DNA from: Desulfobacterales bacterium
Lineage (GTDB): Bacteria; Desulfobacterota; UBA8473
DNA: 36,857 bases
NCBI GenBank assembly: GCA_016209225.1
Contig: JACQWO010000028.1
Coordinates: forward strand, 1 to 36,857
Direction: 5' to 3'
The notes beneath the pieces are model-generated. The model saw only the letters and a program-made list of their open reading frames with translations. It made no database searches and was not told where the DNA came from. Made by a program: the position numbers and the translations under genes. Below, piece after piece: positions 1 to 36,857 of this stretch. Each line of letters opens with the position of its first letter. Position 1 is the first letter of the stretch.

Positions 1-86
1 ATAACTCCTGCACAAGAATAACTGGTGAGGGAAGCGAACATCCGCCGCTCACCTCCTGTTCCAAAAAGGCAACTTTGAAGGACAGA

Positions 87-125
87 AAAAGCGGACAATT
101 CATTTGCTACAAAAGCGGACAATTC
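87..125. repeat. Two direct copies of a 15-bp motif, possible IS21-like element end
   Basis: The motif AAAAGCGGACAATTC occurs at 87-101 and again at 111-125, a 24-bp period. Multiple short terminal repeats reading TGTCCGCTTTT outward are typical of the ends of IS21-family insertion sequences, so this may be the edge of an element lying to the left of the window. No transposase is visible: the only open stretch to the left is a short one ending at 78 with a stop at 19-21. The assignment to a mobile element is an inference. Confidence 0.35.
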
Positions 126-217
126 TATTTACTCTTGACAACTTCGATTTTTTTGTTGCCTTTGTATGTAAAATCTGATAGAAAAACTTTAAAATAAGAT
201 AAATATGCTAGGATATA

Positions 218-400
218 TAGGTACCCTCTTTGGAGGGTTTAATAGGGAACCCCAAAAAACGGGGACGGTCCCGCCGCTGTGATCAGGGACGAAACCCACA
301 GGTGAGTGGTAACTCACTCGCCCAAAGCCACTTTTCCGATTGATCGGGATGGGAAGGTGTGGGGAGTAGGGAGATCTGAGAGTCAGAAGACCTGCCTATA
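218..400 (+). promoter_or_regulatory. Cobalamin (B12) riboswitch aptamer upstream of btuFCD
   Basis: The segment has the order of conserved blocks of the AdoCbl riboswitch: an AATAGGGAA-like stretch near 241-248, the GCCGCTGTGA core near 273-282, a GCGAAA-like block, AAGCCACT near 325-332, and the B12 box AGTCAGAAGACCTGCC at 381-396. It is followed by an intrinsic terminator just before btuF, so control is probably by transcription attenuation when cobalamin is plentiful. Its position ahead of the corrinoid importer genes fits the family. Exact P1 limits are approximate. Confidence 0.9.
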
Positions 401-454
401 TAACAGGACTTGTCTCTTCTTCTAGGAAAGAGGGGTGAAGTAAACTGGGTGCAG

Positions 455-488
455 CCCTTAAGTCCAAAAGTGATTTAAGGGTTTTTTT
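455..488 (+). terminator. Intrinsic terminator of the first B12 riboswitch
   Basis: CCCTTAA at 455-461 pairs with TTAAGGG at 475-481, extended by a G-T and a T-A pair, and is followed directly by a run of seven T. It lies between the riboswitch aptamer and the btuF start, the expected place for the expression platform. The part of the platform that would form the competing antiterminator was not resolved by eye. Confidence 0.8.
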
Positions 489-508
489 ATTGCTTTTTCT
501 AAGGTGAA

Positions 509-1396
509 ATGAAGACAATACTCACATTATTATTTGCATGCATTTTTGTTATTATGGGCGTTGATACTGTCTTACCGGCAGTCTATATGGACGAGATGGG
601 AAGAAGGGTGGATATTCCGTCTCTCCCTAAGAGGATCATCTCTTTGGCTCCCAGCATCACCGAGACCCTTTATTACCTGAACCTGGGGGGAAGAATCGTA
701 GGGGTTACGGAATTCAGTAACTACCCTGATGAGGCAAAGAGGAAACCAAACGTTGGAAGCTACATAAACCTGAACATAGAGAAGATTATCTCGTTGAAGC
801 CGGATTTAATAATAGCCATAGCCGATGGAAATAAAAAAGAGTCAGTTGATGCACTGGAAAGGCTGGGATACAGTGTCTATGCAATAAACCCCAGGTGTGT
901 AAAGGATATCTTTCAGACTATTGACAATATAGGGAAGATAACCGGTTGCGTTGGCAGAGCCAGTAGGTTAATTAAAGAGCTGAAAAGCAGGGTAAATTAT
1001 ATAGAGAGCCGTATAAAAGGGATAGAAATGCCAAGGGTTTTCTTCCAGATCGGGATTAATCCTGTAGTAACAGTGGGCAAGGATACTTTTCATAACGACC
1101 TGATAAAGATGGCCGGTGGTTTGAATATCTCAGGAAATGAGAAGGCAAAATATCCACGGTATAGCATGGAGGAGATTCTGCTCAATACCCCTGATATCAT
1201 CATTATATCTTCTATGGACAGGGGTGGTGGTTTTGACCGAAAGAAAAGAGAGTGGATGAAGTGGAAGAGCATCCCCGCGGTGAAAAACGGAAGAATTTAT
1301 GTAATTGACTCGGATCTGGTAGATCATCCGTCTCCTCGTATTATCAATGGATTGGAAGAGTTGTCAAGGTTGATTCATCCTGAGTTGTTTAAATAA
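509..1396 (+). CDS. btuF: Corrinoid ABC transporter substrate-binding protein (BtuF-like)
   Basis: This is a periplasmic binding protein of the BtuF/FecB/TroA-like class III family, 295 residues. Residues 1-24 form a hydrophobic signal peptide with no clear lipobox. The family hallmark RIISLAPSITE is at 42-52, followed by VGVTEFSNYP and a conserved IISLKPDLIIA strand at about 93-103. It should capture cobalamin or other corrinoids delivered by BtuB and hand them to the BtuC permease, whose gene starts 17 bp downstream. The start ATG follows AAGGTG at 501-506. A B12 riboswitch and terminator lie directly upstream, which supports a corrinoid over an iron-siderophore substrate. Family assignment is strong; substrate specificity is inferred from context. 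Confidence 0.9.
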   Translation: MKTILTLLFACIFVIMGVDTVLPAVYMDEMGRRVDIPSLPKRIISLAPSITETLYYLNLGGRIVGVTEFSNYPDEAKRKPNVGSYINLNIEKIISLKPDLIIAIADGNKKESVDALERLGYSVYAINPRCVKDIFQTIDNIGKITGCVGRASRLIKELKSRVNYIESRIKGIEMPRVFFQIGINPVVTVGKDTFHNDLIKMAGGLNISGNEKAKYPRYSMEEILLNTPDIIIISSMDRGGGFDRKKREWMKWKSIPAVKNGRIYVIDSDLVDHPSPRIINGLEELSRLIHPELFK

Positions 1397-1413
1397 CAGA
1401 AGGTAATTCAAAG

Positions 1414-2430
1414 ATGGTGGTAAATCTTCGGAAGGTAGTACTTATATCTCTAGCTTTTGTTTTCGTTTTCGTTATAGTGGCAATTCTTTCCATCTCCCTT
1501 GGAACGGCTGATATAGGGTTAATCAAGATATTGAGAGGGATATTTGGATGGGCATCTGACCCTGTTCACGGATGGACGGATACCGACAGAGTAATTGTAT
1601 TTCAGGTTCGCTTACCCAGGATCATACTGGCCGGCATAGTTGGCGCTACCCTTTCAGTGGCCGGGGTGGTATTTCAGGCTCTTTTTCGAAATCCCCTCGC
1701 AGATCCTTACATTTTAGGGATTTCTAGCGGTTCGGCTGTAGGCGCCATCCTGGCAATTATCTCAGGGGCAGGGCTAAGCTTCTTGAGTATTCCTGCTGCC
1801 TCTTTCTGTGGGGCGCTGTTGACCATTATGCTGGTATTGGGCATTGCAGGGACAGGATATAGATTCCAGACTAATACTTTACTTCTGGCAGGTGTAATAG
1901 TTGGTTCTTTCTTCTCTGCCATTATAATGTTTTTGGTCTCCATTACCCAGGATGAGAGGCTTCATAGCATTATCTTTTGGTTAATGGGAGATTTAAGCCT
2001 ATCAAAGTATAGCGAGATTATAATTGTTACCCCCTTTGTTATTGTTGGATGTCTTATTATCTATTTGCATGCCCATCACTTGAACCTGATAGTTACAGGG
2101 GAAGAGACTGCCCTCCAACTGGGAGTCGAGGTAGAGAGGGTAAAGAGACTTTTGCTTATCACTGCATCTTTAATTACAGGAGTGGTTGTTTCAGTCAGTG
2201 GTGTTATTGGCTTTGTGGGGCTTATCGTTCCCCACATGATGCGTATGGTATTTGGTTCAGATCACCGCCTTCTTTTGCCTGTATCAGGTCTCTTTGGTCT
2301 TTCTTTCCTGGTTGTGGCCGATACCATAGCAAGGATCGTAATAGCCCCTGTAGAGTTGCCTGTGGGGGTGATAACAGCAATCTTTGGGGCCCCGTTTTTT
2401 ATCTATCTGTTGCGAAGAAAAGGGGCATGA
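1414..2430 (+). CDS. btuC: Corrinoid ABC transporter permease (BtuC/FecCD family)
   Basis: This 338-residue polytopic inner-membrane protein belongs to the FecCD/BtuC family. It has an N-terminal membrane segment (about residues 8-28), the RLPRIILAGIVGATLSVAGV motif near 66-85, the FRNPLADPYILGISSG motif near 91-106 and the GVIGFVGLIVPH cytoplasmic coupling region near 263-274, which contacts the ATPase. Length is usual for the family and the gene appears intact to its C-terminal LLRRKGA. It is translated just after btuF, and its stop overlaps the ATG of the truncated ATPase gene (ATGA). It would form the transmembrane channel of BtuC2D2 in the inner membrane. Confidence 0.92.
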   Translation: MVVNLRKVVLISLAFVFVFVIVAILSISLGTADIGLIKILRGIFGWASDPVHGWTDTDRVIVFQVRLPRIILAGIVGATLSVAGVVFQALFRNPLADPYILGISSGSAVGAILAIISGAGLSFLSIPAASFCGALLTIMLVLGIAGTGYRFQTNTLLLAGVIVGSFFSAIIMFLVSITQDERLHSIIFWLMGDLSLSKYSEIIIVTPFVIVGCLIIYLHAHHLNLIVTGEETALQLGVEVERVKRLLLITASLITGVVVSVSGVIGFVGLIVPHMMRMVFGSDHRLLLPVSGLFGLSFLVVADTIARIVIAPVELPVGVITAIFGAPFFIYLLRRKGA

Positions 2431-3107
2431 TTCATGGATCGAAAGAAGGGGATGTCTTTATAAATGGAGCAAATATCAAGGAGATAAAGAGGAGAGAGAT
2501 AGCCAGGATTCTTGGCATGGTTCCACAGGAGGCTTCTATCGTTTTCCCTTTTAGTGTATTGGAAGTGGTGTTAATGGGGAGATCGCCCTATCTTGGTAGA
2601 CTTAGTTTTGAAGGTGAGAAAGACTATGCGATAGCCAGAGATGCCATGGAGATGACAGATACCCTTTCATTTGCAACGCGAAGTATCAATGAACTAAGCG
2701 GGGGCGAAAGGCAGAGAGTACTGATTGCAAGGGCACTGGCCCAACAGCCACAGGTCATACTCCTCGATGAATCCACAGCCTATTTAGACATCAAACATCA
2801 AATAGCCTTTTTTGATTTAATAAAGACCTTAAACCAGAAGGAAGGGCTGACGGTCATGGCTGTGACTCACGATGTGAATTTAGCATCTATTTTTTGTGAT
2901 AGGATCATGCTTTTAAGTAAAGGAACTGTCCACTGTATAGGAACTCCCGAGGAGGTGATCACAGAGTCCAACATTAAGGAGGTTTATGAAGCCGATGTAT
3001 TAGTTGATGCCAATCCGCAAACCGGATTGCCGAGAGTAACGCTCATAGCATCGAGTCTGTCAGATAAAGGAAGCCGGTCAAAAGCCGACGCTGCCCCGCA
3101 ACTGTAG
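2427..3107 (+). CDS. btuD: BtuD-like ABC ATPase, 5'-truncated and lacking Walker A
   Basis: This is the ATPase partner of the BtuC permease, but broken at its N-terminus. The visible protein of 226 residues begins about where GDVFINGANIKEI follows the P-loop in normal BtuD/FecE proteins. The Q-loop (Gln34), signature LSGGERQR (90-97), Walker B VILLDEST (110-117, with Ser in place of the usual Pro) and H-loop His148 are all present. The first roughly 45-50 residues, including GxxGxGKST, are absent. The open frame extending further upstream is only a shadow of btuC. The ATG at 2427 overlaps the btuC stop. The last 17 or so residues are encoded by the beginning of the next riboswitch. Without Walker A, ATP hydrolysis is not expected. 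A deletion in the organism or an assembly error are the alternatives. Confidence 0.75.
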   Translation: MIHGSKEGDVFINGANIKEIKRREIARILGMVPQEASIVFPFSVLEVVLMGRSPYLGRLSFEGEKDYAIARDAMEMTDTLSFATRSINELSGGERQRVLIARALAQQPQVILLDESTAYLDIKHQIAFFDLIKTLNQKEGLTVMAVTHDVNLASIFCDRIMLLSKGTVHCIGTPEEVITESNIKEVYEADVLVDANPQTGLPRVTLIASSLSDKGSRSKADAAPQL

Positions 3108-3435
3108 ACGGAACGAAACCCCATAAAGACAGTGAAGAGTTAAGGGTTAAAGAATCAGAAGACTTTTAACTTCCAGCTTTGATGAAGTCGTAAAAAGTCA
3201 AAAATCAGACGGCATAGTAAAAAGCTCCAGATGCAAGGCGCGCAAATCCGAAGGAATGAGGCGTACTTACATGTACGCTGCAATGACTGAGGATGCAGCG
3301 GAACGCCGCAGATGGACTTTTTAAGAAGCCGTCAGCTTTGAACTTTTAACTGTTTTAAACCACTGGTGTTTTTAAAACTGCCGGGAAGGTATGGGGATTA
3401 GGCATAACCGTAAGCCAGGAGACTTGTCTGACAGA
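3056..3435 (+). promoter_or_regulatory. Second cobalamin riboswitch, interrupted by a MITE-like insertion
   Basis: Conserved B12-riboswitch blocks are present: GAAGCCGGT near 3070-3078, GCTGCCCCGCAACTG at 3091-3105, GGAACGAAACCCC, CCACTGG near 3360, GGGAAGGTATGGGGATTAGG near 3383-3402 and the B12 box GTAAGCCAGGAGACTTGTC near 3411-3428. Closing stem P1 is TCTGTCAG (3056-3063) with CTGACAGA (3428-3435). The core is split by a repeat element at 3183-3332, sitting in the variable-length section between the GAAA block and CCACTGG, so the fold may still form. The first 52 bp overlap the btuD reading frame. No U-tract terminator follows, so control of btuB and the genes after it is probably translational. 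Confidence 0.85.
3183..3332. mobile_element. MITE-like palindromic element inserted in the riboswitch
   Basis: An approximately 150-bp sequence without coding capacity has imperfect inverted ends, TGAAGTCGTAAAAAGTC on the left and GACTTTTTAAGAAGCCGT on the right. It is flanked by a perfect 9-bp direct repeat, CAGCTTTGA, at 3174-3182 and 3333-3341. Removing the element and one repeat restores a continuous riboswitch peripheral arm. The 20-bp left end, read from 3180, reappears exactly in reverse orientation at 31287-31306, and near-copies lie at 32422-32441 and 36755-36774. The exact boundary between element and target duplication is ambiguous by a few bases. Confidence 0.75.
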
Positions 3436-3474
3436 TCAAATAAACATCCCGACCGAGGGGGAAAGGAGGTTGTC

Positions 3475-3510
3475 ATGGGAAGAGGTAATAAGAAAAAGCC
3501 ATTCTTGTGA
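3475..3510 (+). CDS. Putative 11-residue leader peptide ahead of btuB
   Basis: ATG at 3475 opens a 12-codon frame (11 residues plus stop) encoding MGRGNKKKPFL. It is preceded at the right distance by AAGGAGGT (3463-3470), the strongest Shine-Dalgarno sequence in the region. It lies between the second B12 riboswitch and btuB, about 70 bp before the btuB start, which has its own ribosome-binding site. A translated leader could be the direct target of a translational riboswitch. No family is recognised and translation is not proven. Confidence 0.4.
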   Translation: MGRGNKKKPFL

Positions 3511-3580
3511 GGGCAATTTATAAGGGTATATAGAACAGAAGATGCTTTGCAGAATAAAACTCATAAGGAGGGGTTAAAAA

Positions 3581-5434
3581 ATGAAGATGTTCTTAAATTG
3601 TATTGTTGGACTGCTCGTGTGTTTGTTTATGTCATTGTCTACCCTGGTTTGTGCCCAGGAAAAAACTGGGGTGGTAGAGATGAAAGAAGTGGTCGTAACG
3701 GCCAGCAGGTTGGAGGAGCCATTAAGATACTCCCCTGATTCGGTCACTGTAGTGACAGGGGAGGAGATACAAAAAAAGGGTAAAAAAACAGTTATTGACA
3801 TCTTAAGAGATGTGCCGGGGGTTTCCATTGCCCAGTATGGTCAATTTGGCGGAGGGGCATCTATTTACCTGCGCGGCACCAACAATGCCCATACATTGAT
3901 TATGATTGATGGGGTCAGGGTAGGGGATCCGATGGCTACCGATGGAAAGATGAGTATCTCTGATCTGTCCACAGATAACATCGAGAGAATCGAGATCGTC
4001 CGCGGAGCCCAAAGTGTTCTGTATGGTTCTGATGCCATTGGGGGTGTCATCAATATCATCACCAAGAAGGGTAAAGGGAAGCCTGAATTTTTTCTGTCCG
4101 GCGAAGGGGGTTCATTTGAGACCTTCAGGGAAAGATTAGGGGTCAGTGGGTCAAATGACAAGGTAAGCTATTCTGCATCTGTCTCCCATCTGTCTACTAA
4201 CGGTATTTCCAAGGCGGATAAAGATATAGGAAACACGGAAGAGGATCACTACCGAGATACCAACCTCTCTGCTCGGCTTGATGCCCAAATCGCTGAAACA
4301 GTGAGGGCAGGTTTCTCAGTCCGCCACTCTAAGTCAAAGATGGACTATGATGACGCGGGAGTTGATGCTGACAAGGTTCAAGATACTGGTATTACCAGCA
4401 TCTCGACAAATTTCGATCAGGATATCTTTGAATGGTGGCAGCACATCATCAAGCTTGGTACTACAGGAACAAAAAGAGAATATACAGCCAATGGCGCCTT
4501 TGATGAGACCTATAAAGGAACAACAAACTTAGCGTCATGGCAGCACAATTTCTTTATCAAAGACAAGGATACAATTACCGCTGGATTCGATTACCAGGAA
4601 GAGAGCGGGGATCTCCAGAGTGTGTGGGGGGATATCTCTGAGAAGAAGGTTGATACAAAGAGCTTCTTTATCCAGAACAAGTTGACCCCATTTAAAGGAC
4701 TCTCTTTCACCCTTGGTGCCCGCCATGATAACCATCAGACCTTTGGTGGTAAGGATACATATAAGGGGGCACTTGCCTATCTCTATGAAGAGACGGGGAC
4801 CAAGATAAGGGGGAGTTACGGAACAGGATTCCATGCCCCCTCCCTGTATCAGCTTTATTCTTCTTACGGCGATACAAACCTGAAGCCGGAGGAGAGTAAA
4901 GGCTACGATGTGGGTGTAGATCAGGAATTTTTCGGGAGGAAGGTGCTGCTGTCTGTGACCTACTTTCACACCGGGATCAAAGAGTTGATTGACTGGAATT
5001 GGACTACCTGGAAGTATTACAACATCGGCGAGGTTAAGACAAAGGGATGGGAGACATTGGTCTCTTTTAAGCCACTGGACTGGCTGACCATAGATGCCAA
5101 TTACACCTATACAGAGGCAAAGGACGACACAACAGATAGAGACTTGATATACAGGCCAAGACATAAGGGGGGCGTTGCCCTTAGCATCAAACCACTGGAA
5201 GGATTAAACGTAACCCTTGATGTTCAAAATGTGGGGAAGCGGTATAGAAATACTGCCAATACCCTCGAAATGCCTGATTATACCCTTGTGAACTTAGCGG
5301 CGTCTTATCAAGCCACCAAACGGCTTCAGGTCTTCGGAAGGGTGGATAACCTGACCGATAAAAGCTACCAATCCATATATCAATACGGCGAACCCGGCAT
5401 CGGTGTCTATGTCGGGATCAAGGTTACTTTTTAG
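3581..5434 (+). CDS. btuB: TonB-dependent outer-membrane corrinoid receptor (BtuB-like)
   Basis: This is a 617-residue TonB-dependent receptor, close to the usual BtuB length. A signal peptide ends near residue 25 (CAQ). The TonB box EVVVTASR is at 36-43, followed by a plug domain to about residue 160 containing YLRGTNNAHTLIMIDGVRV and GSDAIGGVINIITKK. The remainder is a 22-strand beta-barrel ending in GIKVTF with the C-terminal phenylalanine needed for outer-membrane insertion. The start is set by AAGGAGG nine or so bases upstream of ATG 3581. Riboswitch control and the cobalamin neighbours argue for corrinoid transport; a matching exbB-exbD-tonB set closes the same gene run. Cobinamide or other corrinoids are possible alternatives. 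Confidence 0.92.
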   Translation: MKMFLNCIVGLLVCLFMSLSTLVCAQEKTGVVEMKEVVVTASRLEEPLRYSPDSVTVVTGEEIQKKGKKTVIDILRDVPGVSIAQYGQFGGGASIYLRGTNNAHTLIMIDGVRVGDPMATDGKMSISDLSTDNIERIEIVRGAQSVLYGSDAIGGVINIITKKGKGKPEFFLSGEGGSFETFRERLGVSGSNDKVSYSASVSHLSTNGISKADKDIGNTEEDHYRDTNLSARLDAQIAETVRAGFSVRHSKSKMDYDDAGVDADKVQDTGITSISTNFDQDIFEWWQHIIKLGTTGTKREYTANGAFDETYKGTTNLASWQHNFFIKDKDTITAGFDYQEESGDLQSVWGDISEKKVDTKSFFIQNKLTPFKGLSFTLGARHDNHQTFGGKDTYKGALAYLYEETGTKIRGSYGTGFHAPSLYQLYSSYGDTNLKPEESKGYDVGVDQEFFGRKVLLSVTYFHTGIKELIDWNWTTWKYYNIGEVKTKGWETLVSFKPLDWLTIDANYTYTEAKDDTTDRDLIYRPRHKGGVALSIKPLEGLNVTLDVQNVGKRYRNTANTLEMPDYTLVNLAASYQATKRLQVFGRVDNLTDKSYQSIYQYGEPGIGVYVGIKVTF

Positions 5435-5481
5435 GCCGGCAGGTTAGGGTTGGGTATGTTTGAAACGAATCAGGAGCTATA

Positions 5482-6465
5482 ATGACGCCAACGATTTTCT
5501 TTGGCGCTTACATCATTGACATCCTCGTCGGCGATCCTCGCTGGTTCCCCCATCCTGTGGTCATTGTCGGGAGGTGGACGAGGTTCGTCGAGGGGAAGAT
5601 CCGTGCCCACACCACCCGCGCCTCGGAGAAAAAAGGAGGAATAGTCCTGTGGTTTTCGGTCGTTATCCCCACTTTTTTCATAACCTGCGGGATAATAAAG
5701 ATATCTTTCTTTATCGGCACTTTATTCGGTATGATCATGACAGCTCTGCTTGCCTCTCTGACCCTCGCTACCAGATCCCTCTATGAGGAGAGCAGGGTTG
5801 TTATGGACGCCCTGACACGCGGGGATATGGAAGCGGCAAGAAAGGGCCTTTCCATGATCGTGGGGAGGGATACAGAGAATTTAGATGAGGCGGGGATCCT
5901 CCGGGCTGTTATTGAGACGGTATCAGAAAACCTTTCGGACGGCATCGTGGCTCCAATGTTCTATTTGACCGTTGGCGGTCTTCCTCTGGCCATGACCTAT
6001 AAGGCGGTCAATACCCTCGACTCCATGGTTGGATATAGAAATGCCAGATACAGGGATATCGGTTGCTTTTCCGCAAAGATGGACGATATCCTTAATTGGA
6101 TACCGGCAAGGATTACCGGGTTTATTATAGTAATAGCCTCTTTCATATTGAGGTTTACCCCGTTAGAGAAGGAATCTCTAACGGGGTTTAACTGGCGGGA
6201 TTCCTGGATGATTATGCGGAGGGACGGCAGAAACCATCCAAGTCCCAACAGCGGAATACCGGAAGCGGCAATAGCCGGCTCCCTCGGTATACGGATCGGT
6301 GGTGAAAATAGATATTTTGGAGAGATCATCTGCAAACCTACTATTGGTGAGAAAATAAAAAAGATGGAGAGGGCGGATGTAAAAAAGACATGGGTCATCA
6401 TGTTTACCTCGTCCCTCTTGATGGTCATTATTTGCACAATTACTCTATGGATAATACAACAATAA
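5482..6465 (+). CDS. cbiB: Adenosylcobinamide-phosphate synthase CbiB
   Basis: CbiB is the membrane-bound enzyme that joins (R)-1-aminopropan-2-ol phosphate, or its precursor, to adenosylcobyric acid to give adenosylcobinamide phosphate. The 327-residue protein has the typical N-terminus with IIDILVGDPRWFPHPVVIVG (residues 11-30), the SENLSDGIVAPMFYLTVGG motif near residues 152-170, the YKAVNTLDSMVGYRN motif, the PSPNSGIPEAAIAG motif, and a C-terminal membrane helix. Several hydrophobic helices are visible. Its last codons overlap the start of cobD, whose product makes the aminopropanol phosphate used here. A strong 13-bp palindrome lies inside the gene (separate entry). Confidence 0.95.
   Translation: MTPTIFFGAYIIDILVGDPRWFPHPVVIVGRWTRFVEGKIRAHTTRASEKKGGIVLWFSVVIPTFFITCGIIKISFFIGTLFGMIMTALLASLTLATRSLYEESRVVMDALTRGDMEAARKGLSMIVGRDTENLDEAGILRAVIETVSENLSDGIVAPMFYLTVGGLPLAMTYKAVNTLDSMVGYRNARYRDIGCFSAKMDDILNWIPARITGFIIVIASFILRFTPLEKESLTGFNWRDSWMIMRRDGRNHPSPNSGIPEAAIAGSLGIRIGGENRYFGEIICKPTIGEKIKKMERADVKKTWVIMFTSSLLMVIICTITLWIIQQ
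6157..6187. other. Perfect 13-bp inverted repeat within cbiB
   Basis: ACCCCGTTAGAGA at 6157-6169 is followed by a 5-base loop and its exact complement at 6175-6187. It codes for the conserved-looking stretch around RFTPLEKESLTGF, so the reading frame is maintained. There is no T-run, so it is not an ordinary terminator. It would form a stable mRNA hairpin in the middle of the operon. Confidence 0.6.
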
Positions 6466-7535
6466 AGAGCCAACATGGCGGTAATATTAGCGAAATTTCC
6501 AGAAGATACGGGATCGATGAGGACAAGATTATTGATTTCAGCGCCAGTATAAACCCCCTGGGGTGTCCACCCGGAGTGCGGAAAACGATAGTAAAGGAAG
6601 TGGATTCCGTCTTGAACTATCCCGATGACGATTCCTTTGATCTCATCTCAGGGTTGTCGGAATACCATGGTATCGATCGTGACAACATCCTCGTAGGGAA
6701 CGGTTCGACGGAATTTATCTACTGGATACCCATCGTATTCAAACCCAGAAAGGCCTTAATTGTTACTCCTGCCTTCAGTGAATATGAGATGGGGCTCAGG
6801 ATTGCCGGTTCTGAGATTTCGTATTTCCAAGCCGAGTCCGATTTTTCTGTCAGTATTGATCGTCTCTGTTCACGAATGAGAGAGAAATTTGACATCTTCT
6901 ACCTCTGTAATCCGGCAAACCCGACAGGCGTCCTTACCCCGAAGGATGAGCTTTGTAGGGTTATAGCATACGCCCAAGAAGGAAACATACTTGCTGTGAT
7001 TGATGAAGCCTTTATAGATTTTGTCGAGGAGGAATCCCTCAAGAAAGAGATCTTCAGGTTTCCCAACCTGATGGTCATGAGGTCAATGACCAAGTTTTTT
7101 GGTATTCCGGGGCTTCGGATAGGTTATGTAATGGCCGGGGCGTCGTGTATCGCAAAAATCAGGGAGAATAAACCGCCCTGGACGGTCAGCTCCCTGGGAC
7201 AGAGGGCAGCGGCAAAGGCCCTTTTCGATGGGGATTACATAAAGGATACAAGGAAATATGTAACAACTGAAAGGGAGTTTTTTAGAACTGCATTGGATGA
7301 AATCCCCGGTTTGAAGACCTATGAGAGTGCGGCCAACTTTATTCTCGTCCATATAGACAACCGGATCGGCTTAAACTCCACGGAGCTTAGAGACCGTCTG
7401 GCTAAAGAGGGAATACTTGTAAGAGATTGCAGTACCTTCCATGGACTTGGGAACCGTTACCTTCGGATAGCCGTGAAGAGACGTGAGCAGAATATTATTA
7501 TAATCGAAAAGATGAAAGAGATTCTAAAAAATTGA
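6447..7535 (+). CDS. cobD: L-threonine-O-3-phosphate decarboxylase (CobD, HisC-like)
   Basis: This PLP-dependent class I/II aminotransferase-fold enzyme decarboxylates threonine phosphate to (R)-1-aminopropan-2-ol phosphate, the linker of the cobalamin nucleotide loop. It begins with the typical HGGN motif at residues 10-13. DFSASINPLG, CNPANPTG and DEAFIDF follow, and the PLP lysine is in SMTKFFGIPGLRIGY (about Lys216). From the ATG at 6447 it is 362 residues, the usual CobD length. That start overlaps the end of cbiB; a longer frame from 6390 adds residues with no family counterpart. Histidinol-phosphate aminotransferase is the close paralogue, but the HGGN start and location inside the cobalamin run favour CobD (CobC in Pseudomonas nomenclature). 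Confidence 0.92.
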   Translation: MDNTTIKSQHGGNISEISRRYGIDEDKIIDFSASINPLGCPPGVRKTIVKEVDSVLNYPDDDSFDLISGLSEYHGIDRDNILVGNGSTEFIYWIPIVFKPRKALIVTPAFSEYEMGLRIAGSEISYFQAESDFSVSIDRLCSRMREKFDIFYLCNPANPTGVLTPKDELCRVIAYAQEGNILAVIDEAFIDFVEEESLKKEIFRFPNLMVMRSMTKFFGIPGLRIGYVMAGASCIAKIRENKPPWTVSSLGQRAAAKALFDGDYIKDTRKYVTTEREFFRTALDEIPGLKTYESAANFILVHIDNRIGLNSTELRDRLAKEGILVRDCSTFHGLGNRYLRIAVKRREQNIIIIEKMKEILKN

Positions 7536-7605
7536 TTTTTTCGACAACCTATTTCTGACCTTCATCAGTTGTTGTGGGGGTTTGTTGGAAGGAGGAAAAC
7601 TCATA

Positions 7606-8664
7606 GTGAAAGATTTGCAAAGGATATTAGACGGCATCCATCCACTGAAGGAAGAGTATTTGAAGCAGGCAAAGCTTAGATTGGATAGCCTTACGAAACC
7701 GCGTGAGAGTCTTGGCAAGCTTGAGAGTATCGCCCAGAAATACGCAGCTATTAAGGAAGATTTAAATCCATCTATCAACAGGAAGGTGATCTTTACCTTT
7801 GCCGGTGATCATGGTGTTGTGGAGGAGGGTGTGAGCGCCTTCCCGAAGGGGGTTACCATCCAGATGGTTTTAAATATGCTTGCCGGAGGAGCTGCTGTGA
7901 ACGTCCTTGCAAGGAACGTGGGAGCTAAAGTGGTGGTTGTGGACATCGGTGTGGATCATGACTTTGAACCTGCCCAAGGGCTTGTTATCAATAAAATAGG
8001 CTATGGGACAAAGAATCTTTCCACAGGCCCTGCCATGACACGTGATGAGGCTCTGCGGTCAATAAAAGTCGGTGTGGACCTGGCCGACGAGTATTCAAAA
8101 AAGGGAATGGATATTATCGGAACGGGAGAAATGGGGATAGGCAACACCACCCCTTCTAGCGCTATCCTTTCCGTATTGTCCGGTCTGTCCGCGAAAGAAG
8201 TGACAGGCAGGGGTACCGGCATTGATGACAGGGCACTCCAGAAAAAGGTGGATGTTATCGAGAGGGGGATCCGGTTAAACCAGCCGGACCCTCAAGACCC
8301 CATAGATGTCCTTGCCAAGGTGGGTGGTTTCGAGATTGGGGGCATAGCCGGTCTGATGATCGGGGGTGCCTTTCACCGGATACCGGTCGTGGTGGATGGT
8401 TTCATCTCCACGGCAGGGGCCATGATCGCCGTGGCGCTTTGGCCAACGATAGCTGAGTATCTATTTTACGCCCACCTCTCTTCCGAAGCCGGACATAAGC
8501 GGATACTTGAGAGGCTCGGACATGAACCGATTCTCGATCTCGGTATGAGATTGGGGGAGGGAACTGGTGCGGCGATGGCCATTTCCGTGATTGAAGCCGC
8601 AGTCAAGGTCATGACTGAAATGGCAACCTTTACCTCGGCAGGAGTGGATGAGGCACTCAAGTGA
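7606..8664 (+). CDS. cobT: Nicotinate-nucleotide--dimethylbenzimidazole phosphoribosyltransferase CobT
   Basis: CobT transfers phosphoribose from nicotinate mononucleotide to the lower-ligand base, giving the alpha-ribazole phosphate attached in the last steps of cobalamin assembly. Visible motifs are SLTKPRESLGKLE near the start, FAGDHGVVEEGVSAFPK, GEMGIGNTTPSSA and RLGEGTGAA with the catalytic glutamate at about residue 318 (Glu317 in Salmonella CobT). I start it at GTG 7606, giving 352 residues, because AAGGAGG lies about ten bases upstream and the product then aligns with family length. TTG codons further upstream would overlap that ribosome-binding site. The product specificity for dimethylbenzimidazole versus another base cannot be read from sequence. 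Confidence 0.95.
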   Translation: MKDLQRILDGIHPLKEEYLKQAKLRLDSLTKPRESLGKLESIAQKYAAIKEDLNPSINRKVIFTFAGDHGVVEEGVSAFPKGVTIQMVLNMLAGGAAVNVLARNVGAKVVVVDIGVDHDFEPAQGLVINKIGYGTKNLSTGPAMTRDEALRSIKVGVDLADEYSKKGMDIIGTGEMGIGNTTPSSAILSVLSGLSAKEVTGRGTGIDDRALQKKVDVIERGIRLNQPDPQDPIDVLAKVGGFEIGGIAGLMIGGAFHRIPVVVDGFISTAGAMIAVALWPTIAEYLFYAHLSSEAGHKRILERLGHEPILDLGMRLGEGTGAAMAISVIEAAVKVMTEMATFTSAGVDEALK

Positions 8665-8701
8665 TGGGAAAAGTATTTTATTTATCAAAAGGGAGATAAA
8701 G

Positions 8702-9217
8702 ATGAAAGGGTATGTCCAGGTGTACACAGGGGATGGGAAAGGAAAGACGACCGCGGCGCTGGGTCTGGCGCTCCGTGCCTCCGCCGCCGGCCTTAAGGTA
8801 TATATCGCCCAATTTGTCAAGGGAATGGAGTATAGCGAATTGAAGATCCTGAGAAATCTTTCCGATTCTATTATGGTGAGACAATACGGTCGGGATTGCT
8901 TTATCTGCAGGGCGCCGGTCGAAGAAGATAGAAGGCTTGCCCGGGAGGGGCTTAAAGATGTCTGGGATGTGATGTGCAGCGGTCAGTATCAGCTTATCAT
9001 CCTCGACGAGGCCAATATCGCCACCCACTTCCATCTGTTTTCCGTGGACGATCTTCTGGACCTGATCCACGGTAAACCGGAAGATGTAGAACTGGTCATT
9101 ACCGGCAGGAGGGCCGATCCACGGGTTATCGCCGAAGCCGATCTGGTGACGGAGATGAAGGAGGTCAAGCATTACTATCAGAAGGGTGTGAAGGCAAGGG
9201 AGGGGATCGAGAAGTAG
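8702..9217 (+). CDS. cobO: Corrinoid adenosyltransferase (CobO/BtuR/CobA type)
   Basis: This enzyme adenosylates the cobalt of cobyrinic acid a,c-diamide, cobinamide or cobalamin using ATP. The 171-residue protein has the unusual P-loop GDGKGKTT at 10-17, then LGLALRASAAGLKVYIAQFVKG, and the ILDEAN block with the HFHLFSVDDLLDLI region, all characteristic of the BtuR/CobO family rather than PduO or EutT. ATG 8702 is preceded by GGGAGATAAAG; the frame is open further upstream, but residues before MKGYVQVYTGDGKGKT do not fit the family. It lies between cobT and cbiM in the same run. In salvage it also serves imported corrinoids delivered by BtuB/BtuFCD. Confidence 0.94.
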   Translation: MKGYVQVYTGDGKGKTTAALGLALRASAAGLKVYIAQFVKGMEYSELKILRNLSDSIMVRQYGRDCFICRAPVEEDRRLAREGLKDVWDVMCSGQYQLIILDEANIATHFHLFSVDDLLDLIHGKPEDVELVITGRRADPRVIAEADLVTEMKEVKHYYQKGVKAREGIEK

Positions 9218-9251
9218 GAAAGGTTGCTGCTGAGATTTTAGGAGGTGGAAA

Positions 9252-10004
9252 ATGAAGATATCAAAAACAAAAATTTATCTAACCACGCTGTTTGTTTGTT
9301 TGCTGTTTGCTGACAATGCTTATGCCATGCATATTTCAGAGGGGGTACTGCCTTTCAACTGGGCGGCGCTCTGGTTTGCTGTTGCCATGCCATTTGTTGC
9401 CTATGGGATATGGCGGCTCAAGACAATTTCGAAGACTGATCCATCCTTTAAGCCGCTCGTGGGTCTTATGGCAGCTATTGTATTTATCATCTCCTGTATG
9501 CCCGTCCCCGTGCCCACTGCAGGCACTTGCTCCCACCCGTGCGGCACAGGGATGTCAGCGATACTGCTTGGACCTATGATAAGCATCCTTGTTGCGTCGG
9601 TAGCCCTCATTATTCAGGCGCTTTTCCTTGCACACGGAGGCTTAAGCACATGGGGTGCAGATGTAGTATCCATGGGCGTAATGGGCTCCTTTGCAGGTTT
9701 TTTAACATTTAAAGCATTACGCTCAATAAAAATAAACATGGCGATTGCAGGCTTTATGGCAGGGTTATTCGCAGACTGGGCAACATATTTCACCACATCT
9801 GTGGAACTTGCCTCAGGCATAAGGGGCGACTCCCCCTTTCTGCCGCTTTTCTATAATATCCTCATCGCCTTTATACCGACACAACTGCCGCTGGGAATCC
9901 TCGAAGGGGCAATGACAGCAGGCATGGTTGTCCTGCTTTACAAGAAGAGACCAGACCTTCTTGTAAAGATGCGTGTTTTAAAAACTGAGGAGGTGACGGT
10001 ATGA
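9252..10004 (+). CDS. cbiM: Cobalt ECF transporter substrate-binding membrane protein CbiM
   Basis: CbiM is the S-component of the cobalt energy-coupling-factor transporter, supplying Co2+ for the corrin ring. The 250-residue protein has a signal peptide ending AYA at residues 23-25, so that cleavage leaves an N-terminal Met-His (MHISEGVLP from residue 26), which forms the metal site in this family. PTAGTCSHPCGTG and LAHGGLSTWGADVVSMG are further CbiM hallmarks, and about six membrane helices are visible. Ribosome-binding site GGAGGTGG precedes the ATG. No cbiN, cbiQ or cbiO follows; the next gene, cbiF, begins at the cbiM stop. The energising subunits must be elsewhere or the protein acts alone. 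Confidence 0.93.
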   Translation: MKISKTKIYLTTLFVCLLFADNAYAMHISEGVLPFNWAALWFAVAMPFVAYGIWRLKTISKTDPSFKPLVGLMAAIVFIISCMPVPVPTAGTCSHPCGTGMSAILLGPMISILVASVALIIQALFLAHGGLSTWGADVVSMGVMGSFAGFLTFKALRSIKINMAIAGFMAGLFADWATYFTTSVELASGIRGDSPFLPLFYNILIAFIPTQLPLGILEGAMTAGMVVLLYKKRPDLLVKMRVLKTEEVTV

Positions 10005-10005
10005 A

Positions 10006-10019
10006 GTTGAAAGTTGAAA
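10006..10019 (+). repeat. Tandem 7-bp duplication (GTTGAAA x2) at the cbiF start
   Basis: GTTGAAA is repeated at 10006-10012 and 10013-10019, followed by a partial third copy. Deleting one unit puts the well-positioned ATG at 10001 (which overlaps the cbiM stop as ATGA and follows GAGGAGGT) in frame with cbiF, giving MKLKVLSIVGAG. With two units that ATG is out of frame. Confidence 0.8.
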
Positions 10020-10757
10020 GTTCTAAGTATTGTAGGGGCAGGACCCGGGGATCCGGATCTTTTGACGATAAAGGGGAAAAGGCTTCTTAAGGAAGCGGAT
10101 GTGGTGATCTATGCGGGGAGCCTTGTCCATCCTGATATTCTCCAGGGACTGGAGGCGGAATTGTTCGATTCAGCGAAACTCAACCTTGATGAGATCATAG
10201 GGATAATAAGCGGGAAGGTGGAAGAGGGCAAGAAGGTCATTCGTCTCCATTCGGGAGATCCGAGTATCTACGGCGCCATAAAAGAACAGATGGAAAGGCT
10301 CGATAGCCTCGGCATTCCCTATGAGGTTATCCCCGGGGTAAGCTCTGCCATGGCTGTGGCAGCAGCCCTGAAGGAGGAGTTCACCCTGCCGGAAGTAACC
10401 CAGACCCTGATCATCACAAGGCTTCCCGGCAGGACCCCCGTGCCGGAGAAAGAGGCCCTGGGAAGGTTATCTGAGATAAGGGCGAGCATGCTCATCTTCC
10501 TTAGTGTGGGGATGATGGATGAGGTGGTCTCGGAGCTTCTCCACGGCTATCCTGAGGATACACCTGTAGCAGTGGTTGAAAAGGTAACATGGCCGGAGGA
10601 GAGGATAATCAGGGGGACATTGAAAGACATAACTGAGAAGGTTAAGGATGCCGGCATAGAGAAGACAGCCGTAATAGCCGTAGGCGATTTTATGCGAGGA
10701 CTAAAGAAGGCATCAAGGCTTTATGACAGAGACTTCAGCCATGGGTACAGAAAATAA
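10014..10757 (+). CDS. cbiF: Cobalt-precorrin-4 C11-methyltransferase CbiF/CobM
   Basis: CbiF uses S-adenosylmethionine to methylate C-11 of cobalt-precorrin-4. The 247-residue protein of the tetrapyrrole methylase family shows the first SAM-site motif IVGAGPGDPDLLT (6-18), VIYAGSLVHPDIL, the RLHSGDPSIYGAIKEQ motif, VIPGVSSAMAVAAAL and the FLSVGMM stretch, all typical of C11-methyltransferases. The only in-frame start near the conserved N-terminus is TTG 10014, poorly spaced from the ribosome-binding site. The good ATG at 10001 was knocked out of frame by a 7-bp tandem duplication. Translation may therefore be reduced or depend on slippage. Function of the intact polypeptide is not in doubt. 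Confidence 0.92.
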   Translation: MKVLSIVGAGPGDPDLLTIKGKRLLKEADVVIYAGSLVHPDILQGLEAELFDSAKLNLDEIIGIISGKVEEGKKVIRLHSGDPSIYGAIKEQMERLDSLGIPYEVIPGVSSAMAVAAALKEEFTLPEVTQTLIITRLPGRTPVPEKEALGRLSEIRASMLIFLSVGMMDEVVSELLHGYPEDTPVAVVEKVTWPEERIIRGTLKDITEKVKDAGIEKTAVIAVGDFMRGLKKASRLYDRDFSHGYRK

Positions 10758-11805
10758 TTCGGGGGTCAGGGATCAGGGGGCGGGGATCAGGGGTTATGGT
10801 TCAAGGGTTGCCATAATATGCCTCACCCGAGGGGGCGTTGAACTGGCAATGAAACTCAAAGGCCTTCTGCCAAATATGAAGCTATATGCGTACAAACCCT
10901 TAGACCTTCAACTCTCAAACCTTGAAAGGTTCTCATCCTTGCCAGGACTGATAGAGAAGATCTGGTCTCACCACAATGCCCTTATTTTCATCATGGCTGC
11001 GGGCATTGTAGTGAGGACAATAGCGCCTCTTATTAAAGACAAAAAGGCAGACCCTGCTGTTGTGGTCCTTGATGAGAAGGGCAGATTTGCCATAAGTCTT
11101 TTGAGTGGACATATGGGGGGAGCCAACAGACTGGCAAAAGAGGTGGCGGATTTCCTCGGTGGTCAGGCAGTGATCACCACTGCCTCTGATGTAAATGAGA
11201 GGCCCGCCCTTGACCTCTGTGCCTTGGAGAGGGACCTCTATGTTGAGGACTGGGAGAAGCTGAAAAGACTGAGTGCCCGGATCGTAAACGGGGAAAACAT
11301 AAAGGTCTTCACCGACGGTGTTTCCTATGACCTGCCTGAGGAGTTTATCCCTGTGAAGGCTCCTGAAGATGCTCAGATTATAATTACAAATAGGATCATG
11401 TCTTTCCCTGCCTTATATCTCAGGCCCAGGAATCTCGTCCTCGGCATAGGATGCAATAGGGGAACAGAGGCGGAAGAGATAGAGGAGGCTGTAAAGGATG
11501 TCTTTGGAGAGTGGGGCTTCTCCCCCAACTCTATCAGAAACGCAGCCACCGTTGATAAAAAAAGGGATGAGGCAGGCCTTCTCTGTTTTGCAGAAAGGCA
11601 TGGTCTGAATATCGAGTTTTTCTCTCCAGAAGAACTCAACAGGGTCAAAGGGATAAATGGCTCTCCTGCATCTATGAGGGCCATAGGCGCGCGAGGCGTG
11701 GCAGAGCCGGCCGCAATGCTTGCGGCCCGTTCTTCTCTTCTCATCCCAAAACAGAAAAGGGGGAATGTAACATTAGCAGTGGCAAGCTTTACATTGTGGG
11801 AATAG
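10723..11805 (+). CDS. cbiG: Cobalt-precorrin-5A hydrolase CbiG
   Basis: CbiG opens the delta-lactone ring of cobalt-precorrin-5A, releasing acetaldehyde and initiating ring contraction chemistry in the anaerobic pathway. The N-terminal domain starts at RVAIICLTRGG, continues with IMAAGIVVRTIAPLIKDK and SLLSGHMGGANRLAKEVA, and the C-terminal domain carries LVLGIGCNRGTEAEEI and the ASMRAIGARGVAEPAAML region. An extra N-terminal tail of about 20 residues, rich in Gly and Arg, is encoded by a 7-bp-period repeat at 10761-10811 not seen in ordinary CbiG proteins. ATG 10741 is an equally possible start. The end overlaps the conserved beginning of cbiH. Confidence 0.92.
   Translation: MTETSAMGTENNSGVRDQGAGIRGYGSRVAIICLTRGGVELAMKLKGLLPNMKLYAYKPLDLQLSNLERFSSLPGLIEKIWSHHNALIFIMAAGIVVRTIAPLIKDKKADPAVVVLDEKGRFAISLLSGHMGGANRLAKEVADFLGGQAVITTASDVNERPALDLCALERDLYVEDWEKLKRLSARIVNGENIKVFTDGVSYDLPEEFIPVKAPEDAQIIITNRIMSFPALYLRPRNLVLGIGCNRGTEAEEIEEAVKDVFGEWGFSPNSIRNAATVDKKRDEAGLLCFAERHGLNIEFFSPEELNRVKGINGSPASMRAIGARGVAEPAAMLAARSSLLIPKQKRGNVTLAVASFTLWE
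10761..10811 (+). repeat. Heptamer-like repeat array in the 5' end of cbiG
   Basis: Loosely repeated G-rich units (GGGTCAG, GGATCAG, GGGATCAG, GGGTTAT, GGTTCAA, GGGTTGC) run through codons for the atypical N-terminal tail of CbiG. The units resemble those in cbiH at 12069 and between cbiH and cbiA at 12581. Confidence 0.6.
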
Positions 11806-12575
11806 GCCCCGGGGGATTGGAACACCTTACGTATAAGGCAAAAGGCGCCATTGATGCGGCAGGGGTGGTTATAGGATATAAGACGTATCTCGAGCTGATA
11901 AAACCCCTGCTCATGGGAAAAGAGGTCATCTCTTCGGGGATGAGACAGGAGAGGGATAGGTGCGCAAGGGCGATAGGACTGGCCGCATCGGGAAAGATTG
12001 TGGCTTTGGTTAGCGGTGGCGACCCCGGGATATATGGAATGGCCGGTCTGGTCTTTGAGATGTTAAAAGTCAGGGGTCAGGGGTCAGGAGTCAGGGGTCA
12101 AAACATTCAGAAATCAAATGACTCTGAACTTACAAGTCACGAGTCACGACTATCAGTTGAGGTGATTCCAGGCATAGCAGCCTTAAACGCCTGTGCCTCA
12201 AGGCTTGGGGCGCCCCTTATGCATGACTTTGCCTCCATAAGCCTGAGCGACCTCCTCACTCCCCGGGAAGTCATTGAAAAGAGGCTTGAGGCTGCATCAG
12301 CGGCCGATTTTGTTATCGTGCTTTATAATCCAAAGAGTAAGGCAAGGACAGAACAGATTGCAGAGGCAAGGGATATAATCCTTAAATACCGGGATGGCAA
12401 TACCCCTGTGGGGATCGTTAGACATGCCACAAGAGCGGATGAGACTGTAACGATTACCACGTTAAGTAAGATGCTAAGCAATAATATAGACATGCAGAGC
12501 ATAGTGATAATCGGTAACAGCAAGACCTTTGTATGGCGGGGCCTTTTGGTAACGCCGAGGGGATACGCCGTATAG
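11796..12575 (+). CDS. cbiH: Cobalt-precorrin-3B C17-methyltransferase CbiH/CobJ
   Basis: CbiH methylates C-17 and contracts the ring of cobalt-precorrin-3. Motifs are VGIGPGGLEHLTYKA, ALVSGGDPGIYGMAGLV, VEVIPGIAALNACASRLGAP, MHDFASISLSDLLTP and IVLYNPKSKAR, all specific to this methylase. The first available start codon, GTG 11796, lies inside the SAM-site motif; the expected upstream residues SGKLYIV are encoded in frame from about 11775, but no ATG, GTG or TTG was found in frame upstream (back to at least 11640). A rare ATT start at 11772 or a frameshifted fusion with cbiG are possible. Residues 92-119 are an insertion encoded by short tandem repeats. It should still form the family fold if the insertion loops out. 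Confidence 0.88.
   Translation: MGIGPGGLEHLTYKAKGAIDAAGVVIGYKTYLELIKPLLMGKEVISSGMRQERDRCARAIGLAASGKIVALVSGGDPGIYGMAGLVFEMLKVRGQGSGVRGQNIQKSNDSELTSHESRLSVEVIPGIAALNACASRLGAPLMHDFASISLSDLLTPREVIEKRLEAASAADFVIVLYNPKSKARTEQIAEARDIILKYRDGNTPVGIVRHATRADETVTITTLSKMLSNNIDMQSIVIIGNSKTFVWRGLLVTPRGYAV
12069..12152 (+). repeat. In-frame heptamer repeat insertion in cbiH
   Basis: Four successive GTCAGGG-like units (one reads GTCAGGA) begin at 12069, and a right arm containing AGTCACG twice runs to about 12152. The segment encodes about 28 residues lying between FEMLK and VEVIPGIAA, where CbiH proteins normally have a short connection. Its two arms are roughly complementary (GAGTCA against TGACTC). Confidence 0.7.
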
Positions 12576-12580
12576 AAAGG

Positions 12581-12693
12581 GGTTCAGGGTTCAAGGTTCA
12601 GGGTTAGAAAACGATGAACATAGACCAGTATGAAGATAAGGCAACCAACCGTGAACTGTGAACCGTGAACTGTAAACTATGAACCGTGAACCC
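12581..12693. repeat. Palindromic array of 7-bp units between cbiH and cbiA
   Basis: The left arm 12581-12606 consists of GGTTCAG/GGTTCAA units with a strict 7-bp period. The right arm 12648-12693 consists of TGAACCG/TGAACTG units, also 7 bp, complementary to the left arm. They are separated by about 40 bp of unrelated sequence. It fills the gap between the cbiH stop and the cbiA start. Confidence 0.75.
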
Positions 12694-12716
12694 GACGACA
12701 GTTACAAGGCGGGAAG

Positions 12717-14102
12717 ATGGATATGGACAGGGCGGTTATCATAGGAGGAGCCCATAGCGGTTCGGGCAAGACCACGGTGAGTATCGGTCTCATGGCTGTC
12801 TTAAGAAGGCGGGGGCTTGTTGTGCAACCCTTTAAGGTAGGACCGGACTACATAGACCCCGGTTTTCACGAAAAGGCCTGTGAGAGACGTTCTTACAACC
12901 TTGACCCGTGGATGATGGGCGAGAAAGGGCTGAAAGAGACATTTTTCCATAATATGACAGGCGCCGATATCGGAATAATAGAAGGTGTGATGGGGCTTTT
13001 TGATGGAAGAAATGACGATACTGCAACATCCAGCACGGCGCATGTGGCGATGATACTAAACCTGCCGGTGATTCTCGTTATTGACGCCAGATCCGTAGCT
13101 CAGAGCGTGGGGGCGATAGTTTACGGGTTCGAAAACTATATGCCTGGACTCAAGCTTGTTGGTGTCGTCTTCAACAGGGTTGCAGGAGAGGCCCACTACG
13201 AGATGTTAAGGCGTGCAGTCAAAGAGAGGTGCAGGGTCTCGGTCATGGGATATCTTCCCCGAGATCCGGCCATCTCGATTCCCGAACGTCACCTGGGGCT
13301 TGCAGCGCCGGAAGAGAAGGAATGCGGCAAAAGATTTTTACATGACCTTGCGGATATTACGGAGAGACATGTAGATATAGACAGAGTTCTGGAAATTGCC
13401 GCAGGGGCCGCAATACAAAAACCCTCCGGGGTGTCGTCTATCCCATCTCCCTCTCCGACAGGTCTAAAAGTACGCATCGCTGTCGCCCTTGATGAGGCCT
13501 TCTGGTTCTATTATTACGATAACCTTGACGCACTCGAAGCCGCCGGGGCTGAGATTGTATTCTTCAGCCCCCTCCACGACCGTGCGCTTCCCGAAGACAT
13601 CGTCGCTATCTATCTCGGCGGCGGTTATCCGGAACTGTATGCCAGGGGACTTTCAGAGAACAACTCTATGAGAAAGGCGATAGAAGAATGGGCGGGGAGC
13701 GGCGGCCCAATCTATGGGGAATGCGGTGGATTGATGATTCTTACCGAGGGAATATACGATTTTAATGGAGACTTCTTCGAGATGACCGGAGTTTATCAAA
13801 CCAGGGTCAAGATGACCAGGGAAAGGCTAAGCCTCGGATACAGAGAGGTGGAATTCCTTGAAAGGACGATTCTGGGAGACAGAGGCGACCGGGTGAGAGG
13901 TCATGAATTCCATTATTCCGAGCTCTTACATCAGCCTGAGAACGCAAGAGGGGTGTACAGCCCTGGAAGTTCACGACTTGAGGGCTGGCGGGTTAAGAAT
14001 ACATTTGCGAGCTATATCCACATACATTTCAAGAGCAATGATCGTATAGGGAGTAACTTTGTCGCATTCTGCCGGCAGGAAAACCCTCGGTTGAAGGGAT
14101 AG
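12717..14102 (+). CDS. cbiA: Cobyrinate a,c-diamide synthase CbiA
   Basis: CbiA amidates the a and c side chains of cobyrinic acid using glutamine and ATP. The 461-residue protein has an N-terminal dethiobiotin-synthetase-like domain with P-loop GGAHSGSGKTT (10-20) and the KVGPDYIDPGFH motif (40-51). A C-terminal class I glutamine amidotransferase-like domain follows, with nucleophile Cys336 in YGECGGLM. Length is normal. ATG 12717 and ATG 12723 are both possible starts. The gene is separated from cbiH by a repeat array and from cbiC by a 115-bp palindromic repeat whose left end coincides with the cbiA stop codon, so the element inserted at the very end of this gene. Confidence 0.95.
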   Translation: MDMDRAVIIGGAHSGSGKTTVSIGLMAVLRRRGLVVQPFKVGPDYIDPGFHEKACERRSYNLDPWMMGEKGLKETFFHNMTGADIGIIEGVMGLFDGRNDDTATSSTAHVAMILNLPVILVIDARSVAQSVGAIVYGFENYMPGLKLVGVVFNRVAGEAHYEMLRRAVKERCRVSVMGYLPRDPAISIPERHLGLAAPEEKECGKRFLHDLADITERHVDIDRVLEIAAGAAIQKPSGVSSIPSPSPTGLKVRIAVALDEAFWFYYYDNLDALEAAGAEIVFFSPLHDRALPEDIVAIYLGGGYPELYARGLSENNSMRKAIEEWAGSGGPIYGECGGLMILTEGIYDFNGDFFEMTGVYQTRVKMTRERLSLGYREVEFLERTILGDRGDRVRGHEFHYSELLHQPENARGVYSPGSSRLEGWRVKNTFASYIHIHFKSNDRIGSNFVAFCRQENPRLKG

Positions 14103-14216
14103 TAACTACTCAGGCACAAAGTGGCAAAGGCACATAGGCACAAAGCAGAGTGGGGTCGTTTCGTTGTTTTTTCCTACTTTGTGCCTTTGGTGCTCTGTGC
14201 CTACCTGAGTAGTCAC
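14102..14216. repeat. Palindromic CTACTCAGG-family element, copy 1 (cacaaag interior)
   Basis: Left terminus GTAACTACTCAGG and right terminus CCTGAGTAGTCAC enclose arms built from GGCACAAAG-like words and a central segment with GTCGTTTCGTTG. Nearly the same interior is found in the copy at 34368-34490. It lies between cbiA and cbiC and does not interrupt either. Confidence 0.85.
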
Positions 14217-14256
14217 TATAGATATTGACTTAAGTTGCGTTAGAAAGGAGACCAAG

Positions 14257-14865
14257 ATGGCTAAAGGAATCGAGATCGAAAAAAGAAGCTTTGAAATTAT
14301 CGCCTCCCTGATGAAAAAGAAAACGTTCCAGGAGCAGGAACTTCCCATTGTGATGCGTGTCATCCATGCCACCGGGGACTTCGATTTCGAGGACAATCTC
14401 AGGTTTCACCCTGAAGCCATAAAAGCGGGGATCAGAGCATTAAAGAGCGGTAAAAACATACTTGTGGATGTGAATATGGTGGCTGCAGGGATAAACAGGA
14501 GACTTTTGGAAAGATGGGGGGGGAGAATCATTTCCACGATTTCTGAAGTTGGGGGAGAAGATGGAAAGACAAGGGCCGAGACAGCCATAGAGAAGGCCAT
14601 TGATGAGAAGATAGGCATCGTCGCTATCGGCAATGCCCCAACGGCCCTCTTAAAGACGATGGAGCTTATAGACGAAGGAAGATTCAAGCCTGACCTTGTA
14701 ATAGGGGCGCCTGTTGGCTTTGTAAATGCGGAGGAATCAAAGGATGCCTTATCGAAAAAACCCTACCCGTTCATAACCAGCCTTGGCAGAAAGGGGGGGA
14801 GCCCTGTAGCAGTTGCCGTAGTAAATGGGATACTCAGGCTTATGCAAGGAATGGAACGGCAATGA
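14257..14865 (+). CDS. cbiC: Cobalt-precorrin-8 methylmutase CbiC
   Basis: CbiC moves the C-11 methyl group to C-12 to give cobyrinic acid. The 202-residue protein has the family block PIVMRVIHATGDFDFEDNLR with the catalytic histidine at about residue 37, DVNMVAAGI, and the C-terminal IGAPVGFVNAEESKDAL motif. Length fits the family. The start ATG follows GAAAGGAGACC. Its stop overlaps the cbiP start (ATGA), suggesting translational coupling. Confidence 0.95.
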   Translation: MAKGIEIEKRSFEIIASLMKKKTFQEQELPIVMRVIHATGDFDFEDNLRFHPEAIKAGIRALKSGKNILVDVNMVAAGINRRLLERWGGRIISTISEVGGEDGKTRAETAIEKAIDEKIGIVAIGNAPTALLKTMELIDEGRFKPDLVIGAPVGFVNAEESKDALSKKPYPFITSLGRKGGSPVAVAVVNGILRLMQGMERQ

Positions 14866-16406
14866 ATGATAAATGCAGATCCTTGATGATCCAGGGAACA
14901 GCGTCACACGTTGGAAAGAGTGTGCTGGTTGCCGCATTCTGCAGGATACTCAGACAGGATGGGTATAATGTGGCGCCCTTCAAGGCCCAGAACATGGCGC
15001 TCAACTCTTTCATCACCAGGGACGGCAGAGAAATGGGGAGGGCGCAGGTCGTGCAGGCGGAAGCCGCCGGTTTGGAGCCGGAGGTGGATATGAATCCTGT
15101 ATTGATAAAGCCGAATACGGATATCGGAGCCCAGATAATAATTCATGGCAGGGTTTACAAAAATATGTCTGCCAGCCTGTATCATAGTTTCAAAAAAGAT
15201 GCCCTTGGATTTGTCAGGGAGAGTTTCAGGAGATTGAGTGAGAAATACGACTTCATAGTGATAGAAGGAGCGGGATCCCCCGCGGAGATAAACCTGCGGG
15301 AAAATGATATTGCTAACATGGGAATGGCTGAAATTGCGGACTGTCCTGTAGTGCTGGCAGGGGACATAGACAGAGGAGGGGTATTTGCCTCTCTCGTTGG
15401 CACCATGGAACTACTTACCGAAGAAGAGAGACAAAGGATTAAGGGCTTTATCATCAACAAGTTCAGGGGCGATATCTCCCTTCTGAAACCAGGGCTCGAT
15501 TTTTTAGAAAAAAGAACGGGAATTCCTGTATTGGGTACCATACCCTATTTTAAAGACATTTATATCCAGGAAGAGGACAGCGTATCACTGGAGAGATTGA
15601 TGGCTGCGAACAAGAACGGAAAGGTTGATATAGCGGTTATATATCTTCCCCATATCTCGAATTTTACAGATTTTGACCCATTTGAAAGAGAGCCTGATGT
15701 CAACCTCCGGTATGTTGGTCATGGTGAGGGTATTGGCGACGCAGAGGTCATTATCATACCGGGAAGCAAAAACACTATCGATGACCTTAACTATCTGTAT
15801 AATTGCGGCTATGCAGGGGAGATACTCAGGCACTATAAAAAGGGTGGATCGGTCGTTGGCGTCTGTGGAGGCTATCAGATGCTCGGTGAATGCATTGCCG
15901 ACCCTTATCGTGTTGAAACTTCTCTTGGTAAAATATCTGGAATGGGCATTCTGCCTGTAAGTACAACTATAGAAAAGGAAAAGGTGACATCTCAGGTATG
16001 CGCGAAGATCCATCCCTTAAACCGGTTTTTCAAAGATACAGGTGAACTAAAGGGCTATGAAATACACATGGGCCTGACAGGTTTCCAGGAGAAAAGGCAC
16101 ATGTTTGAAATTATCGAGAGAGACGGCTCCCCGATCTCGGTTCCGGATGGATTCATATCCGAAGATGGCAGGGTCTGGGGGACGTATATCCACGGTATCT
16201 TTGACAATGACGGTTTCCGTGAGGAGTTTATCAGACGGATAAAACCGGCAAAAGGCCTTCCCGTTGCTGCAAGAAGCGAATCAGAAACAGATGCTTCTTT
16301 CAACTTCCAGGACTTTAAAGAGACACAATACGACAGGCTGGCAGCGCTTGTCAGAAGAAATATTGATATGGAAACCTTTTACAGGATTGCAGGTCTGAGT
16401 TTATAA
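14862..16406 (+). CDS. cbiP: Cobyric acid synthase CbiP/CobQ
   Basis: CbiP amidates the b, d, e and g side chains of adenosylcobyrinic acid a,c-diamide with glutamine and ATP. The 514-residue protein has P-loop-like MIQGTASHVGKSV (9-21) and the conserved FKAQNMALNSF motif (40-50). DIDRGGVFAS and a C-terminal class I amidotransferase-like domain with Cys335 in VVGVCGGYQMLG and the GTYIHGIFDN motif complete it. Length is typical. It directly follows cbiC with a 4-bp overlap and is the last synthesis gene of the run before exbB. Confidence 0.95.
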   Translation: MNDKCRSLMIQGTASHVGKSVLVAAFCRILRQDGYNVAPFKAQNMALNSFITRDGREMGRAQVVQAEAAGLEPEVDMNPVLIKPNTDIGAQIIIHGRVYKNMSASLYHSFKKDALGFVRESFRRLSEKYDFIVIEGAGSPAEINLRENDIANMGMAEIADCPVVLAGDIDRGGVFASLVGTMELLTEEERQRIKGFIINKFRGDISLLKPGLDFLEKRTGIPVLGTIPYFKDIYIQEEDSVSLERLMAANKNGKVDIAVIYLPHISNFTDFDPFEREPDVNLRYVGHGEGIGDAEVIIIPGSKNTIDDLNYLYNCGYAGEILRHYKKGGSVVGVCGGYQMLGECIADPYRVETSLGKISGMGILPVSTTIEKEKVTSQVCAKIHPLNRFFKDTGELKGYEIHMGLTGFQEKRHMFEIIERDGSPISVPDGFISEDGRVWGTYIHGIFDNDGFREEFIRRIKPAKGLPVAARSESETDASFNFQDFKETQYDRLAALVRRNIDMETFYRIAGLSL

Positions 16407-16417
16407 AGGGGGCATAG

Positions 16418-17035
16418 ATGTTAGATTATTTTTTAAAAGGTGGCCCGGTAATGTATCCGCTTTTACTGTGTTCATTGATTGCCTTTACTTTTGTAATTGA
16501 GCGGATCATCTTCTGGGTAAGAGAGGAGAAAAGGAGGAACCAAAATTTGGTTGATGAGGTTCTGAACTTTGCAGAAAAAGGTGATTATCAGAAGGCAGCT
16601 GAAATGGCTGGTGGCTGTGGTGATTATGTAGCAAAGGTCCTTTTCAGTGGGCTGGTTCACCGTGATTTTTCTCTGACCAGCGCCATGGAGATGGCTGCTG
16701 CAGAGGAGACAAAAAGGATGAAAAAGTATCTAAGCATCCTTGATACAATGGTAACCCTTTCGCCTCTTTTAGGGATACTGGGGACGGTCACAGGCATAAT
16801 CCACTCCTTTGAGCTTTTGGGTTCCACCGGGATTGAACACCCAGAGGCTGTAACGGCAGGGATCGCGGAGGCATTGATAACAACAGCTGCTGGTTTGATT
16901 ATAGCGATACCCACGTTATTTTCATACAATTACTTTTTGTCCAAGACGGATGATGCCATTTTGAACATGGAGAAGTATGGGACAGACCTGGAGATTGTCT
17001 TTGAGAAGAACAGATCGGGAGTTAAGAGTCAGTAG
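16418..17035 (+). CDS. exbB: MotA/TolQ/ExbB family proton channel protein
   Basis: ExbB forms the inner-membrane proton channel that, with ExbD, energises TonB. The 205-residue protein has a first membrane helix near residues 12-32, a cytoplasmic loop, and two further helices at about 107-130 and 148-172. The family signature LGILGTVTGIIHSFE and AEALITTAAGLIIAIPTLF are visible. It starts 11 bp after cbiP. The order exbB-exbD-tonB after btuB and the cbi genes indicates a system dedicated to corrinoid uptake, though it could serve other receptors. TolQ is the paralogous alternative, but no tolA or tolB is nearby. Confidence 0.92.
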   Translation: MLDYFLKGGPVMYPLLLCSLIAFTFVIERIIFWVREEKRRNQNLVDEVLNFAEKGDYQKAAEMAGGCGDYVAKVLFSGLVHRDFSLTSAMEMAAAEETKRMKKYLSILDTMVTLSPLLGILGTVTGIIHSFELLGSTGIEHPEAVTAGIAEALITTAAGLIIAIPTLFSYNYFLSKTDDAILNMEKYGTDLEIVFEKNRSGVKSQ

Positions 17036-17072
17036 ATGGGGGATTTGAGCAACAACTCGTTAAGATGAGGTT

Positions 17073-17510
17073 ATGATGAAAATAAAACAAAACAGCCAAA
17101 AACGTGCCCGGATAGAGATGATCCCCCTTATTGATGTGATGTTTCTGATTCTGGCCTTTTTCATATATGGTATGCTTTCCATGGTCATTCATAGAGGTAT
17201 CAGTGTGAATCTTCCAAGGGCAAGTAGTGCTGTGCTTGACAAGGAAGATTATATATCTCTAAGTATTGCCGAGGGGGGGGATATTTACTTAGATAAGATG
17301 AATATCTCAATTGAAGAGATGGAACCATTGCTGCTCAGCGCAAGAGAATCTAACCCAAAGGTGCGGGTTTTTATAAGGGGCGACAGAATGGCCAGGTATG
17401 AAAGGGTAATAGAAGTGTTGGACATCGTGAGAAAAGCAGGAATTAGCAAGGTCTCCATGGAGACAGAGTTTGGAGAAGATCAACAGAGACCTGAGGTCAT
17501 TAATCAGTGA
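17073..17510 (+). CDS. exbD: Biopolymer transport protein ExbD
   Basis: ExbD is the second stator subunit. It is 145 residues long with a short cytoplasmic N-terminus, a single membrane helix near 16-38 containing the proton-carrying aspartate in IPLIDVMFLILAFF, and a periplasmic domain ending in EVLDIVRKAGISKVSMET. Length and topology fit ExbD/TolR. ATG 17073 or the adjacent ATG 17076 may be used. It sits between exbB and tonB. Confidence 0.92.
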   Translation: MMKIKQNSQKRARIEMIPLIDVMFLILAFFIYGMLSMVIHRGISVNLPRASSAVLDKEDYISLSIAEGGDIYLDKMNISIEEMEPLLLSARESNPKVRVFIRGDRMARYERVIEVLDIVRKAGISKVSMETEFGEDQQRPEVINQ

Positions 17511-17519
17511 GCAAGAGGA

Positions 17520-18299
17520 ATGTTTAACCGAGATTTGCTTGTGGCGGTTTGCATCGCCTTTATATTTCATGCCGGAGTTTTTTTAATAAGTTCTCCGCAG
17601 ACAACCACCTTGCCCGAAGGTATAGAAAAAAGGAAGATGATAGAGATATCTCTGTCTGAAATTCCAAGACCGAAACCACTTTTATCTGAACCTGTCAATA
17701 GTCCAAAGAAGGTGGTTAAAAGTGAAGACAAAAGGACTGCTGAGCCTGGACCTAAATCCCAATCTCAACCTCATCAATCCCAGCCTCAATCTGAACCCAA
17801 GATTATGCCACCTACAGAGATTCCTTCTCCAACTAAAGAGATAATAAACGAGAAGGATGCAGTTTCGAGGAAACAAGAGATAAAGGAAGGGAACGAAACA
17901 TCTGTAACCAAAGACAATGATGAAGGGACAAATCGGGGAAGACCAATTGCCTCTACAATTGATGGCTGGCGTGTGTCAGGTGGTGACTCAATCCGAGAGA
18001 AAAATAAGGACAAACCAGTTTTGCCCAGCACTGCCCCTTCTTTGATCGAGAATCCTAAGCCCCCCTATCCAATGATAGCAAGAAGGAGAAAGATGGAAGG
18101 GGTCGTATTGCTCAGAGTAGAAGTTTTGGCAGATGGAGGAGTGGGTGAAATAGAGGTAAAAAGATCCTCTGGTTACAACATACTGGACGAGACTGCTTTA
18201 AGAGCAGTAAAAAAGTGGAGGTTCTTGCCTGCCACATTGAATGGCATTAGTGTTAAAGTCTGGGCAAGCATTCCTATAAGGTTTGAATTGGAAAGATGA
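17520..18299 (+). CDS. tonB: TonB energy-transducing protein
   Basis: This 259-residue protein has an N-terminal membrane anchor at about residues 5-25, a Pro/Gln/Ser/Lys-rich periplasm-spanning stretch (about 45-150), and a C-terminal TonB domain from about 180: PPYPMIARRRKMEGVVLLRV, SSGYNILDETALRAVKKWRF and a final SIPIRFELE strand. The C-terminal domain would bind the TonB box of BtuB (EVVVTASR) and transmit the proton-motive force gathered by ExbB/ExbD. The gene begins 9 bp after exbD and is the last of the cobalamin run. No terminator with a T-run was seen directly after it. Confidence 0.93.
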   Translation: MFNRDLLVAVCIAFIFHAGVFLISSPQTTTLPEGIEKRKMIEISLSEIPRPKPLLSEPVNSPKKVVKSEDKRTAEPGPKSQSQPHQSQPQSEPKIMPPTEIPSPTKEIINEKDAVSRKQEIKEGNETSVTKDNDEGTNRGRPIASTIDGWRVSGGDSIREKNKDKPVLPSTAPSLIENPKPPYPMIARRRKMEGVVLLRVEVLADGGVGEIEVKRSSGYNILDETALRAVKKWRFLPATLNGISVKVWASIPIRFELER

Positions 18300-19223
18300 G
18301 GGAAAAGATAAAAATATGGGGTGCCTTCCCAACATCAACATGGAGTATTCACTAAATTATTAAAATCTCTTTTAATAACTAACAACCACCTCAACCCAGA
18401 AAGAGAAACCGCACAACATGAGTAATTCAACATTCACATCAACTTTAAGATTAGCTAAATCATCAGAAAACAAGAGCAGAACAACATTTCAATTACAGCG
18501 CGAACATTAACTAGAACAGGAACCTCGGAAATGCACCCCTTATATTTGTATTTTAATAGGTGAACTGTTACTACCTTCCCACCTCTTTATTATGCTATTT
18601 TAGGATATCTATCCAGTCAGATCGCTTTCTTCCTAGAACTTTACGATTGTTGGTTTTAGACAACTTTGCCTTTTTGCCAAACCGTGCGAAGAGTTGCGCC
18701 AGGTTTTTTGAAAACGCAGGAAAAGTTCTATTGTTTTTAATTTCCTCTATCATGTTTTGTCCTTTTGTTTATCCTTGAATAATGTTACCTTCTTGACCTT
18801 TCTAAACCAGCAATTAACATGCCAAAAATCATAGACCTATTTATAAAACCTTTCCAGACTTGATAGTACAAGCTTTAATGACATTGTTGGTATGTTTTGA
18901 TTGTAGCTTAAGATTTTGAGATTGAGACAGTATTGTACCTATGCTTGATAGTAACTGTTGAGATGCTGGTACTAAAGGATCAAAAAACTGGGGCAAATTG
19001 ACAAAATGGGATATTGTGGCTCAATATGTCTGCTGTGAGAGAGATGCTCTCAACCCTGGGGTTCAAATCTGTCTCGATATTTTATGGATACCTGCCTAAT
19101 TGGTTCACACTAAAAAACTCTCTTTTCCGCTCTCTGGTTCAGGTTTTTTGACCCATCTATGACTCGCTCCAGGCAGTTTACAGAGATCAGTGAACAGGGA
19201 TCAGAAAGATTGGTAGGAAATTG
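18300..19223. other. Gene-free AT-rich gap
   Basis: No convincing gene was found between tonB and the minus-strand lysR gene. A 72-codon frame at 18560-18778 has no ribosome-binding site and no recognisable motif. A tRNA-like string near 19012-19085 fails to pair in the T arm. One arm of an inverted repeat lies at 19146-19175. The rest looks like decayed or spacer DNA. Confidence 0.5.
19146..19175 (+). repeat. Left arm of a 30-bp inverted repeat flanking lysR and the gamma subunit
   Basis: These 30 bases match the reverse complement of 20839-20868 at 27 of 30 positions. Shared cores are TTTTGAC, CATCTA, GACTCGCT and CAGGCA. Similarity stops abruptly on both sides. Confidence 0.75.
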
Positions 19224-20120
19224 CTAAATGGAACTGTTTTCCGTTAAGAAACCAATAAAGGCATCTACCAGAGGGGATTTTGTCCTTCCTTTATGAAATA
19301 CAATATAGAAGTGTCTAATGAGTTCGAGACCCTGGATATTGACTTCTCGGAGCACCCCAAATCTCAATTCATCCTCCACTGCTCTCTTGGAAAGGATAGA
19401 GACGCCAAGTCCAGCCTTGATTCCTTGCCTGATTGCTTCGGTACTCCCCATTTCAGCTATAACCTTTAAGGTGTTTAAATTAATCCCAACATCAAGCAGG
19501 GCCTTTTCCATGGTTATACGGGTTCCTGAGCCTCTTTCTCTCGAAATGAAGGGTTGGTCTTTAAGCTCTTCCGGCTTTATAGAGGTTCTTGATTTCCATG
19601 GATGGGAGGGAGGGATGACTAAGATCAGTTCATCCTTAATGAATTCACTGTATTGAAGTCTTCTATCTTGAATCTTTGCTCCCACAATACCCATCTCGAT
19701 TCTGTTATTAAGCACCTGGTCTATAATCTCTTTTGTATCTCCAATCCTTAAACATATAGAAATATTTGGATAATTATCCTTAAATTTGCCGAGTAAATGG
19801 GGCAAAACATATTCTCCGGGTATATTGCTTCCCCCGATAGTAATCTCACCAGCCATTTTACCTGAAAAATTTTCTATGACTTGTTTTGCCTCAACCCTTA
19901 GTTCCAATATCTTCTTGGCATACCTGTATAAGATTTCTCCGGCTTTGGTGGGGATAACCTCTCTTCCCATCCTATCTAAAAGTCTGGCACCCAGATGATC
20001 CTCCAGAGATTTAATATGTTCGCTGATGGTAGGTTGAGTTAAGTATATTGCTTCGCCTGCCTTTGAAAAGCTACCCAGTTCAACAACCTTACAGAATATC
20101 TCTAACTGCCTTAAATCCAT
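19224..20120 (-). CDS. LysR family transcriptional regulator
   Basis: This 298-residue LysR-type regulator has an N-terminal winged helix-turn-helix (MDLRQLEIFCKVVELGSFSK, then AIYLTQPTISEHIKSLEDHL). A linker helix follows, then a type 2 periplasmic-binding-like effector domain from about residue 90 (EITIGGSNIPGEYVLP). Sequence style resembles the CysB/CysL group and the LysR regulators that accompany selenium metabolism genes in deltaproteobacteria. No selenium gene is present here, so that is only a hint. It is the last gene of the minus-strand oxidoreductase operon, 70 bp after the gamma subunit, and may regulate that operon or the divergent pan operon. Confidence 0.88.
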   Translation of the reverse strand: MDLRQLEIFCKVVELGSFSKAGEAIYLTQPTISEHIKSLEDHLGARLLDRMGREVIPTKAGEILYRYAKKILELRVEAKQVIENFSGKMAGEITIGGSNIPGEYVLPHLLGKFKDNYPNISICLRIGDTKEIIDQVLNNRIEMGIVGAKIQDRRLQYSEFIKDELILVIPPSHPWKSRTSIKPEELKDQPFISRERGSGTRITMEKALLDVGINLNTLKVIAEMGSTEAIRQGIKAGLGVSILSKRAVEDELRFGVLREVNIQGLELIRHFYIVFHKGRTKSPLVDAFIGFLTENSSI

Positions 20121-20190
20121 TGTTTTATTGTGCCCCAGAATTATAAATTATAGTGTGTATACCCCACGTGGCTTTTACACAAACAGCCAC

Positions 20191-20745
20191 CTATACTAAC
20201 CCAGCCCCTCTTTCCAATGCCTGCTTGTTGACTGGTATCAGGGATTCTTTTCCCTCTTCCCTCAGTTTCCTCTCCAATTCTGTTTCGATCTCTTCCAAGG
20301 GAAGTATATCTGTGGCTTTCGCTACAGCCCCAAGGAGAATCAGATTGGAGACCTGATTAGAACCCAAGTCTACAGCAATATCACTGGCAGGTATTTTAAA
20401 TACCTTTAAGTCTTCCCTTTTTATTTCCCTTTTTACGACAGAGCTGTCGAGGAAGAGCATCCCATTTGGTGCAACCTTCTCTTCAAACATATCCAATGAA
20501 AAGAGACTCATCACCACTACTATTTCTGGCCTTGAAATGATAGGGGAATTGATCTCTTTCTGAGAAAGAATAACTGTACAGTCTACCTCACCACCTCGCA
20601 TTGCTGCAGAATAAGAAGGGAACCATGTTACAAACTTGAAACTGTTCATGCCTGCCTGGGCTAACAATAACCCAGCAGTCAGTACCCCCTGACCTCCCAA
20701 CCCCCCTAATTTTACTACCCTTTTGGTGGTTTGAGTTACTTCCAT
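20191..20745 (-). CDS. 2-oxoacid:ferredoxin oxidoreductase gamma subunit
   Basis: This is the gamma subunit of a heterotetrameric 2-oxoacid:ferredoxin oxidoreductase (PFOR/KOR/VOR superfamily), 184 residues. The family motif GLGGQGVLTAGLLLA is at about 14-28, with WFPSYSAAMRGGEVDCTVILS near 41-61. The subunit helps bind CoA and closes the active complex. It follows the beta-subunit gene on the minus strand after a 132-bp gap. That gap contains one arm of an inverted repeat (20839-20868), unusual because the other subunit genes are closer together. Substrate cannot be determined from this subunit. Confidence 0.88.
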   Translation of the reverse strand: MEVTQTTKRVVKLGGLGGQGVLTAGLLLAQAGMNSFKFVTWFPSYSAAMRGGEVDCTVILSQKEINSPIISRPEIVVVMSLFSLDMFEEKVAPNGMLFLDSSVVKREIKREDLKVFKIPASDIAVDLGSNQVSNLILLGAVAKATDILPLEEIETELERKLREEGKESLIPVNKQALERGAGLV

Positions 20746-20838
20746 CTGTTATCCCCCCATCCCTTTTTATATTAAACGATGATAATGAGTAACCAAGTCT
20801 CTTCAAAATAACCCCTAAATACAAAACAACTTGAAAAA

Positions 20839-20868
20839 TGCCTGAAGCGAGTCCTAGATGTGTCAAAA
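20839..20868 (-). repeat. Right arm of the 30-bp inverted repeat
   Basis: On the minus strand this 30-base stretch matches 19146-19175 at 27 of 30 positions. It lies in the gap between the beta and gamma subunit genes, so the pair of arms brackets the gamma subunit and lysR genes. Confidence 0.75.
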
Positions 20869-20877
20869 GTGCCGTGA

Positions 20878-21648
20878 CTAAATGATTCTCTCAACATTTT
20901 TAAATTCACCCAGAGGATACTCTGGTATCATCTCTTCCGCTATCCTTTTCATCGCTTCACTAGCGGTTAACCTCCAGGACCCAGGACAGGCAGAGAGAAA
21001 CTCCACGATACTGTATCCAACACCATCTATCTGTTTTTGAAAGGCGACCTTTAGTGCCTTTTTTGCTCGATTATAGTTAGCCGGGGTGTTAACAGCGCAA
21101 CGGGCAGAATAGGCAACCCCCTTTAGATTAGACAAAAACTCTGCAATATGTATTGGGAAACCCGCAGTTTTTGGATCCCGGCCATCAGGGGTAGTCGTTG
21201 TTTTTTGCCCCAGTAGGGTTGTTGGGGCCAATTGACCGCCAGTTGTTCCATAGTTGGCATTGTTCAAGAAGATAGTGGTGATCTTTTCAAAACGATTTAT
21301 TGCATTTATTATACATCCCATCCCTATAGCTGCCAGGTCTCCATCTCCTTGTATATTAAATACTATTGGTTTCCCAAAATGAGCATGCTTTATCCCGGTA
21401 GCAACGGCAGGGGACCTTCCGTGGGCGCTGTCTATAAAGTCAAGATCGAAATACTGGGTGTTAATAAACGTGCAGCCTACCGAAGAAACGCCTATGGTAT
21501 CACCCTCAATATCCATCTCTTCTATAACCTCAGCAAGGAGAGAGGTTATAATCCCGTAGTGACAACCTGGGCAGTACATTAATGGGAGGTCTTTTTTTAG
21601 CCTGGGTCTGCCGTATACCTTGATTTTTTCCTTCTTATTTTTTTTCAT
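20878..21648 (-). CDS. 2-oxoacid:ferredoxin oxidoreductase beta subunit (thiamine diphosphate)
   Basis: The beta subunit binds thiamine diphosphate and carries out the decarboxylation. It is 256 residues long, with YCPGCHYG (Cys26, Cys29) and SSVGCTF (Cys59) near the N-terminus. The thiamine diphosphate/Mg motif starts at GDGDLAAIGMG (101-111) and continues to NNANYGTTGGQ. The AHGRSPAVATGIK stretch is typical of KOR/VOR beta chains. Its start overlaps the alpha-subunit stop by 4 bp, so the two are coupled. KorB and VorA are the likely equivalents; the exact 2-oxoacid is not determined. Confidence 0.9.
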   Translation of the reverse strand: MKKNKKEKIKVYGRPRLKKDLPLMYCPGCHYGIITSLLAEVIEEMDIEGDTIGVSSVGCTFINTQYFDLDFIDSAHGRSPAVATGIKHAHFGKPIVFNIQGDGDLAAIGMGCIINAINRFEKITTIFLNNANYGTTGGQLAPTTLLGQKTTTTPDGRDPKTAGFPIHIAEFLSNLKGVAYSARCAVNTPANYNRAKKALKVAFQKQIDGVGYSIVEFLSACPGSWRLTASEAMKRIAEEMIPEYPLGEFKNVERII

Positions 21649-22718
21649 GTCAGCTTCTTAACCTCCTCAATAACCCTGTCAGGGAATATCATGCCCCCAG
21701 GCCCTGGTAGGTGACGTGCCGTTCCTCCAAGGAAATAGACTTCACCTCTTCCTTCCACTGCGCACCGGACATCTTCTATCATCTGTTCTAAGCCATCTTC
21801 TACAACCAGAAACTTATTGGCATGAGATGTTAAATCCTTTATGGGTTTATAAGGAAACGGCCAGAGGGTTATAGGGCGAATCAGCCCTACTTTGAAACCC
21901 TCTGACCGCGCTATATCAACAGCCTCCTTGGATATTCGAGCGGAAGAGCCATAAGCCACCAGGATAAAATTGGCATCTTCAGTCATGTAATTTTCGTATC
22001 TGACCTCATTGGCTTCAATCTCGTGAAACTTATCTCCCAGTACCTTTAGCCCATCTCTGGTTGGTCTTGTAAGTAAATTAGAACAGGATATAAAATCCCG
22101 TCTTCCCCCTTTATGGGCTTTGCCTTTTAGCGCCCAGTCTTTTTCAGGGAGGGAGTCAAACTCAAGGGTTCTTAACTCTATGGATTCTGCCATTTCAGCT
22201 ATTATGCCATCAGAAAGAACCAATACCAGATTCCTGTATTTATCTGCTAAGTAAAAGGCTAACTGAATGAATTCAAAACACTCTTTAACAGAGGCCGGGG
22301 CAAGAACAATATTCCTGTACCCGCCATGCCCCCCTCCTTTGGTAACCTGCAGATAGTCCATCTGGGCTGTCTGGGTGGTCCCCATCCCTGGCCCACCTCG
22401 CTGAACATTGACTACCACACACGGCAACTCAGCCATTGCAATGTGTGAAATACCTTCCTGCATTAAACTGAATCCAACACTGGCTGTGGAAGTCATTGCC
22501 CTTACTCCGGCAGCAGCAGCACCGTATACCATATTTATTGAAGCAGTTTCGCTTTCCGATTGAACGAAAACACCTCCTATTTTGGGGAGCTCTCCGGCAA
22601 AGAACTCTGTGCATTGGTTCTGAGGCGTAATGGGATAGCCAAAAAAGTGCCTACAGCCCGCATAGATGGCTCCATGTCCGATGGCTTCATTCCCCGTGGT
22701 CAAAATTCGTTTAATCAT
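21645..22718 (-). CDS. vorB: 2-oxoacid:ferredoxin oxidoreductase alpha subunit, VorB/KorA-like
   Basis: The alpha subunit supplies the pyrimidine-binding domain of a reversible, CoA-dependent 2-oxoacid:ferredoxin oxidoreductase. The 357-residue protein starts TTGNEAIGHGAIYAGCRHFF and shows GYPITPQNQ, the ESETASINMVYGAAAAGVRAMT block, QRGGPGMGTTQTAQMDYLQ and GGGHGGYRNIVLAPASVKE. The wording closely resembles proteins annotated as 3-methyl-2-oxobutanoate dehydrogenase subunit VorB, but 2-oxoglutarate (KorA) enzymes are similar. The operon order (ferredoxin, alpha, beta, gamma) is that of four-subunit Vor/Kor. Its genomic partner, the divergent pan operon, consumes 3-methyl-2-oxobutanoate, which suits the Vor reading. 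Confidence 0.85.
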   Translation of the reverse strand: MIKRILTTGNEAIGHGAIYAGCRHFFGYPITPQNQCTEFFAGELPKIGGVFVQSESETASINMVYGAAAAGVRAMTSTASVGFSLMQEGISHIAMAELPCVVVNVQRGGPGMGTTQTAQMDYLQVTKGGGHGGYRNIVLAPASVKECFEFIQLAFYLADKYRNLVLVLSDGIIAEMAESIELRTLEFDSLPEKDWALKGKAHKGGRRDFISCSNLLTRPTRDGLKVLGDKFHEIEANEVRYENYMTEDANFILVAYGSSARISKEAVDIARSEGFKVGLIRPITLWPFPYKPIKDLTSHANKFLVVEDGLEQMIEDVRCAVEGRGEVYFLGGTARHLPGPGGMIFPDRVIEEVKKLT

Positions 22719-22924
22719 AATGGATTGACCCCTTCCTCAATAAGTTGATAATACAGAGATTTCTTGTTTAGGCAAATGGACTTAAGGTAACTGTTTCATA
22801 AAACATTCTGATTCCTCGGGATAAAATTCGATGCAAGGATGAAGTAATCAAGTTATGAGGTTTTAAACCAGACAGACAGGTAACATCAGCGGCTTATGGT
22901 TAATGTCATGGGGATTACTGTCTG

Positions 22925-23149
22925 TTAAGAGATATATTTATACACTTCAATTGCGCTCTCTGGGCACATTTTGCCACAGATGGCACATGCTGTGCAGCAT
23001 TCTTCATTCACAAAGATCGGCAATTGGTATCCCTGAGCGCTAAATTTATCTCCTGTAATGACACAGTCTTTAGGACAGAACTCTATACAATATCCACATC
23101 CTTTACAGAATTGTTCGCTTATAACTATTTCCCCTTTACTTTTTGCCAT
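22925..23149 (-). CDS. 4Fe-4S dicluster ferredoxin subunit (KorD/VorD-like)
   Basis: This 74-residue ferredoxin carries two CxxCxxCxxxCP motifs, CKGCGYCIEFCP near the N-terminus and CTACAICGKMCP near the C-terminus, enough for two 4Fe-4S clusters. It is the electron-transfer (delta) subunit of the downstream oxidoreductase and the first gene of that minus-strand operon. The start is preceded by AAGGAG and by a sigma70-like promoter. A 206-bp gap separates it from the alpha subunit; a hairpin with CAGACAG and CTGTCTG arms lies there just after the ferredoxin stop. Confidence 0.92.
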   Translation of the reverse strand: MAKSKGEIVISEQFCKGCGYCIEFCPKDCVITGDKFSAQGYQLPIFVNEECCTACAICGKMCPESAIEVYKYIS

Positions 23150-23201
23150 GATTTTGACTCCTTGTTAATTTTTTAAAAGTTCTCATACTATCTACATAAA
23201 T

Positions 23202-23230
23202 TTTATAGTTGAAAGGGGTGTTAAAATCAA
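23202..23230 (-). promoter_or_regulatory. Sigma70-like promoter for the oxidoreductase operon
   Basis: On the minus strand TTGATT (-35, at 23225-23230) and TATAAA (-10, at 23202-23207) are separated by exactly 17 bases. They lie about 53 bases upstream of the ferredoxin ATG. This is a match to the housekeeping consensus; activity is inferred. Confidence 0.6.
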
Positions 23231-23257
23231 GTTTTTTTTGACCCAGGCTAAAAATCC

Positions 23258-23431
23258 TTGACACAATTGGTTTAATGTGTTAGGAGGTAAAAATACTAGA
23301 AAGATTCAATCTATTGCACCGCTTGGATCCAAATATTTGGACTGAGACGGAAGGAACTTCGGTAGAGTCAATAAATGGGATAGTTGATCAGGGGAACTCC
23401 TCCTAGGTCTATTTGTTAACCCATTAATTAG
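23258..23431 (+). promoter_or_regulatory. Structured leader upstream of the moaD-like/pan operon
   Basis: A TTGACA box at 23258-23263 is followed by about 170 bases that contain several short hairpins, including TCCAAA-TA-TTTGGA near 23326-23339 and GAAGG-AA-CTTC nearby. The leader ends at a strong intrinsic terminator only about 20 bases before the first gene, an arrangement expected of an attenuator or riboswitch. A 'pan' RNA motif is known upstream of pantothenate genes in some deltaproteobacteria and is one candidate, but I could not confirm its consensus. No clear -10 box was found for the TTGACA. Confidence 0.45.
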
Positions 23432-23432
23432 A

Positions 23433-23466
23433 AAGCCTTCTGGACCAGTCCAGAAGGCTTTTTTAT
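23433..23466 (+). terminator. Strong intrinsic terminator before the moaD-like gene
   Basis: AAGCCTTCTGGAC at 23433-23445 has its perfect complement at 23448-23460, immediately followed by a T-rich run (TTTTTTATTTT). It stops transcription just before the moaD-like/panB gene set unless an alternative fold in the leader prevents it. Confidence 0.9.
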
Positions 23467-23482
23467 TTTAAGGTTTTAAGTA

Positions 23483-23761
23483 ATGGCAGAAGTGAATATT
23501 CAAGGCATATTTGGAAATCGCTTTTTAAAGAAAAAATTTATTTTAAACTTAAAAGAAGGTGTTCCCATCAAAGAGGTTTTTTCAAAGATCGACAGTCGTT
23601 TAAAGATCAAATTCTTCAAGAAGAACCTTAAGGGCTTGCCTGACAGGATTGTAATCTTGATCAATGGTCAACCTGTCCGCTCGCCTTCAGAGAGCGATAT
23701 TTCTATAGAAAATAACGATCAAATATCTATCTTGAGGATTATCGCTGGAGATAAAGGTTAA
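23483..23761 (+). CDS. MoaD/ThiS family ubiquitin-like protein without a terminal Gly-Gly
   Basis: This 92-residue protein has the beta-grasp pattern of MoaD/ThiS sulfur carriers: a first strand pair, LKEGVPIKEVF helix start, VILINGQPV and NNDQISILRIIAG at the C-terminus. Family members used as sulfur carriers end in Gly-Gly; this one ends in AGDKG, so thiocarboxylation would not be expected by the usual route. It lies 40 bp before panB and shares its leader, so it may have a role linked to pantothenate synthesis or simply be co-transcribed. No adenylating MoeB/ThiF partner is in the window. Family assignment is fair; function is unknown. Confidence 0.7.
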   Translation: MAEVNIQGIFGNRFLKKKFILNLKEGVPIKEVFSKIDSRLKIKFFKKNLKGLPDRIVILINGQPVRSPSESDISIENNDQISILRIIAGDKG

Positions 23762-23801
23762 ATAAGGTCTCTATTATCCATTCAAATGAGGGGGGGTATA
23801 G

Positions 23802-24602
23802 ATGGGAAAGATAACGATCTTAGATTTACAAAGGTTGAAGGACGAAGGGGACAAGATGACGATGCTTACTGCTTATGATTACCCTACTGCCAGGATACTT
23901 GATGCCTGTGGGGTGGATATCCTATTAGTTGGTGATTCAGTAGGTAATGTCATTCTAGGACAGGCTAATACTCTACCAGTATCTATTGAGGACATGATCC
24001 ACCACACCAAGGCAGTTGCCAGGGCTTGCAAGAATGCGCTGATTGTCATAGACATGCCGTTTATGTCTTATCAGACGAGCATAGAGGATGCCAAGAGGAA
24101 TGCGGGGAGGATGATAAAGGAGAGTGGGGCTGAGGCTGTAAAACTTGAGGGTGGAAGCAATATGGAGGATACTATCAAGGCTATTACAGATATAGATATA
24201 CCAGTGATGGCCCATATTGGTTTGACACCCCAGTCAGTTCATAGAATGGGAGGCTATCGGGTTCAAGGAAAAGAGGATAAACAGAGAGAAAGACTCCTAG
24301 CCGATGCTCTGGCAGTTGAAAGGGCAGGGGCATTCTCCGTCGTTCTGGAAGCAATCCCCGCTAATCTGGCAGAGGAGATTACTAGACGGCTAAAAATACC
24401 TACTATAGGTATCGGAGCTGGTGTGGGATGTGATGGTCAGGTGTTGGTGATCAACGATTTATTAGGGCTATCTGGTGAATTCCGGCCGAAGTTTGTAAAG
24501 AAATACGTAAACCTCGAGGAGGCGATCTCAAAAGCCGTCAAAGAATATATCTCAGAGGTGAAGAGCAAAGCCTTTCCCAGCGATGAACATAGCTTTCATT
24601 GA
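23802..24602 (+). CDS. panB: 3-methyl-2-oxobutanoate hydroxymethyltransferase PanB
   Basis: PanB transfers a hydroxymethyl group from methylenetetrahydrofolate to 3-methyl-2-oxobutanoate, making ketopantoate. The 266-residue protein shows [73 protein letters not shown] and [20 protein letters not shown], covering the metal and substrate sites. Length is standard. ATG 23802 follows a GAGGGGGG stretch. It is followed by panC and panD, so three of the four pantothenate steps are here; the ketopantoate reductase panE is not in the window. Confidence 0.97.
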
Positions 24603-24635
24603 TCTGGTAATCTACGTTCAACGAGTGGCATAACC

Positions 24636-25487
24636 ATGAAGACATTAAGTAGCGTCAAAAAAATGCAAGAGTTTGCAGAGAACTCACGGTTAAGTGGTAA
24701 GGCTATTGCCCTGGTCCCAACGATGGGTTTTCTCCACCAGGGCCATCTTAAACTCATGGAAGAGGGAAGAAAAAGGGCTGATACTTTAATAATCAGTATA
24801 TTCGTTAATCCTACTCAATTCGGTGTAGGAGAAGACCTTGAAAAATACCCCAGGGATATGGAGAGAGATAAAAAGTTGGCAGAGGGAGTTGGGGTGGATA
24901 TTATATTTGCGCCCCCTTCTTCTGAGATGTATCCCAAAGGCTATCAGACCTATGTCAATGTAAAAGATGTGACCAGGAATCTGTGTGGTGTTTCCAGACC
25001 AACCCATTTCAGAGGGGTAACAACAGTAGTCGCAAAGTTGTTCAATACTGTTAAGCCGCATATCGCCATTTTTGGAGAGAAGGATTTTCAGCAGTTAGTT
25101 ACCATTAGGCAGATGGTAAAAGACCTGAATTTTGATATAGAGATCGTGGGAATTCCTACTGTTCGAGAGAAGAATGGTCTGGCGATGAGCTCTAGAAATG
25201 CTTACTTGACCACGGAAGAGCGTAAAGCCGCCCTAAGTTTGAATCAGGCAATATCTATTGCAAGAGACATCCTCAGATCAGGAGAAAGAAAATCCGAAAG
25301 TATTCTTCGAGAGGTTAAGAAAAGAATTGAATCAGAGAGTTTAACTGACATCGATTATGTTAAAATGTGTGACTCTCAAACATTGGAGGACATTGAAGAA
25401 ATCGATAGAGATGCAGTCTTGGCGATGGCAGTGAAGGTTGGCAGGACAAGGCTTATTGATAATTGTACTTTTGGAAGAGGAGAATGA
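24636..25487 (+). CDS. panC: Pantothenate synthetase PanC
   Basis: PanC condenses pantoate with beta-alanine using ATP through a pantoyl-adenylate. The 283-residue protein has the nucleotidyltransferase motif [15 protein letters not shown], the [20 protein letters not shown] stretch and [30 protein letters not shown] and the KMSKS-like [11 protein letters not shown] loop complete the ATP site. Length is normal. It begins 33 bp after panB; panD starts shortly after its stop. Confidence 0.97.
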
Positions 25488-25515
25488 AAAATCTCGTGAA
25501 GGAGGGAGAGGTGAC

Positions 25516-25893
25516 GTGCAAAGAATCATGTTGAAATCCAAAATACACCGGGCGACGGTTACAGACGCTAATCTGGATTATGAAGGAAGTATTACCATTG
25601 ATAAACTCCTGATGGAAGATGCAGGCATAATCCCCTACGAAGCGGTTCATATCTATAATATCTCCAATGGTGAGAGGTTTGAAACGTATGCCATTAAAGG
25701 GGAGGCTAACTCTGGCACCATTTGCCTCAATGGGGCTGCTGCCCATAAGGTCAGCGTTGGTGACTTAATAATAATTGCCAATTATGCGAACTACGAGGCG
25801 GAGGAGGCAAGAAACCACAAACCTAAACTTATATATGTTGATCTAAATAATAGGAAGATAGAAAAGAAACCCTCATATATCCAGTCACTTTAA
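25516..25893 (+). CDS. panD: Aspartate 1-decarboxylase PanD
   Basis: PanD makes beta-alanine from aspartate and is a pyruvoyl enzyme formed by self-cleavage. The sequence [20 protein letters not shown], followed by the Gly-Ser cleavage site in YEGSITID, is diagnostic; the [19 protein letters not shown] block follows. I start at GTG 25516 because GGAGGG lies about ten bases upstream and this gives the usual MQRIMLKSK beginning and 126 residues. The frame is open further into panC, but upstream residues have no family counterpart. With panB and panC it completes the pantoate/beta-alanine branch. Confidence 0.96.
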
Positions 25894-25898
25894 ATTAC

Positions 25899-25946
25899 CT
25901 CCTTTCATTTCTGGCAGTATTTGATGTTGGATACTAGAGAAAGGAG
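25899..25946. other. Long interrupted hairpin after panD
   Basis: CTCCTTTC (25899-25906) pairs with GAAAGGAG (25939-25946), and inside it AGTAT pairs with ATACT. There is no T-run behind it, so a terminator role is uncertain. The remaining bases to the next gene show nothing clear. Confidence 0.4.
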
Positions 25947-26142
25947 ATATCTCACCCATATTGAGCCTTCTGATGGAGGCTGCTTAAATTATTTAGTTGA
26001 AAAAGACTATCCATTTCTGTTAAACTGCTGAATAGTTTGCCCTAAAAAATTCCCTTTTCCACTCCCTTAAGTGGATCCCCAAAAAATTTATGAATTTGCT
26101 CTCAGAGATACTTTTTTAAAAGCTCTCGAAGGATATATAAAG

Positions 26143-26775
26143 ATGAAGGCACGGATAAAAAATTATTTTATAACAGGTTTATTAGCGGTGATTCCCATTA
26201 CGGTAACTATATACATCCTTAAGGTATTTATTGGCATGGTGGACAAAGTTCTTAACTACTTACCACTAAAGTACCACCCTGATACTTACCTTCCCTTTCA
26301 TGTTCCAGGATTGGGATTGATAGCTACAGTGGCCGTGGTATTTATTGTTGGGGTTGTTACACAAAGCCTCCTTGGCAGAAAGCTGATTCCCATTGGCGAA
26401 TGGACAATATCTAAGATTCCTGTGGTTAGAAATATATACCTTGGCATCAAGCAACTGGTAGAAGCCGTATTTGTCCAGAATTCAAAGGGTTTTAAACGAG
26501 TTGTATTGGTTGAGTGTCCAAGGAAAGGCATGTGGCTTGTAGGATTTTTGACTGGTGTTACCAAAGGTGAAGTACAGGATAAGACCAAGGAAAGGGTTGT
26601 TAATGTGTTCGTTCCTACCACACCAAACCCCACCACCGGATTATATCTTCTGGTTCCGGAGAAAGATGTTATCAACCTTGATATGGGTGTAGAAGATGCC
26701 TTTAAATTAATAATGTCAGGAGGGATTGTTACCCCTCCAGACAAGCTAACTTTAACTCCCCAATGTCGAAAATAA
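26143..26775 (+). CDS. DUF502 family inner-membrane protein
   Basis: This 210-residue protein matches the DUF502 pattern: an N-terminal helix FITGLLAVIPITVTIYIL, a second helix near LGLIATVAVVFIVGVVTQSLLG, then the conserved IPVVRNIYLGIKQLVEAV and the VFVPTTPNPTTGLYLLVPEKDV block with a VEDAFKLIMSGG end. Biochemical function is unknown for the family. I choose ATG 26143, preceded by AAGGA; an open extension back to 26071 starts at GTG without a good ribosome-binding site and adds a non-conserved leader. It is 50 bp upstream of miaB on the same strand. Confidence 0.85.
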   Translation: MKARIKNYFITGLLAVIPITVTIYILKVFIGMVDKVLNYLPLKYHPDTYLPFHVPGLGLIATVAVVFIVGVVTQSLLGRKLIPIGEWTISKIPVVRNIYLGIKQLVEAVFVQNSKGFKRVVLVECPRKGMWLVGFLTGVTKGEVQDKTKERVVNVFVPTTPNPTTGLYLLVPEKDVINLDMGVEDAFKLIMSGGIVTPPDKLTLTPQCRK

Positions 26776-26825
26776 GCCTATCTGCCTGGTTTGTTCTTGA
26801 AAAGGCGGGTAATTAAAGGATACTT

Positions 26826-28160
26826 ATGAAACAAAAGGCCGTTTTTATTAAGACCTTTGGATGCCAGATGAACGAACATGATTCTGAAAAGATTCACAGA
26901 ATCCTGGGAGATCACAACTATAAATTAACAGAGAATATTGACAATGCCGATCTGGTCTTGCTGAATACCTGTAGTATCAGGGAGAAGGCAGAGCACAAGG
27001 TTTACAGCAGCCTGGGAAGGCTTAGAAGATTGAAGGACAAGAATCCTAAGCTTATCATCGGAGTTGGTGGATGTGTAGCCCAGCAGGAAGGGGAAAGGCT
27101 TCTGCACAGGGTTCCTTGTCTGGATATAGTATTTGGAACTCACAACATCCATAAATTGCCCGAATTTATCCATGATGTTGAACAAACTGGGAGTAGAATT
27201 CTAGAAACCAGTCTGTACGATTCTGTCCCTTCCCTTGGAGTTTGCCCTAACCCCAGGGAAAAAGAGATAAAATCCTATGTTACAATTATGCAGGGTTGTG
27301 ATAATTACTGTTCTTATTGTATAGTTCCCTATGTAAGGGGCAGGGAGATAAGCAGGCCAAGCAGAGAGATACTGGAGGAGGTAAGGAGACTATCGGAGAA
27401 GGGTGTAAAGGAGGTAACATTACTGGGTCAAAATGTAAATTCTTACGGGAAGGGCATTGCAGAGGATATGACTTTCCCCCGACTGTTGCACTCCATAAAT
27501 GAGATAGATGGAATAGAGAGGATACGTTTTACAACCTCCCATCCCAAAGACCTATCTGAGGAACTGATCTCTTGTTTTGGACAGTTGGATAAGTTATGTG
27601 AACATATTCATTTACCTGTTCAATCCGGTTCTAATTCAGTTCTAAAGGCTATGAACAGGAGATATGCGGCAGAAGAATACATTGCAAAGGTAGAAAGACT
27701 CAGGAAGGCTTGTCCGAAAATAAGTATAACATCGGACATTATCGTGGGATTTCCCGGGGAGACTGAGAAGGATTTTGAAGATACCCTTGAATTAATGGGG
27801 GTAGTTAAATTCGACAGCCTATTTTCTTTTAAATATTCTGATAGGGTTGAAACCAAGGCATCAACTCTCCCTCAAAAAGTCGATGATGAGGTCAAAAGCA
27901 AAAGGTTAACTGCCCTTCAAACCTACCAAAAACTTTTTACTTTAGCTAAAAACAGAGAATTGGAAGGCAAAGAGGAAGAGATATTAGTAGAAGGCACTAG
28001 CAAGACTAATCCAGCGCGTTTGACAGGGAGAACCAGATCAAATAAAGTAGTCAATTTTGAAGGGTCATCCGATTTAACAGGATGTATAGTGTCTGTCAGA
28101 ATAAAGAGGGCATTCCTCAATTCACTGGAGGGAGAGACAAATACCACTTATTGTGGTTAA
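26826..28160 (+). CDS. miaB: tRNA-2-methylthio-N6-dimethylallyladenosine synthase MiaB
   Basis: MiaB is a radical-SAM methylthiotransferase modifying A37 of tRNAs that read UNN codons. The 444-residue protein has the N-terminal MTTase domain with its three cluster cysteines (Cys13 in FGCQMNEHD, Cys49 in NTCSIREKAE, Cys83 in GGCVAQQ). The radical-SAM CxxxCxxC triad is at 158, 162 and 165 (GCDNYCSYC), and a C-terminal TRAM domain follows. FGCQMNEHDSE and the SIREKAE motif separate MiaB from the related MtaB and RimO. Length is as expected. It is followed 12 bp later by the DUF151 gene. Confidence 0.95.
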   Translation: MKQKAVFIKTFGCQMNEHDSEKIHRILGDHNYKLTENIDNADLVLLNTCSIREKAEHKVYSSLGRLRRLKDKNPKLIIGVGGCVAQQEGERLLHRVPCLDIVFGTHNIHKLPEFIHDVEQTGSRILETSLYDSVPSLGVCPNPREKEIKSYVTIMQGCDNYCSYCIVPYVRGREISRPSREILEEVRRLSEKGVKEVTLLGQNVNSYGKGIAEDMTFPRLLHSINEIDGIERIRFTTSHPKDLSEELISCFGQLDKLCEHIHLPVQSGSNSVLKAMNRRYAAEEYIAKVERLRKACPKISITSDIIVGFPGETEKDFEDTLELMGVVKFDSLFSFKYSDRVETKASTLPQKVDDEVKSKRLTALQTYQKLFTLAKNRELEGKEEEILVEGTSKTNPARLTGRTRSNKVVNFEGSSDLTGCIVSVRIKRAFLNSLEGETNTTYCG

Positions 28161-28172
28161 TGGGAGGTCTAT

Positions 28173-28673
28173 ATGTTTAAAGAAATGAGAGTAGCGGGAT
28201 TAACAGTGGACCCTTTTACTAACATGCCTATTATTATCCTTAAGGACATGGAAGATAAGAATGCGGTTCCAATCTGGATCGGACTGCTGGAAGCCAGCGC
28301 TATAGCTACTGAGCTTGAAAAAATTCAGCTTCCCAGACCTATGACCCATGATTTATTAAAGAACATTTTGGACAACTTTAAGGTTGATGTAATGAAGGTA
28401 GAAGTTAACGACTTGCAGGACAACACCTTCTATGCTACCCTATATCTTAAGATGGGCAACAAGAAGTATGCTATTGATTCTCGTCCCAGTGATGCAATTG
28501 CTATAGCCTTAAGAACCAATTCTCCCATATATGTCAGGGAAGAGGTCATTGCACGGTCCAGGAGGATTGACTTAAAAGGGGCAACTATGGGTAAAGAAGG
28601 TAAAGAACCAGAAAAATGGGCTGAAATTTTAGAAAACATGTCTCCCGAAGACTTTGGCAAGTACAAGATGTAG
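28173..28673 (+). CDS. Bifunctional nuclease family protein (DUF151)
   Basis: This 166-residue DUF151/BFN-like protein has the family signatures VPIWIGLLEASAIATELEKI, the RPMTHDLLKNIL helix and AIDSRPSDAIAIALRTNSPIYV. Members have been reported to have DNase/RNase activity, but this is known for few examples. A conserved neighbour relation with miaB is common in deltaproteobacteria. It ends in EDFGKYKM just before a palindromic repeat that separates it from the convergent uvrB gene. Confidence 0.9.
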   Translation: MFKEMRVAGLTVDPFTNMPIIILKDMEDKNAVPIWIGLLEASAIATELEKIQLPRPMTHDLLKNILDNFKVDVMKVEVNDLQDNTFYATLYLKMGNKKYAIDSRPSDAIAIALRTNSPIYVREEVIARSRRIDLKGATMGKEGKEPEKWAEILENMSPEDFGKYKM

Positions 28674-28685
28674 GTGAGTTAAATT

Positions 28686-28797
28686 GTAACTACTCAGGTG
28701 TTTAGGCTGAAGGCTGAAGGCTATAAAACATCTCGAAAAGCTTTCCACCTTCAGTCTTCAGTCTAAACACCTTCAGTCTATCTACCTGAGTAGTTAC
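28686..28797. repeat. Palindromic CTACTCAGG-family element, copy 2 (ggctgaa interior)
   Basis: GTAACTACTCAGG (28686-28698) and CCTGAGTAGTTAC (28785-28797) are perfect inverted ends. The interior has GGCTGAA repeated on the left and TTCAGTC repeated on the right at 7-bp spacing, forming a long imperfect hairpin. It lies between two convergent genes, where it could act as a bidirectional terminator. Confidence 0.85.
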
Positions 28798-28800
28798 AGA

Positions 28801-30798
28801 TCAACTCCGCAACTCCAATTCCATATTTTGTAACTCTTTGATCCTGTCTCTAAGCTCTGCTGCCTTTTCAAATTCAAGCTTATCAGCCGCTTTTTTCATC
28901 TGAGCTTTCAAATTTTTAATGAGTTTTGGTATCTTATCTGAAGGCATGTATTCTTCTCCAGATTCCTTGACAATCGGGACAGTGTAATAATCGGCCTCAT
29001 AGATTGAGGTTAAAATGCTGGATATGGATTTTTTTATGCTTTCAGGGGTAATGTTATTCTTTTTGTTAAACTCAGCTTGAATTTTTCTCCTACGGCTTGT
29101 TTCATGGATGGTGGTCTCTATAGACCGAGTAATGGTGTCACTATACATTATTACCTCTCCGGCTATATTTCTGGATGCCCTTCCACACATCTGGATCAAT
29201 GACCTTTCAGAGCGAAGAAACCCTTCTTTGTCAGCATCTAAGATGGCAACCAGAGACACCTCTGGGATGTCCAGTCCCTCTCTGAGCAGGTTTATCCCTA
29301 CAAGGACATCGAATTCGTTCATGCGTAAGCTTCTGATTATCTTTACCCTTTCTAAGGTGTCAATATCTGAGTGAAGATACCTCACTCTTATTCCCAATTC
29401 ACTGTAGTATTCAGAAAGATCCTCAGCCATCCTTTTGGTCAAGGTGGTGACCAGTACCCTTTCCTTACGTTCGCACCGCTTATTGATTTCATGCAGGAGA
29501 TCATCAACTTGATCCTTAGCAGGCTTGACGGTGATTGCGGGATCCATGAGGCCCGTAGGGCGAATAATCTGTTCAGTAATCTTACCCTCGCCCTTTTTTA
29601 ATTCGTAATCTCCCGGTGTAGCAGAGACATAAATAACCTGGTTTATGAGTTCCTCAAACTCATGGAAATTAAGGGGTCGGTTATCAAGGGCTGAGGGAAG
29701 ACGAAATCCGTATTCCACCAGGGTTTCTTTTCTTGACCTATCCCCACGATACATACCATTAAGCTGAGGGATGGTTACATGACTTTCGTCTACGAATATA
29801 AGGAAATTCTTGGGGAAATAATCCACCAGTGTATGTGGGGGTTCTCCTGGTTTTCGGTCATCCAGGTATCTGGAATAGTTTTCGATGCCGGTACAGTAAC
29901 CTGCTTCCTCCAGCATTTCGATATTAAAGTTGGTCCTCTCCTCTATCCTTTGAGCTTCTAACAGTTTGTTCAAGGAACAAAAAAAACGAATCTGTTCCTT
30001 TAATTCTCCCTTTATGGCTTCAATAGCTTTTTTCAGCATACCTTTTGGGGTAACGTAATGACTCCCGGGATAGATGGTAGCCTTTTCCAGTTTTCCCAGC
30101 CTCTTTCCCAGGAGGGGATCAATTTTGAAGATGGCCTCCACAAGGTCACCGAATAACTGAACCCTGATGGCCATATCCTCTTCATATGCAGGAAAAATCT
30201 CTATCACATCACCCTTGACACGGAATGTCCCCCTATGGAAATCGAAGTCATTTCTTTCATATTGGATTTCCACGAGCTTTGAGAGAATTTTATCTCTAGG
30301 AATCTCCTGCCCCTCTTCCACTGACAGTAGCATTCCATTATAGGCCTCTGGAGAGCCCAGACCATAGATACAGGAGACACTGGCTACGATTATAACATCA
30401 TTTCTATCGAGAAGAGAGCGGGTAGCAGAATGCCTCATCTTATCGATTTTTTCGTTTACAGAGGCATCCTTCTCTATGTAAGTATCCGATTGGGGTATGT
30501 ATGCCTCCGGTTGATAGTAATCATAATAGCTTACAAAGTATTCCACTGCATTTTCAGGGAATATCTCTTTAAATTCACTGAAGAGTTGGGCGGCAAGGGT
30601 TTTATTGGGGGCAATAACCAGAGTGGGTTTCTGAACTTTTTCGATTACATTGGCCATAGTAAAGGTCTTACCTGATCCGGTGATCCCCAGTAGAACCTGG
30701 TGCCTTTCTCCGGCATCAAGCCCATTGCTTAGTTTCTCTATTGCCTGAGGCTGGTCACCTCTGGGTATAAACTCTGTTGTGAGTTTGAACTTATTCAT
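28801..30798 (-). CDS. uvrB: Excinuclease ABC subunit UvrB
   Basis: UvrB is the helicase-fold damage-verification subunit of nucleotide excision repair, acting with UvrA and UvrC in the cytoplasm. The 665-residue protein has Walker A GITGSGKT at 39-46, the beta-hairpin region [12 protein letters not shown], the [12 protein letters not shown] motif, and helicase motifs V and VI ([20 protein letters not shown] and QMCGRASRN). A C-terminal UVR domain ([21 protein letters not shown]) that contacts UvrC is present. Length is normal. It converges with the DUF151 gene and diverges from fabH across a 620-bp spacer containing repeat DNA. Confidence 0.97.
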
Positions 30799-30810
30799 AT
30801 TTTTATATTT

Positions 30811-30971
30811 GGTTCTTCTCCCAATTAGTTGGGAGAAAGGGTTCCAGGATTCGAGGGTTCAAGTGTTTGTTTTCTAATTATTTTATCAGGGTGTATAATT
30901 TCTCAGCATTTCACTTGAATCATGGAACCCTTGAATCCTCATAGGATCACCAACTAATTTGGAGATGATCC
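30811..30971. repeat. Large palindromic element upstream of uvrB
   Basis: Left arm 30811-30865 and right arm 30912-30971 are inverted, imperfect copies. Outer arms share AATTAGTTGG; inner arms share GGATTC, GGGTTC and TTCAAGTG words at 7-8-bp spacing. A short unpaired centre lies between. The remaining spacer to fabH (30972-31419) shows one reverse-oriented end of the 3183-type element, an 8-bp palindrome at 31330-31351, and nothing else clear. Confidence 0.7.
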
Positions 30972-31286
30972 ATAATTATGTAGTTTTCTTAAATGATACC
31001 ACATAAGCACTATTACTTGCAACCTGAAGCTGGTATCTTAAGAGCATATTACTATCTACAGCAAATTAAGCTTAATAACACTCCTTTTGTAATGTTAGCC
31101 AGAAAAACCGGATAACTACATTCATAAATTCATAAATATCCCATTAGATAAAGCCCCGGTTTGATGCAATTCTTGTAAAAAAGGCAGCAATACCGGCAAC
31201 GTACCGTAATTGATTATAGAAAATTCTGCTCAGAAATATTTCTATTGCAAGATATATTCTTATCTGATATACAAATTAACTTTCTT

Positions 31287-31306
31287 GACTTTTTACGACT
31301 TCATCA
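31287..31306 (-). repeat. Solo end of the TGATGAAGTCG-type element
   Basis: The reverse complement is TGATGAAGTCGTAAAAAGTC, identical over 20 bases to 3180-3199, the left end of the element in the second riboswitch. No second end is seen nearby. Confidence 0.75.
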
Positions 31307-31329
31307 AAATGTGAGTCACAGATAATAAT

Positions 31330-31351
31330 AAACAATTTATATCAATTGTTT
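31330..31351. promoter_or_regulatory. Palindrome upstream of fabH, possible operator
   Basis: AAACAATT and AATTGTTT are exact inverted repeats with a 6-base spacer, about 70 bases before the fabH start. TTGATT at 31350-31355 overlaps its right edge and could be a -35 box. Assignment as an operator is speculative. Confidence 0.3.
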
Positions 31352-31419
31352 GATTCACTGGGGATGATACTCTAGTAAATGGGATAGCAACGAGACTATC
31401 TGAAATTTAGGAGTAATAG

Positions 31420-32424
31420 ATGAGTTTGACCAGAGCAGCAATAACAAGTGTGGGAAGATTTCTTCCTAAACGCATATTAACAAACAAAGACCTGGAAGGG
31501 ATGATAGATACGTCGGACGAATGGATCGTTCAGAGGACGGGTATTCGTTCAAGGCACTGCTTAGAACCGGGCTTGGGTAACTCCTATATGGCTAGCAGGG
31601 CCGCCAAAGATTGTTTAAAGAGGGTGGGAGTACTCCCTTCGGAGATTGATGCAATCATTGTAGGCACAATCTCACCCGATATGTTTTTTCCATCGACAGC
31701 ATGCCTGGTTCAGAAGATGATACGGGCAAACAATGCCTGGGGTTTTGATCTGTCTGCCGGATGTTCCGGTTTCCTCTTTGCCCTGACAACAGGGACAATG
31801 TTCATAGAGTCTGGCCGTTACAAGAAGGTTCTGGTAATAGGAAGCGATGTAAATACAATTTACCTCACCCCTGAGGACAGGAGTACCTATGTGCTTTTTG
31901 GGGATGGGGCCGGTGCTGTGCTCCTTGAACCATCAGTGGACCCCGATCTTGGAATCATCGATTTTGAGAAACGCATTGACGGGGTAGGGGAACCTTATCT
32001 TCAGGTAAAGGGCGGGGGAAGCAGAAGACCTGCGACCCTTGAAACCGTTAAAAATAACGAACATTTTGTGTATCAGGATGGTAAAACAGTTTTCAAGTAT
32101 GCTGTGAAGAATATGGCCGACATAGCAGTAGCAATGATGGAGCGGAATAATATTCAAAATAGTGATTTGGATCTTTTTGTCCCCCATCAAGCTAATCTGC
32201 GAATCATTGAGGCGTGTGCTAAACGTATGGATTTGGATATTAGCAAAGTGATAGTCAATATAGACAAGTATGCTAATACAACATGTGGAACCATACCTTT
32301 GTGTCTCTACGATGCAGTAGATCAAGGGCGTTTAAAAAAAGGAGACAGAGTCATAATCGCCTCTTTCGGTGCTGGATTTTCGTGGGGGGGAGTCTACCTC
32401 AGGTGGGCCATGAACAGCACTTGA
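31420..32424 (+). CDS. fabH: Beta-ketoacyl-ACP synthase III FabH
   Basis: FabH condenses an acyl-CoA primer with malonyl-ACP to begin fatty acid synthesis. The 334-residue protein has the thiolase-fold catalytic triad Cys115 (DLSAGCSGF), His256 (FVPHQANLRI) and Asn286 (DKYANTTCGTIP), and the N-terminal TSDEWIVQRTGI block. Length is normal. ATG 31420 follows AGGAG. It stands alone, without fabD/fabG/acpP, between uvrB and typA. Primer preference (acetyl-CoA versus branched acyl-CoA) is not visible. A copy of a repeat end overlaps its stop codon. Confidence 0.94.
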   Translation: MSLTRAAITSVGRFLPKRILTNKDLEGMIDTSDEWIVQRTGIRSRHCLEPGLGNSYMASRAAKDCLKRVGVLPSEIDAIIVGTISPDMFFPSTACLVQKMIRANNAWGFDLSAGCSGFLFALTTGTMFIESGRYKKVLVIGSDVNTIYLTPEDRSTYVLFGDGAGAVLLEPSVDPDLGIIDFEKRIDGVGEPYLQVKGGGSRRPATLETVKNNEHFVYQDGKTVFKYAVKNMADIAVAMMERNNIQNSDLDLFVPHQANLRIIEACAKRMDLDISKVIVNIDKYANTTCGTIPLCLYDAVDQGRLKKGDRVIIASFGAGFSWGGVYLRWAMNST

Positions 32425-32441
32425 TGAACTCGTAAGAAGTC
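32422..32441 (+). repeat. Solo end of the TGATGAACTCG-type element at the fabH stop
   Basis: TGATGAACTCGTAAGAAGTC begins at the fabH TGA stop and differs from the 36755-36774 copy at one base. Only one end is present between fabH and the convergent typA gene. Confidence 0.7.
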
Positions 32442-32483
32442 AAAAGTGGGGCAAAGAAAAAAAGCAGGGCTGCGTTTAACCTT

Positions 32484-34289
32484 TCAGGACTTCCGCTTCG
32501 GCCTCTTGTTGGAATCAAGGACTCCTTTTCTCAATCTGATGGACTGTGGCGTTACTTCAACCAATTCGTCTTCTTTGATGAATTCAATGGACTGTTCCAA
32601 AGTCAGCAGTCTTGGAGGGACTAACTGCAGTGCTTCGTCAGAACCTGATGCTCGCATGTTTGAGAGTTCTTTTCCCTTTGTGACATTCACGTCCAGATCA
32701 TTGTCCCTTGAGTTTTCGCCTATAATCATCCCTTCATAAACCGGTGTGTTTTCTTTAATAAAAATAGTTCCCCTTGGCTGAAGATGAACTAGCGCATATG
32801 TGGTCGACTTACCATTTCTGTCAGACACAAGGACACCGGTCTGTCTTTTCGACATGTGTCCATGCCATAGCTCGTATCCGTCGAACAGGTGGTTGAGAAG
32901 CCCTGTACCTCTCGTATCGGTGAGAAACTGTGACCTGAAGCCTATCAGACCTCTTGAGGGTATCCTGAACTCAAGCCTCACCCTGCCGTGTCCGTTGTTA
33001 TGCATCTTCTGCATCTTTCCCTTTCTCATCCCAACCTGTTGCGCTACTATACCAACAAACTCTTCCGGCAAATCAATAACTAGCAGTTCCATGGGTTCAT
33101 GCAGCGCGCCGTTTATTTCTTTTGTTATTATCTCTGGCATTGATACTGAAAGCTCATAACCCTCACGCCTCATCATCTCTATGAGGATTGCAAGCTGCAG
33201 TTCTCCTCGCCCCATTACCTTAAATGAATCCGTGTTCGTGAAATCGACCTCTATGGAAACATTGTATAGCAATTCCTTCTCCAGCCTTTCCCTTAGGTTT
33301 CTGGATGTAACATACTTTCCTTCCCTTCCGGCAAAGGGAGAAGTATTCACTGAAAAGACCATTGAAATGGTCGGCTCGTCAACCTTGATCCGTGGAAGGG
33401 GTTTTGGGTTTTCAATTTCCGTAATCGTATCCCCAATATTAATGCCTTCAATCCCTGACAGTACAACGATTTCACCTACAGAGACTTTCTTTGCCTCTTT
33501 ACGTTCAAGTCCATGAAAGGTGTACATTGAGCTTATATTTCTCTTAACTGTATTTCCATCACCATTTATTACAGCCACGTTATCCCCAATACTTATTGAC
33601 CCTGAAAACACCTTCCCGATGGCAAGCCTACCCAGATAGTCGCTGTAGTCTATGTTTGTAACCAGGTACTGGAGTACAGCATTGTTGTCGCCTTCAGGCG
33701 CAGGGATGGTTCCAAGGATAAGCTCAAAGAGCGGCGTTAAATCACTCGATTCGTCACTGAGATTGCGTTTTGCAATCCCATGTTTGGCATTAGTATAGAC
33801 AATTGGGAATTCCAGTTGGTCTTCCGTAGCATCGAGGTCAATGAACAGGTCATAGACCTCATTCAAAACCTCCTCTATCCGGGCATCAGACCTGTCTATT
33901 TTATTGATAACCAGAATTACCGGCAGATTCAGCTCAAGAGCCTTTTTCAGGACGAATCTTGTCTGAGGCAGAGTACCCTCGGAGGCATCAACTAACAGGA
34001 GAACGCCATCCGCCATCTTCATTGTTCTTTCCACCTCTCCTCCGAAATCGGCATGTCCCGGGGTGTCAACAATATTTATCTTCACACCATTGTATATAAC
34101 AGCGGTATTCTTAGCCATAATGGTAATCCCCTTTTCCCGCTCCAAGTCAATGTTGTCCATGACCCTTTCCTGCACCTTTTCATTGGCACGAAATATACCG
34201 GCCTGATGAAGCATGCCATCCACAAGGGTCGTTTTGCCATGATCAACATGGGCAATAATGGCGATATTCCTTAAATTTTCTCGTTTCAT
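32484..34289 (-). CDS. typA: Ribosome-associated GTPase TypA/BipA
   Basis: TypA/BipA is a translational GTPase of the EF-G/LepA type that acts on ribosomes, often under stress or in ribosome assembly. The 601-residue protein has G1 AHVDHGKTT at 13-21, the [10 protein letters not shown] switch, G3 [11 protein letters not shown] and G4 NKIDR. Domain II, the EF-G V-like domain ([20 protein letters not shown]) and the BipA-specific C-terminal region ([28 protein letters not shown]) follow. Length is typical. It converges with fabH and is downstream, on the same strand, of the ABC-F gene, with a repeat element between. Confidence 0.96.
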
Positions 34290-34367
34290 AAAACGTCTCT
34301 CCCTGTCAGACGGTCTGACCTATAATATAGCTTCGCACAGATGGGTTCCGAAAGATATTGTCCATTA

Positions 34368-34490
34368 ATAACTACTCAGGCACAAAGTGACAAAGGCACA
34401 TAGGTACAAAGCAGAGCAAGGTCGTTTCGTTGTTTTTTCCTACTTTGTGCCTTTGGTGCTCTGTGCCTTTGTGCCTATCTGAATAGTTAC
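34368..34490. repeat. Palindromic CTACTCAGG-family element, copy 3 (cacaaag interior)
   Basis: ATAACTACTCAGG on the left and a diverged CTGAATAGTTAC on the right enclose an interior nearly identical to that at 14102-14216, including GTCGTTTCGTTG. The element is flanked by direct repeats GTCCATTA at 34360-34367 and 34491-34498, consistent with an 8-bp target duplication. It lies between typA and the ABC-F gene. Confidence 0.85.
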
Positions 34491-34551
34491 GTCCATTATT
34501 ATGCAAAAGGAAATTTTCCATTTTTCAGCATGGACTAATTGCAACCGTTCC

Positions 34552-36549
34552 CTATAAACGGTCACCCATCCCCAGTTCACTTCTTCCTGTTTCCAGCTTG
34601 TCCTGAGTCGTCTCCCATTTCAGGAGCAACTCATCCTGCTCTTCCCTGACTGCTTTGTATTCTTTATGAAGCAGAACACTCCTGTTGTTATCATTAAACA
34701 TGTCAGGTTCTGCAAGCAGTCTCTCCAGCTCTACCTGCCTTGCTTCAAGCTCAGCAATTCGTTCTTCCAAAAGATCCACTTCAGCGAGGATCGGTTTCAG
34801 GGTATCGTATATCAGTTGCCGTTTTTCCGCTTTCCCCCTTTTTTGTTTTTTCCGATCTTGTCCCTTTTTGACCGATGCTCTCTTACCCCTTCTTCCTTCA
34901 TATAATGTTTCCTGGTCATAACCTTTAGCTGGTTCCTCTTCGGCCCTGGCAATATGGTAATAATATTCATCCAGATTTCCTTGGTACTCTACGATTTCGC
35001 CTCCTCTTATATCCCATATCTTTGTTGCCAGCCTGTTAACAAATGACTGGTTATGCGAAACAAAAAGCAGGGTTCCGTTGTATTCAGAGAGCGCATCGAT
35101 CAATGCCTCTGAAGATGAAATGTCCAGATGGTTGGTTGGTTCATCCATCACCATAAGATTTCCGGGCTTGACTAGAAGCTTTGCAAGTGAGACACGGGCC
35201 CTTTCGCCCCCAGACAGAACACCTATGGTCTTGTCCACATCCTGCCCTGAGAAAAGGAATGCCCCACAGACCCCTCTTACGAAACCGATGCTCTCATCAG
35301 GAGAAGCCTGGTACACTTCTTCAATCACAGTCTTTTGATGGTCAAGCATGTCTGAGTGATGCTGTGCAAAATAGCTCATACTGACCTTATGCCCCAACGA
35401 TATCTCTCCCTTATCCGGTTCTATTTCGCCGGCAACCATCCTGAGCAAGGTGGTCTTGCCGCATCCATTTGGCCCGATAATGGCTATCCTTTCTCCCCTT
35501 AACACGCTCAAGTTAATATCTTTATACAAAGGCATCTCATCAAACCCTTTTGACAAACCCTTGATGGATACGACAACCATTCCACTTCGAGGAACGTCAG
35601 GGAAGGAAAAATGGGTCACCTTTTCTCTGCGGTGGGTTTTAACGACTTCCATTTTGTTGAGCAATTTAATCTTGCTCTGTGCCTGTCTGGCTTTACTGGC
35701 CTTGGCACGAAATCTTTCAATAAATTTCTCCGCCTCTTTAACTCTTTGCTCCTGCTTTCTGGCATTTGCCTCAAGGGTTATGCGTTCTTCCTCATGGGCA
35801 TTCAGGTAGGAATCGTAATTGCCGCTGTAAGATTTCATACCTTCCTGACCAAAGCTGATAATTCGATTGATCTGCCGGTTTATGAAATCCCTGTCATGGG
35901 ACACAAGAATCATGGCACCACTGAAGTCCTTCAGAAACTGTTCAAGCCAATGCACGGACGGGATGTCAAGATGGTTAGTAGGCTCATCCAGGAGGAGTAA
36001 GTCGGGTTTCTGATATAAAAGACTGGACAGGGCCGCCCTCATTTTCCATCCACCGCTTAAAGAAGAAACAGGTCTGTCAAAATCAGATGTTACAAATCCA
36101 AGCCCCAACAGTATTTTTTCCGCCGCATGACGCGGGTAATCCAGATCAACCCGGTTGATCTCCTGATGGATTTCGCCTAGTTTTTCGGCAATTCTTATTT
36201 GGTCATGGTTACAAGATGCTTCTTTAAGAGAGGTCTCTGCCTTTATAAGCTTATTTTCCATATCTACTCGCCCAGGAACGGATTCAATAACAGATTGCAA
36301 GAGAGGCCCGGACAGGGTTTCCTGTATGTCCTGGGGCAGGTAGCCTACCCGGGTACCTTTTGTCACCAAGACTTCTCCGCTGTCAGGGGAAACCTCACCC
36401 ATGATAAGCCGGAGCAAGGTGGTTTTTCCGGATCCGTTTGGACCCACCAGACCTATCCTGTCCCTCGGTTCTACTTGCAACCCTATTTCACTAAAAATCT
36501 GCTTCCCTGCAAACGAAAGGGAGGCTTTTACGACTGTTAGAAGACTCAT
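34552..36549 (-). CDS. ABC-F family ATP-binding protein (Uup-like)
   Basis: ABC-F proteins have two ATPase domains and no membrane part; they act on ribosomes or, for Uup, in translation and replication-related stability. The 665-residue protein shows a first Walker A GPNGSGKTT at 36-44, first signature LSGGWKMR and Walker B LLLLDEPTNHLD. The inter-domain linker (about 235-320, rich in Glu/Arg/Lys) and a second set (GPNGCGKTT, LSGGERAR, LMVMDEPTNHLD) follow. A long C-terminal charged, coiled-coil extension (after about residue 540) resembles Uup. No antibiotic-resistance role is suggested. Subfamily is inferred from the C-terminal extension. Confidence 0.92.
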   Translation of the reverse strand: MSLLTVVKASLSFAGKQIFSEIGLQVEPRDRIGLVGPNGSGKTTLLRLIMGEVSPDSGEVLVTKGTRVGYLPQDIQETLSGPLLQSVIESVPGRVDMENKLIKAETSLKEASCNHDQIRIAEKLGEIHQEINRVDLDYPRHAAEKILLGLGFVTSDFDRPVSSLSGGWKMRAALSSLLYQKPDLLLLDEPTNHLDIPSVHWLEQFLKDFSGAMILVSHDRDFINRQINRIISFGQEGMKSYSGNYDSYLNAHEEERITLEANARKQEQRVKEAEKFIERFRAKASKARQAQSKIKLLNKMEVVKTHRREKVTHFSFPDVPRSGMVVVSIKGLSKGFDEMPLYKDINLSVLRGERIAIIGPNGCGKTTLLRMVAGEIEPDKGEISLGHKVSMSYFAQHHSDMLDHQKTVIEEVYQASPDESIGFVRGVCGAFLFSGQDVDKTIGVLSGGERARVSLAKLLVKPGNLMVMDEPTNHLDISSSEALIDALSEYNGTLLFVSHNQSFVNRLATKIWDIRGGEIVEYQGNLDEYYYHIARAEEEPAKGYDQETLYEGRRGKRASVKKGQDRKKQKRGKAEKRQLIYDTLKPILAEVDLLEERIAELEARQVELERLLAEPDMFNDNNRSVLLHKEYKAVREEQDELLLKWETTQDKLETGRSELGMGDRL

Positions 36550-36586
36550 TTGAACGAATATCTCCGGATAAAAAGCATCTATTCAC

Positions 36587-36735
36587 GTAACTACTCAGGT
36601 GTTTAGGCTGAAGACTGAAGTATCTTTCAAACATATTGATAAAGCAGTTCCCTCAATGCCCCGAAGTTTTTTGTGACCACGCATGATTTATTCCTAAAAG
36701 CCTACCGCCTTCAGTCTATCTGCCTGAGTAGTTAC
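36587..36735. repeat. Palindromic CTACTCAGG-family element, copy 4 (ggctgaa interior, enlarged)
   Basis: GTAACTACTCAGG (36587-36599) and CCTGAGTAGTTAC (36723-36735) are exact inverted ends. Next to them lie GGCTGAAGACTGAAG and CTTCAGTC words as in copy 2. The middle holds about 70 bases not found in the other copies, so this copy is longer (149 bp). Confidence 0.85.
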
Positions 36736-36754
36736 GATTTTTATTCCCTAAAGT

Positions 36755-36774
36755 TGATGAACTCGTAAAAAGTC
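36755..36774 (+). repeat. Solo end of the TGATGAACTCG-type element near the right edge
   Basis: TGATGAACTCGTAAAAAGTC matches the left end of the element at 3180-3199 at 19 of 20 bases. A full element may continue beyond the window edge. Confidence 0.65.
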
Positions 36775-36857
36775 ATGTCTTTTAAGTAGTTGAAATAATT
36801 ACAAAAAGGTGTATTTTTTGTTTGCTTTTCTCTTTACATTTTGGTATAAAAAAGCCA

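Follow-up and report, generated by a model that had tools for sequence, protein, structure and literature searches.

A single-hairpin pan RNA as the probable transcription attenuator of a vitamin B5 operon in a Desulfobacterales bacterium

The vitamin B5 (pantothenate) operon of a Desulfobacterales bacterium is preceded by a leader which, judged from sequence comparison, is very probably a single-hairpin pan RNA (RF01749) that acts as a transcription attenuator. By the window we mean the whole 36,857-nt stretch of DNA that was analysed. On its plus strand, a promoter-like pair is followed by a hairpin-rich leader, a strong terminator, a ThiS/MoaD-like gene, panB, panC and panD. Family scans confirmed the moaD-like/panBCD gene identities that a first-pass annotation had read from the sequence. 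The features of the locus are:

23258..23286, plus strand: probable promoter, with a -35 element TTGACA (23258-23263), a 17-nt spacer and a weak -10 element TAGGAG (23281-23286) preceded by TGT
23303..23369, plus strand: outer helix GATTC/GAGTC enclosing the pan hairpin in the predicted fold, visible by eye in two members of the genus as well, G001 and G003
23318..23354, plus strand: single pan hairpin, with bulged A residues at 23327 and 23347 and a 3′ tail AAGG at 23351-23354
23348..23354, plus strand: putative switching strand CGGAAGG, which could pair through CGG with CCG at 23319-23321 (pan hairpin) or as a whole with CCTTCTG at 23436-23442 (antiterminator)
23375..23424, plus strand: genus-specific hairpin between pan and terminator in the predicted fold, its sequence kept, by eye, in the congeners G001, G003 and G004 (four congeners including the window)
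23431..23462, plus strand: intrinsic terminator stem-loop with a 14-bp stem, a 4-nt loop and a U-rich tail to about 23470
23483..23761, plus strand: ThiS/MoaD-like protein of 92 aa (Pfam ThiS, 5.2e-06)
23802..24602, plus strand: panB, ketopantoate hydroxymethyltransferase, by gene family assignment
24636..25487, plus strand: panC, pantothenate synthetase, by gene family assignment
25438..25893 (ORF as listed), plus strand: panD, aspartate decarboxylase, whose true start is probably further in

The first-pass annotation had named the pan motif as a candidate, to be checked with its covariance model, and had allowed for a new RNA. The RF01749 model matched the window at 23261-23354 with 41.1 bits, above the curated Rfam gathering cut-off of 36.2, which settles the candidate in favour of the known family and leaves no need for a new one. 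In the passages of Weinberg et al. 2010 (PMC2864571) drawn on here, the pan motif, located upstream of pan genes, is described as a stem that carries two conserved bulged As and usually occurs in tandem. The window leader likewise has a stem broken by two conserved bulged A residues and lies upstream of panB, panC and panD; it differs in carrying one hairpin, whereas most members are described there as tandem, an arrangement that is usual in the motif and not required. Because the first hairpin of the Rfam match coincides with the probable promoter and has none of the conserved bulges, the bulged As being in the second hairpin only, the window represents a single-hairpin form. All other Rfam families scored below their cut-offs in the leader. 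The L10_leader (RF00557) gave a weak match at 23323-23473 that covers the terminator (30.1 bits), and was rejected for a score below its cut-off of 44 and for the wrong gene context.

The fold of the 213-nt interval from the promoter to the end of the U-rich tail was predicted at -63.6 kcal/mol, compared to -47.6 ± 4.0 for 200 dinucleotide shuffles, none of which was as stable (z -3.97). For the hairpin itself, an alignment of 55 distinct pan hairpins showed pairing in 96.6% of cells, with both sides changed in 6 of 12 pairs, and its covariation score was reached by 0 of 500 shuffles. When partners were slid by 1-3 columns, pairing dropped to 18-49%, a contrast that is partly expected because the consensus was the source of the structure. 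The columns of A23327 and A23347 were invariant in all 55 hairpins, and the pairs that flank them covaried. A model built from the single pan hairpin (R1) gave 52.2 bits for the window hairpin, whose sequence is in its training set, and matched once in the window genome. No other copy of the leader was found in that genome, the sole further match being the terminator palindrome on the opposite strand.

We then compared pan loci across the phylum, taking the RF01749 matches at E <= 0.001, which were present in 45 of 395 genomes (30 of them over the cut-off). A promoter-like pair was detected no more than 70 nt upstream of the hairpin in 28/45 loci, compared to 6.7 expected from shuffles; the remaining 17 include some in which a genuine first hairpin is visible by eye. 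In the window, TTGACA and TAGGAG together reach 9-of-12 agreement, and we infer that the leader RNA starts near 23293. The interval 23258-23470, which the first-pass annotation had taken as leader, thus holds as promoter plus leader, its first ~35 nt (TTGACA-N17-TAGGAG) probably not being part of the leader RNA.

The strand opposite and upstream of the leader carries a ferredoxin-like ORF, recognised by eye from its cysteine clusters, and 2-oxoacid:ferredoxin oxidoreductase subunits, of which alpha scores above the NCBIfam cut-off of the VorB subfamily model. These oxidoreductase subunits and a LysR regulator occupy 19224-22718 on the minus strand, divergent from the pan operon. 2-Oxoisovalerate is the substrate of PanB, and its use may possibly be shared between the divergent oxidoreductase and PanB. 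Close to the start of the window, at 202-413, lies a Cobalamin riboswitch (RF00174, 87.9 bits).

The hairpin-rich leader ending in a terminator just before the first gene, as the first-pass annotation had described it, was readily seen: the terminator stem is near-perfect and ends 20 nt upstream of the ATG at 23483. Across the 45 loci, a terminator-like hairpin followed the motif in 41 with a stricter first script and in 45 with a looser one (within 220 nt), and panB or panC lay downstream in every case, in G006 at +2450 behind another gene. The comparison of leaders in relatives that the annotation had proposed revealed complementarity between the 3′ edge of the pan hairpin (ACGGAAGG) and the 5′ arm of the next terminator, and showed that the two change together. 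Thus, ACGAAAGG is accompanied by CCUUUCGU in G134, G310 and G346, GGACGG by CCGUCC in G103, AGACCAGAA by UUCUGGUCU in G140, and CGGGG by CCCCG in G117. The 11-nt leader stretch that pairs best with the arm was within 4 nt of the tail in 42/45 loci and elsewhere in 3/45. Tail pairing was absent in G245 and, as cut by the script, in G011. Pairing with the tail reached -7 kcal/mol for 41/45 pan terminators, compared to 14/102 other terminators in the same stretches. Part of this complementarity comes cheaply because GCC...GGC terminator arms are common, and only covariation argues beyond it.

Covariation was evaluated by assigning tails to arms at random, each of 21 families being represented by one locus in repeated draws. 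Between 42 and 49 of 10000 permutations were as good as the own pairing when the arm alone was considered, and 0-2 of 10000 when the loop was added, counts that are not strict probabilities because the sequences are related. For the 11 non-canonical tails, one per family, the numbers were 32/10000 (arm) and 1/10000 (arm plus loop). A replication set of 54 further sites gave 88/10000 and 0/10000, respectively, and its 23 distinct non-canonical tails gave 289/10000 and 3/10000. The arm-only replication is modest, partly because G013, G192, G114 and G372 show no apparent leader terminator, so that the script took a hairpin further down. The 5′ arm of the terminator can pair with an upstream segment of the leader in a manner supported by covariation, and this, with a terminator-like hairpin at all 45 loci, supports the attenuator that had been proposed for the moaD-like/panBCD operon.

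Growing transcripts were also folded at equilibrium. In the full-length model of the window, the base of the pan hairpin stayed paired and the antiterminator was not favoured when only the 5′ arm of the terminator was out (probability 0.00-0.01); the antiterminator rose to 0.97-0.98 once half of the 3′ arm was out, and gave way with the full terminator out, when the base of the pan hairpin was back at 0.95-0.99. Of five transcript lengths, the antiterminator won at only one. When all 45 leaders were treated with a simplified model, the tail was predicted to be mostly paired to the arm in 33, the 12 without dominant tail-arm pairing including the window (0.41). The switching device would thus be finely balanced, and whatever keeps the base of the pan hairpin closed would shift it towards termination.

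These data point to the following mechanism. CGGAAGG, made up of the 3′ strand of the hairpin and the conserved tail, would have two alternative partners, one inside the hairpin and the other in the 5′ arm of the terminator. In a free hairpin, the tail would capture the arm to form an antiterminator, and the polymerase would continue into the operon. A signal of sufficient pantothenate or CoA would hold the base of the hairpin closed, leaving the arm free, so that the terminator forms and transcription stops. The pan hairpin would then be an anti-antiterminator which, once stabilised, lets the terminator form, and the signal may bind at the two bulged adenines, a contact point suggested by their invariance. 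The alternative pairing in the cell, the off direction of the switch, and a small molecule or a protein as the signal are what we infer from the sequences. In pyr leaders, an anti-antiterminator stabilised by PyrR precedes an antiterminator and a terminator. The proposed order in the window is the same; in contrast to those leaders, the window has neither PyrR nor pyrimidine genes, and is not a member of that group. The pairing of tail and terminator arm is not mentioned in the Weinberg et al. 2010 passages on which we drew, and no paper beyond that one was found on the mechanism or metabolite binding of the motif.

A terminator alone would be enough for constant low expression, and the locus could accordingly be read as a plain roadblock or insulator preceded by a hairpin that serves stability, with no switching at all. 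The covariation of tail and arm, together with an order of elements that is conserved in 45/45 loci, makes this improbable. An assignment of the terminator to a transcription unit further upstream can be practically dismissed, since the ferredoxin-like ORF and the 2-oxoacid:ferredoxin oxidoreductase lie on the other strand and are directed away from it, and no point in support of such an origin was found. Attenuation by the pan hairpin remains the preferred reading, and by eye the element appears to have a second output. In L126 (Dehalococcoidia) the tail GGAAGG stands directly before the ATG of panB, whilst in G013 and G214 the sequence AAGGAGG either overlaps the tail or comes after it; no leader terminator is apparent in these three, and there the hairpin would act on translation.

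The R1 model matched in 165/395 genomes of the phylum, compared to 45 with RF01749. Among 60 further R1 sites, chosen from the listed places, 48 had a pan gene downstream, 11 had hxl genes and one (G189b) had neither. A scan of named genomes for the pattern with a fixed tail returned at least 118 stretches, of which 80 loci were examined. Among these listed matches, a terminator-like hairpin was present in 76/80 and a pan gene in 71/80; the other nine were four stretches that end early, two Clostridia (L083 and L148) and three loci with hxl genes. In the Clostridia (L083:2968-6009 and L148:1-3017, both minus strand), the pan RNA stands before genes for a BioY-like protein, an ECF S-component, a type III pantothenate kinase and dusB, identified by family scan in L083 and by similar sequence starts in L148. 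In L103 and L116, the first gene after the pan RNA encodes a Rossmann/DUF2520 protein, perhaps another ketopantoate reductase, and is followed by panB; L123 and the second sites L229, L231 and L234 have a similar first gene, judged by sequence start or spacing only.

The sensor of the signal could be a protein or the RNA itself, and we hold the two to be equally possible. On the one hand, with a likelihood a little short of even, the pan hairpin would be the binding site of a protein, a trans-acting repressor comparable to PyrR on pyr leaders, with no small molecule contacting the RNA. Its shortness, the invariant sequence inside its helices, the two bulged As and the tandem arrangement of many members are in keeping with this, and Weinberg et al. 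2010 (PMC2864571), in the passages drawn on here, proposed a dimeric protein as the target. However, many loci of the window kind carry one hairpin and not two, and pan RNAs are also found on loci without panBCD (those with BioY-like, ECF S component, coaX and dusB genes, and those with hxl genes), which makes strictly local feedback by PanB, PanC or PanD unlikely. On the other hand, and with the same slightly-below-even likelihood, the hairpin would be a metabolite aptamer, a riboswitch for pantothenate, CoA or a precursor. In its favour are a regulon whose synthesis, uptake-like and kinase genes suit a vitamin or cofactor as the signal, and the use of two expression platforms, the terminator and a tail adjoining or inside the ribosome-binding site (L126, G013 and G214); against it, a hairpin of 36 nt whose loop varies would make a very small aptamer, and there is no conserved pseudoknot or second element.

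The ThiS/MoaD-like protein was also considered as a sensor and rejected as a general one, because its gene occurs in only 4/45 loci: as first gene in the window genome (G000), G001 and G003, and at +2138 in G006. In G006/L135, L139 and G005, the ThiS-like gene comes after a 663-aa gene, which is an aldehyde ferredoxin oxidoreductase in L135 (Pfam) and was recognised in L139 by similar sequence start only and in G005 by spacing only. This neighbour accounts for the presence of the ThiS-like gene better than a sensor role does. In the family relatives L135, L139 and L237, the 663-aa gene lies between the pan RNA and ThiS-like/panB, and it is absent in the genus of the window. The diglycine tail of the window protein is interrupted, its C-terminus being AGDKG, compared to AGG in G003, G001 and L139.

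Common to the hxl sites are hxlB (6-phospho-3-hexuloisomerase) and a fusion gene, hxlA-rraA, that joins 3-hexulose-6-phosphate synthase to an RraA-like aldolase domain; pan RNA is often found upstream of this pair in species that lack PanB (L224, L226, L261, L264-L269, L276, L277, L285, L286 and L293-L296, with L101, L106 and L125 as further pan RNA-hxl loci). Among the 395 genomes, the fusion was present in 24 and PanB (PF02548) in 343, with an overlap of 0, so that 24 of the 52 genomes without PanB carry the fusion (Fisher 2.6e-24, ignoring kinship; the 24 genomes fall in five families, and independent events may therefore be few). PanC was kept by 23/24 fusion genomes, compared to 13/28 of the other PanB-less genomes. 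R1 matched directly upstream of hxlB in 17/24 fusion genomes (15 by coordinates plus G317 and G214), G085 and G391 had weaker candidates there, and G008 and four genomes of family f18 had none. In the 23 loci compared, and also in G047, hxlB lies ahead of the fusion. In G139 (L226:2-895, minus strand), the hxl pair is followed in the same direction by a gene encoding ketopantoate reductase (TIGR00745, 281 bits against a cut-off of 141). Of 14 control genomes, 11 have PanB; that of Methanosarcina acetivorans is not one of them and carries the fusion.

This distribution suggests that the fusion and HxlB may replace PanB as the source of ketopantoate. Working in reverse, HxlB and HxlA would liberate formaldehyde from fructose 6-phosphate, and in place of PanB the RraA-like domain would join this formaldehyde to 2-oxoisovalerate; the window operon itself carries an ordinary PanB. 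The chances seem to us evenly balanced that pan RNA marks here an unrecognised, folate-independent route to ketopantoate that replaces PanB. Alternatively, the hxl genes could supply pentose phosphate or remove formaldehyde, ketopantoate coming from another enzyme, a reading against which the pan RNA upstream of the hxl genes speaks. A structure search with one fusion returned 3-hexulose-6-phosphate synthases, and its second half led to aldolase/RraA-type chains. The D-x20-RD motif, which we take to be the aldolase motif expected in the RraA-like domain, was absent from the 23/23 fusions examined, which by eye have an invariant E and RD at that spacing instead; its absence neither supports nor excludes aldolase activity. 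A literature search on the replacement of PanB returned nothing to the point, and PMC6650551, in the parts consulted, does not treat it.

All in all, the leader looks, on comparative grounds, like a regulated attenuator of a known family in a less described single-hairpin form, with a mechanism supported by covariation. The covarying antiterminator gives the pan motif a mechanism, none having been found in the literature since 2010, that precise mutations can test. With the single-hairpin model, pan RNA is several times commoner in the phylum than the two-hairpin Rfam model reports, and its broader regulon restricts the candidate signals to the pantothenate/CoA pathway. Through the hxl genes of PanB-less genomes, the RNA family also points to a possible replacement, a concrete candidate for the enzyme that would form ketopantoate in organisms with PanC but without PanB.
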